From contig CADBKF010000002.1 of assembly GCA_902795195.1 (NCBI GenBank), positions 89,638 to 133,332 on the forward strand: a stretch of 43,695 bases of DNA, read 5' to 3'. A model generated the notes under the pieces. The model had not been told where the DNA came from. It saw nothing but the letters and a program-made list of their open reading frames with translations, and searched no databases. This DNA comes from Oscillospiraceae bacterium. Its GTDB lineage: Bacteria; Bacillota; Clostridia; Oscillospirales; Oscillospiraceae. Shown piece by piece: positions 1-43,695 of this stretch. How positions within the stretch are numbered: the stretch's first letter is position 1; each line of letters begins with the position of its first letter. The position numbers and the translations under genes are program-made.

Positions 1-424
1 TTTCCTTCGGAAAATGCATCCTTCGGATGCGCGGACGAGCAAGGCTCGTCCCTACAGTCAATATCGAGTCCTGCGGCATGGTTTATTTCGCGTACGACGG
101 AATAGGTCAAAAAATCAGCCGTGGTATAAAGAATAGGCAATAGGAGAGCGACACAGTTGGTCGTAAAACTCCTATTGCCTATTGCCTTATTCACTATTGC
201 CTCTGCAAGCCCGGGAAAGATTCTTCGTCCCAGCCTCCGCAGAATGACATGTGGGAAGTGCGGTGCCGCAGCCTATGCTGGATGACATGTGGGAAGTGCG
301 GTCCGAACAGGTCAGCAGGCTGCTTTGCAGTCGCGCCTTCGTGTGGTGCCTGACCCCTAGCCCCTGAATCCTGACCCCTTCACTCTCCACTTTCCACTGT
401 CCACTAGCCACTAGCCACTAACCA
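1..424. other. Gene-free repeat-rich stretch
   Basis: I see no convincing gene here. The stretch begins with two small hairpins (about 16-30 and 33-51, the second pairing GGACGAG with CTCGTCC). Tracts with a 7-base period follow: CTATTGC-like units near 125-200, CCTGACC/CCTAGCC-like units near 345-385, and CCACTAG/CCACTAA units near 390-430. A copy of the ATTCTTCG repeat lies at 219-250. Short reading frames across this stretch are low-complexity translations of the repeats. Confidence 0.7.
219..250 (+). repeat. ATTCTTCG-type dispersed repeat, copy 1
   Basis: This begins AGATTCTTCGTC and ends CAGAATGACAT. Related copies lie at 3646-3672 (inverted), 3769-3800 and 42447-42478. All are between genes, and it looks like a small non-coding dispersed repeat. 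Confidence 0.6.
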
Positions 425-730
425 CTAGCCTAACAGCGCCAGGACCTGCTCCTTCTTCATATAGCCGATGCCGGAATTGACCAGCTTGCCGTTCTTGAAG
501 ACCAGCAGGGAAGGGATGCTGTTGATGCCGAAGCGGTAGGCCAGCTCCGGCTCGTCGTCGACGTTGACCTTGCCGACCTTGATGCCGTCGTTCTCCGCGG
601 CGATCTCGGCCACGATGGGCGCGATCATCTTGCAGGGGCCGCACCAGCTGGCCCAGAAGTCCACGAGCACCGGCTTGTCCGAGCCGATGACCTCTGCCTC
701 AAAATTATCCTTTGTCAGTTTGATTTCCAT
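425..730 (-). CDS. trxA: Thioredoxin
   Basis: This is a 101-residue single-domain thioredoxin, a cytoplasmic dithiol-disulfide oxidoreductase. The active-site motif WCGPC is at about residues 29-33, after the usual VDFWA strand. The cis-proline segment (SIPSLLVF) and the closing GxxxKEQV helix are present, and the length is normal for the family. It is the second gene of a two-gene unit, starting 12 bases after an FTR-like iron-sulfur protein, which suggests that its electrons come from ferredoxin through that protein rather than from NADPH. The shared promoter is probably the one at 984-1011. Family assignment is certain; the ferredoxin link is inferred from the neighbour. Confidence 0.97.
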   Translation of the reverse strand: MEIKLTKDNFEAEVIGSDKPVLVDFWASWCGPCKMIAPIVAEIAAENDGIKVGKVNVDDEPELAYRFGINSIPSLLVFKNGKLVNSGIGYMKKEQVLALLG

Positions 731-742
731 GGTAGTTTCTCC

Positions 743-940
743 TTATTTCGATTTGTAGTAGAGCATGCAGTGGCAAAAACCCTCGTAATCGGGGTCCTTG
801 ATCTGGTCACGGAATTCCTTGCACATGCACTTGGTGTCCTCGGTGCGCTCTCTGCGGCAGGGGCAGTAGCCGCCAGTGTGCGCAAGACCCTCCTTGACGG
901 TTTTGACGATTTCCTCGTCGGGATTGTAGGTAATCTTCAT
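743..940 (-). CDS. Ferredoxin:thioredoxin reductase-like catalytic protein
   Basis: This 65-residue protein carries three CxC pairs: CPC at 26-28, CMC at 38-40 and CHC at 56-58. That is the signature of the catalytic beta chain of ferredoxin:thioredoxin reductase, in which four cysteines hold a 4Fe-4S cluster and two form the redox disulfide. It is much shorter than the plant or cyanobacterial chain, and the spacing between the pairs differs (9 then 15 residues; in the plant enzyme, from memory, it is long then short). No gene for the alpha (variable) subunit is nearby. A good ribosome-binding site (AAGGAG) precedes the ATG. Reduction of the adjacent thioredoxin is the likely role; direct electron donors are inferred. 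Confidence 0.85.
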   Translation of the reverse strand: MKITYNPDEEIVKTVKEGLAHTGGYCPCRRERTEDTKCMCKEFRDQIKDPDYEGFCHCMLYYKSK

Positions 941-983
941 ATGTCCCAGCTCCTTTGGAATGAAATCTTAGCTTACTTTGTTT

Positions 984-1011
984 ATTATACCACGCTTTTT
1001 GTGTTTTGCAA
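984..1011 (-). promoter_or_regulatory. Promoter of the FTR-like/trxA unit
   Basis: On the minus strand there is a -35-like TTGCAA (1006-1011) and a perfect TATAAT (984-989) with 16 bases between them, about 45 bases upstream of the FTR-like start codon. Confidence 0.75.
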
Positions 1012-1069
1012 GAATCGCCTTGCACTATTTACACAAAATTCAGAAACGGAATTCATACATTCCGCAGCC

Positions 1070-1098
1070 TTGACACCTTGCCGGAAACAACCTATAAT
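1070..1098 (+). promoter_or_regulatory. Consensus sigma-A-type promoter of the MTA/SAH deaminase
   Basis: A perfect TTGACA (1070-1075) and a perfect TATAAT (1093-1098) are separated by 17 bases, about 48 bases before the GTG start at 1146. It diverges from the promoter at 984-1011. Confidence 0.9.
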
Positions 1099-1145
1099 AA
1101 ATAAAATATACTTCCGGAGCTTCGGAGGAAAGTGAGGTATTTGCC

Positions 1146-2438
1146 GTGAAACAACTGCTGAAGCACTGTGATATCCTGACCCTGGAGCAGGGCGGCTGGC
1201 GCACCTGGAAGAACGCCTATCTTGGCGTCGACGGCGACACGATCTGCTATCTGTCCGAGACCGCGCCGCTTGAGCGCTACGACGAAGAAAAGAACCTCTC
1301 CGGCAAGCTGGTGCTGCCGGGCCTCATCAACTGCCACTGCCACAGCCCCATGGTCTTCTTGCGCGGGCTTGGCTCGGATCTGAACCTGCAGGACTGGCTC
1401 TTTCAGTATATTTTCCCCACCGAGGCCAAGTGGACCGACGCCGGCGTGCGCGCAGCGAGCGAGCTGTCGCTGCTGGAAATGATCGCCTGCGGCATTACGA
1501 GCTTTTCCGACATGTACTACCACTGCGACGAGATCGTGGGCGCCGCGATCGAAGCCGGCATCAAGCTCAACGTCTGCCGCTCCACGCAGGGCCGGCCCGA
1601 TCTGCCCTTTGCGGAAAACACCGACTGTAAGGAGGGCGTCGCCCTCTTTGACCGCTGGGACGGCGCGGCAAACGGCCGGATCAAGGTCGATCTGTGCATC
1701 CACGCCGAGTACACCAACACCCCTGACACCATGCGCGCCTATGCCGCCGTCTGTAAGGAAAAGGGCACCCGCCTGCACCTGCACCTGTCCGAGACCCGCT
1801 CGGAGCAGGAGGCCTGCATCCAAAAATACGGCATGACCCCGGCCTTTTTGATGGACAGCCTCGGCGTGTTCGACAATCCCGTGCTGGCGGCCCACTGCGT
1901 CTGGGTCACAGACGAGGACATCGAGCTCATGAAGGCAAGAGGCGTCAGCCCTGTGCACTGCCCGTCGAGCAATATGAAGATCGGCAGCGGCTTTGCCCCG
2001 GTGCAGAAGATGCTCGACCGCGGGCTCAACGTCACGCTCGGCACCGACGGCGCCGCCTCCAACAACAACCTCAACATGTTCGAGGAGCTGCACCTGGCCG
2101 CCATCATCCACAACGGCTACCTGAACGACCCCACGGTCATGAAGCCGGCAGACCTGCTGAAAATGGCTACGGTCAACGGCGCGAAGGCCCAGGGCAGAGG
2201 CGACACGGGCGAGCTGCGCGTGGGCAAAAAGGCCGACCTCATTGCGATCGATTTCGACAAGCCGCACCTTATTCCGGCGCTGGACTATCCGGCCATGCTG
2301 GCCTATGCCGTGCAGGACAGCGACGTGTGCCTGAACATGGTCGACGGCCGCATCCTCTATGAAAACGGCGAGTACAAGACCCTTGACGCCGAGAAAATCA
2401 AGGCAACCGCCCGCACCGCGCTGGAGGCGCTCTATTGA
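1146..2438 (+). CDS. mtaD: 5-methylthioadenosine/S-adenosylhomocysteine deaminase
   Basis: This is a 430-residue metal-dependent amidohydrolase that would deaminate methylthioadenosine and S-adenosylhomocysteine to inosine derivatives. The zinc ligands are visible: HCH at 64-66, the HLHLSET block (H213, E216), the AAHCV histidine (H250) and the catalytic aspartate in LGTDGAASNNNLN (D301). The C-terminal ADLIAID strand typical of the fold is present. The start is taken as GTG at 1146 because GGAGG and GAGG motifs stand just upstream and no better start exists. Its stop overlaps the ATG of the next gene, so the two are translationally coupled, and both point to salvage of the methylthioadenosine made by SAM-using enzymes. 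A related nucleoside or guanine deaminase is less likely. Confidence 0.88.
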   Translation: MKQLLKHCDILTLEQGGWRTWKNAYLGVDGDTICYLSETAPLERYDEEKNLSGKLVLPGLINCHCHSPMVFLRGLGSDLNLQDWLFQYIFPTEAKWTDAGVRAASELSLLEMIACGITSFSDMYYHCDEIVGAAIEAGIKLNVCRSTQGRPDLPFAENTDCKEGVALFDRWDGAANGRIKVDLCIHAEYTNTPDTMRAYAAVCKEKGTRLHLHLSETRSEQEACIQKYGMTPAFLMDSLGVFDNPVLAAHCVWVTDEDIELMKARGVSPVHCPSSNMKIGSGFAPVQKMLDRGLNVTLGTDGAASNNNLNMFEELHLAAIIHNGYLNDPTVMKPADLLKMATVNGAKAQGRGDTGELRVGKKADLIAIDFDKPHLIPALDYPAMLAYAVQDSDVCLNMVDGRILYENGEYKTLDAEKIKATARTALEALY

Positions 2439-3502
2439 TGGCGCGCGCGGATCAGGACCTGGCCTTCATGCTGCGATATGAGAATATCGCGTGGTATGAG
2501 GACGGAGAGGTGCGCATCCTGGACCGGCGCATCTACCCGCGGGAGGTCCGCTTTGTCCATTGTAAAACCCACGTGGAGGTCGCGCAGGCCATCACCGACA
2601 TGGTGACGCAGAGCTGCGGGCCCTTTACGGCCGCCTCCGCCGGCATGGCGCTGGCCGCCTGGGAGTGCCGGGACCGGTCGAAGGAAGGACAGTGGGCCTT
2701 TTTGCAGCAGGCCGCCGAGACGATCTCCCACGCAAGGCCCACCACGGTTGCCCGGATGCAGCGCATCACCGGCGGCTGCCTGGCTGCGGCCAGAGAGGCC
2801 CTGGACCGGGGCGAGGCCGTGGATCAGGCCATCGTGCGGCATCTGATCGCCGCAAACGACCGGCGCTACAACAAGGTTTCACAGATGGCGGGCTACCTTG
2901 TGGACATGTTTCCCCAGGGCGGCAAGGTCATGACCCAGTGCTTCGGTGAGACCATCGTGGGCATGATGCTGCGCGAGTGCAAGCGGCGGGGGAATCCGAT
3001 CAAGCTCTTCTGCCCGGAGACCCGGCCCTATTTCCAGGGCGCGCGCCTCACCGCCACGGTCTGCAGCGAGATGGGCTTTGACACCACGGTCATCACCGAC
3101 AATATGCCGGCGTTTGTCATGCAGCGCGAGGGGATCGACGTCTTCACCTGCGCGGCGGACGCCATCTGCCTTGACGGCTACGTGGTCAACAAGGTCGGCA
3201 CCTTCCAGATCGCGATCGCGGCCAAGTACATGGGCATCCCGTTTTTCGTCAGCGGCGTACCCGACCAGGGCCATCCGACAAAGGACACCATCCATGTGGA
3301 GCTGCGCGACCCGGCGTTTGTGCTGCAGGCCATGGGCGTGCGCACGGCAGCCGATGGGGTCAAGGGCTATTATCCGTCCTTCGACGTCACCCCGCCCAGC
3401 CTCATCTCCGGCGTCGTGACCGACCGCGGCATCTATTCCCCCTACGACCTGCCGCGATACCTTGACGGCGCCGATCTGGGGGAATTTGAGATGGTGGTGT
3501 GA
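2438..3502 (+). CDS. MtnA/eIF2B-family sugar-phosphate isomerase-like protein
   Basis: This 354-residue protein belongs to the fold shared by methylthioribose-1-phosphate isomerase (MtnA), ribose-1,5-bisphosphate isomerase and eIF2B-alpha. Family blocks are clear: TQC at 166-168 (matching the MtnA catalytic Cys), the ETRPYFQGARLTA segment, the ITDNMPAFVM segment, and CAADAICLDGYVVNKVGTF at about 238-256. In MtnA the last block contains an Asp at the position that is Tyr248 here, with an Asp two residues earlier, so the exact reaction is uncertain. The ATG overlaps the deaminase stop; a TTG one codon upstream is possible. The context suggests methylthio-nucleoside salvage, perhaps acting on an inosine-derived sugar phosphate, but the substrate is inferred. 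Confidence 0.75.
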   Translation: MARADQDLAFMLRYENIAWYEDGEVRILDRRIYPREVRFVHCKTHVEVAQAITDMVTQSCGPFTAASAGMALAAWECRDRSKEGQWAFLQQAAETISHARPTTVARMQRITGGCLAAAREALDRGEAVDQAIVRHLIAANDRRYNKVSQMAGYLVDMFPQGGKVMTQCFGETIVGMMLRECKRRGNPIKLFCPETRPYFQGARLTATVCSEMGFDTTVITDNMPAFVMQREGIDVFTCAADAICLDGYVVNKVGTFQIAIAAKYMGIPFFVSGVPDQGHPTKDTIHVELRDPAFVLQAMGVRTAADGVKGYYPSFDVTPPSLISGVVTDRGIYSPYDLPRYLDGADLGEFEMVV

Positions 3503-3645
3503 GAGAAGGCAATAGGGAATTAGGCAATAGGCAATAGGAGTTTGAGACCAGGAGCGAGGAGTGAGTGGAAAGTTGACAGTTGACAGTGGAAAGTGGAAAG
3601 TGGAAAGTGGAAAGTGGAAAGTGATCCTGCCATTGTCCGTCATGT

Positions 3646-3672
3646 CATTCTGAGCGCAGCGAAGAATCTAAA
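3646..3672 (-). repeat. ATTCTTCG-type dispersed repeat, copy 2 (inverted)
   Basis: The copy reads TCATTCTGAGCGCAGCGAAG and continues to AATCT, the reverse complement of the copies at 219 and 3769. With the copy at 3769-3800 it forms an inverted pair about 100 bases apart. Confidence 0.55.
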
Positions 3673-3768
3673 GAGCACCCGAAAAATAATAGGCAACAGG
3701 AGAACGATGCAGCCGGTCGTGAAACTTCTGTTGTCGATTGCCTTATAGATTACGAATGCCTCTTTCAA

Positions 3769-3800
3769 GATTCTTCGTCGCAGGCTCCTCAGAATGACAT
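3769..3800 (+). repeat. ATTCTTCG-type dispersed repeat, copy 3
   Basis: This begins AGATTCTTCGTCGCAGGCTC and ends CAGAATGACAT. It is nearly identical to the copy at 219-250 and is in inverted orientation to the copy at 3646-3672. Confidence 0.6.
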
Positions 3801-4050
3801 ATATGGGGCATCTGTCCACTGCCCACGCGCTTCTCCGGACAAGCAAGGCTTGTCCCTACAGGCATTACTCCTCGTTCCTCACTCCTCACTCCTCACTTCC
3901 ATCCCCTGATCCCTAATCCCTGCTCCTGACCCCTAGCCCCTGGCCCCTGAATCCTGAATTCGACACCCAACACACCACATATAGCGTCTGCTTCGTCGAA
4001 TCTCCACAAATAAATTGGTGTTTTTTCTGTGAAAATCTCTATAAACGCTA

Positions 4051-4078
4051 TTTACAAATGAATTATTTGTGCTATAAT
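4051..4078 (+). promoter_or_regulatory. Promoter of the secreted anchored protein
   Basis: TTTACA (4051-4056) and a perfect TATAAT (4073-4078) are separated by 16 bases. The gene starts 44 bases downstream, with an AGGAGG ribosome-binding site. Confidence 0.8.
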
Positions 4079-4121
4079 TAACTCTGTAAACTTGTTTGCA
4101 CTTGAATAGGAGGAATTTGAC

Positions 4122-4673
4122 ATGAAACGGATTCTTGCGATTGCGCTTGCAATTCTCATGCTGGCCGGTCTCGCTACCGCGGCCTTTGCGGATGATGCGA
4201 CGACCGAAACCCAGGACCCGAACGGCCTGAGCGCCGTCGGCAATGTCAAGTATTTGGTCGAAGTCAATCTGGATCTCGCTGGCAGCATCAAGCTCCAGGA
4301 GAAAGCCGAAGTCAATGAAGGCGAGAGCTACACGATCGTTGCGCCCGATGTTGCGGGTTACACCTTCGTGAAGATCATCGTCGACGGCGAGTTCGAGGAA
4401 GCGTCCCGTCAGACGAAGGAGTACACTTCCAAGAGCGTAACCATCACCCCCACCGGTGATGTGAACGTCATCATTGAGTACGTCAAGAACGCGACCAACA
4501 ATGGCCCTGCCCAGCCTGCTGATCTCGGCGGCGACAACGCGGCTGCACCCGCGGGCCCTGTCGACAACAGCAACACCTCTCCGGACACCGGCGTGAACTT
4601 TGCACTGATCGCCCTTGTCATGATGATGAGCGTCTGCGGCATCGCTGTTGCAACGAAGAAGCTCTTCGAGTAA
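4122..4673 (+). CDS. Secreted protein with sortase-like C-terminal anchor
   Basis: This is a 183-residue exported protein. Residues 1-24 form a signal peptide (MKR, a hydrophobic core, cleavage after AFA). The middle, about 35-122, is a small beta-rich domain with the pattern seen in bacterial surface repeats (EVNEGESYTIVAPDVAGYTF). A Pro/Ala/Asn-rich linker leads to SPDTG at about 152, then a membrane segment (FALIALVMMMSVCGIAVA) and a short KKLFE tail. This is the layout of an LPxTG-type sortase substrate, although the first residue is Ser rather than Leu and the tail is weakly basic. It has its own promoter and terminator and so is a single-gene unit. The function is unknown; an ordinary C-terminally membrane-anchored protein is the alternative. 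Confidence 0.7.
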   Translation: MKRILAIALAILMLAGLATAAFADDATTETQDPNGLSAVGNVKYLVEVNLDLAGSIKLQEKAEVNEGESYTIVAPDVAGYTFVKIIVDGEFEEASRQTKEYTSKSVTITPTGDVNVIIEYVKNATNNGPAQPADLGGDNAAAPAGPVDNSNTSPDTGVNFALIALVMMMSVCGIAVATKKLFE

Positions 4674-4683
4674 GCAAACAAAG

Positions 4684-4715
4684 AAAAAGGGCCGGAGATG
4701 CCTCCGGCCTTTTTC
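4684..4715. terminator. Bidirectional intrinsic terminator
   Basis: GGCCGGAG pairs with CTCCGGCC, with an A-run before and a T-run after the stem, 10 bases after the secreted-protein stop codon. Confidence 0.9.
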
Positions 4716-4769
4716 TTTTGGCTCTCACGCTGCGCCCGCTCCGGGCGCGCAAAGCATAATGGAGTATCT

Positions 4770-5222
4770 ATGAAGGAAGTAACAATTTATACCGACGGCG
4801 CCTGCAGCGGCAACCCCGGGCCCGGCGGCTGGGGTGCGATCCTGGAATACCGCGGGCACGAAAAGGAGCTCTCCGGCGGCGCGGCGGAGACCACCAACAA
4901 CCGTATGGAGCTGACCGGCGTGATCCGCGCGCTCGAGCAGCTCAAGGAGCCCTGCCGGGTGTGCCTGTATTCCGATTCCAAATACGTGATCGACGCGCTC
5001 TCGCTCGGCTGGGCCGTGCGCTGGCGCGCCAACGGCTGGCGCAAGGCCGACAAGAAGCCCGCACTCAACGTCGATCTGTGGGAGCAGCTGCTGGCCCTGA
5101 CGGCACAGCACGAGATGGAGTACCACTGGGTCAAGGGCCACGCAGAAAACCCGAAAAACAACCGCTGCGACGAGCTGGCCGTGGCCGAAAGCCGGAAGTT
5201 TTTGACTGGCAGCAGCAATTAG
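4770..5222 (+). CDS. rnhA: Ribonuclease HI
   Basis: This is a 150-residue RNase HI that degrades the RNA strand of RNA-DNA hybrids. The catalytic carboxylates are present: D9 in [17 protein letters not shown]47 in NNRMEL, D69 in YSDSKYV and D134 in NNRCDELA, with the loop histidine H124 in [11 protein letters not shown]. The basic handle ([14 protein letters not shown]) between the third strand and the last helix is the one seen in E. coli-type enzymes. The ATG at 4770 is preferred over an in-frame start at 4698, because it has GGAG six bases upstream and the upstream extension would run through the preceding terminator. birA follows 17 bases later. Confidence 0.96.
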
Positions 5223-5239
5223 AGCATTGAGGTGAAATC

Positions 5240-6199
5240 ATGGAACAGGCGGATGTGTTGGCATTTTTGCAGCCGGGGCAGGAGGTCTCGGGTGCGATGA
5301 TCGCGCAGCAGCTGGGCGTCACGCGGGCTGCGGTTGCCAAGGCCGTGAGCCAGCTTCGGCTGGAGGGCTACGAGATCGAGGCCTCGCCCCGGCGGGGCTA
5401 CTGTCTGCGCGCGATGCCGGACCGGCTCTCCACCGGCGGCATCCGGGCGCTGCTGGCAGAGCATCCCTGGCAGGCGCGCGTGCGCGCGCTGCAGACGGTG
5501 GACTCCACCAATCTCCAGCTCAAGCGCGAGGCGGCCGACGGCGCCCAGGAGGGCACGGTTTTGGTGGCCGAGCAGCAGACGGCCGGGCGCGGCCGGATGG
5601 GCCGGAGCTTTGTGTCGGCATCCGGTGTCGGCATCTACATGTCGGTCCTGCTGCGGCCGGACTGCACGCCCGACCGGCTCATGACCCTGACCGCGCAGGC
5701 CGCCGTTGCGGTGCGGCAGGCGATTGCTGCCGTCTGCGGCACGGCGCCCGACATCAAGTGGGTCAACGACCTGCTGATCAGCGGGAAAAAGATCTGCGGC
5801 ATTCTGACCGAGCTCTCCGTGGAGGCCGAAAGCGGGCGCGTGGGCTATGCCGTGGTCGGCGTGGGCGTCAACTGCAACCAGCCGAGCGAAGCCTTTCCGC
5901 CGGAGCTGCGCTCGATTGCGGGCTCCATCTACAGCCAGACCGGCGCCCGCGTGGACCGCAGCCGCCTGGCCGCCGAGATGATCCGAAGGCTGTCGCTGCT
6001 GCCGGCACTTTCATGGCGGGAGGAATACCGCGCGGCCTGCGTGACCCTGGGGAAAGACGTCGAAATCCTCCGCCCCGGAAAGCCCGCCTGCGCAGCCTAT
6101 GCCCTCGAAATCGGCGAATCGGCCGAGCTGATCGTGCGCCTCCCCGACGGCACCCGGAGCGCAGTGAATTCCGGTGAGGTCTCAGTGAGGACGGATTAG
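5240..6199 (+). CDS. birA: Biotin-protein ligase with DNA-binding domain (BirA)
   Basis: This 319-residue bifunctional protein attaches biotin to carrier domains and probably represses biotin genes. Residues 1-60 form a winged helix (SGAMIAQQLGVTRAAVAKAVSQL). The ligase domain follows with the biotinyl-AMP loop GRGRMGRSF at about 113-121, the KWVNDLL motif and the KICGILTEL motif, then a small SH3-like C-terminal domain. Length is normal for the family. It follows rnhA closely and probably shares its transcript. No biotin operator or biotin gene is visible in the window, so the repressor role is known from the family, not shown here. Confidence 0.94.
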   Translation: MEQADVLAFLQPGQEVSGAMIAQQLGVTRAAVAKAVSQLRLEGYEIEASPRRGYCLRAMPDRLSTGGIRALLAEHPWQARVRALQTVDSTNLQLKREAADGAQEGTVLVAEQQTAGRGRMGRSFVSASGVGIYMSVLLRPDCTPDRLMTLTAQAAVAVRQAIAAVCGTAPDIKWVNDLLISGKKICGILTELSVEAESGRVGYAVVGVGVNCNQPSEAFPPELRSIAGSIYSQTGARVDRSRLAAEMIRRLSLLPALSWREEYRAACVTLGKDVEILRPGKPACAAYALEIGESAELIVRLPDGTRSAVNSGEVSVRTD

Positions 6200-6267
6200 T
6201 GGTCAATGGTTAGTGGTTAGTGGCTAGTGAAAGCGGGCGCGGGGATAGAACACCAGTCAAATCAATC
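6200..6267. repeat. Short 7-base-period tract
   Basis: After the birA stop codon, near 6205-6230, comes a degenerate tract built from TTAGTGG/CTAGTGA-like 7-mers. It is the same type of tract as at 390-430, read on the other strand. Confidence 0.5.
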
Positions 6268-6349
6268 CGTAGTGGCCGATGCCCACATCGGCCATAAAGG
6301 TGCGATGTGCGACCGGGCATTATGGCCGATGTGGGCATCGGCCACTACG
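6268..6349. repeat. Double-hairpin palindromic element, copy A
   Basis: The 82-base element begins CGTAGTGGCCGATGCCCACA and ends with the reverse complement of that arm, with a 26-28 base centre between the arms. Each arm is itself a hairpin (TGGCCGATG against CATCGGCCA with a 4-base loop). The arms are the same in the copies at 17972, 23528, 23837 and 41199; the centre differs. Confidence 0.9.
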
Positions 6350-6356
6350 AGGGGAA

Positions 6357-6399
6357 CGGATTGCCACACCAGTGACTAGGTCACTGGTTCGCAATGATG
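6357..6399. repeat. CCAGTGAC palindromic repeat, copy 1
   Basis: An inverted repeat pairs ACCAGTGAC with GTCACTGGT and is flanked by GGATTGCCAC and TTCGCAATGA. The same unit occurs at 29774-29814 and 42487-42530, always between genes. It resembles a REP-type element. Confidence 0.75.
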
Positions 6400-6460
6400 G
6401 GACCGGGACTGTACCCGTTTCAACCAACTGCACAACGCCCTTTAGTTTTTTGACATGCTG

Positions 6461-6498
6461 AAAAACCCGCTGCCCGGATGATCGGGCAGCGGGTTTTT
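6461..6498. terminator. Intrinsic terminator of the membrane coiled-coil gene
   Basis: CCCGCTGCCCG pairs with CGGGCAGCGGG around a 6-base loop, with an A-run on the left and a T-run on the right. It serves the minus-strand gene ending at 6511 and could also stop plus-strand transcripts from birA. Confidence 0.9.
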
Positions 6499-6510
6499 AT
6501 CGAACAAGAT

Positions 6511-6840
6511 TTATTCAGCGGGTGCTGTGGGGACGTCCTCGGGCTCGACATCGGCGTAGTCCTTGAACTCCTCGATGATGGCCTCGGCCTTTTCCTTGGC
6601 GGCCTCGGCGGCCTGCTCGGCGTCCTCCTGGACTTCCTCAACAAAATCCTCTACGGTCTCCTCGGCCTTCTCAATGGCGGCCTCAACGGAGCCCTCCAGA
6701 TCGCTGGTGTCCTCCGCGCCGCGGTTGCAGCGGTATTTCTCCAGCAGGGCTTTGATCTTGTCGCGGAATACGAACAGAAGCGCGGCGATGGCGGCGATCG
6801 CGCCGATAATGGCAAGAACCTTGGTGATGGTCTTCTTCAT
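6511..6840 (-). CDS. Small membrane-anchored acidic coiled-coil protein
   Basis: I do not recognise a named family. The 109-residue protein has a lysine-bearing N-terminus and one hydrophobic segment at about 6-25 (VLAIIGAIAAIAALLFVF). A basic stretch (RDKIKALLEKYRCNR) follows, then a long, very acidic Ala/Glu helix at about 47-95 with heptad-like spacing, ending in a Pro-rich tail. This resembles YtxH-type small membrane proteins in layout only. It is a single-gene unit with a good ribosome-binding site (GGAGG), its own terminator, and a promoter at 7019-7047. A MITE-like element sits between that promoter and the start codon, so the mRNA leader should be long and structured. Confidence 0.75.
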   Translation of the reverse strand: MKKTITKVLAIIGAIAAIAALLFVFRDKIKALLEKYRCNRGAEDTSDLEGSVEAAIEKAEETVEDFVEEVQEDAEQAAEAAKEKAEAIIEEFKDYADVEPEDVPTAPAE

Positions 6841-6870
6841 AAAGAACAGCCTCCTACTGCTTTTTTGTTT

Positions 6871-7015
6871 GGCAACACCGCACTATTCCGGCGTGCAGAT
6901 TGCGCCGTCGGAATTTTCGTCAGATCGTTCAAAAGCCGCAGGGAATCCTGTCGGATTTCCGAGGATTTTTGGGCGATATGACGAAGATGTGCGCTGGGAA
7001 TTGTGCGGTGTTGCC
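6871..7015. mobile_element. MITE-like element with 13-base identical terminal inverted repeats
   Basis: The 145-base element starts GGCAACACCGCAC and ends with the exact reverse complement. The inverted similarity extends to about 20 bases with a few mismatches (ATTCC and GCG shared). It encodes nothing convincing, and no clear target duplication is visible. It lies between the promoter at 7019-7047 and the ribosome-binding site of the gene at 6511-6840. Confidence 0.75.
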
Positions 7016-7018
7016 TGT

Positions 7019-7047
7019 ATTATACTACAGCTTTTCGAAAAATACAA
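7019..7047 (-). promoter_or_regulatory. Promoter of the membrane coiled-coil gene
   Basis: On the minus strand, TTGTAT (7042-7047) and a perfect TATAAT (7019-7024) are 17 bases apart. The first minus-strand gene downstream is 6511-6840, which makes a leader of about 170 bases that includes the MITE-like element. Confidence 0.7.
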
Positions 7048-7082
7048 TGCCTTTTCGTTGAATTTTCAAAGGAATTCTTGGA

Positions 7083-8369
7083 TTATTCTCCCTCAGCCAG
7101 CAGGTCGGAGCCGGTGGCCTCCTTCATGTCCTCCACAGCCTCGAGCAGCTCCTGGTAGAGCGCGCGGGACACGCGGTCATAGTGGCTCGACTCGTAGAGC
7201 GAGATCGCGTTGCGCGTGTCATATACCGTAAAGCGCTCCTGGCCCAGGCTTTCGGAGGGATAGGCGCTGTAGACCGGCAGATACGACACGTCGCTGATCT
7301 TTGCAACGCCGTCCTCCTTGGTCACGGTCAGGCGCAGCATGCAGCCCTGGTGGGCGTCCTCGCGGTCGGCCGAAGAGAGCAGATCGCCGATGCTGTAGGC
7401 GACCACGCCGGTCTCGTGGTAGCGCTCGAGGGTGGGGAAGTCCTTCCACTCGATCAGCCCCACGCGGTGCGGGTGCGTGCCGATAATCGCGTCGGCCCCG
7501 TTGTCGAGCAGCAGATTTGCGATCTCCTTCTGCGCGTCGGAAATCTCCGAGGAATACTCGCTGCCCCAGTGGACCATGCAGATGATGAGATCGGGCCGGG
7601 CCTCCCGCGCAGCATCGAGCAGGGCGAGGATCGCGTCCTTGTCGACGTCGCTGTAGTTCGTGTCATAGTCGCGGAACAGCAGGTTCACGCTGTATTCCGC
7701 GCCGGCCGGCAGACGCAGGCCGTTTGTGCCCTTGGTGAGGCCGATGAGCGCGATGCGCACGCCGCCGACCTCCTTGATGAGGATGCCGCCGGACTGCTGC
7801 CGGTCCTCCTGGGAGACAAAGGTGCCGAGCGCGTCGAGACCCTGGGCCTGAATGAACTGCTTGGTGCTGACAAGGCCCGTCAGGCCGTTTTCGATGCTGT
7901 AGGAGTTGGCCGTCTGCACCACGTCAAAGCCGCAGGTCGCAAGCGCCGTGAGCAGGCTCTCCGGGTAATTTGCCTGCACCACGTTGTAGGGCTCGCCGCA
8001 GAAGGTGCCTTCCACGTTGACGATGGCAAGGTCCGCGGCCGCCACGTCGCGCGTGATGGGCAGGAAGAAATCAGAAAAGTCATAGCCGTTTGCCGTGCGC
8101 GCCTGGGTCATCATCTGCGCGTTCAGACACACGTCGCCGGCGGCCAGGATGGTGATCCGGCGCTCGGCAGGCTCAGTGGGCTCCGGTGTCAGGCTGGGCT
8201 CGGGCTTGTTGAGAAAATAGAGAATCAGAAACAGGATGCACAGCGCCAGAAAAATACAGATCAGCGGGATCAGCCAGCGCCTGCGGCGTCTGCGCCGCAT
8301 GGCCGCAGCGAGTCGCTCTTCCTCCCGCAGCTGATCCTCCAGGCTGTCTCCCTGTCGGAAATTGGACAT
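7083..8369 (-). CDS. CapA-family membrane-anchored metallophosphatase-like protein
   Basis: This is a 428-residue protein of the CapA/PgsA family, the group linked to poly-gamma-glutamate capsule synthesis and now viewed as calcineurin-like phosphatases. A cytoplasmic Arg-rich stretch (RRRRRRRW, 25-32) and a membrane segment (33-53) precede a Pro-rich linker and the extracytoplasmic domain from about 71. Family motifs are AGDVCLN (77-83), NVEGTF (118-123), MVHWGSEY (265-272) and IGTHPHRV (296-303). The usual ANNH metal-site motif reads ANSYS at 154-158, so its Asn-His pair is lost. No other capsule genes are nearby. It diverges from a GH25 lysozyme, which suggests a cell-wall role. Confidence 0.88.
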   Translation of the reverse strand: MSNFRQGDSLEDQLREEERLAAAMRRRRRRRWLIPLICIFLALCILFLILYFLNKPEPSLTPEPTEPAERRITILAAGDVCLNAQMMTQARTANGYDFSDFFLPITRDVAAADLAIVNVEGTFCGEPYNVVQANYPESLLTALATCGFDVVQTANSYSIENGLTGLVSTKQFIQAQGLDALGTFVSQEDRQQSGGILIKEVGGVRIALIGLTKGTNGLRLPAGAEYSVNLLFRDYDTNYSDVDKDAILALLDAAREARPDLIICMVHWGSEYSSEISDAQKEIANLLLDNGADAIIGTHPHRVGLIEWKDFPTLERYHETGVVAYSIGDLLSSADREDAHQGCMLRLTVTKEDGVAKISDVSYLPVYSAYPSESLGQERFTVYDTRNAISLYESSHYDRVSRALYQELLEAVEDMKEATGSDLLAEGE

Positions 8370-8401
8370 AAAGCTGCCTCCAATAATGCAGAATATAGAC
8401 C

Positions 8402-8429
8402 ATTGTACTATAATTCTTCAAAAATGCAA
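8402..8429 (-). promoter_or_regulatory. Promoter of the CapA-family gene
   Basis: On the minus strand, TTGCAT (8424-8429) and TACAAT (8402-8407) are 16 bases apart, about 33 bases before the start codon. Confidence 0.6.
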
Positions 8430-8453
8430 TGATTTTTTTGAAAAAAATATGGC

Positions 8454-8482
8454 TTGGAGATTGCAGCGTTTTGTGGTATACT
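8454..8482 (+). promoter_or_regulatory. Promoter of the GH25 lysozyme gene
   Basis: TTGGAG (8454-8459) and TATACT (8477-8482) are 17 bases apart, 31 bases upstream of the GTG start. It is divergent from the CapA-gene promoter. Confidence 0.6.
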
Positions 8483-8513
8483 GATCTGGAAGCGAACGGA
8501 AGGAGGTGCAGCC

Positions 8514-9329
8514 GTGGCGAAAACAAAAAAACAGCGCTCGGGCAGGCGGCTGTCCGTGTTGGGCGTGCTGGCGCTGCTGGCGGCGGTTTTGCTGCTGGTG
8601 GGCGTGCTGCGCAGCGGCGAGGGCGTCACGGTCCGGCAGACCGGACAGGAGGACACGCTGGCACTTCCGATCAATGTGCGCAAGGCCGAGGATTTTCTCA
8701 CCGACGAATACGGGCACATCCAGTATGTCGGCGCGCTTGCCGGCGTGGATGTTTCCGCCCATCAGGGCGCCATCGACTGGGCCCGGGTCAAGGCCGCGGG
8801 CGTGGACTTTGCCATCATCCGCGCGGCCTATCGGGGCTACGGCGTGGGCGGCCTCATCGAGGACGAGTGCTTCCGGCAGAACCTTGAAGGGGCCAGAGCC
8901 GCCGGCGTGCAGGTGGGGCTGTATTTCTTCTCGCAGGCCATCTCCGAAGCCGAGGCCGAGGAGGAGGCGGACTATATCGTGTCGCTTCTGGGCGGCGAGG
9001 CGCTGGACTATCCGATCTACTTCGACTGGGAAGAGGTCTCCGAGGAGGGCAGCCGCACCCGGAACATGGGCACCTACGAGGTGGGAAATTACGCCCTGGC
9101 CTTCTGCAAACGGATCACCGAGGCCGGCTACGCGGCGGGCGTCTACTTCAACCAGCGCTACGGCTACACGATCATGCAGCTCGAGCAGCTCGCGGATTAC
9201 AGCTTCTGGCTGGCAGAATATCGGGAAGCGCCGTCGTTTTTGTACGATTTTGACGTCTGGCAGTACACCGGACAGGGAACGGTGGACGGCATCGAGACCA
9301 TCGTGGATCTGGACCTGTTTTTTCCCTGA
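8514..9329 (+). CDS. GH25-family lysozyme (muramidase), membrane-anchored
   Basis: This is a 271-residue cell-wall hydrolase predicted to cut the N-acetylmuramyl-glucosamine bond. A basic N-terminus and a membrane segment at about 13-32 are followed by the GH25 barrel from about 74. The barrel has GVDVSAHQGAIDW (D79), the FDWEE motif with the catalytic D171 and E173 pair, and the closing WQYTGQGTVDGI and VDLDLFF strands. The GTG at 8514 is chosen because AGGAGG lies 7 bases upstream; an ATG 60 bases earlier has no such site and would overlap the promoter. No cell-wall-binding domain follows. A HAD phosphatase gene begins 15 bases after it. Confidence 0.92.
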   Translation: MAKTKKQRSGRRLSVLGVLALLAAVLLLVGVLRSGEGVTVRQTGQEDTLALPINVRKAEDFLTDEYGHIQYVGALAGVDVSAHQGAIDWARVKAAGVDFAIIRAAYRGYGVGGLIEDECFRQNLEGARAAGVQVGLYFFSQAISEAEAEEEADYIVSLLGGEALDYPIYFDWEEVSEEGSRTRNMGTYEVGNYALAFCKRITEAGYAAGVYFNQRYGYTIMQLEQLADYSFWLAEYREAPSFLYDFDVWQYTGQGTVDGIETIVDLDLFFP

Positions 9330-9344
9330 GACAAAGGAGTTTGA

Positions 9345-9980
9345 ATGAAATACGGTATTTTGTGGGACCTGGACGGGACCCTGTGGGATTCCAGCCGCTG
9401 GGTGAGCGCGGCCTGGAACGAATACTGCGCCGCCCACGGCATCGAGCGGCGCTTTACGCCGGACGACTGCCGCAGCTACTGCGGCAAGACGCTCGAGCAG
9501 ATCGCGGCGGTGGTGTTTCCGGACGCCGAGCCCGCCTGGCGCAACCGGGTGATCGAGGCCTGCTGCGATGCGGAGTGCATCCCGCTGGCAAAGCACGGCG
9601 GCGTGCTCTATCCCGATACGGAGGCGGTGCTCGAGCAGCTGCACCGGCGCTATCACATGTCGGTGGTCAGCAACTGCGGCCTGGGCTACATCGAGGCCTT
9701 CTATGCCGGCAACCGGACGAAGCGATTTTTTGACGACGAGGAGAACGCCGCCAGGACCGGCCTGGGAAAGGCCGGAAACATTCGCCTGGTCATGGAGCGA
9801 AACGGCCTTGACCGGGCCGTCTACATCGGCGACACCCAGGGCGACTTTGCGGCGGCAAGCCAGGCCGGCGTCCCCTTCATCCACGCCGCCTACGGCTTCG
9901 GGCAGGCCCCGGACGCAAAATGGCGCATTCAGAGCTTGAAGGAGCTTCCTGCCTTGATTGAACAGATGTGGGGAAAATAG
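9345..9980 (+). CDS. HAD-superfamily hydrolase (phosphoglycolate phosphatase-like)
   Basis: This is a 211-residue cytoplasmic phosphatase of HAD subfamily I. Motif I is DLDGT with nucleophile D8 and acid/base D10, motif II is SN at 109-110, motif III is K142, and motif IV is GDTQGD with D163 and D167. An alpha-helical cap lies between motifs I and II, as in Gph- or PGMB-type enzymes. An AAAGGAG ribosome-binding site precedes the ATG. It follows the lysozyme gene by 15 bases and ends just before a strong terminator. The substrate cannot be told from sequence. Confidence 0.9.
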   Translation: MKYGILWDLDGTLWDSSRWVSAAWNEYCAAHGIERRFTPDDCRSYCGKTLEQIAAVVFPDAEPAWRNRVIEACCDAECIPLAKHGGVLYPDTEAVLEQLHRRYHMSVVSNCGLGYIEAFYAGNRTKRFFDDEENAARTGLGKAGNIRLVMERNGLDRAVYIGDTQGDFAAASQAGVPFIHAAYGFGQAPDAKWRIQSLKELPALIEQMWGK

Positions 9981-9989
9981 GAAATTTCA

Positions 9990-10023
9990 AAACAGCTGCG
10001 GCTTTGGCCGCGGCTGTTTTTTT
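9990..10023 (+). terminator. Intrinsic terminator after the HAD gene
   Basis: AACAGCTGCGGC pairs with GCCGCGGCTGTT (one bulge) around a short loop and is followed by a run of eight T. It separates the HAD gene from the spoIIIA operon. Confidence 0.88.
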
Positions 10024-10074
10024 GCGCGGCATATGCCGCGACGCATCCGCATAGGCTTGTTCCGGGTGATGGGA

Positions 10075-10956
10075 ATGGAAGAATGTGTATCTCAGGCGAT
10101 CCGCGTGCTGCCGGAGCGCGTGCAGACGCTCGTCGCAGCGCAGTGCGCGCGCAAGGCCGTGCGCATTGAAGAGCTGCGGCTGCGGACAGGCTGCCCCGTG
10201 AGCCTGTTTGCCGGCGGCCGGGAATGGGGGCTCTCGGATGCGGACGGGCCCTGCGTCGCAGACGGCGCCATGCTCCGCCAGGTGGTGGCCCGGGCGACCG
10301 AGCACTCGCTCTACGCTGCGGGCGAGCAGCTGAGAAACGGCTACTGCACGCTGCCGGGCGGGCATCGCCTGGGCATCTGCGGCAGCGCCGTCATGGACGA
10401 CGGACAGATCCGCACGCTCACGGCGTTCAGCTCGCTCAATCTGCGCGTGGCGCGGCAGCTGCGCGGCTGCGCGGACGCGCTGTTCCGGGCCCTCTGGCAG
10501 CGGCCCTTGTCGATGCTGCTCATCGGCCCGCCGGGCTGCGGCAAAACGACCATGCTGCGCGATCTCATCCGGCAGCTGTCCGACCGAAGCCGCTTCCGCG
10601 TGGGCGTGGTGGACGAGCGCGGCGAGCTGGCAGCGTGCCTGGACGGCGTTCCGCAGTTTTCCGTGGGCGCCTGCACGGATGTGCTCACAAGCAGCTCCAA
10701 GGAGGCCGGAATCTATCTGCTGCTGCGCTCGATGCGGCCCGACTGGATCGCGCTGGACGAGATCTCCGCGCTCGAGGACGTCGAGGCGCTCTGTCGGGCC
10801 AGTTATGCAGGCGTCCGCTTTCTTGCCACCGCGCACGCGCAGGGCAGGGCGGATCTGGACAAGCGCCCGGTCTATCGGGCGCTGTTGGAGACCGGCGTGT
10901 TTTCACTGCTGGCCGTCCTCTCGCCGGACCGGCAGCTGACCATTGAGGGACTATGA
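10075..10956 (+). CDS. spoIIIAA: Stage III sporulation protein AA (ATPase)
   Basis: This is a 293-residue secretion-type ATPase that is thought to power the SpoIIIA-SpoIIQ channel between mother cell and forespore. The Walker A motif GPPGCGKTT lies at 151-159, followed by VVDERGELA and the DWIALDEI Walker B strand. Length is close to the Bacillus protein. Three in-frame ATGs (10033, 10069, 10075) are possible; 10075 is preferred because a GGGTGA motif stands 5 bases upstream and the protein then starts like the family. It is the first gene of the eight-gene operon. No sigma-E promoter was confidently located. Confidence 0.94.
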   Translation: MEECVSQAIRVLPERVQTLVAAQCARKAVRIEELRLRTGCPVSLFAGGREWGLSDADGPCVADGAMLRQVVARATEHSLYAAGEQLRNGYCTLPGGHRLGICGSAVMDDGQIRTLTAFSSLNLRVARQLRGCADALFRALWQRPLSMLLIGPPGCGKTTMLRDLIRQLSDRSRFRVGVVDERGELAACLDGVPQFSVGACTDVLTSSSKEAGIYLLLRSMRPDWIALDEISALEDVEALCRASYAGVRFLATAHAQGRADLDKRPVYRALLETGVFSLLAVLSPDRQLTIEGL

Positions 10957-10957
10957 T

Positions 10958-11470
10958 ATGATCGACTGGAAACCTTTGGGCATGGCCCTGATCCTCTGCG
11001 CCTCGAGCTGGACAGGCTTTCGCGCAGCTGCCGCGGTGCGCAGGACCGACCGGGAGCTGCGCCAGCTTCGGCTCGACCTCGAACGGATGCGCTGCGAGAT
11101 CAGCTGCCGCCTCACGCCGATCGGCAAGCTCTCGGCGCAGCTGGCGCAGTCGAGCCGCGGCGCGCTCACCACGTTTTTCTCTGCCCTTGCTGGCGGGCTG
11201 CATTGCGGCGAAGCCGTGGAGCAGGCAGCCGAAACAGCATTTGCAAAGGCGCAGCTTTCACTGCCGCCGGAGGTCATGGAGAGCCTGCGCGGCCTGTTTG
11301 TCGGCTTCGGCAGCTACGACTATGCCGGGCAGCTGCGGCAGATCGAGCTGACGCAGACGCAGGTGGCTGCGGGCATTGCGCTTCTGGCCGAGCAAAAGCA
11401 GGCTAGATGCCGCAGCTATGAGCTGCTCGGCCTGTGCACCGGGCTCTGCCTGGTGATCCTGGTGGCCTGA
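10958..11470 (+). CDS. spoIIIAB: Stage III sporulation protein AB
   Basis: This 170-residue protein matches the SpoIIIAB length and layout: an N-terminal membrane segment (residues 6-24), a helical, Arg-rich domain similar to type II/IV secretion F proteins, and a hydrophobic C-terminus (LGLCTGLCLVILVA). The ATG begins 2 bases after the spoIIIAA stop and is preceded by GAGGGA. Its own stop overlaps the start of spoIIIAC. In the family it is a mother-cell membrane component of the feeding-tube channel. Confidence 0.92.
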   Translation: MIDWKPLGMALILCASSWTGFRAAAAVRRTDRELRQLRLDLERMRCEISCRLTPIGKLSAQLAQSSRGALTTFFSALAGGLHCGEAVEQAAETAFAKAQLSLPPEVMESLRGLFVGFGSYDYAGQLRQIELTQTQVAAGIALLAEQKQARCRSYELLGLCTGLCLVILVA

Positions 11471-11664
11471 TGGACGTTGATCTGATTTTCAAAATCGCCG
11501 CGGTGGGCATCATCATCTCGATCCTCAACCAGGTGCTGGTCCGCTCCGGGCGCGAGGAGCAGGCCACGATGACCACGCTGGCGGGCCTGGTCGTGGTGCT
11601 GATGCTGGTGGTGCAGCGGATCGCTGATTTGTTTTCTCTGGTCAAGGAGCTGTTTGGGTTTTGA
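11470..11664 (+). CDS. spoIIIAC: Stage III sporulation protein AC
   Basis: This is a 64-residue protein with two membrane helices (about 6-24 and 40-56) and the conserved GREEQATMTTLAG loop between them. That is the full SpoIIIAC layout. The ATG overlaps the spoIIIAB stop (ATGA), and its stop overlaps the spoIIIAD start, so expression is probably stoichiometric through coupling. Confidence 0.94.
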   Translation: MDVDLIFKIAAVGIIISILNQVLVRSGREEQATMTTLAGLVVVLMLVVQRIADLFSLVKELFGF

Positions 11665-12056
11665 TGGATGCGTGTCTGAAACTGTCGATCGGCGCTGTGG
11701 CGGCGGCGCTCGCGGCGCTCACCATCCGGCGGCAGAACGAGGATCTGGCGCTGCTGCTGGGCGTGGCCGGCTGCTGCATGGGCGGCCTTCTGACGCTGGA
11801 GCTGCTCTCGCCGGTGCTGGAGCAGGTGCGAAGGCTGTTTTCCCGCACGGGGCTGGACGAGGCGCTGCTCTCGCCGCTGCTCAAGTGCGTGGGCGTGGCG
11901 CTTCTGAGTCAGCTTGCCTCGGCCATCTGCCTCGACGCAGGGCAGGGCGCGCTGGCAAAGACCGTGGAGCTGGGCGGCGCAGTGCTGGCACTCACGCTCT
12001 CGCTGCCGCTCATCTCGGCAGTCCTTTCGCTGCTCGAGCAGCTCTCCTCCGGCTGA
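11664..12056 (+). CDS. spoIIIAD: Stage III sporulation protein AD
   Basis: This 130-residue polytopic membrane protein has a first helix at about 7-23 followed by the RRQNEDLALLLGVAG motif typical of SpoIIIAD, then two more hydrophobic stretches. It is close to the Bacillus length. The ATG at 11664 overlaps the spoIIIAC stop, and the gene ends in an ATGA overlap with spoIIIAE. Confidence 0.93.
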   Translation: MDACLKLSIGAVAAALAALTIRRQNEDLALLLGVAGCCMGGLLTLELLSPVLEQVRRLFSRTGLDEALLSPLLKCVGVALLSQLASAICLDAGQGALAKTVELGGAVLALTLSLPLISAVLSLLEQLSSG

Positions 12057-13138
12057 TGCGGGCCGTTCGGGTGCTGGCGATCGGGTTGGTCTTGTCGGCG
12101 CTGCTGTGTTTCGCAGCCGCAGCGGCAGAGGCGGATTTGGGTCTGGAGGTGGACCCCGAGGCGGGCCTTTCGGAGGAGATACTGTCGGATTTGGGGCCGT
12201 TTTCTGCAGATGAGCCGGCTTCCTTCGGAGAAAAGCTCCTGCAGCTGCTTTCCAAGGCGCTGCGCGCGCTCTCTCCGAGCCTCCGGCAGGGGCTTGCCGC
12301 CTGCGGAATCATGCTCACTGCGGTGCTGCTCTGCAGCCTTATGGAGCAGGGAGAAGGGGCCTCCGATCCGGTGCGGCTGGCGGGCGTTCTGGCCATCATG
12401 GGCGCCTGCGCGGGCAGAGTCGGCGCGATGATCACGCTGGCCGGGCAGACCGTGACAGCGATGCGGGAATACAGCGTTCTGCTGCTGCCATCCCTGGCCG
12501 GGCTGACGGCGTTCTCCGGCGGCACGTCCACCGGGGCGGCAGTCTATGCCGGCGGCGTGATCTTTTTTGAACTGCTGCTGCGGCTGAGCAGCGGCCTGGT
12601 GCTGCCGCTGTGCTGGATGCTCTGCGCGGTGAGCGCCGCCAACGCCGCGCTGGGCGATGACCGCCTTGGCGCGCTGGGCGGTTTTCTTCGCTGGACGGCA
12701 TCCACAGCGCTGCGCTGGACAGGCTATCTGTTCACGGGCTATCTGGCCGTCAGCGGCGTGCTGGGCGGCGCGGCGGACGCGGCGAGACTTCGGCTGACGC
12801 AGCTTGCGATCTCCGGCGCGGTGCCCGTGGTGGGCGGCATCATCTCGGAGGCGTCCGGCGCGGTGCTGTCAGCCTCGGGCCTTCTCAAAAATGCCGTGGG
12901 CGTCTACGGGATGCTGGCGGTGCTCGCCATCTGCGCCACGCCGTTTCTGCAGCTGGCGGTCCAGATGCTCTTGCTCAAGGCTGCCGCGGCGATCTCCGGC
13001 CTGTTCGGGCAGAGCCGGCTGACCGGCCTGATCTCGGAGCTTGCCGGGATCATGGGCCTGCTTCTGGCCCTCACGGGTACCTTTTGTCTGGCGGCGCTTT
13101 TGAGCATGGTGCTTCTCATGAAGGCGGTGGGCGGATGA
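12056..13138 (+). CDS. spoIIIAE: Stage III sporulation protein AE
   Basis: This 360-residue protein is the large polytopic membrane component of the SpoIIIA channel. A cleavable-looking signal (LAIGLVLSALLCFAAAAAEA) is followed by a short extracytoplasmic region and about seven hydrophobic segments. The conserved VLLPSLAGLTAFSGGTSTGA region and the GGIISEASGAVLSASGLLKN region are clear family features. The ATG at 12056 overlaps the preceding stop; a longer upstream reading frame is only the shadow of spoIIIAD. It is slightly shorter than the Bacillus protein. Confidence 0.93.
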   Translation: MRAVRVLAIGLVLSALLCFAAAAAEADLGLEVDPEAGLSEEILSDLGPFSADEPASFGEKLLQLLSKALRALSPSLRQGLAACGIMLTAVLLCSLMEQGEGASDPVRLAGVLAIMGACAGRVGAMITLAGQTVTAMREYSVLLLPSLAGLTAFSGGTSTGAAVYAGGVIFFELLLRLSSGLVLPLCWMLCAVSAANAALGDDRLGALGGFLRWTASTALRWTGYLFTGYLAVSGVLGGAADAARLRLTQLAISGAVPVVGGIISEASGAVLSASGLLKNAVGVYGMLAVLAICATPFLQLAVQMLLLKAAAAISGLFGQSRLTGLISELAGIMGLLLALTGTFCLAALLSMVLLMKAVGG

Positions 13139-13614
13139 GCTTTCTTCGGGACTATCTTCTCAGAATCACCTGCGGCGCGTTTGCCGTCAGCCTGTGTCTG
13201 GCGCTCGTCCGGCAGGGGCAGCTTCGGCGGGTGGTGAAGCTCTGCGGCGGCTGCCTGATGGCGCTTCTCGTGCTGCAGCCGCTGCTCGGCCTGTCGCTGC
13301 CGGAGCTGGACACGCTGCTGCCTTCGGTCATCACGCAGGACCCGGTGCAGGCAGCTGCCGAGAAAAACGAGGCGCTTCTTGCAGATCTCATCCGGCAGCA
13401 GACCGAGCAGGCGATCCGGGATGAGCTCGACCGGCAGGGGATCGCCGCGGACTTTCACCTGGAGCTGCAGATGGACGATGCCGTCGGCGCGCCGGTGCCC
13501 TGGGCCATCGAGCTCACGAGCGCCTGCAGCGAGGCACAGAAGGCGCGCTTTTCCGCATACTTGGAGGATGCGCTTGGCATCCCGCCGACGCGACAGGATT
13601 GGAGGCCGGAATGA
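13135..13614 (+). CDS. spoIIIAF: Stage III sporulation protein AF
   Basis: This is a 159-residue protein with two N-terminal membrane segments (about 11-22 and 36-52) and a soluble domain that would face the intermembrane space between mother cell and forespore. A helix rich in Gln, Glu and Arg (LIRQQTEQAIRDELDRQ) is followed by a beta strand and a ring-building-like fold. It is shorter than Bacillus SpoIIIAF, mainly in the C-terminal domain. Its ATG lies inside the spoIIIAE stop region (ATGA), and its end overlaps spoIIIAG. Confidence 0.88.
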   Translation: MSFLRDYLLRITCGAFAVSLCLALVRQGQLRRVVKLCGGCLMALLVLQPLLGLSLPELDTLLPSVITQDPVQAAAEKNEALLADLIRQQTEQAIRDELDRQGIAADFHLELQMDDAVGAPVPWAIELTSACSEAQKARFSAYLEDALGIPPTRQDWRPE

Positions 13615-14153
13615 AACCGTCGATTGTGCAAGCGCTGAACCGGCTGCGGCCGCAGCTGCAAACATTCAAATATCCTGCCCTCATTCTGCTCATTGGTCTG
13701 CTTCTGGTGCTGATCCCGTCCAAGAAACCGACGCCGCAAGCACCGGCGCACACCGAGACGGAGACGAGCGCGCCGTCAGAGGACGACTACTGCCGCGCCG
13801 TCGAGCGGCAGCTTGCCCGCATCCTTTCGCAGATCGACGGGGCCGGCCGGGTGGAGGTCATGCTCACGCTCAAGGCAGGGCAGACCGTCCACTATCAGAC
13901 CGACTTTGAAAACAGCAACCAGCGAAACGGCGAGAGCGTGAACGGCAGCGCCAGGCAGTCCACCGTCATATTGCAGCGCGGCAGCGCATACGATGAAGCG
14001 GCAGTGGTAAACACAGAGTATCCGTCCTTCCTGGGGGCGCTGATCGTCAGCGAGGGCGCGGGCGACCCTGCGGTCCGTCTGGCGCTGAGCGCTGCGGTCT
14101 CGTCGCTGCTGGGCCTGGGCGCGGATAAGATCACTGTAGTCAAAATGAAATGA
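13611..14153 (+). CDS. spoIIIAG: Stage III sporulation protein AG
   Basis: This is a 180-residue protein with one membrane helix at about 25-42 and an extracytoplasmic ring-building domain. From the family, SpoIIIAG forms the large ring of the channel. Typical blocks are ILSQIDGAGRVEVMLTLKAG and the C-terminal AVSSLLGLGADKITVVKMK. The ATG overlaps the spoIIIAF stop. spoIIIAH follows after 13 bases, the first real gap in the operon. Confidence 0.92.
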   Translation: MKPSIVQALNRLRPQLQTFKYPALILLIGLLLVLIPSKKPTPQAPAHTETETSAPSEDDYCRAVERQLARILSQIDGAGRVEVMLTLKAGQTVHYQTDFENSNQRNGESVNGSARQSTVILQRGSAYDEAAVVNTEYPSFLGALIVSEGAGDPAVRLALSAAVSSLLGLGADKITVVKMK

Positions 14154-14166
14154 AGGGGATCATGGA

Positions 14167-14733
14167 ATGAAGATTTGGAAACGCAACGCGATCATCGCCG
14201 CTGCCGTGATGCTGGTCTGCGGCGGGGTCTACCTCAACTGGCAGTACGGCGAGTCGAACAAAACGCCGCTCGTGCAGACCCTGGACGAGGAAAAGATCCT
14301 CGACGACGCGGTCTTTGTGGTTGCCGAGCAAGACGACTCCCTCGAGGCGCTGGCCGCAGAGGGCACAGGAAAGCCGAGCTACGAGGACGAATTTGCCCAG
14401 ATGCGGCTAAGCCGCCGCGAGAGCCGGGACAGCGCCGTCGAGCTGCTGCAGGAGACCATCGCCTTTGCAGGCGATGACGAGGACATGGCGCCGAGCGCCC
14501 AGCAGCTGAGCAGCATCGTGCGCCGGGCGCTCAGCGAGGCGCAGATCGAGAGCCTGGTGGTCTCCAAGGGCTATGCCGACTGCGTGGCCTACATGACCGA
14601 CGACGGGATCTCCCTGGCGGTCGCCGCACCCGAGGCGGGCCTGGCCGAGGCCGACGTGGCGCTTCTGACCGACATCGTCTGCGCGCAGACGGATTACGAG
14701 CTGCCCCAGATCCGCATCATCGAGGTCGGCTGA
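14167..14733 (+). CDS. spoIIIAH: Stage III sporulation protein AH
   Basis: This 188-residue single-pass protein has its membrane helix at about 8-25 and a C-terminal YscJ/FliF-like ring domain (VVSKGYADCVAYMTDDGISLAV and ALLTDIVCAQT are recognisable). In sporulation its extracytoplasmic domain binds SpoIIQ across the two membranes. An acidic linker rich in Glu and Asp separates helix and domain. AAGGGGA precedes the start codon, so it does not depend on coupling. Confidence 0.93.
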   Translation: MKIWKRNAIIAAAVMLVCGGVYLNWQYGESNKTPLVQTLDEEKILDDAVFVVAEQDDSLEALAAEGTGKPSYEDEFAQMRLSRRESRDSAVELLQETIAFAGDDEDMAPSAQQLSSIVRRALSEAQIESLVVSKGYADCVAYMTDDGISLAVAAPEAGLAEADVALLTDIVCAQTDYELPQIRIIEVG

Positions 14734-14781
14734 AAGCCCCGGAAAAACTTCACTCCGGACGCCAAAAACCGAAAATAGCAG

Positions 14782-14809
14782 TTGTTTTTTGGAAAATTTG
14801 TGATAGAAT
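14782..14809 (+). promoter_or_regulatory. Promoter of the Asp23-nusB cluster
   Basis: TTGTTT (14782-14787) and TAGAAT (14804-14809) are 16 bases apart, about 30 bases before the Asp23 start codon, which has a strong AAAGGAGG ribosome-binding site. Confidence 0.6.
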
Positions 14810-14839
14810 AAAACAAAGCACACAAAGGAGGTCATTTTT

Positions 14840-15214
14840 ATGGCTGATAATAAAGAATACGCCGTGCAGCAGGAAGAGAACGGCACCATCAATATCAGTG
14901 AGGAGGTCATCGCCACCATCGCCGCCACCGCGGCGAAGGATGTGGACGGCGTGAACGCCCTCACCGGCAGCATCGGCGACGACATCGCCGGTATCCTCGG
15001 CAAGAAGAACGTCAACCGCGGCGTGCGCATCCAGCTGCAGGACGACGGCGTGGTCGTCGAGTGCAACGTGGAGGCCAAGTACGGCGCAGCCGTGGTGGAG
15101 ATGGCAAAGAACGTGCAGTCTGCCGTCAGCTCCGCCATCGAGTCCATGACCGGCCTCAAGGTCAAGAACGTGGCGGTCAACATTGTCGGCATCGCCGTCA
15201 ACCCCACGAAGTAA
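14840..15214 (+). CDS. Asp23/Gls24-family envelope-stress protein
   Basis: This is a 124-residue member of the Asp23/Gls24 (DUF322) family. The ISEEVIATIAATAAKDVDGV start, the VEVNV-like strand (VVVECNVEAKYG) and the closing VKNVAVNIVGIAV strand are diagnostic. Such proteins form sheets near the membrane and are linked to envelope homeostasis. It is the usual gene upstream of nusB in Clostridia, as here, with nusB starting 4 bases after its stop. The exact role is unknown. Confidence 0.93.
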   Translation: MADNKEYAVQQEENGTINISEEVIATIAATAAKDVDGVNALTGSIGDDIAGILGKKNVNRGVRIQLQDDGVVVECNVEAKYGAAVVEMAKNVQSAVSSAIESMTGLKVKNVAVNIVGIAVNPTK

Positions 15215-15218
15215 GGCC

Positions 15219-15680
15219 ATGACGAGATCCAACGCCAGAGAACTGGCCCTGCACCTGATCTATGCCATGGACTGCAGCGGAATGCCCGTCCAGGAGCTGC
15301 TGGAAACCCGCCTGGAAAAGGAGTATTTTGAGCTCCTGGCCCAGGAGGACGAGGTCTACGCCGAACGGCCCAAGGGCAAATACCGCAGCTATATCGAGGG
15401 CACCGTCATGGGCGTGGCGGCGAAAAAGCCGGAGCTTGACGCCGAGATCGAAGCCCTGTCCCAGAACTGGAGCTTGTCCAGAATCTCCAGCCTTGCCAAG
15501 GCCATTCTGGAGCTTGCCATGTACGAGGCGCTCTATGCAGAGGACGTGCCCATGAACGTCGCCATCCACGAGGCCGTCCTGCTGGCCAAGAAATACGAGG
15601 AGGAGGACACGGTCAAGTACGTCAACGGCGTGCTGGGCGCCTTCTCCCGCAAGCACGCGCCGGAGGCACCCCAATGCTGA
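15219..15680 (+). CDS. nusB: Transcription antitermination factor NusB
   Basis: This is a 153-residue all-helical NusB that binds boxA RNA with S10 in rRNA antitermination. ARELALHLIYAMD near the N-terminus and the LAKAILELAMYEALYAEDVP and VAIHEAVLLAKKYEEEDTVKYVNGVLG blocks are the conserved helices. The ATG at 15219, 4 bases after the Asp23 stop, is used rather than an upstream in-frame start inside Asp23. The stop overlaps the start of the next gene. Confidence 0.95.
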   Translation: MTRSNARELALHLIYAMDCSGMPVQELLETRLEKEYFELLAQEDEVYAERPKGKYRSYIEGTVMGVAAKKPELDAEIEALSQNWSLSRISSLAKAILELAMYEALYAEDVPMNVAIHEAVLLAKKYEEEDTVKYVNGVLGAFSRKHAPEAPQC

Positions 15681-16597
15681 GCCTCGGCTTCGACACCAGC
15701 AACTACACCACCTCCTGCGCCTTCTTTGACAGCGCGGGCGGGCAGAACTTTTCCCGTCTGCTGGATGTCCCGGAGGGCGCTCTGGGGCTGCGCCAGTCGG
15801 ACGCGCTGTTTTCCCATGTCAAACGCCTGCCGGAGCTCTCCGACAGGCTGTTTGCGTGTCTGGAAGGGAAGAAGCCCGACTGCATCGGCGTCTCGACCAG
15901 ACCCCGGGCGGTGGAGGGCTCGTACATGCCCTGCTTCCTCGCCGGGCACAGCCAGGCCCAGGTCCTAGGCGCCGCGCTGGGCATCCCGGTCGTCGAGGTC
16001 TCGCATCAGCAGGGGCACATCGCCGCAGCGCTCTGGTCTGCCGGACGTCTGGAGCTGCTGGAGCAGCCGTTTCTGGCCTGGCACCTCTCCGGCGGGACCA
16101 CGGAGCTGCTGTATGTGGCCCCGGAGGGCAGAAACGTCGCCTGCACAAAGCTGGGCGGCACGACGGATATTTCCGCCGGCCAGCTGATCGACCGGACCGG
16201 CAAGCTGCTATCACTGCCGTTCCCGGCAGGCAAGGCGCTCGACCGGCTGGCGCAGACGGCAGAGGAAACAGACTTTTTCCGCGTGCGCGTGAATGAATGC
16301 GAGTTTTCCCTCTCCGGCGTGCAGAATCAGGTCGAAAAATACCGGCAAACGCACGAAAACCCGGCGGACACCGCCGCCTTTGCGCTGCGCTCTGTGGTGC
16401 ACGCCGTGAAGCAGGCGACCAAAAACGCGCAAAAGCGCTACCCGGGCCTGCCGGTGCTGTGCTCAGGCGGCGTGGCCTCCAACAGCCTGCTGCGCAGCCA
16501 TATGCGGGATCTGGACGCCATCTTTGCCGCCCCGGAGTTTTCCACAGATAACGCCATGGGCTGCGCGATCCTGGCACAGCGTGTTTTGGAAAAATGA
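15674..16597 (+). CDS. TsaD/Kae1-like M22-family paralogue
   Basis: This 307-residue protein has the ASKHA fold of the TsaD/Kae1 family, once annotated as O-sialoglycoprotein endopeptidase. An ATPase-like first strand (GFDTSNYTTSCAFFD) is followed by HQQGH at 111-115, which keeps both metal-binding histidines of the TsaD HxxxH motif. The later blocks HLSGGTTEL, SGGVASNSLLR and STDNAMG also match. Many spacings depart from true TsaD, so it is probably the paralogue found next to nusB in Clostridia, rather than the t6A enzyme itself. The start overlaps the nusB stop. The function is unknown; a tRNA-modification accessory role is a guess. Confidence 0.8.
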   Translation: MLSLGFDTSNYTTSCAFFDSAGGQNFSRLLDVPEGALGLRQSDALFSHVKRLPELSDRLFACLEGKKPDCIGVSTRPRAVEGSYMPCFLAGHSQAQVLGAALGIPVVEVSHQQGHIAAALWSAGRLELLEQPFLAWHLSGGTTELLYVAPEGRNVACTKLGGTTDISAGQLIDRTGKLLSLPFPAGKALDRLAQTAEETDFFRVRVNECEFSLSGVQNQVEKYRQTHENPADTAAFALRSVVHAVKQATKNAQKRYPGLPVLCSGGVASNSLLRSHMRDLDAIFAAPEFSTDNAMGCAILAQRVLEK

Positions 16598-16779
16598 AAG
16601 AATGAAATTTTGAAAAAATGAAAAAATTATGGAGTTTTTCATATTGACATATGAAAAACAAATCCGAATTTTCTCTCTATTTCAAATCCATCCTGAAGGG
16701 ATACCGCAATTTTTTCATTCTTTCATTTTATCATAGTTTCATTCTATATGATTCCAATGTACTGAGAAGAGAATGCCAC
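16598..16779. other. A/T-rich leader with inverted repeats upstream of xseA
   Basis: A perfect 11-base inverted repeat (GTTTTTCATAT, 16634-16644; ATATGAAAAAC, 16649-16659) has a 4-base loop. It is surrounded by a wider inverted similarity of GAAAGAATGAAA (about 16596-16612) with TTTCATTCTTTC-like sequence near 16712-16728. It is much richer in A and T than its neighbours. It may be a decayed small mobile element or a regulatory leader. Confidence 0.5.
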
Positions 16780-17976
16780 ATGGACATTTTATCCGTCTCC
16801 CAACTCAATGACTACATCAAGCGGCAGTTTGACCGCGACGAGCTGCTGGCCGGGGTGTGCGTCCGGGGCGAGATCAGCAACTACAAGGTCTACCCCTCGG
16901 GCCACCACTATTTCACGCTCAAGGACGCAGAATCCGCGATCCGCTGCGTGATGTTCAAGGGCAGCGCGCTTTCGCTGCGCTTCCGGCCGGAAAACGGCAT
17001 GGCCGTGCTGGCGATCGGCCGCGTGTCGGTCTATCCGCGCGACGGCGCCTATCAGCTTTACTGCACCCGCCTCAGCCCCGACGGGGTGGGCGACCTGCAC
17101 GTGGCCTACGAGCAGCTCAAGCAGAAGCTCCTCGCGGAGGGCCTGTTCGATCCGGCACACAAAAAGCCGATCCCGAGCTACCCTCACCGCATCGCGATCA
17201 TTACATCCTCTGCCGGCGCGGCGATCCACGATATGCTGCGCATTTTGGGCAAGCGCTACCCGCTGAGCAAGGTGATGCTGCTGCCGGTGCGCGTGCAGGG
17301 CGTGGAGGCCCCGCCGGAGATCGTCGGCGCGATACGTTATGTAAACCGTTGGAAGCTGGCCGACGTGATCATCACCGGCCGCGGCGGCGGCTCGATCGAG
17401 GACCTCTGGGCCTTCAACGACGAGCGCGTGGCCCGGGCGATCTACGCCTCCGAGATCCCGGTCATCTCCGCGGTGGGACACGAGCCGGATGTGACGATTT
17501 CCGACTTTGTGGCGGATCTGCGGGCGGCCACGCCGTCGAACGCGGCGGAGCTGGTCGCGCCGGATCAGATGGAGCTGAAAACTGCGCTCCTGCACGCGCA
17601 GAGCGCAATGAATTCCGCGATGGACCGCCGCGTCAAGCTGGCCCGGCGGCAGCTGGATTCGCTCAAAAGCGCTCACGTGCTGCAAAGCCCGCTCGCCTGG
17701 ACCCAGGACCGTAGAATGCGGCTCGACGGCCTGCAGCAGCGGCTGCTGCGCCTGTCGCAGGGCATGCTTGCCGGCAAGCGGCAGCAGTTCACGCGCCTTG
17801 CGGCGGGGCTTGATGCCATGAGCCCGCTCAAGGTGCTCTCGCGCGGCTACAGCATGGCGTTTCAGGCCGACGGCAGCATCGTCAAATCCGCCGCGCAGGT
17901 GCAGCCCGGCGACCGCATCCGTGTTCAGACCGGCGACGGCGCCTTCGAGGGCATCGTCGATCAGACGAACCCGTAG
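16780..17976 (+). CDS. xseA: Exodeoxyribonuclease VII large subunit
   Basis: This is the 398-residue catalytic subunit of the single-strand-specific exonuclease VII. An N-terminal OB-fold (VRGEISNYKVYPSGHHYFTLKD) is followed by the nuclease domain (PHRIAIITSSAGAAIHDM, GRGGGSIEDLWAFNDE, VGHEPDVTISDFVADLRAATPS), a coiled-coil region and the KVLSRGYSM tail. The ATG at 16780 matches the family start; the reading frame is open upstream through A/T-rich DNA without family similarity. Its TAG stop codon lies inside a palindromic repeat (17972-18047). xseB follows 90 bases later. Confidence 0.95.
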   Translation: MDILSVSQLNDYIKRQFDRDELLAGVCVRGEISNYKVYPSGHHYFTLKDAESAIRCVMFKGSALSLRFRPENGMAVLAIGRVSVYPRDGAYQLYCTRLSPDGVGDLHVAYEQLKQKLLAEGLFDPAHKKPIPSYPHRIAIITSSAGAAIHDMLRILGKRYPLSKVMLLPVRVQGVEAPPEIVGAIRYVNRWKLADVIITGRGGGSIEDLWAFNDERVARAIYASEIPVISAVGHEPDVTISDFVADLRAATPSNAAELVAPDQMELKTALLHAQSAMNSAMDRRVKLARRQLDSLKSAHVLQSPLAWTQDRRMRLDGLQQRLLRLSQGMLAGKRQQFTRLAAGLDAMSPLKVLSRGYSMAFQADGSIVKSAAQVQPGDRIRVQTGDGAFEGIVDQTNP

Positions 17977-18047
17977 TGGCCGATGCCCACATCGGCCATC
18001 ACTTATGGTACAGACTTGTATGGCCGATGTGGGCATCGGCCACTACG
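17972..18047. repeat. Double-hairpin palindromic element, copy B
   Basis: This 76-base copy has arms the same as copy A and a different 20-22 base centre. It starts inside the last codons of xseA and supplies its TAG stop, then fills almost the whole xseA-xseB gap. The two genes are usually coupled, so the hairpins may affect read-through or mRNA stability between them. Confidence 0.9.
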
Positions 18048-18066
18048 GTGAAACAGGAGAAGCAAA

Positions 18067-18306
18067 ATGAACGAACAACAATCCATGACCTATGAGCAGT
18101 CGGTCAAGCGGCTCGACGAGATCGTTCGCCAGCTCGAGCGCGGCGATGTGCCGCTGGATGAATCGCTGAAGCTCTTTCAGGAGGGCACCGCGCTGGTGCA
18201 GTCCTGCCAGGCGCTGCTCGACCGGGCGGAGCTCGAGATCGTCAAGCTGAGCAAGGGCGCGGACGGCGCCCCGGTGGAAACGGAGTTTGCCGATGGAATG
18301 GACTGA
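18067..18306 (+). CDS. xseB: Exodeoxyribonuclease VII small subunit
   Basis: This 79-residue helical-hairpin protein binds the XseA subunit. The conserved blocks TYEQSVKRLDEIVRQLERGDVPLDESLKLFQEG and the LVQSCQALLDRAELEI helix are complete. An AGGAG motif precedes the start. Its last codons overlap the start of ispA, the usual xseA-xseB-ispA order of Firmicutes. Confidence 0.95.
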   Translation: MNEQQSMTYEQSVKRLDEIVRQLERGDVPLDESLKLFQEGTALVQSCQALLDRAELEIVKLSKGADGAPVETEFADGMD

Positions 18307-19162
18307 GCGCTGGGCCGAGACCACGGCCCGGGTGGAGGCAAACCTCGACCGGCTCTACGCCAAGAACCGGGAGCCGCAGAAGCGGCTGTTTGAGTCCATG
18401 CGCTACAGCCTGCTGGCCGGCGGCAAGCGCCTGCGCCCGTTTCTGGTCTATGAATTCTGCCGCGTCTGCGGCGGCAGCGACACGCAGGCGGATTGCGCCG
18501 CCATGGCCGTTGAGATGATCCACACCTACAGCCTGATCCACGACGATCTGCCCTGCATGGACAACGACGATCTGCGGCGGGGCAAGCCCACGAACCACAA
18601 GGTGTTCGGCGAGGCGGCTGCGGTGCTGGCCGGCGACGGTCTGCTCACGGATGCCTTTTTCGTGCTGACGCAGTCCGAGCTTCCGGCCGAGGCGAAGGCA
18701 GAGCTCGTCAAAACGCTCTCCTATCGGGCCGGCCCCTACGGCATGGTGGGCGGCCAGGTGCTGGACATGGAGGCAGAGACGCGCGCCTGCACCCGAAGCG
18801 AGGTGCTGGCGATCCAGAAGCGCAAGACCGGCGCGCTGATCCGCGCAGCCTGCGAGATGGGCGTCATCTGCGCGGGCGGAAGCAGCGAGCAGAGAAGTGC
18901 CGCAGGCGCCTATGCCGACGCGGTGGGCCTGGCCTTCCAGATCCGGGACGACGTGCTCGACGCCGAGGGCGACGCTGCCGTTCTGGGCAAGGCCGTGGGC
19001 GTGGATGAGAACAAAAATACGTTCCTGAAGCTCTACGGCCCCGACTACTGCAAGCGCAAGGTCCGCACCCTGACCCGGCAGGCCATTGCCGCGCTCACAG
19101 GCTTTGAAAACGCCGACGCTCTGGCCAACCTTGCAAGCTACCTTGCCACACGGGACAGATAA
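18293..19162 (+). CDS. ispA: Farnesyl diphosphate synthase
   Basis: This is a 289-residue trans-prenyl synthase that joins IPP with DMAPP and GPP to make C15 diphosphate for isoprenoid and undecaprenyl-phosphate synthesis. GGKRLRP, the first aspartate-rich motif DDLPCMDNDD and the second motif QIRDDVLD are intact. Cys and Met residues stand just before the first motif's end, so product length is not certain. The ATG at 18293 is preferred over an upstream TTG because GGAG lies 7 bases before it. A terminator follows. ispD and ispF of the same pathway lie about 10 kb downstream. Confidence 0.94.
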   Translation: MEWTERWAETTARVEANLDRLYAKNREPQKRLFESMRYSLLAGGKRLRPFLVYEFCRVCGGSDTQADCAAMAVEMIHTYSLIHDDLPCMDNDDLRRGKPTNHKVFGEAAAVLAGDGLLTDAFFVLTQSELPAEAKAELVKTLSYRAGPYGMVGGQVLDMEAETRACTRSEVLAIQKRKTGALIRAACEMGVICAGGSSEQRSAAGAYADAVGLAFQIRDDVLDAEGDAAVLGKAVGVDENKNTFLKLYGPDYCKRKVRTLTRQAIAALTGFENADALANLASYLATRDR

Positions 19163-19168
19163 CGATAC

Positions 19169-19200
19169 AAAAAGACCGCTTCCGGGGGAAGCGGTCTTTT
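19169..19200. terminator. Bidirectional intrinsic terminator between convergent genes
   Basis: AAAAGACCGCTTCC pairs perfectly with GGAAGCGGTCTTTT around a 3-base loop. It closes ispA and, on the other strand, the radical-SAM-linked unit. Confidence 0.92.
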
Positions 19201-19211
19201 CGTATTGTTTT

Positions 19212-19868
19212 TCATCTGAAAGCATGGAATGCTTCGTTCATGATTTGGATTCGGTGGCAGCGGGTAAAATCCGGCTTGCAGGCGGGGAGCTCTGCTTCGA
19301 TGGCGGTGAGCAGGAGCAGGGGATTGAGCGTCGGATTCTGGGCGCTGACCGTGGCGGTGAGCGCCAGCGTGGTCTCGTCCGGCTGCGTGACGGAATATGC
19401 GTGCAGCATCGGCAGGATGTCCACGGTAACCGGGCCGTTTTTCCCGTGCTTTTCGACCTCGAGCGACGGCCGGGCAAACAGTGTGCGAATCTGATCGGCA
19501 GCCTGGGCCGGGACGCCCGCGTCGTAAATGAGGGTCAATCGGGCCTCGAGCCATTTCAGGTGCTTGAGCTTCTCGCCGTCCTCGTAGCATTCGAGGATCT
19601 CGATCCCCTTGGGCAGGGCGGCATTGAGCCGGGCAGGCAGGGCGGCCAGATCGGTCGGCGCGTCGAGCTCAAAATCCGCGATCTCGTAATCACTCGACAC
19701 GCCGACGGACAGCGGCAGCGCGATGGAGAGCACCGGATGGGGCGTGAAGCCCTGCGAGTGCTTGAGCAGCACCCCGGCGCGGCGGAAGCCCCGCTGCAGC
19801 GCCCGCATCAGGTCCAGATGGGAGATCCAGACCGCGTTGCCGGTCTTGGAAAAGCGCATTCTAGGCAT
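19212..19868 (-). CDS. DUF2344 (TIGR03936-type) radical-SAM-linked protein
   Basis: This 218-residue protein has the start typical of DUF2344, RMRFSKTGNAVWISHLDLMRALQRGFRRAG, and the following SQGFTPHPVLSIALPLSVGVSSDYEI block. The family is always found with, or fused to, a B12-binding radical-SAM protein; here that protein is encoded directly upstream and its stop overlaps this start by 8 bases. A GGAAGGAGG motif precedes the ATG at 19868. The biochemical role is unknown. Confidence 0.88.
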   Translation of the reverse strand: MPRMRFSKTGNAVWISHLDLMRALQRGFRRAGVLLKHSQGFTPHPVLSIALPLSVGVSSDYEIADFELDAPTDLAALPARLNAALPKGIEILECYEDGEKLKHLKWLEARLTLIYDAGVPAQAADQIRTLFARPSLEVEKHGKNGPVTVDILPMLHAYSVTQPDETTLALTATVSAQNPTLNPLLLLTAIEAELPACKPDFTRCHRIQIMNEAFHAFR

Positions 19869-21696
19869 CGCACACGCCTCCTTCCAGCAGTCGGTTCGCC
19901 CCGCAGCCGGCGCAGCCGGCGCGGCAGTCGGGTGTGATCTCCGAGCGGTATGCCCGCTCGCGCTCGCGCAGGAAGAAGCGCTTGGTGACGCCCACGTCGA
20001 TGCTGTCCCAGGGCAGGACCTCGTCCTCGGCGTAGCCCCGCGTTGTGTAGAAGGCCGGGTCGATGCCGCAGTCCCGGAGCGCCTGCATCCAGAGCTTGTA
20101 GTCAAAATATTCCAGCCAGCCGTCGAGCTTGGCCCCGCGCCGCCAGGCGGTCTCGATGACCCTGCAGAGCCGGCGGTCGCCTCTGGCCAGAACGGCCTCG
20201 AGCTGGCTCAGGTCCGGCGCATGCCAGTTGTATTCCACGCTCTTGGAGAGCATCGCGTCCTTCAAGAGCCGCTGCCGCCGGGTGTATTCCTCAGGCGTGA
20301 TCTGCTGCTCCCACTGGAACGGCGTGAAGGGCTTGGGGACGAAGAAGGCGGTCGCCACGTGGATGCGCAGGCCGCGCTTTTTGTTGCTGGCGTTCTCCCG
20401 CCAGGTCTTCAGGATCTTGTAGACCAGGTCTGCGATGCCCAGCACGTCCTCGTCGGTCTCGGTGGGCAGGCCCAGCATGAAATAGAGCTTGACGTTGCTC
20501 CAGCCGCCGGAAAACGCGATTTTACAGGTTTCGAGGATTTCCTCCTCGGTGACGTTTTTGTTGATCGCGTCGCGCAGGCGCTGGGTGCCGGCCTCGGGCG
20601 CGAAGGTCAGGCCGCTCTTGCGGACCTTCTGCAGCTTGAGCATGAGCTCGCGCGAGAAGTTGTCGGCCCGCAGCGAGGGCACGGAGAGGTTGATCTTCTT
20701 CTCCTGGCAGTAGTCCTCGAGCGAGGCCATGAGCTCGGGCAGATACCGGTAGTCCGAGGTCGAGAGGCTCGAGAGCGTGATCTCATGGCAGCCGGAGTCC
20801 TCGAGCAGACCGATCGCCTGGTCGTGCAGCGTCTGCACCGAGCGCGGGCGCACCGGGCGGTAGACAAAGCCCGCCTGGCAGAAGCGGCAGCCGCGGATGC
20901 AGCCGCGCATGACCTCGAGATTCATGCGGTCGTGGACGATTTCGGTCGAGGGGACGATCATCTTGTCGGGATAGCGCGCCGTGTCGAGGTTCTGCATGAT
21001 GCGCTTGCGCGCGGTTTTGGGCGCGCCGCCCAGCGGAATGATCTGCTTGAGCGTGCCGTCCTCGTTGTACACGTGTTCATAGAAGGAGGGGACGTAGACG
21101 CCGTCGATTTTGGCGACCTCGCGCAGGAAGGTCTGCTTGTCCCAGCCGGCCTGCTTGGCCCTGCGGTAGCATTCGAGGATCTCAACGGTGATCTCCTCGC
21201 CCTCGCCGAGGGAGAAGAAGTCGATGAAGTCCGCCAGCGGCTCGGGGTTGTAGGCACAGGTGCCGCCGGCAAATACAATATTATGTAAACCTTCCCGTTC
21301 CGACGAATGCAGCGGGATGCCGGACAGATCCAACACGTTCAGAATGTTGGTGTAGCACATCTCATAGCCGATGGAGAAGGCGATCATGTCAAAATCGCGC
21401 ACGGGGTCCTGGCTTTCCAGGCACCAGAGGGGGAGCCGGGCCTTTCTCAGCTCGTCCTCCATGTCGCCCCAGGGGGCGAAGACCCGCTCGCAGGCGCACC
21501 AGGGCAGGTCGTTCATGACTGCATAGAGGATGCGCATGCCGACGTTGGACATGCCGATCTCATAGGTGTCCGGGAAGCAGAAGGCGACGTTGACGTCGGT
21601 CTGCGTTTTGTCCTTGACGATTTCATTGTATTCCCCGCCCACGTAGCGTGCAGGCTTCTGCACCCGGGGCAGGATGCGTTCGAGTTTTGTGTTCAT
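19861..21696 (-). CDS. B12-binding-domain radical-SAM protein (TIGR03960-type)
   Basis: This is a 611-residue enzyme predicted to use a 4Fe-4S cluster and S-adenosylmethionine. The N-terminal part (about 30-200) is a cobalamin-binding-like Rossmann domain (FPDTYEIGMSNVGMRILY, AFSIGYEMCYTN). The radical-SAM barrel follows with the cluster motif CIRGCRFCQAG near residue 270, and the C-terminal Cys-rich tail reads CRAGCAGCGANRL. It is full-length for the family. It is followed by its DUF2344 partner and preceded by a SpoIVFB-like protease gene. In many Clostridia this block is followed by rng, rplU and rpmA, which are missing here. The substrate is unknown. Confidence 0.9.
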   Translation of the reverse strand: MNTKLERILPRVQKPARYVGGEYNEIVKDKTQTDVNVAFCFPDTYEIGMSNVGMRILYAVMNDLPWCACERVFAPWGDMEDELRKARLPLWCLESQDPVRDFDMIAFSIGYEMCYTNILNVLDLSGIPLHSSEREGLHNIVFAGGTCAYNPEPLADFIDFFSLGEGEEITVEILECYRRAKQAGWDKQTFLREVAKIDGVYVPSFYEHVYNEDGTLKQIIPLGGAPKTARKRIMQNLDTARYPDKMIVPSTEIVHDRMNLEVMRGCIRGCRFCQAGFVYRPVRPRSVQTLHDQAIGLLEDSGCHEITLSSLSTSDYRYLPELMASLEDYCQEKKINLSVPSLRADNFSRELMLKLQKVRKSGLTFAPEAGTQRLRDAINKNVTEEEILETCKIAFSGGWSNVKLYFMLGLPTETDEDVLGIADLVYKILKTWRENASNKKRGLRIHVATAFFVPKPFTPFQWEQQITPEEYTRRQRLLKDAMLSKSVEYNWHAPDLSQLEAVLARGDRRLCRVIETAWRRGAKLDGWLEYFDYKLWMQALRDCGIDPAFYTTRGYAEDEVLPWDSIDVGVTKRFFLRERERAYRSEITPDCRAGCAGCGANRLLEGGVCDA

Positions 21697-21759
21697 AGTT
21701 TTTCAGAGTGAAGAGTGAGGAGTTAATAGCGGATACTTTAGGAGGGGGCGGCGCTGTCA

Positions 21760-22338
21760 CTATTTTACCAATCGGCGCCGGAAAATACAAGCCCAAATTG
21801 GCAGCCGGGAGAGGAAAATGGCCATCAGGAGCATCGGCATTCGTCCCATTTTTGCGCAAACGGTCAGATAAAGGCAGAAGATCGAAAGAAGCAGAAGGAT
21901 GACCGTTGCAATGATATTTGAGATTTTCAGGCCCCGAAATACTCCGAATGCTGCAACACATCCGATGCGCAGCAGGCGGCCGCCGTCGAGAGGGTAGATG
22001 GGGAGCAGGTTATAGAGCAGCAGGATCGCGTTGAGGATCGAAAACATGGGATCGACGCGGAAAAATGTCAGTGCCAGCAGCAGATTGACGGCAGGGCCGG
22101 CGGCAGCGGAGAGCGCCTCATCCCGGGCCGTGCGGAAATGCGCCGAGATCACCGCGCTGGTCAGTCCGATCTGTATGTGCTCCACCGGAATGTGCAGCAG
22201 CGCCATGCAGCCCAGATGCCCCGCCTCGTGCAGGGCCGCAGAGAGCAGGAACCGGGGAACAAGCCCGTCCTCATCGAGCCAGATCAGCCCGCAGAGCAGC
22301 AGCGCAAAGGCAGGGGAGAGGGAAACGCGCCTATTCAT
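21760..22338 (-). CDS. M50-family membrane metalloprotease (SpoIVFB-like)
   Basis: This is a 192-residue membrane protease. HEAGH, the zinc motif, lies in the helix at about 37-41, and the second metal motif reads YPLDGGR at about 115. Five or six hydrophobic helices are present. The length and helix plan fit SpoIVFB, the intramembrane protease that frees sigma-K from its pro-sequence, without the CBS domain. The ATG at 22338 is preferred over a TTG three codons upstream, and it overlaps the end of a small membrane-protein gene. Together with the spoIIIA operon this supports a sporulation role, but other site-2 proteases share these motifs. Confidence 0.8.
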   Translation of the reverse strand: MNRRVSLSPAFALLLCGLIWLDEDGLVPRFLLSAALHEAGHLGCMALLHIPVEHIQIGLTSAVISAHFRTARDEALSAAAGPAVNLLLALTFFRVDPMFSILNAILLLYNLLPIYPLDGGRLLRIGCVAAFGVFRGLKISNIIATVILLLLSIFCLYLTVCAKMGRMPMLLMAIFLSRLPIWACIFRRRLVK

Positions 22339-22498
22339 TCGGGGCAAAGACCTCGTAGACCCGCTCCATCGCGGAATCCGGCCAGAGCACCTCCCGCAGC
22401 GCCCGAGCAGGCCCCGGCAGCAGCAGCCGCAAAAACAGCCCCAGCGCGCAGAGCAGCAGGAGCACCGAGAGAGAAACGCCGTGTTTTGGCTTGCGCAT
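22331..22498 (-). CDS. Short single-pass membrane protein upstream of the SpoIVFB-like gene
   Basis: This 55-residue protein has a basic start (MRKPKHG), one hydrophobic helix at about 9-28 and a short soluble tail. Its stop overlaps the protease start by 8 bases. In many Clostridia a SpoIVFA-type protein (a membrane helix plus an M23 domain) occupies this place, and this could be a version that kept only the membrane anchor. That identity is inferred from position; the sequence alone is too short to prove it. An alternative start 63 bases upstream exists but lacks a ribosome-binding site. Confidence 0.55.
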   Translation of the reverse strand: MRKPKHGVSLSVLLLLCALGLFLRLLLPGPARALREVLWPDSAMERVYEVFAPNE

Positions 22499-22538
22499 CA
22501 AAGAATCACCGGAACAGTATATGCAGAAGCTATGATGT

Positions 22539-22582
22539 TCAGTACGCTTTCCACTTTCCACTTTCCACTATCAACTGAAAAT
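22539..22582. repeat. Short 7-base-period tract
   Basis: TTTCCAC units follow one another (with CTATCAAC nearby). It is the same type of tract as the GTGGAAA tract near 3600, read on the opposite strand. Confidence 0.5.
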
Positions 22583-22610
22583 CCCGCTCCAAGCAGACGC
22601 TTGGAGCGGG
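22583..22610 (-). terminator. Terminator of RNase P RNA
   Basis: CCCGCTCCAAGC pairs with GCTTGGAGCGGG around a 4-base loop. On the minus strand it follows the RNase P RNA and is trailed by ATTTTC. Confidence 0.8.
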
Positions 22611-22611
22611 G

Positions 22612-22962
22612 CGATCGGGTCTGTAAGCCGGGTTCTGTTTTGACAGCCATCTATCTAGGCGCAGCGTTGCCGCTGCGCTCCAGCCACCTCCTCGGAGACG
22701 GTCGGGCCGACCATAGCCTCCTCCACGGTGTTGCTCCGGATAGAGTTTACATCACCGGATTGTCTCCAACCGGCGCGTGAGCTCTTACCTCACGTTTCCA
22801 CCTTTTCCCGTCGGCAAGCCGGCGGGTAGTATCTCTCTGTTGCACTTTTCCTGAAGTTGCCTTCGGCGGGCGTTACCCGTTATCCTTGCCCTGCGGAGCC
22901 CGGACTTTCCTCACAAGGCGCCTTTCGACGCTCCCGCGCGGCTGTCCAACCCGGTCGCGTGC
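22612..22962 (-). ncRNA. rnpB: RNase P RNA
   Basis: This is the catalytic RNA that removes tRNA 5' leaders, read on the minus strand. Diagnostic pieces are the 5' GAGGAAAGTCCGGGCT block (rc near 22897-22912), the GGGTAACGCCCG hairpin, the GGAAACGTGAGGTAAGAGC region, and the 3' ACAGAACCCGGCTTACA block (rc at 22621-22637). The 5' and 3' ends are estimated. A strong promoter and terminator flank it. Confidence 0.95.
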
Positions 22963-22965
22963 TGC

Positions 22966-22994
22966 ATTTTACCAGATTTGCAAAGAAAAGTCAA
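22966..22994 (-). promoter_or_regulatory. Promoter of RNase P RNA
   Basis: On the minus strand TTGACT (22989-22994) and TAAAAT (22966-22971) are 17 bases apart, just before the 5' end of the RNA. Confidence 0.85.
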
Positions 22995-23002
22995 ATACTT
23001 CA

Positions 23003-23031
23003 TTGCAAATTTGTGCGCTTCGCGCTATAAT
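23003..23031 (+). promoter_or_regulatory. Promoter of the DIP1984-family gene
   Basis: TTGCAA (23003-23008) and a perfect TATAAT (23026-23031) are 17 bases apart, about 30 bases before the ATG. It is divergent from the RNase P promoter. Confidence 0.8.
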
Positions 23032-23061
23032 AAATAGGAATCATCGAAAAGGGGTGGATTT

Positions 23062-23514
23062 ATGAAGCTTGCAAGCGCATTGTCCGAGCGGGCCAATCTG
23101 CAGCGGCGGATCGCGGCGCTGGGCGAACGGCTGAACAACAACGCAAAAACCCAGGAGGGCGAGCCGCCTGCGGAGGACCCGGCCCTGCTGCTGCAGGAGC
23201 TGGATCAGAACATGGTCCGCCTGGAGGAGCTGATCCGCCGCATCAACCTGACGAACAGCCAGACCGTCTCCGAGGGCGAAACGCTGACCGCGCTGCTGGC
23301 CCGGCGGGACGCGATGGAAAAGCGGCTGTCGATCCTGCGCAGCTTCCTCACGGAAGCCAGCAGCAAGATCGACCGCTATTCCCGCACAGAAATCAAGATC
23401 GTCAGCACCGTGGACGTGGCCGCGCTGCAGAAGGACGTGGATCTGCAGTCCAAGCAGCTGCGGGAGCTCGATGAACGCATCCAGGCCCTCAACTGGACGA
23501 CGGAGCTGCTGTAG
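23062..23514 (+). CDS. DIP1984/septicolysin-family protein
   Basis: This is a 150-residue cytoplasmic helical protein. The start MKLASALSERANLQRRIAALGERLNNNAKTQEG and the central LEELIRRINLTNSQT segment are typical of the DIP1984 family. Later helices (RRDAMEKRLSILRSFLTEAS) are heptad-like and probably form a coiled coil. It is a single-gene unit with its own promoter, facing away from rnpB. The family name septicolysin is historical and no toxin role is implied; the function is unknown. Confidence 0.85.
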   Translation: MKLASALSERANLQRRIAALGERLNNNAKTQEGEPPAEDPALLLQELDQNMVRLEELIRRINLTNSQTVSEGETLTALLARRDAMEKRLSILRSFLTEASSKIDRYSRTEIKIVSTVDVAALQKDVDLQSKQLRELDERIQALNWTTELL

Positions 23515-23527
23515 ATAATAAGCGCCT

Positions 23528-23609
23528 CGTAGTGGCCGATGCCCACATCGGCCATTATGTCTCACTGTACCTCGTATTTTCATGGCCGATGTGGGCATCG
23601 GCCACTACG
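23528..23609. repeat. Double-hairpin palindromic element, copy C
   Basis: This is an 82-base copy with arms the same as the others and a different 26-28 base centre. It lies 14 bases after the DIP1984-family stop. Confidence 0.9.
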
Positions 23610-23836
23610 AATCCAATAAAAACAGTTGGTAGTCCGAAAAGGCGAGCGGGATCTCTGGCGGTTGAGAAGGAACCGCACCTGTATGGCGGCCGCCGGGCGC
23701 GGTCTGGGTTCGACTCCCATCTTGAACGTTACGCCCTGCACTGTCACACGCGCAGCGTCATTGCGCACCGTTACTACCATCAACGCTGATTTTCGGACGA
23801 GGGCGGCGTAAGGGGAAACAAATAAACAATTTTCTG
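23610..23836. other. Orphan stretch between two palindromic elements
   Basis: There are 227 bases with no convincing gene. It contains a small hairpin (GCGGTT with AACCGC, 23658-23676), a palindromic GGCGGCCGCC near 23686-23695 and a T-arm-like GGGTTCGACTCCC near 23704-23720. I cannot complete a tRNA fold around the last. The base composition is GC-rich, like the host. Confidence 0.5.
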
Positions 23837-23917
23837 CGTAGTGGCCGATGCCCACATCGGCCATTAGACCTTGTGCGCATTGCACTTTTATGGCCGATGT
23901 GGGCATCGGCCACTACG
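23837..23917. repeat. Double-hairpin palindromic element, copy D
   Basis: This is an 81-base copy with conserved arms, about 50 bases upstream of murD. With copy C it brackets a 227-base stretch. Confidence 0.9.
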
Positions 23918-23966
23918 GAATTTCAGAAGTGAGGAACTCTGCTTTTTCAGAGCCACGGAGAACAAC

Positions 23967-25349
23967 ATGACAAGACTGGACCATTATTTTGAAAAGCTGA
24001 TGGGCAAGCGCGTGCTGGTGCTGGGCGTCGGCGTGAGCAACCGGCCGCTGGTGCGGCTGCTGCTGCACTACGGCATCGACACCGTCTGCTGTGACAAGAC
24101 GCCCAGAAGCAAGCTCGATCCCGAGGTGCTCGAGCTCGAGCGCCTGGGCGCAAAGCTGCACCTGGGAGACGATTATCTGGAAAACATCGACGGCGACGTG
24201 GCCTTCCGCACGCCGGGCCTGCACCCGGACAAGCCGGAGATCCTTGCGCTCAGGGCGCGCGGGGCTAAGATCACCTCGGAGATGGAGGCTTTTTTTGAGG
24301 TCTGCCCCTGTCCGATCACCGCGGTGACCGGCTCGGACGGCAAGACCACCACGACCACGCTGATCTACGAGCTCTACAAGGCCGCGGGCTTCCGCGTCTG
24401 GGTGGGCGGCAACATCGGCACACCGCTTCTGGACAAGGCTGATGCCATGCAGCCGGGGGACAAGGTGGTGCTGGAGCTGAGCTCGTTCCAGCTCATGTAC
24501 TTCCCCTACAGCGCGCACGTGGCGGTCCTGACGAACCTGGCGCCCAACCACCTGGACATCCACAAGGACATGGCCGAGTACGTGGCCGCCAAGGAAAACC
24601 TGTATCTTCACCAGGGGCCGGACGACACGCTGATCGTCAACATGGACAACGAGATCACCAACGGCTTTTCGGACAAGGCCTGTGGCCGGCTGCTGAAATT
24701 CTCGCGACTTGGCGTGCCGGAAAACGGCGTGTATCTGCAGGACGGCGTAATCTACAGAAAAACAGGGGAGCAGGTCGAGGAGATCATGCCCCAGTCGGAG
24801 ATCCTGCTGCCGGGCATCCACAACGTGGAGAACTATATGGCCGCGATCCTGGCCGTGGGGGACGAGGTCTCCGACGGGACGATCCGCCAGGTGGCCCGCA
24901 GCTTCGGCGGCGTGGAGCACCGGATCGAGCTTGTGCGCGTGAAGGACGGCGTGCGCTTTTACAACGACTCCATCGCCTCCTCGCCCAGCCGGACGATCGC
25001 GGGCCTGCGCAGCTTCTCCGAGCAGGTCATCCTGATCGCTGGCGGCTATGACAAGCACATCCCCTACGACGTGCTCGGGCCGGAGATCGTCGAGCACGTA
25101 AAGCTGCTGATCGTCACCGGTGACACCGGGCCGAAGATCCGCGCCGTGACCGAGGCTGCGCCCGGCTACGAACCCGGAAAGCCCGCGATCCTCTCGATCG
25201 ACGACTTCTATGAGGCCGTCCGGCGGGCTGCCGCGCTGGCAAAGCCCGGGGACGTGGTGCTGCTCTCGCCGGCCAGCGCCGCCTTTGACAAATTCAAGAA
25301 CTTCATGGTGCGCGGCCGGGAATTCAAGAAAACCGTAATGGAGCTGTAA
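23967..25349 (+). CDS. murD: UDP-N-acetylmuramoyl-L-alanine--D-glutamate ligase
   Basis: This is a 460-residue Mur ligase that adds D-glutamate to the peptidoglycan precursor. An N-terminal UDP-binding domain (GKRVLVLGVGVSNRPLVRLL) is followed by the ATP loop TGSDGKTTTT (121-130), then LELSSFQL, TNLAPNHLDIH, the HNVENYMAA motif and the C-terminal domain with YNDSIASSPSRTIAGL and LLSPASAAFDKFKNFMVRG. All family motifs are intact. The ATG at 23967 is chosen; an earlier in-frame start would translate through the palindromic repeat. It is close to the first M42 peptidase gene, whose start is 1 base after its stop. Confidence 0.95.
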   Translation: MTRLDHYFEKLMGKRVLVLGVGVSNRPLVRLLLHYGIDTVCCDKTPRSKLDPEVLELERLGAKLHLGDDYLENIDGDVAFRTPGLHPDKPEILALRARGAKITSEMEAFFEVCPCPITAVTGSDGKTTTTTLIYELYKAAGFRVWVGGNIGTPLLDKADAMQPGDKVVLELSSFQLMYFPYSAHVAVLTNLAPNHLDIHKDMAEYVAAKENLYLHQGPDDTLIVNMDNEITNGFSDKACGRLLKFSRLGVPENGVYLQDGVIYRKTGEQVEEIMPQSEILLPGIHNVENYMAAILAVGDEVSDGTIRQVARSFGGVEHRIELVRVKDGVRFYNDSIASSPSRTIAGLRSFSEQVILIAGGYDKHIPYDVLGPEIVEHVKLLIVTGDTGPKIRAVTEAAPGYEPGKPAILSIDDFYEAVRRAAALAKPGDVVLLSPASAAFDKFKNFMVRGREFKKTVMEL

Positions 25350-25350
25350 C

Positions 25351-26382
25351 ATGGACAACAAGGAACGAATTTTTGCGCTCTCCGAAGCCATCGGGCCAAG
25401 CGGAGACGAGACGGGCGCGGCGGCAGTCGCCAAGCAGCTGCTGCGGCCCTATGTTGACTCCGTCACGCAGGACGTGAACGGAAACGTGATCGGCATCCGC
25501 ACGGCAAAGCAGCGCGGCGCGCGCTGCCTGCTGCTGGATGCGCATCTGGATGAGGTCGGCATGACCGTGTCCGGATACGACAACGGCTTTTTGCAGTTTG
25601 TGCCCATCGGGCTCGATCCGAAAATCCTGCCGGGTCTGGAGGTCCGGGTCTGCACCGAGCCGCCGATCAGCGGTGTGATCACCTGCCTGCCGCCGCACGT
25701 GCTCAAGGCGGAGGATCACGACAAGGCCTTCCAGATGGACAAGCTGCGCATCGACTGCTGCCTGTCAAAGGAGGAGGCCCCCGAGCGGGTGCCCGTGGGC
25801 ACACGCGTGGTGTTTGCAACCAAGCCCTTTGCCATGGGAAAGCACCTGGTCTGCGGCAAGTCGCTCGACGACCGGGCCTGCTTTGCCATCCTGGTGCGCG
25901 CGATGGAGCTATTAAAGGACGAGCCGCTTCCCATGGACGTGGTGGTCCTGGGCTCCGTACAGGAGGAATACACCGGCGCCGGCGCCAAGACCGGGGCCTA
26001 CAACATGATGCCCGACGAGGCCATCATCGTGGACGTCAGCTTCGCCAAGCAGCCGGATGTGGGCGAAGATGAATCCTCGCCCCTCGGCAGTGGCCCGATG
26101 ATCGGCGTGGGTCCTGTGATGAACCGCCGCATGAACAAGCGGCTGACGGAGCTTGCAAAGCAGCAACACATCCCGTACACCCTCGAGGTGCTCCCCGGCC
26201 GCACCGGCACGAACGCCGACGAGATCCAGGTCAGCCGCAACGGCGTCAACGTGGTCTGCGTGTCGCTGCCGCTGCGCTATATGCACACGCCGATCGAGGC
26301 GGTGGACCTGCGCGACGTGGAGCACAGCGCGCAGCTGCTGGCCGCCTATATTCTCTCGATGGGGGAGGACGACGCAACATGA
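25351..26382 (+). CDS. M42-family metallo-aminopeptidase 1
   Basis: This is a 343-residue cytoplasmic aminopeptidase of the FrvX/glutamyl aminopeptidase family, with two metal ions. Metal-site motifs are DAHLDEVGM (H65), KSLDDRACFAIL, the catalytic glutamates in VQEEYTGAGAKTG, the IIVDVSF aspartate and RYMHTP. The start has no gap from murD, and the stop overlaps the start of the second copy. It is the first of three related genes. Confidence 0.92.
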   Translation: MDNKERIFALSEAIGPSGDETGAAAVAKQLLRPYVDSVTQDVNGNVIGIRTAKQRGARCLLLDAHLDEVGMTVSGYDNGFLQFVPIGLDPKILPGLEVRVCTEPPISGVITCLPPHVLKAEDHDKAFQMDKLRIDCCLSKEEAPERVPVGTRVVFATKPFAMGKHLVCGKSLDDRACFAILVRAMELLKDEPLPMDVVVLGSVQEEYTGAGAKTGAYNMMPDEAIIVDVSFAKQPDVGEDESSPLGSGPMIGVGPVMNRRMNKRLTELAKQQHIPYTLEVLPGRTGTNADEIQVSRNGVNVVCVSLPLRYMHTPIEAVDLRDVEHSAQLLAAYILSMGEDDAT

Positions 26383-27407
26383 TCGAAACCCTGAAAACAC
26401 TCTGCGCGCTGCGCGGCCCCTCCGGCTATGAGGACGCGGTGCGCGATTACCTGGCAAAGGAAGCAGAGCCCTATGCCGACGAGATGACCGTGCTGCCGAA
26501 CGGCAGCCTGCTCGTCTTCAAGCGCGGCCTGAAGCAGCTGCGCCACAAGCTGATGCTCTGCGCCCACATGGATGAGGTCGGCCTCATCGTCTCCAAAATC
26601 GAGGACGACGGCTTTTTGCGCTTCCGGTTCATCGGCGGCGTGGACCGCCGCGTGGTCATCGGCAAACAGGTGCTCGTGGGCGAGCAGCAGATCCCCGGCA
26701 TCATCGGCATGAAGCCGGTGCACCTGAGTCACGACGACGAGGAGGGCAGCGTCCCGAAGCTGAAAGAGCTCTACATCGACATCGGCGCTTCGTCGAAGGA
26801 GGAGGCCGAGGAGATGACCTTCCTCGGCGACTATGTGAGCTTCCAGACCGACTGCACCGAGCTTCCGAACGGATACATCCGCATGAAGGCGCTCGACGAC
26901 CGCGTCGGCTGCGCGATCCTGCTTGAGACGCTCAAAAAGGACCTGCCGGTCGACTGCTGGTTTGCCTTCACCGTGCAGGAGGAGATCGGCGGCAGAGGCG
27001 CCCGGAGCGCGAGCCACTACATCCAGCCGGACATTGCCCTGATCGTCGAGGGCACCACGGCAGCGGATGTGCCGCCCTCGAGCGGCGCAGGCAAGGTCTG
27101 CTCGCCGGGCAAGGGCCCGGTGCTGCCGTTCATGGATCGGGCATCGATCTACGACCGGGAGCTCTTCCGGCTGCTGAGCCGGATCGCAGACGAAAAACAA
27201 ATCCCCTGGCAGACCAAGACGAAGATCGCCGGCGGCACGGACGCCCAGGCCATTCAGAGAAACTGCGGCGGCTGCAAGGTCGGTGCGGTTTCGGCGGCGC
27301 TGCGGTACATCCACAGCCCATCGAGCGTGGGCAGCCTCAGGGATATCGAACAAATGCAGGCCATTGTCGATGGCTTCTTGGAGAAAATGGAGGAAGTTTA
27401 TGGATAA
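26379..27407 (+). CDS. M42-family metallo-aminopeptidase 2
   Basis: This 342-residue paralogue of the preceding gene has CAHMDEVGLI (H63), MKALDDRVGCAILLE, VQEEIGGRGARSAS and RYIHSPSSVG. A GTTAADVP segment stands where the first copy has IIVDVSF, as in many FrvX-type enzymes. Both ends overlap the neighbouring genes. The three copies differ enough that they probably have different peptide preferences. Confidence 0.92.
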   Translation: MIETLKTLCALRGPSGYEDAVRDYLAKEAEPYADEMTVLPNGSLLVFKRGLKQLRHKLMLCAHMDEVGLIVSKIEDDGFLRFRFIGGVDRRVVIGKQVLVGEQQIPGIIGMKPVHLSHDDEEGSVPKLKELYIDIGASSKEEAEEMTFLGDYVSFQTDCTELPNGYIRMKALDDRVGCAILLETLKKDLPVDCWFAFTVQEEIGGRGARSASHYIQPDIALIVEGTTAADVPPSSGAGKVCSPGKGPVLPFMDRASIYDRELFRLLSRIADEKQIPWQTKTKIAGGTDAQAIQRNCGGCKVGAVSAALRYIHSPSSVGSLRDIEQMQAIVDGFLEKMEEVYG

Positions 27408-28353
27408 GCTATTGCAGCAACTCATTCCGCCGGTCTCGGTTTCCGGCTGTGAAGGCGAGATCGCCAAGGTCATCCGGCAGCTCGGCGCGCCCTACGGCGA
27501 GGTCGTGAGCGATCATCTGGGCAACCTGGTCATCCACAAGCCCGGCAACGGCAAGCGCATCATGCTGGCCGCGCACATGGACACCGTGGGCGTGGTGGCA
27601 ACGTACATTGAGGACAACGGCTTTGTCCGCTTCGGCAGGCTCGGCGGCATGAAGCTGCTGCACATGGTGGGCCAGCGCGTCAAATTTGAGAGCGGCGTTC
27701 TGGGCGTCATCTGCGCCGAGGGCGACCTCGAGCCGAAGGACCTCGATGAGAGCCGGCTCTACATCGACACGGCAGGACAGAAGGTCGAGATCGGCGAGAC
27801 GGCCGCCTTCTGCCAGGCGCCGTATTTTGTGGGCAACACGGTCATTTCCAATTCGCTTGACAACCGCCTGGGCTGCGCGGTCTGCCTCAGGGCGCTGGAG
27901 CTTCTGGGCGAGACCGACAACGACATTTTCTGCACCTTCACCGTGCAGGAGGAGGTCGGCTGCCGCGGCGCCGGCCCCGTGGCGTTTACCGTCACGCCGG
28001 ATCTGGCCATCGCAGTGGACATCACCGGCGTATTCGACTATCCCGGCGGGAAGAAGACGCCGCTGACGCTCTCCGGCGGCCCGGTGGTCAAGTATATGGA
28101 CCACCGCACCATCAGCAGCCGCAAGATCTCCCAGCTGCTGGAGGACACGGCGAAGGAGCTGGACATCCCGGTGCAGCGCTACGTCACCAAGCAGGGCGGC
28201 ACTGACGCCGGCATGATCTTCAACACCCGCGGCGGCGTGCCCACGGGCAACCTGGCCATTCCGATCCGCTACACGCACACTCCGAACGAGGTCGCAGACC
28301 TCAGCGTCGCCGAGCAGTGCGCAAAGCTGCTGGCTGCGGTGATTGCGAAGTAA
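27400..28353 (+). CDS. M42-family metallo-aminopeptidase 3
   Basis: This is a 317-residue third paralogue, the shortest. AAHMDTVGVV (H59), NSLDNRLGCAVCL, VQEEVGCRGAGPVA, IAVDITG and RYTHTPNEV are the metal and catalytic motifs. The ATG at 27400, preceded by AGGAAG and inside the end of copy 2, is the natural start; a longer frame upstream is a shadow of copy 2. Confidence 0.92.
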   Translation: MDKLLQQLIPPVSVSGCEGEIAKVIRQLGAPYGEVVSDHLGNLVIHKPGNGKRIMLAAHMDTVGVVATYIEDNGFVRFGRLGGMKLLHMVGQRVKFESGVLGVICAEGDLEPKDLDESRLYIDTAGQKVEIGETAAFCQAPYFVGNTVISNSLDNRLGCAVCLRALELLGETDNDIFCTFTVQEEVGCRGAGPVAFTVTPDLAIAVDITGVFDYPGGKKTPLTLSGGPVVKYMDHRTISSRKISQLLEDTAKELDIPVQRYVTKQGGTDAGMIFNTRGGVPTGNLAIPIRYTHTPNEVADLSVAEQCAKLLAAVIAK

Positions 28354-28453
28354 CGCAGCCGTAGTGGCGTGTAACACCCAAAAGTACGTGTAACACCAAA
28401 AAGTATATATTGTAGCGCGGGCAATCTGCCCGCATCCAATTAGGAGGTACATC
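28354..28453. other. Short gap with a tandem 19-base repeat and hairpin
   Basis: CGTAGTGGC near 28360, a possible remnant of the palindromic element, is followed by two tandem copies of GTGTAACACC plus AAAAGTA (28370-28407). A small hairpin (GCGGGCAATCTGCCCGC, about 28417-28433) follows, then an AGGAGG ribosome-binding site for ispD. No clear promoter is visible. Confidence 0.5.
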
Positions 28454-29182
28454 ATGGCAGTTTCCGACGTACTCAGAAAGGTCTCCGGGCGCGGGGCCAA
28501 GTGCAGCGCGGTCATTGTCGCTGCCGGCAGCGCCAAACGTATGAAGGGCACCGACAAGATCATGGCAGAGCTGGCAGGTGACCCTCTGATCATCCACACG
28601 ATCCGCGCGTTCGAGGCGGTGGACGAGGTGACCGAGATCATCCTGGTCACCCGCGACGAGCTGCGTGAGCAGCTGAGCGAGCTGTGCGTCAAAAAACAGC
28701 TTGGCAAGGTCAAAACCATCTGCAAGGGCGGCGAGACCCGGGCGCTGTCGGTGCAGGCGGGCCTGGACTGCGTGTCGAAAAAGTGCAACCTCGTGGCGAT
28801 CCACGACGGCGCGCGCCCGCTCGTGACCGAAAAGGTCATCCGCGACGCGATCCGCAAGGCGGCCAAGTTCGGCGCAGCCGCGCCGGCCATCCCGGTCAAG
28901 GACACGATCAAGGTCGTCGGCGGCGGGATCATCGAGGAAACCCCCGACCGCAGCAAACTCTACGCCGTGCAGACGCCGCAGGTCTTCGACGTGCCGACCT
29001 ACAAGGCTGCGCTGGAAAAGGCCATCGGCTCGAAGAAGGAGGTCACGGACGACTGCTCGGCCGCCGAGGACTTTGGCCTGAACATCATCATCACCGAGGG
29101 CAGCGATGAGAACTTCAAGGTAACCACACCGACCGATCTCATCCTGGCTGAGGCGATCCTGCAGGCGAGGGCGGCCAAATGA
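28454..29182 (+). CDS. ispD: 2-C-methyl-D-erythritol 4-phosphate cytidylyltransferase
   Basis: This is a 242-residue enzyme of the non-mevalonate isoprenoid pathway that forms CDP-methylerythritol. The nucleotide-binding [16 protein letters not shown] lies at about 20-35, followed by [22 protein letters not shown] and the VQTPQVFDV motif. There is a short N-terminal extension of about 15 residues before the first strand. The stop overlaps the ispF start, the usual ispDF pair, but the proteins are not fused. Confidence 0.95.
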
Positions 29183-29655
29183 TGCGCGTGGGCCACGGCT
29201 ACGACGTGCACCGGCTGACCGAAGGCCGGCCGCTGATCCTCGGCGGGGTCCGGGTGCCCTATGACCGGGGTCTGGACGGCCACTCCGACGCGGACGTGCT
29301 GACCCATGCGGTCATTGACGCGCTGCTGGGTGCGGCCGGCCTGGGCGACATCGGCCAGCATTTTCCGGACACGGACGATCGCTATCTCGGCATCTCGAGC
29401 ATGCTGCTGCTCTCCGAGACCGCGAAGCTCCTCAAAAAAGCGGGCTGGCGCGTGGGCAACATCGACGTGACGTTGATCGCCCAGGCGCCGAAGCTGGCGC
29501 GCTTTCTGCCGCAGATGCGCGATTGTCTTGCCGCCGCGCTCTCGATTGCGCCCGGCGCGATCAACCTCAAGGCGACCACCGAGGAGCACCTCGGCTTCAC
29601 CGGCCGCGGCGAAGGCATCGCCTGCCACAGTGTGTGTTTGTTAATTGACAATTGA
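29179..29655 (+). CDS. ispF: 2-C-methyl-D-erythritol 2,4-cyclodiphosphate synthase
   Basis: This is a 158-residue IspF that cyclises CDP-ME 2-phosphate. The metal-site motif GYDVHRL (D9, H11), the [26 protein letters not shown] block and the [20 protein letters not shown] block are complete. The first of two ATG codons is listed; the second is 3 bases later. Its last codons run into a 7-base-period-like tract (TTAATTGACAATTG). Confidence 0.95.
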
Positions 29656-29680
29656 GAATTGACAGTGGACAATGGATGAG
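29656..29680. repeat. Short 7-base-period tract after ispF
   Basis: AATTGACA/GAATTGACAGTGGAC-like units follow the ispF stop codon, similar to the 7-base-period tracts elsewhere in the window. Confidence 0.4.
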
Positions 29681-29708
29681 AAAAGGACGTCTTTCCGACG
29701 TCCTTTTC
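29681..29708 (+). terminator. Terminator after ispF
   Basis: AAAAGGACGTC pairs with GACGTCCTTTT around a 5-base loop and is followed by TCATTTTG. Confidence 0.85.
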
Positions 29709-29773
29709 ATTTTGTCAAAAAGAATTTCGATGAACCGGGCAGCCGGATGAAGCGTCAAGAACCTCCAGGCCTG

Positions 29774-29814
29774 TCATTGCGAACCAGTGACCGCGTCACT
29801 GGTGTGGCAATCCG
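29774..29814. repeat. CCAGTGAC palindromic repeat, copy 2
   Basis: TCATTGCGAACCAGTGAC and GTCACTGGTGTGGCAATCC flank a 3-base centre. The family is the same as at 6357 and 42487. It lies between the ispF terminator and the tRNA promoter. Confidence 0.75.
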
Positions 29815-29871
29815 AGCTTTTTCGCACAAAAACCGTCCTGAAAAAAAATTTGGAAAATCTGAAAAAAAGAC

Positions 29872-29900
29872 TTGCATTTTCCGGAAGGTTGTGCTATTAT
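29872..29900 (+). promoter_or_regulatory. tRNA-Ala promoter
   Basis: TTGCAT (29872-29877) and TATTAT (29895-29900) are 17 bases apart and 12 bases from the tRNA 5' end. Confidence 0.8.
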
Positions 29901-29912
29901 ATCCCTGCTCAC

Positions 29913-29989
<77 letters not shown>

Positions 29990-29990
29990 C

Positions 29991-30027
29991 AAAAGAGACC
30001 TGAAACCGAAAGGTTTTGGGTCTTTTT
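29991..30027 (+). terminator. Element-borne terminator for the tRNA
   Basis: AGACC, AAACC, a GAAA loop, GGTTT and GGTCT form a stem with a 2-base mismatch, followed by TTTTTG. It replaces the host terminator that was pushed to the right end of the element. Confidence 0.85.
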
Positions 30028-30070
30028 GTTTTGTTATCAACACTTTTTATAAGTAAAAGTGATGAACAAA

Positions 30071-31249
30071 TCATGTCGGTGAATTTGCTCCAGAACAATT
30101 TCCAGAACAAAATACGGATGTTTTCAGAATACTGTCGAGCAGCTTTGAGGTTTCGATTCTCTCTTTATCAAGCAAGTGGGTATACACATTCATTGTTGTT
30201 GAGATGTCTTCATGTCCCAAAAATTCCTGAACCTGCTTTGGAGAAGCGACCGTTGCAAGGATTGTTGCTGCAGTATGCCGTAAATCATGCAAACGGATTG
30301 GCGGCAAACCAGCCTTTTTCATCAAGGCCGGAACCTTGTGTGTTAGGAAGTCCGGCCTGACTTCACGACCGTCAGGCCACACACATACCTTATCCAACCG
30401 CAACCCGCTTTTAATCTGCTGTGATTTCAAGCTTTTCAAGTATGGGATGGTTGAACCAATCAGTGAAATCACACGATGGCTCTTTGCCGTCTTCGTTTGC
30501 TCCGCTTCAATCTTTACCAGCCCGTTCTGTACGACCGTGTTCTGTACCGTCAGAGTGTTCGCATCGAAATCAATATCATTCCATCTGAGACCGACAATCT
30601 CACTTCGTCTCAATCCATAACATACGGCGAGCATTGCCGCCGCATGCAAAGGTTCTCCTGCATTCTCTGCACTTGTGAGTAGAACAGCTACTTGCTCCGG
30701 ACTGTAAGTAGACCCTTGGAATTTCTTTCCGCGTGGAAACTCGACATACTGCGCAAAATTTACTGGAATTACACCATCCCTCACAGCATCCAGTAATGCG
30801 CCGCTGACAACTACGTGCAGTTTCCGCACACTGGATACAGACAAATCCTCTAAGAGTACCTGATAAAACCTCTGTAAATGCTGTAAATTCATCTCGCGAA
30901 CTCTGAGATGTCCGAGCTTTGGCAGAATATGGCAGTGAACATAATCCTCGTAGCTCTTAACGCTGGTCGCTTTCAGTGTCATACGTTTCTTCTCGATCCA
31001 GTGATGGACATACTCTGAGAACAGAGGATCTTCCCGGATAACCTCGGCATTTGCTTCCCGAGTCCATATCTCTATAATTCGCTTCATTTCTTTTTCGGCC
31101 TTGCGTTTTGTATTATCTTTCACGAGCAGGCCGGTGCTCTTTGACCGCTGTTTCGTCTTTCGAGTCAGAGGGTCATATACCCGCCCTCGTATCACATAAA
31201 CGCCACGGTCTATCTGTAATGATGCACTAACAGTTTTTGGCTCTGCCAT
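30071..31249 (-). CDS. Tyrosine recombinase (integrase)
   Basis: This is a 392-residue integrase of the Tn916/lambda type that would insert and excise the element. An N-terminal arm-binding domain (about 10-60), a SAM-like core-binding domain (75-170) and the catalytic domain (180-375) are present. The catalytic residues are R214, K253, H321 and R324 (HDLRH), H346 and nucleophile Y356. The ATG at 31249 has AGGAGG 8 bases upstream and gives the family length. The frame is open to an ATG at 31372 that adds 41 residues and also has a purine-rich site, so a longer form is possible. The last codons carry CAGAACA repeats that may be arm-type binding sites. Confidence 0.93.
   Translation of the reverse strand: MAEPKTVSASLQIDRGVYVIRGRVYDPLTRKTKQRSKSTGLLVKDNTKRKAEKEMKRIIEIWTREANAEVIREDPLFSEYVHHWIEKKRMTLKATSVKSYEDYVHCHILPKLGHLRVREMNLQHLQRFYQVLLEDLSVSSVRKLHVVVSGALLDAVRDGVIPVNFAQYVEFPRGKKFQGSTYSPEQVAVLLTSAENAGEPLHAAAMLAVCYGLRRSEIVGLRWNDIDFDANTLTVQNTVVQNGLVKIEAEQTKTAKSHRVISLIGSTIPYLKSLKSQQIKSGLRLDKVCVWPDGREVRPDFLTHKVPALMKKAGLPPIRLHDLRHTAATILATVASPKQVQEFLGHEDISTTMNVYTHLLDKERIETSKLLDSILKTSVFCSGNCSGANSPT
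30089..30131. promoter_or_regulatory. Candidate integrase arm-type sites, left
   Basis: TCCAGAACAA (30089), TCCAGAACAAAAT (30101) and TTCAGAATA (30123) lie within the integrase 3' end. Similar repeats are found near the right end (39751-39785). Confidence 0.45.
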
Positions 31250-31439
31250 TCGACGTACCTCCTTTATTTGGCAAGCCAAACCACCACCCAAATTATACCA
31301 TCCGATTCCGTTTTCATCAAGGGGCATCTCTCGTACTTTTGATATATCAATCAATATTTCTTTCGTGTTCATAATCCTTTTCCTTCCTGTAGGGCTGGCA
31401 AAATGCCAGCCCTAATTCTATTCTAATTCATACTATTCT

Positions 31440-32708
31440 TTAATCCGAAACAGAGAACGGATGCATTGCCGCAGCGTAAAGTGTCGTTGCAAGCTCCAAC
31501 ACACCCTCCAGAGTGTGAACCCGCTCCGGGTCGTGTATAATGAAAGCCTCGTCAGGGAGCAACAGCAGCTCGTCCCGATGCTCCAGCCATTCCAAAAATT
31601 GTAGCTCACCCTTGGATACAGTTTTATCTTTAACGCCATCGGCAAGGGTGGGGATTTGGTGCCAGTTGGAGCTGATCTTTAGATTCTGGGTCATTTGATC
31701 TCGTCCGAGATATGTATTTTGCCAACTAAGGTAATCTTCCGGTGTGTTACACCTGAAATACTTCCCGGCATACTCAATCAGTATCGCCCCATCCTTGACC
31801 GCAGTAAAGGCCGCATGTCGGCCAGTAAAGTATCTGGCATAATCCCGCATTTTATGGTTTGTGCTTCTGGCCATCCATATCAGATTCTCCCATGTCCCGT
31901 TCTGTTTGCATGCGTTTACATGACCAACTTCCATGTCTTGATGCAGTTCGGCCAGCTTTAGATAATCCTTGAGAAAGCGCGTAATTGCTCCCCTCCGCTT
32001 CCGGTACTTGTCGAAATGCTCTTTGTAAATCATTGCAAATCGAGCCAGGTTAATTGTCCTAGGCTTCCGGTCTGCACCGCTAATTATCCACACCATTAGT
32101 CTATTACTAATAGCGTTAAAACTAATATTGCATCTACTTGGAGAGGAAAGAATTTGAAACAATTCCGGCTCATAGCTCAATAGCTCCGTTGCCTCGCCAT
32201 GATCGGTTGAACAGGAAACAGAAATATATTTTTCTTCGGGGGCTCCCGGACGCTCTATCATTTTAACTGAAACCAGTTTACTCGTTTGTATACTTATTCC
32301 GGCTTCGTACAAATTAGCGCTTCGAAAATCATAAATGTCTTTCGTCTCAGCCGTCCGGTCATGAAGCATAATTCTCTTCCCGTGCACCTTATCCAGAGAC
32401 AATTTTTGATACCTAGAGAATAAAAATGCCCGCAGTTGGACGCTACCGCCGCGCCTTGCGTGTGCTATCTTGAAATGTTTGTGACCATCTTTATTCTGAT
32501 AGCACGAAAATCCACCGTCCGTTCTGATTTTCCGTTTCACTGATTCAAGAACCTTTTCGTCATGGTCAAACAGTACCTTGCAATCGGTTGAGGTATGCAC
32601 CAGGGCATAGCACGCTTCGCCATGATATACCGCATCGAAGATTTTGTTTGACCCGCTCTTACTCTGGAACAGTTCTGTTTGTAATGATAATGACTTTTCA
32701 GACTTCAT
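31440..32708 (-). CDS. Unrecognised protein with two HNH-like motifs
   Basis: I do not recognise the family. The 422-residue protein has two segments resembling HNH-nuclease modules. The first, at about 93-136, has an RAFLF helix start, then H116 and an ANL at 131-133. The second, at about 255-285, has GHVNACKQNG (H263, N270) followed by ENLIWM (E274, N275) and N284. The second resembles the common pattern HxN...ENL...N. The first half also has GGSVQLRAFL, a strand and helix seen before such modules. No signal or membrane segment is present. A GGAGG site precedes the start. It lies between the integrase and the helicase-like gene, and all three run in one direction. A homing-type or island-specific nuclease is a guess. 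Confidence 0.6.
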   Translation of the reverse strand: MKSEKSLSLQTELFQSKSGSNKIFDAVYHGEACYALVHTSTDCKVLFDHDEKVLESVKRKIRTDGGFSCYQNKDGHKHFKIAHARRGGSVQLRAFLFSRYQKLSLDKVHGKRIMLHDRTAETKDIYDFRSANLYEAGISIQTSKLVSVKMIERPGAPEEKYISVSCSTDHGEATELLSYEPELFQILSSPSRCNISFNAISNRLMVWIISGADRKPRTINLARFAMIYKEHFDKYRKRRGAITRFLKDYLKLAELHQDMEVGHVNACKQNGTWENLIWMARSTNHKMRDYARYFTGRHAAFTAVKDGAILIEYAGKYFRCNTPEDYLSWQNTYLGRDQMTQNLKISSNWHQIPTLADGVKDKTVSKGELQFLEWLEHRDELLLLPDEAFIIHDPERVHTLEGVLELATTLYAAAMHPFSVSD

Positions 32709-32857
32709 ATTATTTCCTCCATTTTTTGATTCTATTGTTCTTTTTTTGCTGTTTTCCCCTTAACGGAAAAACCCGCAAACCCGCATGAATGCTAGACTTT
32801 TTTCAGAAAAAAGGAAGTTGTGCTTCCTTACGGCCTAAAGCAGCGTCGCAAAATGCG

Positions 32858-34267
32858 TCAGCTTTCCAGCCATCCAATCAGGAGCTCACGCATACGGGTC
32901 GAGGGTATATATACATTGATCGGCTTCCCGTCTCTGATTTGAGACCGCCAAAGCCATTGGAGCAGACTCGACAAGGAAAAGGAATCTTCGTCAACGTGAA
33001 TATTCCTGCCGTCTATGTCATTCTTGTTTTGGAAATAGCGTACCATATAGGGGTTAGGGAGAAGATTCACTGCATATACGCACACGCTCCTGTCCCTGTA
33101 CTCGTTAGATGCTCGTGCATTACACGGCACGAAACAATCCGTGGCCCGCTCCAGTTTCGCATTCCTCTCCGGCTCCGTCAGCTTTGCATCTTGGAGAATT
33201 GCCCGTTTCTCTGCATCGGATAAACTGCGACGTGTGTATCCCTTGCCTTTTAGAATCTTGCGCATTTTACAATCTGGAGAATTATAAGCCGTCCACATAA
33301 CGTCAGCAGATTTGCACCCAATGACATTATTGATATAATTGACAATGTGGCCCTTTAACTCTAGCCTTGTCTTACTGTCTGACTCTTTGCACCACTTCTT
33401 TGACAAGCTCTTTCCCCTGTACTTGTTTCTGCGCTTTTCAGTATCCAGGATAATCAGCGACTTGATTATAGCTTTGGCCTCCTTGCTAACCGGCTCATAT
33501 GGGATAAGCTCGGCATTGTGCAGGGAGGCCATCGTGTAACCAATATCGTGATATTCAAAATATGGCTTCATATACGAACCATTAAACATGAACGTTAATA
33601 CGTAAACCTCCGACAGCATATCAAAAATCTGTGGGGGAAATTGCCAGACAAGCATAGAACCGTCAAGAAAGAACAAGTTGCCGGCGTTCGCAAGGCGCTG
33701 GACGTCGGTATAACACGATTCATTATAAGTCTCTGCTATCCATGACACCTTGCCGAATTGATCGACTTCTATCATTTTGTTATCAAGTAGAATTTTGATA
33801 TCGTCTTTCTTGATCTTATTTTGGGCAACGTCGTTAAACGGCACCAGAATATCGAGGACTTCATCCAGAATTAGGACATACTGATTTTCCTTCAAAAACT
33901 GTAATGTCTCCGCGTTGCTGTTTGAAAACGTGCTGTGTGTCACGGCGATATTCTGTCCCCCTTGGAGAAGAAAATTGAAGCCTTCGATTTTTCTTCCGTT
34001 GATCGGTTGAGGGTCGTGAAATTCAGGGCACGAATCCTTGATTCTCCGAATTTCTGATAGAAACGGCGTGACAAAGATAAACGACTTTTCTGGATTGCTG
34101 TTGATGTAGTTGATCGCCCATGTAGTCTTTCCACTGCCCATGAGAGAGTCAACGACTGTGATTTTGTTGATTGCTGAATCTGAAATAATGATCGCTCCTT
34201 TGTATGAAAATAATATTTGTGTGTGGCCTTGTGGCGTGTCCGAAGCATCCGGCCCGTACTGCTTCAC
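32858..34267 (-). CDS. SF2-helicase-like ATPase of the element
   Basis: This protein of up to 469 residues has helicase-type motifs: a Walker A GSGKTT (44-49), VTPF (66-69), THST (110-113), a Walker B LILDEVLDI (132-140) and a motif-VI-like QxxxRxxxR near the end (about 437-445, QWLWRSQIR). The middle is helical and carries an unfamiliar Cys-bearing region. It may unwind an element origin or act as a replication or defence protein. The start is unclear. The listed GTG has no ribosome-binding site, while AAAGGAG at 34195-34201 is followed by in-frame ATC-ATT-ATT with no standard start, so a non-AUG start near 34187 is possible. I cannot name the family. Confidence 0.65.
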   Translation of the reverse strand: MKQYGPDASDTPQGHTQILFSYKGAIIISDSAINKITVVDSLMGSGKTTWAINYINSNPEKSFIFVTPFLSEIRRIKDSCPEFHDPQPINGRKIEGFNFLLQGGQNIAVTHSTFSNSNAETLQFLKENQYVLILDEVLDILVPFNDVAQNKIKKDDIKILLDNKMIEVDQFGKVSWIAETYNESCYTDVQRLANAGNLFFLDGSMLVWQFPPQIFDMLSEVYVLTFMFNGSYMKPYFEYHDIGYTMASLHNAELIPYEPVSKEAKAIIKSLIILDTEKRRNKYRGKSLSKKWCKESDSKTRLELKGHIVNYINNVIGCKSADVMWTAYNSPDCKMRKILKGKGYTRRSLSDAEKRAILQDAKLTEPERNAKLERATDCFVPCNARASNEYRDRSVCVYAVNLLPNPYMVRYFQNKNDIDGRNIHVDEDSFSLSSLLQWLWRSQIRDGKPINVYIPSTRMRELLIGWLES

Positions 34268-34320
34268 GCATTGTTTTTTTGCGCCCCATATTCCCTACAA
34301 TATAGATACGCACATCAAGC

Positions 34321-34356
34321 GGCCCGCAAACCCTTGTGAATAAAGGGTTTGCGGAC
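34321..34356. repeat. Twin hairpin 1
   Basis: CCGCAAACCCTT pairs with AAGGGTTTGCGG around a 7-base loop. The stem and loop are nearly the same as at 34420-34456. Confidence 0.75.
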
Positions 34357-34419
34357 TTGAGTTGTTGCAACAGAGTTTATTTTTTTATATATCCGTACAT
34401 ATCAACGATTGTATCACGC

Positions 34420-34456
34420 GGCCCGCAAACCCTTATGGATCAAGGGTTTGCGGGCC
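34420..34456 (+). repeat. Twin hairpin 2 (terminator-like)
   Basis: GGCCCGCAAACCCTT pairs perfectly with AAGGGTTTGCGGGCC, with TTATTTTTG after it on the plus strand. It could be a terminator or an origin-associated structure. Confidence 0.75.
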
Positions 34457-34520
34457 TTATTTTTGTCAACAGCTTTGCCCCATACATTTGAAGCTTCGCA
34501 CCGGAAAAGCTCCAGAGAAC

Positions 34521-34559
34521 AAAAAAAGACGGGCTTGCCACAAACCGTGACAGCCCGTC
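34521..34559 (-). terminator. Terminator of the RHH regulator gene
   Basis: On the minus strand, GACGGGCT pairs with AGCCCGTC and is followed by seven T. It lies about 175 bases after the RHH stop codon. Confidence 0.65.
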
Positions 34560-34736
34560 TATCAGAGTTATTATTAAATCTGCAAGTATTAAAGTGTACA
34601 CATAAAAGATCGCCTTGAGGTGGGAAAGGGAACGACTATCAGGAAACATACCAATGCCGGACGAAAAAAACCAAAACCACCGGCCTGTCACTGGAGAGGT
34701 TCCAGAGGATAGCACACAGCTTACCTTGTCGTTCTT

Positions 34737-34922
34737 CTATGGCTCCCGATCCATCTTTTCCCGTATCGCCGCGCGGATAAAACCCGCCTTTTTCAGATTA
34801 TGCCTTGCACAGTATTCTTCAAGCGCCTGAGCTTCTTCGTTTGGCATAGAGAGCTTTACTTGCGAATAGTGCGCCTGTATATATTTTTCATTTGCTTTTC
34901 TCTGTGCTGCAGATAGTGCCAC
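34737..34922 (-). CDS. Ribbon-helix-helix (CopG/Arc-type) regulator
   Basis: This 61-residue protein has the ribbon-helix-helix plan: a beta strand with alternating residues (SQVKLSMP), then helix EEAQALEEYCARHN and helix KKAGFIRAAIREKM. The start codon is TTG, GTG or ATG-like at 34922 (TTG in the sequence), after a strong GGGAGG site. Such proteins repress their own promoter or plasmid/element replication genes. A cluster of TTGGTACCAAT-like palindromes lies just upstream and is its likely operator. A toxin gene was not seen next to it, so it is not clearly an antitoxin. Confidence 0.8.
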   Translation of the reverse strand: MALSAAQRKANEKYIQAHYSQVKLSMPNEEAQALEEYCARHNLKKAGFIRAAIREKMDREP

Positions 34923-34944
34923 AAGAATCCCTCCCTTTGTCTAT

Positions 34945-35076
34945 ATATTAGTACCTATAAATTAACACAAAAGATTTGACTTGTCAATATGCATTGGTAC
35001 TAATGTGCATGTTGCATATATTGGAACCAATATATTTGTGCAATATCCCATCTTGATATATTGGTACCAATATGAT
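34945..35076. promoter_or_regulatory. Operator-like palindrome cluster and minus-strand promoter
   Basis: Four related palindromes lie here: TTAGTACC (near 34947), ATTGGTACTAAT (34993-35004), ATATTGGAACCAATATA (about 35017-35034) and ATATTGGTACCAATAT (35058-35073). A minus-strand promoter (TTGACA at 34982-34987, TAATTT at 34959-34964, 17 bases apart) lies between the first two, as expected for an autorepressed RHH gene. The sites may also act as iterons. Confidence 0.75.
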
Positions 35077-35244
35077 ATCATGAAGACAGTCAAGGACACC
35101 AAACAGCATGAAGCAAGCCAAAGCGGATTCAAAGAACGCAAGGTAAGAGCGGGAACGGATAAGAGAGATTGAGAGGGCAAGAGCCTAGATGTTTAAAGGC
35201 ACCCACCGCTTGCTTCACAAACTAAAGAACGAAAGGATAAAACT

Positions 35245-35520
35245 ATGAGCACTTTTGACCTGATCGCCACCATTGAGCGCCTGAAAGAGTGGGAGGCGCT
35301 CGCAGCCGAAGCTGCCGCCGAAGTGGAAGCCGCTAAGGACCTTATCAAACGCGAAATGGAAACGCGCGGTGTAGAGGAATTAGAGGCCGGACGCTACGTC
35401 GCAAGATTCACCACGGTTCTGTCTAACCGGCTGGACACCACCGCATTCAAGAGGGAACACGGAGAGCTGTACAAGATGTACACCAGACAGACCACAAGCC
35501 GCCGATTCAGCGTATCATGA
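35245..35520 (+). CDS. Small element-borne protein (Gp157-like)
   Basis: This is a 91-residue protein with an AAGGA site before the ATG. The N-terminal half is an Ala/Glu helix (ERLKEWEALAAEAAAEVEAAKDLIKREMETRG) and the second half is RYVARFTTVLSNRLDTTAFKRE followed by a basic RRFSVS tail. Proteins of this pattern are common in Clostridia integrative elements. The function is unknown; similarity to the phage Gp157 group is by layout only. Confidence 0.65.
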   Translation: MSTFDLIATIERLKEWEALAAEAAAEVEAAKDLIKREMETRGVEELEAGRYVARFTTVLSNRLDTTAFKREHGELYKMYTRQTTSRRFSVS

Positions 35521-35523
35521 AAA

Positions 35524-35618
35524 AAGCCCTTGCGAATACGCCGACCAAAGCAAACCGCAAGGGCTGACCGCAAACCATCAACGGGAGCGGGTATAGAAAG
35601 TATACCTTGCCCGCTCCC
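35524..35618. terminator. Two hairpins after the small Gp157-like gene
   Basis: AGCCCTTGCG (about 35526) pairs with CGCAAGGGCT (about 35557-35566), and GGGAGCGGG (from 35582) pairs with CCCGCTCCC (to about 35618) with a nested GTATA/TATAC pair. They may be a terminator and a leader structure for the next gene. Confidence 0.55.
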
Positions 35619-35657
35619 AAAAATCAACTACAAATTGAGATAAGGGAGCAAGCTACA

Positions 35658-36311
35658 ATGAAGGAAGTAACGAAAATGTCACGTTTGACCGGCCAGCTTG
35701 AAAAGGCGTTCCGGCTACTGAATGAACACTTTTTTGACGGGGCGCTCCCCGCCCCTGTTATCACGGTCACACCGACACCCAGGGCATACGCGCATTACAC
35801 AACATACGACGCATGGAAAACCCAGGGCGAGGGCCGGCGCGAAATCAACATTGCCTCCGGTACATTGGACAGGCCAATTGAAAACGTGCTTGCCTCTATG
35901 CTTCATGAAATGGTACACATGTATGATGACGTGATTCTCCAGACCAAGGACACGAGCAACGGCGGCCAGTACCACAACAAAACATTTCGACGTGAGGCCG
36001 AGGCACACGGCTTGACCGTTACCCGCTCCGATCGCTACGGTTGGAGCCGGACAGAGCCGGGCGACGAGCTCTTAGAGTTCGTTCTACTGCACGACGAGTT
36101 GCGGGAGATTGAAATGTGTCGGGTTGATTATTCGTCGTTCACGCCGGGCATAGGAGCTCACACGGGCAACAGTAGCGATTTCCCGCCAGTCACAGCCACG
36201 AAAACCCACCACCGAAAGTATACTTGCCCGTGTTGCGGAAACTCCGTGCGTGCAACGAAAGCAGTCAATATCCTGTGTCTAGATTGTATGCAGCCAATGG
36301 TCACACTGTGA
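35658..36311 (+). CDS. SprT-like metalloprotease-domain protein
   Basis: This is a 217-residue protein with a SprT-like zinc-protease core. HEMVH lies at 83-87, a third ligand may be H106 in GQYHNKTF, and a C-terminal zinc ribbon has CPCC (190-193) and CLDC (207-210). SprT/Spartan domains act on DNA-bound or DNA-crosslinked proteins, and copies in mobile elements are common but unstudied. The ATG at 35658 follows GGGAG; an earlier in-frame start would run into the hairpin upstream. Confidence 0.85.
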   Translation: MKEVTKMSRLTGQLEKAFRLLNEHFFDGALPAPVITVTPTPRAYAHYTTYDAWKTQGEGRREINIASGTLDRPIENVLASMLHEMVHMYDDVILQTKDTSNGGQYHNKTFRREAEAHGLTVTRSDRYGWSRTEPGDELLEFVLLHDELREIEMCRVDYSSFTPGIGAHTGNSSDFPPVTATKTHHRKYTCPCCGNSVRATKAVNILCLDCMQPMVTL

Positions 36312-36322
36312 GCAAGCGCCCA

Positions 36323-36352
36323 GGCTCGGCGGGGATTGCTCCCCGCCGAGCC
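36323..36352. terminator. GC-rich hairpin after the SprT-like gene
   Basis: GGCTCGGCGGGG pairs perfectly with CCCCGCCGAGCC around a 6-base loop. No T-run follows, so it may be a stabilising or processing hairpin rather than a classic terminator. Confidence 0.55.
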
Positions 36353-36490
36353 GCCGGACAAACGTAAAAACAGAGTATACCCCATACTCACAAAGCGAAG
36401 GAGCTTAAGCCATGTAAAAAGAGAATTATTTTCAGATCCTTTTGACACTCTGTAAATCAACACACCCTGATTTTACAAGGAGGATAAACT

Positions 36491-36691
36491 ATGAAATACC
36501 CAGCAGACACCGTAGCAAAAACTTACATTGCGTGTTGCTTGCTCCGACATAGTATCACAAGCACAGCAATCGCATTGCATATCCCGGTTACATCAGCCCG
36601 CAGATGTATGCCGTTCACCAGAGCACAGCCGGAACAGATCGACGAGGCGGTTATCCGTTTTCTGGACACCACAAGGAGGGGAACGGCGTGA
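36491..36691 (+). CDS. Small protein upstream of the serine recombinase
   Basis: This 66-residue protein follows AAGGAGG by about 8 bases. It contains a helix-turn-helix-like region (ITSTAIALHIPVTSARRCM) and a helix rich in Gln and Glu near the end. Its stop overlaps the recombinase GTG. The recombinase directionality factor role is a guess from position only; I do not recognise the family. Confidence 0.6.
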   Translation: MKYPADTVAKTYIACCLLRHSITSTAIALHIPVTSARRCMPFTRAQPEQIDEAVIRFLDTTRRGTA

Positions 36692-37296
36692 GACTGGCTT
36701 ATATCAGAGTTAGCACCGCTGAACAGAACGAGGCACGTCAGCTCGAAGCTATGAAGCAGTACGAAATTGAGAAATTCTTTACCGAAAAACTATCAGGAAA
36801 AAACGCGAACCGTCCGAAGCTACAGGAGCTTCTGGAGTTCGCCAGGGAGGGCGACGTGGTACATGTCCATGATTTCAGCCGCTTGGCTCGCTCCACTTCG
36901 GACTTACTTAGCATCGTGGAATTACTCACTTCCAAGGGCGTTACACTGATTTCCAACAAGGAAAGCATCGACACCGGAACCCCGACCGGTAAACTTATGC
37001 TGACCATGTTGGGCGCGATTGCAGAATTTGAGCGGGCTTGTATTCTCGACCGACAGCGAGAGGGAATCGCCGTCGCCAAGCGTGAGGGGAAATACACGGG
37101 AGGCAAGCGGAAACAGGTCAGGGGTTTTGAGGCGGGGTATCAAAGATACAAGGCCAGAGAAATCACAAAATCAGCACTTGCGGCAGAGCTCCATATCAGC
37201 CGCCCGACACTGGACAAGCTGATTCGAGAATACGAAAACAAAAGCAATCATGGGGGGATGGTCAAAGGTAATAAGCAACGGAAAGAATACGACTGA
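36688..37296 (+). CDS. Serine recombinase (resolvase/invertase type)
   Basis: This is a 202-residue small serine recombinase. YIRVST holds nucleophile S9 with R8. DFSRLARSTSDLL (R65, R68), the GKLMLTMLGAIAEFERACILDRQREGIAVAK helix and the GKYTGGK link are standard. A C-terminal helix-turn-helix (TKSALAAELHISRPTLDKLIREY) binds DNA. The GTG overlaps the previous stop. Roles could be resolving dimers or inverting a segment; no crossover site was recognised. Confidence 0.93.
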   Translation: MRLAYIRVSTAEQNEARQLEAMKQYEIEKFFTEKLSGKNANRPKLQELLEFAREGDVVHVHDFSRLARSTSDLLSIVELLTSKGVTLISNKESIDTGTPTGKLMLTMLGAIAEFERACILDRQREGIAVAKREGKYTGGKRKQVRGFEAGYQRYKAREITKSALAAELHISRPTLDKLIREYENKSNHGGMVKGNKQRKEYD

Positions 37297-37556
37297 AAGC
37301 ACGGGAGTTTGAAGCATACTTGGAAAAGAATCGGTTTCGGCTGATCTCTTGTGAATCCTACATGCGCCGTGGCATTATGTTGCGCGCACTGTCTGCCTGC
37401 ACATGTAAAGAGCCATGTAATAATATTATCGTCATTTCTATCAGATGCCCAGGTGCAGACGCAAAGGTAGATTTCCAAGATAAGAACGAAATAGAGATAC
37501 ACAAAAAAGAGGCAGGGAGCTTGTCCCTGCCTCTTTTGAATAGACTGATTTCATGA
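37293..37556 (+). CDS. Doubtful small frame after the recombinase
   Basis: An open frame runs from a CTG at 37293 (overlapping the recombinase stop) or a TTG at 37320 to 37556. The first part (KAREFEAYLEKNRFRLISCESYMRRGIMLRAL) looks protein-like, but the frame reads straight through a perfect terminator hairpin (37505-37537), and there is no ATG start at its head. It may be a small gene with a non-AUG start, or a decayed one. I call it low confidence. Confidence 0.3.
   Translation: MKAREFEAYLEKNRFRLISCESYMRRGIMLRALSACTCKEPCNNIIVISIRCPGADAKVDFQDKNEIEIHKKEAGSLSLPLLNRLIS
37505..37537. terminator. Bidirectional intrinsic terminator
   Basis: AAAAGAGGCAGGGA pairs perfectly with TCCCTGCCTCTTTT around a 5-base loop. 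It sits between the recombinase unit and the lipoprotein gene, with 37557-37687 otherwise showing nothing recognisable. Confidence 0.88.
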
Positions 37557-37687
37557 AATACTGACAAATCGTTGTACGTGCATACCGGTATTCTTCGACC
37601 TTATAGTATGTATAACTCTCTTCAATAAGCGTTGAGGTGAAACATTATTTCCAGTTTCTGAAACACGACATTGCCCAACACTCGCTT

Positions 37688-38893
37688 TTAATCTGTTGCT
37701 TTGCTCTTTGAACCCTCTGGCATTATAGAAAGAATTACTCCATCCTTGGTGTAGACAAGTGAGTATTCAATCCCGTTCTTGTCAAAATGACCAGTGCCTA
37801 CGGCCCCGTTTTTAATGCTGTTTTGGACTTCTGATAATAATCCAATAGCTACATCAATTGCATCGTCTTTTGAAAGTGACTGATCGCAAGCCCAGATAAT
37901 AGGGATGAGTGCAAGAACGTTGTTGTCTTCTATCGATACAAGAGAAGCGAAAACCACGTCAATATCCGTTGCATTTTCATCATTGACTGTTCTCGAATTA
38001 TAACCAAAAACGATACCAGCTAGGTTGTTATTATTCTTATCTTTAATTGTAATCGATGGCGTTCCATCATCTCCAATCTGCATCATGATTAGAAATTCTG
38101 TATTAAGTTCTTCATCTGACTGTTTCAATGTGTTTAGGTAATCTGTAACAGTAAACGGAAATACCCCATCATTTTTTTCGCGTTCAGTTGTATGAGAAGA
38201 CTCTTTTATTGACTCTATTGCCGAATTAAGCACGAAATCACCATCAGACAACAGCCTGTTGTTCGGGTCACAGAGTATCCGAACCGAGAAGTAAGCATCT
38301 GTATCGTTAATTGGGATGATAATATACCGCCCGATAGAATAATCTGCCGTACTATTTCTGGTCTTTGCATTCATGGTGAAATTTTGGTTGCAATACTCCA
38401 AACCTCCTTGCTCCATCCACTTTTCATCCGTAATTGAAGCAATTCCGATGTTTACAAACACTTCTGCACCATACTGTTTTACAACATCTTCTTTTGAACA
38501 AATCGAACTATCGCCACCGGTATCTAGTTTCATGATAGGAGCAATTGTTTCGCACGTAATCTGCATTACACCGTTGTTTCCATTACTTTCGTTGTAAAAA
38601 GATATACTAGTCCCATCACTATCCATTAAAAGCCAATCTGATGGAACAACAAATGAAATGCCATTTATAACGTGCTCAGACGGTGCTTCAAACGGGGCAT
38701 CTTCTGACATAGTTTCTTCCGGCTCTGTTTCTGTCTCGCTAATATCAAAGATTTCTGTTTCGGCCAGCTCGATGGTTGTACTTGGGCCCACATTGGTAGT
38801 ATCTATGATTTCTATTTGCTCCTGTTTATCATTTGCGCACGCTGTCAAAATTAGAAATAAACCTACAAGGATTATGCAAACTGTTTTCTTCAT
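37688..38893 (-). CDS. Predicted lipoprotein of unknown function
   Basis: This 401-residue exported protein has a lipoprotein signal (KKTVCIILVGLFLILTAC, lipid-bearing C19). An acidic, Thr/Glu-rich linker (about 25-70) leads to two mixed alpha/beta domains, the first from about 72 to 240 and the second from about 250 to 395. GAGGATAAC precedes the ATG. It is AT-rich and Asn/Asp-rich unlike host genes. It is on the outer face of the membrane; a role in surface exclusion or adhesion is only speculation. I do not recognise the family. Confidence 0.75.
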   Translation of the reverse strand: MKKTVCIILVGLFLILTACANDKQEQIEIIDTTNVGPSTTIELAETEIFDISETETEPEETMSEDAPFEAPSEHVINGISFVVPSDWLLMDSDGTSISFYNESNGNNGVMQITCETIAPIMKLDTGGDSSICSKEDVVKQYGAEVFVNIGIASITDEKWMEQGGLEYCNQNFTMNAKTRNSTADYSIGRYIIIPINDTDAYFSVRILCDPNNRLLSDGDFVLNSAIESIKESSHTTEREKNDGVFPFTVTDYLNTLKQSDEELNTEFLIMMQIGDDGTPSITIKDKNNNNLAGIVFGYNSRTVNDENATDIDVVFASLVSIEDNNVLALIPIIWACDQSLSKDDAIDVAIGLLSEVQNSIKNGAVGTGHFDKNGIEYSLVYTKDGVILSIMPEGSKSKATD

Positions 38894-39027
38894 GTTATCC
38901 TCCCCATGACGTGATTAACCTACTAACAAAGTATCATAGTTGCAGTTTTTTGTCAACACATTAAGCGCTTTTAATTAACACCTATTGTTATGCTGCGTTC
39001 GGTATAATTAATTTGAGGTGAGGCACA

Positions 39028-39330
39028 ATGATAGAGGGCATGGCTGATAGGCTGAAAGCATTACGAATGAAGTACGGGTATTCACAAAAACAAGTTGCAG
39101 ACAGAATAGATATATCCCCGTCTATTGTTTCCGGTTACGAAACGGGGGAAAGGACACCCAGCACTGAAGTCTTGCTCTCTCTCGCTTATCTCTACAATGT
39201 GTCAACTGACTATCTTTTGGGGAAGCAGCCAATATCTCCAGGAACAGTAGTGAGTCTAGACGGGCTTACTAATCAACAAGTGGCGGCAATTGCAGCGCTA
39301 GTTGAGTCTATGAAGAACGCCTCAGAATAA
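39028..39330 (+). CDS. XRE-family helix-turn-helix regulator
   Basis: This 100-residue protein starts with the XRE fold: LKALRMKYGYSQKQVADRIDISPSIVSGYETGERTPSTEVLLSLAYLYNVSTDYLLG, followed by a short C-terminal helix with QQVAAIAALVESM. A GAGGTGAGG site precedes the ATG at 39028; a second ATG is 12 bases later. A TATAAT is at 39003-39008. It diverges from the lipoprotein gene and could control it or the element's excision. It resembles phage and ICE repressors by length, without a protease domain. Confidence 0.88.
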   Translation: MIEGMADRLKALRMKYGYSQKQVADRIDISPSIVSGYETGERTPSTEVLLSLAYLYNVSTDYLLGKQPISPGTVVSLDGLTNQQVAAIAALVESMKNASE

Positions 39331-39348
39331 ATCGATATTATAATTAAT

Positions 39349-39382
39349 CGGAGTCAGGCAAACCAGCCGACTCCGGTTTTCG
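39349..39382 (+). terminator. Terminator after the XRE gene
   Basis: CGGAGTC pairs with GACTCCG, with an inner GGC/GCC pair, followed by GTTTTCGTTT. Confidence 0.75.
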
Positions 39383-39418
39383 TTTATTTGCAAAAGCATG
39401 GCACAAAGAGGGGAGAAT

Positions 39419-39529
39419 ATGAGCGAGCGATCAAATCCTCTCAACAAGGCCATTTTTGACAGAAAAGCCCATAATAATACGACATTCAAACTAATTACAT
39501 GTATACAATTAATTATCTTCTATTGGTGA
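39419..39529 (+). CDS. Possible very small protein
   Basis: A 36-codon frame starts with ATG at 39419 after GGGGAGAAT and ends with a TGA at 39527. The sequence begins MSERSNPLNKAIFDRKAHNN and ends in a hydrophobic stretch. It may be real because of the ribosome-binding site, but there is no family match and the length is small. Confidence 0.25.
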   Translation: MSERSNPLNKAIFDRKAHNNTTFKLITCIQLIIFYW

Positions 39530-39901
39530 TAACCCCATAACCACGGACTGAAAAAAGCAATAAAAAATAATATTTAATATGAACGAAGAATTATTCAGTT
39601 GTGATCAGAGAACTCATAGATTGCTTTCATTGTTCCCACGAGAGCAATCAAAGAAATCTATGAACATCGACAAACTAATTTTTCCGCGTTGTAATAATCA
39701 CTGATTTATACTTATTCGTGTAGTAACTTCGGTGGTTTGGCTTGCAATATTCCAGACCATATTCAGAACATTTTCAGAACAAAATCTTTTCTTGCGCCGA
39801 TTCGGCGGTTATGGTCTTTTTGCAAAATATATAAAATCCATGCAGCTTTGCGGGTTCTCACACCCTTTATATATCAAGGCTTTCAAGCCTCCAGGAGCCC
39901 T
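39530..39901. other. AT-rich gene-free stretch at the right end of the element
   Basis: It holds an imperfect nested inverted repeat at 39615-39662 (CATAGATT with AATCTATG, and GATTGCTTTC with GAGAGCAATC) and TCAGAACA-type repeats at 39751-39785. No gene is visible. Confidence 0.6.
39751..39785. promoter_or_regulatory. Candidate integrase arm-type sites, right
   Basis: TCCAGACCA (39751-39759), TTCAGAACA (39762-39770) and TTCAGAACAAAAT (39773-39785) are arranged in tandem about 120 bases from the right attachment site. They resemble the left-end repeats at 30089-30131. Confidence 0.45.
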
Positions 39902-39947
39902 ATGGCATTCAAGAGGTCAGCGGTTCGATCCCGCTTATCTCCACCAA
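39902..39947 (+). repeat. Attachment site at the right end
   Basis: The 46 bases are identical to 29944-29989. The tRNA 5' half is absent, so this copy is not a tRNA gene. The original tRNA terminator follows directly. Confidence 0.92.
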
Positions 39948-39985
39948 AGAAAACAGCCATCCGAAAGGATGGCTGTTTTTCTTTG
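39947..39985 (+). terminator. Original host terminator of tRNA-Ala
   Basis: AAACAGCCATCC pairs with GGATGGCTGTTT around a GAAA loop, followed by TTCTTT. It lies directly after the right attachment site and marks the return to host sequence. Confidence 0.85.
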
Positions 39986-40006
39986 GTGCAGGTATATATA
40001 CATATG

Positions 40007-40045
40007 AAACGGGCACGGCTTTTCGAGAAGCCATGCCCGTTTTTG
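40007..40045. terminator. Bidirectional terminator before the SDR gene
   Basis: AAACGGGCA and GGCTT pair with AAGCC and TGCCCGTTT, with one mismatch. It follows the minus-strand SDR gene end at 40065. Confidence 0.8.
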
Positions 40046-40064
40046 AGTTTTGTTAAGGTTTTGA

Positions 40065-40889
40065 TTATTTCTTGAATTCTTTTCCGTTCGTGCTGCCGCC
40101 GTCTACGAGGACGTCAACACCGGCGAGGTAGCCGTTACGCTCGTCGGCCACAGTAGCGATCGCGTAGCCCAGCTCCTCCGGCCTTCCCATGCGCTCCTCG
40201 GCGGAAAGCGGGATAAGATAGCCGCCCTCTTTTTCCTCAAGCTTGCCCATATCGGTGGCGATAAGTCCGGGCGAGAGAGATACGACACGGATGCCGCGTT
40301 TGCCATATTCAAAGGCGCACTTACGGGCGTACCAGCAGACGAAATTTTTGCTGAGCGCGTAGGCGAAGCCTGCCTTCTGATAGTCGGTTTTGGCGAGCTT
40401 TGCGAATTTCAGAAGTCCCGCAAGGAACTTTGCCTCATCCGTCTCGGCGTATTTATAGTTCTTGCCGGCCAGCTTTGTGAGAAAGCCGGGCAGAGAATAA
40501 GCGGAATTTGAACTTATGTCGCAGATAACGCTGCCCGCGCTCATGACCTTGGAAAACTCCTGATTGACGTACACGGTGCCAAGGGCGTTGACCCTGAGGA
40601 GCTTCTCGCCGCCCGCCATGTTGGGGCTCATTCCCGCGGCGTTGATGACGTTCTTGACCGTTCCGAGACTTGCGGCATACTCGGCCAGTGCGCGGACAGA
40701 GGCGCGGTCCGAGGTGTCGCAGGCGTGGGCGTACGCGGTAAAGCCCAGCTCGGTGAGGATGTTCACTGCGTTTTCGAGCTTCGATACAGTCCTGCCGGAG
40801 AGGACGATGATCTTGTCCTTCGGCATGAATTTAGCGGTTTCAAATCCCATTCCGGAGCCGCCGCCGGTTATCACAACTACATTTGCCAT
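40065..40889 (-). CDS. Short-chain dehydrogenase/reductase
   Basis: This is a 274-residue NAD(P)-dependent SDR. The cofactor motif TGGGSGMG is at 8-15, NAAG at 83-86, and the catalytic YxxxK at Y177 and K181, with the catalytic Ser within ISSNSA (about 125-130). The C-terminal GVDVLVDGGSTNG block is typical of classical SDRs. A short insert (about 140-170) lies before the active Tyr. It is transcribed alone, between a terminator and its own start. Steroid-type (bile-acid) or sugar-alcohol substrates are possible but not shown. Confidence 0.9.
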   Translation of the reverse strand: MANVVVITGGGSGMGFETAKFMPKDKIIVLSGRTVSKLENAVNILTELGFTAYAHACDTSDRASVRALAEYAASLGTVKNVINAAGMSPNMAGGEKLLRVNALGTVYVNQEFSKVMSAGSVICDISSNSAYSLPGFLTKLAGKNYKYAETDEAKFLAGLLKFAKLAKTDYQKAGFAYALSKNFVCWYARKCAFEYGKRGIRVVSLSPGLIATDMGKLEEKEGGYLIPLSAEERMGRPEELGYAIATVADERNGYLAGVDVLVDGGSTNGKEFKK

Positions 40890-41135
40890 TCATTTACCTT
40901 CTTTCTGCGTTTTAAGGTGTTCGTATGTGAATAATATACCATAATTTTGTTCAATTTTCAAGCCTTTGCGGATGCTTCAATCACGATATTACTTTGGAAG
41001 GAAACTTTCTATGTCTCTCTCGAACACTGCCACGCCGATTTATTACGGGCGGTTTCGGGAAACAGTGATGCGATTCAAAATCCAATTATTTGGGTTTACT
41101 CGCGCAATGGGCGAGTTGATTCGCAATCCGGGTGA
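40890..41135. other. Short gap without a visible gene
   Basis: I see no gene, repeat or terminator here beyond the ribosome-binding region of the SDR gene. The next feature is the promoter at 41136. Confidence 0.5.
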
Positions 41136-41164
41136 TGGACTTTTCTGTGAGTCGGGGCTATAAT
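41136..41164 (+). promoter_or_regulatory. Promoter of the XRE-TPR regulator
   Basis: TGGACT (41136-41141) and TATAAT (41159-41164) are 17 bases apart. The start codon is 237 bases downstream, so the leader is long and contains the duplicated palindromic element. Confidence 0.65.
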
Positions 41165-41198
41165 GAGGCTGTCAGAAAACAAAAGCGCACTTCCCAAA

Positions 41199-41330
41199 CG
41201 TAGTGGCCGATGCCCACATCGGCCATGATGCCCGGCAGCACGTTGCGCTTCTATGGCCGATGCCCACATCGGCCATGATGCCCGGCAGCACGCTGCGCCT
41301 TTATGGCCGATGTGGGCATCGGCCACTACG
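41199..41330. repeat. Double-hairpin palindromic element, copy E (duplicated arm)
   Basis: This 132-base copy has three arms instead of two. An arm plus centre unit of about 50 bases (GGCCGATGCCCACATCGGCC followed by ATGATGCCCGGCAGCACG) is repeated almost exactly, then the closing arm follows. Confidence 0.9.
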
Positions 41331-41401
41331 AAGGGCGAGAGCAAAGGAATCGCTGCAGCGCTTTTGAGAACAGACGAGATACATCATTGGAGGAAAATAA
41401 A

Positions 41402-42445
41402 ATGGAACTTGGAAAGAAAATCAAACAGCTGCGACTGCGGTCCGGCTTGACCCAGGAGCAGCTGGCCGCAAAGGTCGGTATCGGCGCGCAGTCGGTATCC
41501 AAATGGGAAACCGCCGTGGCCATGCCCGACATCTCGACCCTGCCGCTGCTGGCGGAGACCTTCGGCGTCACGATCGACGAGCTGTTCGATCTGAGCACCG
41601 AGCAGCGCATGAACCGCATCGAGAACCGCATGGACGTAGAGGAGGAGCTGCCGCCGGACGTATTCCGCGAGTACGAAGACTTCCTCAAGGCACTGCTGAC
41701 TGAGGAGCAGTACAAAAAGCGTGCCCAGGAGCTGATTGCCTATCTCTACTGGCACCGGATGAACTCCTACGCGCAGAAGGTCCGCCGCTATGCAAAGGAG
41801 GCGATCCGCACAGCGCCCAACGAAAAGAGCTGCCAGTGGATGCTGAATATGGCCGAGGGTCACGCCGTGTGGGACTGGAACGTGAGCAATCACAAGCAGG
41901 CGATTGACTTCTACAGTGAGCTCGTGCAGAAGAACCCCGACCAGCGGCTGCCGTACCTATATCTGCTGGACAATCTGCTGGCTGACCACCGCGCGGACGA
42001 GGCGGAGCAGGTCCTGGGCCGTCTCTGCAGGCTCCCGGATCTCAAGCCGGTCTTTGAGCCGTCCTACCGGGCGCACATCGCACTGGCCCGCTTCGACGCG
42101 GCTGCCGCGGACGCGATCATCGAACAGATGCTCCGCGAGGCACCGGAGGACAGCGATTGCCTGTTTGAGGGCGCCCAGTATTACGCGCTCAAGTGCGACT
42201 ACGACAAAGCCGTGGACTGCTATGAACGCGCCTTCGCCTGCGACACGATGCGCCCGCGCTATCAGGACGCGCTGATGGGCATCGCGGACATCTCCGAGAT
42301 CCGGGGCGACTATGCGCGGGCTGCCGACGCCTGCCGCCGGATCGTGGCGCTGCTCAAAAACGAGTGGGGCATGACCGAGGACCTGGCGCTGCAGCAGGCC
42401 GAGGACCGCCTGCGCCGCATGGAAGAGCTGAGCAGGGGGAAGTAA
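41402..42445 (+). CDS. XRE regulator with TPR-like C-terminal repeats
   Basis: This 347-residue protein has an N-terminal XRE helix-turn-helix (LGKKIKQLRLRSGLTQEQLAAKVGIGAQSVSKWETAVAMPDISTLPLLAETFGVTIDELFDL) and a C-terminal part made of about six degenerate tetratricopeptide-like helix pairs (NHKQAIDFYSELVQKNPDQRLPYLYLLD and DYDKAVDCYERAF are clear). Such RRNPP/Rgg-like regulators often sense peptides, but the peptide gene was not seen. The ATG at 41402 has GGAGG 8 bases upstream. Its leader contains the duplicated palindromic element. Base composition is host-like. Confidence 0.88.
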   Translation: MELGKKIKQLRLRSGLTQEQLAAKVGIGAQSVSKWETAVAMPDISTLPLLAETFGVTIDELFDLSTEQRMNRIENRMDVEEELPPDVFREYEDFLKALLTEEQYKKRAQELIAYLYWHRMNSYAQKVRRYAKEAIRTAPNEKSCQWMLNMAEGHAVWDWNVSNHKQAIDFYSELVQKNPDQRLPYLYLLDNLLADHRADEAEQVLGRLCRLPDLKPVFEPSYRAHIALARFDAAAADAIIEQMLREAPEDSDCLFEGAQYYALKCDYDKAVDCYERAFACDTMRPRYQDALMGIADISEIRGDYARAADACRRIVALLKNEWGMTEDLALQQAEDRLRRMEELSRGK

Positions 42446-42446
42446 A

Positions 42447-42478
42447 AGATTCTTCGTTGCAGGCTCCTCATAAAGACA
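42447..42478 (+). repeat. ATTCTTCG-type dispersed repeat, copy 4
   Basis: This begins AGATTCTTCGTTGCAGGCTC and has changed end bases (ATAAAGACAG). It is related to copies at 219, 3646 and 3769. Confidence 0.5.
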
Positions 42479-42486
42479 GAAAGGGA

Positions 42487-42530
42487 CGGATTGCCACACC
42501 AGTGACGTCGGTCACTGGTTCGCAATGACG
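42487..42530. repeat. CCAGTGAC palindromic repeat, copy 3
   Basis: CGGATTGCCACACCAGTGAC and GTCACTGGTTCGCAATGACG flank a short centre, as at 6357 and 29774. A 7-base-period tract with CCTGATC-like units (about 42540-42572) follows. Confidence 0.7.
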
Positions 42531-42570
42531 AATCCCGAGACCCTGATCCCTGCCCACTGATCCCTGATCC

Positions 42571-43518
42571 CTAACTCACCACATTCTTCGGCGTGCCTGC
42601 CAGGTAGTTTGCGATGTTGTCCGCCACGATGTGCATCAGGCGCTGGCGGGTTTCGACCGGGGCCCAGGCCACGTGGGGCGTGATGATACAGTTTTTCGCG
42701 TGGAGCAGGACGCAGTCATCCGCCATGGGCTCGGTGCTGAGCACATCGATGCAGGCACCGCCCAGGCGGCCGGACTCAAGTGCATCAAACAGGTCCTGCT
42801 CCACCATCACGCCGCCGCGGGCCGTGTTGACAAACAGCGCGCCCGGCTTCATCATGGCAAAGCGCTCACGGTTGAACAGCCCGGCGGAATCGGAGTTCAG
42901 GGGACAGTGGACGGTCACGATGTCGCTGTTTTGCAGCAGCGTCTCCAGCGGGACCTGCTCCACCCCCGGAACCGCCCGAGGGCTGCGGTTATAGGCGAGA
43001 ACGCGCATGTCGAATGCATTTGCAATCCGCGCCACGGCCTGGCCGATGGCGCCCAGGCCCACGATGCCGAGCGTTTTGCCGGAGAGCTCGTTGAGGCGAT
43101 AGACGAAGGGAGAAAAGGTGTCGCTGCGCGTCCAGCGGCCGTCATGGACAAAGCGGTCGTATTTTGCCACCTGGTTGAAGTGCTCGAGGATCAGGGCAAA
43201 GGTCTGCTGCGCGACCGCGGCGGTGGAGTACGAGCCTGCGTTGCAGACCGTGATCCCGCGGCTTTGGCAGTAGGGGATATCGACGTTGTTGTAACCCGTG
43301 GCGAACAGGCCAATGTAGCGCAGATGCTCCGCCAGGCGCAGGGTCTCGGCGTTCAGGACCGTCTTGTTGCTGAGCACCATGTCCGCGTCTCGGATTGCCT
43401 CAGCCACCTCGTCGTAGCGCAGCATGCCGTATTCGGTCAGCTCGCCGAACTGCCGCAGCTCGTCTGAGCGCACCTGGTCGCAGAGCACGGTCTGCACGTC
43501 GGTCAATACAATTTTCAT
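42571..43518 (-). CDS. D-2-hydroxyacid dehydrogenase
   Basis: This is a 315-residue NAD-dependent D-isomer-specific dehydrogenase (hydroxypyruvate/glycerate reductase-like). The Rossmann motif GLGAIG is at about 154-159 and the catalytic residues are R234 (NTARGG), E263 (STEP) and H282 (TPHVAW). FATGYNNVDI and the GSYSTAAVAQ motif belong to the substrate domain. The ATG at 43518 follows GAGGTGGATC; an upstream frame lacks a ribosome-binding site. It is single-gene and AT-neutral. The substrate, probably hydroxypyruvate or glyoxylate, is inferred. Confidence 0.92.
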   Translation of the reverse strand: MKIVLTDVQTVLCDQVRSDELRQFGELTEYGMLRYDEVAEAIRDADMVLSNKTVLNAETLRLAEHLRYIGLFATGYNNVDIPYCQSRGITVCNAGSYSTAAVAQQTFALILEHFNQVAKYDRFVHDGRWTRSDTFSPFVYRLNELSGKTLGIVGLGAIGQAVARIANAFDMRVLAYNRSPRAVPGVEQVPLETLLQNSDIVTVHCPLNSDSAGLFNRERFAMMKPGALFVNTARGGVMVEQDLFDALESGRLGGACIDVLSTEPMADDCVLLHAKNCIITPHVAWAPVETRQRLMHIVADNIANYLAGTPKNVVS

Positions 43519-43695
43519 ATGATCCACCTCGTTTGGATGTTTTCTTTTGAGATCGTACCACAAAAACGCGGCGAGCGCAACGCGAAAAACAAAAATATGT
43601 AGGTTTGTCAATCATACTTTACAGGTTGGAAAAGAACAAAGGACGTCCTTAGGGGAACGCCATTTCAAGGGTCGCATCGGGAAGTTGTTATATAC
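43519..43695. other. Window end without visible gene
   Basis: The promoter region of the dehydrogenase lies here (A/T-rich near 43540-43615). I see no gene in the last 80 bases. Confidence 0.4.

Follow-up and report, generated by a model that had tools for sequence, protein, structure and literature searches.

Palindromic Repeats in an Oscillospiraceae Genome Very Probably Form a REPIN Population Dependent on a RAYT Transposase

Introduction

Five palindromes lie scattered over a 43,695-nt stretch of an Oscillospiraceae genome (hereafter the window; C2:89638-133332 of an assembly of 2.39 Mb in 94 contigs), and they raise the question of how short elements come to keep their ends nearly letter for letter and differ in their centres. 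The original prediction, made from the letters of the window, proposed either a mobile, transposase-dependent repeat of the REP or MITE type or a structured RNA. Among described elements, REPINs are inverted pairs of REP sequences with a diverse spacer (PMC3116915, PMC8049555); here and below, comparisons draw on portions of the cited papers.

Results and Discussion

Anatomy of the Elements

The arm is a REP sequence, composed of a GTAG foot and a hairpin, GTAG-TGGCCGATG-CCCA-CATCGGCCA-T. All five proposed copies are present, with a two-arm palindrome at each place (table 1); the fifth, however, has three arms rather than two, with two similar cores in tandem and a middle arm between them that lacks the GTAG foot. 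A pattern search and folding bear out the proposal that each arm is a hairpin with a 4-base loop and that the arms are mutually inverted. Allowing up to three mismatches, the arm pattern gave 14 matches in the window (three of which are one arm read again on the opposite strand) versus none in each of 100 shuffles. Folded alone, an arm gives a stem of 9 bp capped by a 4-nt loop (-11.3 kcal/mol, z -6.1). All five whole elements of the window form long, stable hairpins (z -10.9 to -12.9) that 0 of 200 shuffles equalled in stability. The unpaired GTAG foot is unchanged in all 14 aligned arms, which had been found by way of that foot, and a C stands just before the arm in 91 of the 96 outer flanks of the paired elements.

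Table 1. Repeat elements of the window and contigs carrying the 20-nt arm inserts.
Feature	Position	Strand	Components
REPIN 1	6268..6349	.	arm 6269-6295 (+), 26-nt core, arm 6322-6348 (-)
REPIN 2	17972..18047	.	arm 17973-17999 (+), 20-nt core, arm 18020-18046 (-)
REPIN 3	23528..23609	.	arm 23529-23555 (+), 26-nt core, arm 23582-23608 (-)
REPIN 4	23837..23917	.	arm 23838-23864 (+), 25-nt core, arm 23890-23916 (-)
REPIN 5, three-armed	41199..41330	.	arm 41200-41226 (+), core, middle arm 41253-41276, second core, arm 41303-41329 (-)
Insert A	own genome C5, C10, C15, C17, C28, C46, C48, C49, C53		
Insert B	own genome C1, C5, C10, C21, C29, C48, C61		

The window elements lie at gene junctions. REPIN 2 occupies the junction of xseA (16651-17976) and xseB (from 18067), and xseA ends in a TAG stop codon (17974-17976) that is part of the GTAG foot of this element. 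REPIN 3 follows a DUF6847 gene (23062-23514), and REPIN 4 precedes murD; for the latter gene, a name of folC suggested by Pfam domains was dropped in favor of murD after an NCBIfam scan.

Copies across the Genome and the Contrast between Core and Arm

The family is not confined to the window. With up to three mismatches, the whole genome gave 63 forward and 79 reverse arm matches, a total that is an overcount given that palindromes are read on both strands, and the backward control gave none. Stretches fetched from the genome and searched with up to five mismatches resolve into 65 distinct clusters; of the 129 arms in these, 111 are exact. Inverted pairs make up 48 of these clusters, and 35 of the 48 are exactly 80 nt long. 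In all 10 single-arm clusters the arm is exact and none is decayed, unlike the singlets of Pseudomonas fluorescens SBW25 (PMC3116915); an insert-bearing partner arm adjoins seven of the 10. Most clusters do not lie deep within a long open reading frame (12 of 64 do vs 723 of 1,097 random places), and no target duplication of 2-8 nt was found in any of the 48 pairs, examined in two registers.

The centres differ literally in every copy, as the original prediction held; most genome copies are nonetheless diverged forms of one 26-nt core. Of the 35 elements of 80 nt, 34 have a core that, read in the better orientation, agrees with a single consensus at 13 or more positions, a cut-off of our choice; the excluded one agrees at 10 of 26. 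REPIN 1 matches this consensus at 21 of 26 positions and REPIN 3 at only 15 of 26; the core alignment comprises 80-nt elements alone, so that 17973-18046, with its 20-nt core, stands outside it. Mean pairwise identity is 63.6% among the cores of the 34 elements versus 99.0% among their 68 arms. Judged from this alignment, the core appears to be mostly common by descent yet drifted, and the arms undrifted. We rejected the idea that the core is captured target DNA or a guide because most cores diverge from one consensus, and we set aside a conserved small hairpin within the core, many pairs of which are broken in the list of cores inspected by eye.

Identical arms and drifting cores fit a form of copying that works only on intact arms; they would also fit gene conversion between arms. 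The same contrast suggests what a copying machinery would require of its substrate.

A Candidate Cognate Enzyme

The original prediction named a REP-associated transposase gene as something to look for, and such a gene lies on another contig with identical arms on both sides. The putative cognate RAYT (C17:23066-23512) encodes 149 amino acids. Within 700 nt of it lie three identical arms to one side and, to the other, an 81-bp array of six; an arm bearing an insert lies directly upstream of the start of the gene. The protein matches the Pfam family Y1_Tnp above the cut-off, its sole solved structural relative is E. coli TnpA-REP (4er8, E 4.7e-10), and it carries the motifs NHIH, WQ, and YIEENP. 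Of the E. coli residues that contact GTAG (PMC6006769), W, Q, H, and R are kept at the spacing of the 4er8 alignment and E is replaced by D. The NCBIfam model NF047646 (REP_Tyr_transpos) gives 78.9 bits (E 3.5e-22) against a curated cut-off of 80 that serves as an annotation threshold. Based on these sequence features, we regard the gene as a RAYT, with the reservation that its NCBIfam score falls 1.1 bits under that cut-off.

This gene has company. A Y1_Tnp profile search of the genome returned seven places at E <= 1, three of them above the cut-off, and four of the seven are surrounded by a GTAG-hairpin family of their own: besides the cognate gene, three further RAYT genes (C17b, C7:27387, and C6:28269) each sit amid a different REP family. 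A hairpin search found no GTAG hairpin around the other three (C1, C20, and C7:71375), and the place on C20 gave no match with a RAYT protein query. Four REP/RAYT pairs in one genome, together with the co-variation between species described below, provide a natural data set on how RAYTs read hairpins.

The features of the cognate gene resemble the REPtron of TnpA-REP subclass 2.4, or Bertels group 4 (PMC6006769), in the motifs NH[IFV]H, WQ, and YIxxNP and in the GTAG-foot REPs around the gene. The likeness is one of motifs compared, not of position in a tree: the subclass 2.4 tyrosine motif is YIxNNP, one position off the YIEENP found here, and at its base the stem has a T-A pair, in contrast to the three G-C pairs of canonical 2.4 REPs. 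Hosts of the subclass in Table 1 of that paper are Cyanobacteria, Bacteroidetes, and various phyla. E. coli TnpA-REP and its BIMEs (4er8; PMC8266576) share with the present system a GTAG foot, a single-strand hairpin, and a related enzyme; the E. coli REP stem is bulged, however, and the stems here are perfect, as in group 3 REPs.

The RAYT genes of this genus are also found near the gyrase genes. In this genome gyrA and gyrB have a RAYT between them, and the cognate RAYT is one gene away (L053 6064-13613). Among 30 loci judged with about 1.5 kb of flank, a RAYT adjacent to gyrA or gyrB occurs in at least seven of 22 genus relatives, and one of 28 other loci of the family is linked to gyr as well. 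The further loci with a RAYT at or next to gyrB-gyrA, from the genus relatives and at least one genome of another genus, are L084-L088, L091, L108, L136, and L354. Common descent explains the repetition of this linkage inside the genus. The linkage is notable given that BIME-2 of E. coli binds gyrase (PMC2817692).

Arms and Enzymes Change Together between Species

The arm pattern was matched in 20 of 39 genomes, our own included, and all 20 belong to the genus. Among the matches listed, the usual arm of three relatives (G006, G010, and G019) is GTAGGGG...CCCT, in which a G-C pair replaces T-A at the stem base, and every two-mismatch arm of a relative is a paired change, although pairing was not required by the search; other relatives, such as G009, keep T-A forms. 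Two more stem positions change in step in arms that lie beside the RAYTs of further genomes. Over 14 arms, whose selection with a hairpin search and by inspection biases them toward pairing, there are 27 double-change cells distributed over eight of the nine stem pairs, a result reached in 0 of 500 shuffles, and 99.2% of cells are paired versus 71.4% in shuffles.

At 27 loci that have an arm in the flank, chosen in the same way and with the same bias, a comparison of arm similarity with RAYT similarity gave a rho of 0.41 that none of 9,999 permutations reached; here the translation strand and frame of each RAYT were set by stops and motif. NH[IVL]H is present in all 27 of these loci and a YIxxNP-type motif in 24. 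More broadly, a RAYT relative (E <= 1e-8) occurs in 43 of the 150 genomes of a family sample, our own included. For the related loci we took the best 80, mostly from metagenome-assembled genomes titled Oscillospiraceae or Clostridia, 76 of which have sufficient flank: a GTAG hairpin lies within 400 nt of 26 of the 76 versus 46 of 582 control windows, and the hairpin search found none within that distance of the other 50.

Orthologous Sites in Relatives

We compared three sites of the window, those of REPIN 2, REPIN 3, and REPIN 4, with orthologous junctions in related species, between which loss of an element and failure to insert are indistinguishable at any one site. Inspected by eye, the xseA-xseB junction is compact and free of repeats in 12 of 17 relatives, and the other five carry different insertions there. 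Among these are, in G017, a G-C-form REPIN of the same family, one arm of which bears an insert, and, in G019 and G010, other GTAG palindromes. REPIN 3 and REPIN 4 are both missing from all six relatives aligned over the junction of the DUF6847 gene and murD, which were chosen for matching both outer sides, and three of the six have different GTAG-foot hairpins near the position of REPIN 4. The original prediction had asked whether empty sites exist between related strains; what we find are junctions without this arm type at three sites, a comparison made between species rather than strains. The xseA-xseB and murD junctions illustrate that different repeat families reach the same places in different species.

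Within the gap between the DUF6847 gene and murD, at 23618-23812 of the window, about 180 nt are kept at 71-81% identity in the six relatives. The predicted fold of this stretch has double changes at 11 of 37 pairs, and no Rfam family matches it at gathering score. Based on this predicted fold, it is possibly a structured RNA that has yet to be named.

A Probable REPIN Population and Its Alternatives

We posit that the family is very probably a REPIN population, non-autonomous and dependent on a RAYT. We favor this reading because the anatomy of the arms, their copy number, the cognate enzyme, the co-variation of arm and enzyme, and the absence of elements from orthologous sites all point to it. 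Weighing against it are single arms that show no decay, three Y1-like places and 50 related RAYT loci around which the hairpin search found no GTAG hairpin, the NCBIfam score, and a comparison of sites confined to other species. Of the original proposal of a mobile REP/MITE-type repeat, the REPIN-like side therefore stands, with arms genome-wide, a RAYT, and sites in relatives that lack the element; a classical MITE with terminal inverted repeats and target site duplication hardly does, given the lack of target duplication in both tested registers. By this mechanism a RAYT (TnpA-REP), a single-strand HUH/Tyr enzyme, would move two inverted REP arms and the short spacer between them in trans. 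By analogy with the enzymes of E. coli and Stenotrophomonas, it would bind the arm hairpin and the GTAG foot in single-stranded DNA, and the strand would be cut beside the arm and then joined into a new site. Cleavage by E. coli TnpA-REP falls at CT next to the REP, and this enzyme requires GTAG; perfect stems are handled by the enzyme of Stenotrophomonas (PMC8266576). Copies would land mostly between genes and without target duplication. Only arms recognised by the enzyme would be copied and the arms would thus stay near-identical; the core would need only to exist, and would drift.

We consider it improbable that the arms are instead kept identical by selection for a host role, in transcription termination, mRNA stability, or the binding of gyrase or the nucleoid, rather than by RAYT copying. 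Such a role would account for arms far more conserved than cores and for the placement of the window elements at gene junctions, and the gyrase binding of E. coli BIME-2 (PMC2817692), taken with RAYT genes adjacent to gyrA or gyrB in at least seven of 22 genus relatives, lends it some weight; however, the sites of the elements are not kept between species, and arm sequence and RAYT vary together from one species to another. Intrinsic termination in particular would need a T-rich flank, and at least five T occur in the first 10 nt of only three of the 96 outer flanks.

Far less probable is the other half of the original proposal, a structured RNA family that acts in transcripts. The very stable hairpins and the compensatory changes would suit it, but the elements have no Rfam match at gathering score, and the window as a whole yields RNase P and one tRNA only. 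Low-threshold matches of the elements to microRNA families lie far below gathering scores and were taken as chance, of a kind that any long hairpin would produce. An RNA function leaves the RAYT unexplained, and likewise the GTAG foot, which is unpaired and invariant in the 14 aligned arms, and it does not account for the clustering of arms around the gene of a single-strand DNA transposase; a role in RNA may be a secondary effect. The elements are short and non-autonomous with terminal inverted repeats, but that they are classical MITEs moved by a DDE transposase is hardly tenable, given a linked enzyme that is a Y1/HUH protein and the 0 of 48 pairs with a target duplication in either register.

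Returning to the REPIN reading, the closest published counterparts that we compared are the REPINs of SBW25 (PMC3116915), which share invariant inverted REP ends, a less conserved spacer of near-fixed length, an extragenic location, a proximal RAYT, and a long hairpin. The present elements differ from them in sequence, in their Oscillospiraceae host, in a core with a 26-nt consensus, and in the 20-nt inserts of some arms. What is new here is a member of the REPIN-RAYT type; it is ordinary in kind, with an arm that changes in step with the enzyme between species. A literature search, which lay largely outside subscription papers and judged part of its hits by title, returned no account of REPINs or of RAYT-REP pairs in Clostridia. 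The available text of PMC6006769 mentions Clostridia twice, in a reference and in connection with the IS200-type subclass 1.1, and a word search of the available text of PMC3733652 gave none of six clostridial or Gram-positive terms. With the present family, the REPIN-RAYT system would reach a genus of Oscillospiraceae that probably lives in the rumen.

Inserts of 20 nt within Arms

Two unrelated 20-nt inserts, A and B, occur at the same point of the arm, CAT^C, and in the same direction (table 1). A search by stem ends found arm interiors of 8 nt in 115 distinct contexts of our genome, of 13 nt in one, of 28 nt in 10, and of 48 nt in two; in relatives the same search gave 8 nt in 43 contexts, 28 nt in 12, and 29, 41, and 52 nt once each. 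Insert A occupies 10 places in our genome, none of them in the window, and is present in 16 of 23 genus genomes, our own included; with the flanking bases left out of the pattern, it was again found in 16 of the 23, at 124 places. In a sample of 295 genomes of the order, a list that held no other genome of the genus, a shorter pattern with two mismatches found it in ours alone. Among 30 places examined together with their locus, 27 have insert A exactly between AT and C and three slightly off, and a stem of at least six pairs spans the insert in 19 of the 30 versus 359 of about 2,000 random places. Insert A also occurs within REPs that have other stems and, in at least three places (L361, L372, and L373), within a non-hairpin repeat. 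Insert B occupies eight places in our genome, and a pattern that included its flanks found it in none of the other 22 of the 23 genus genomes.

We offer as a speculative and rather unlikely suggestion that, in this genus, REP arms are the landing site of a second, fixed-length, site-specific 20-base unit, perhaps made by a RAYT. To our knowledge, 20 bases is far below the size of any known transposon; if the suggestion is true, such a unit would be nested in REP arms.

Other Repeats of the Window

The window holds further repeats. An inverted repeat of another family, GGATTGCCACACCAGTGAC...GTCACTGGTTCGCAATGA, lies at 6353-6406, 29765-29814, and 42483-42506, and was found once between degenerate REP arms (locus L229). 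The repeat AAGATTCTTCGTC...AGAATGACA lies at 217-302, 3767-3806, and 42446-42485, and a stretch that resembles it stands between REP arms in locus L215. A hairpin repeat, CCGCAAACCCTT...AAGGGTTTGCGG, is present at 34314-34472 as two 60-nt copies 99 nt apart. Finally, a second copy of the 3' part (29944-29994) of the tRNA-Ala gene (29913-29988) lies at 39902-39952, 10 kb downstream, with 96% identity, and this duplication could mark an integrated element between 29944-29994 and 39902-39952.
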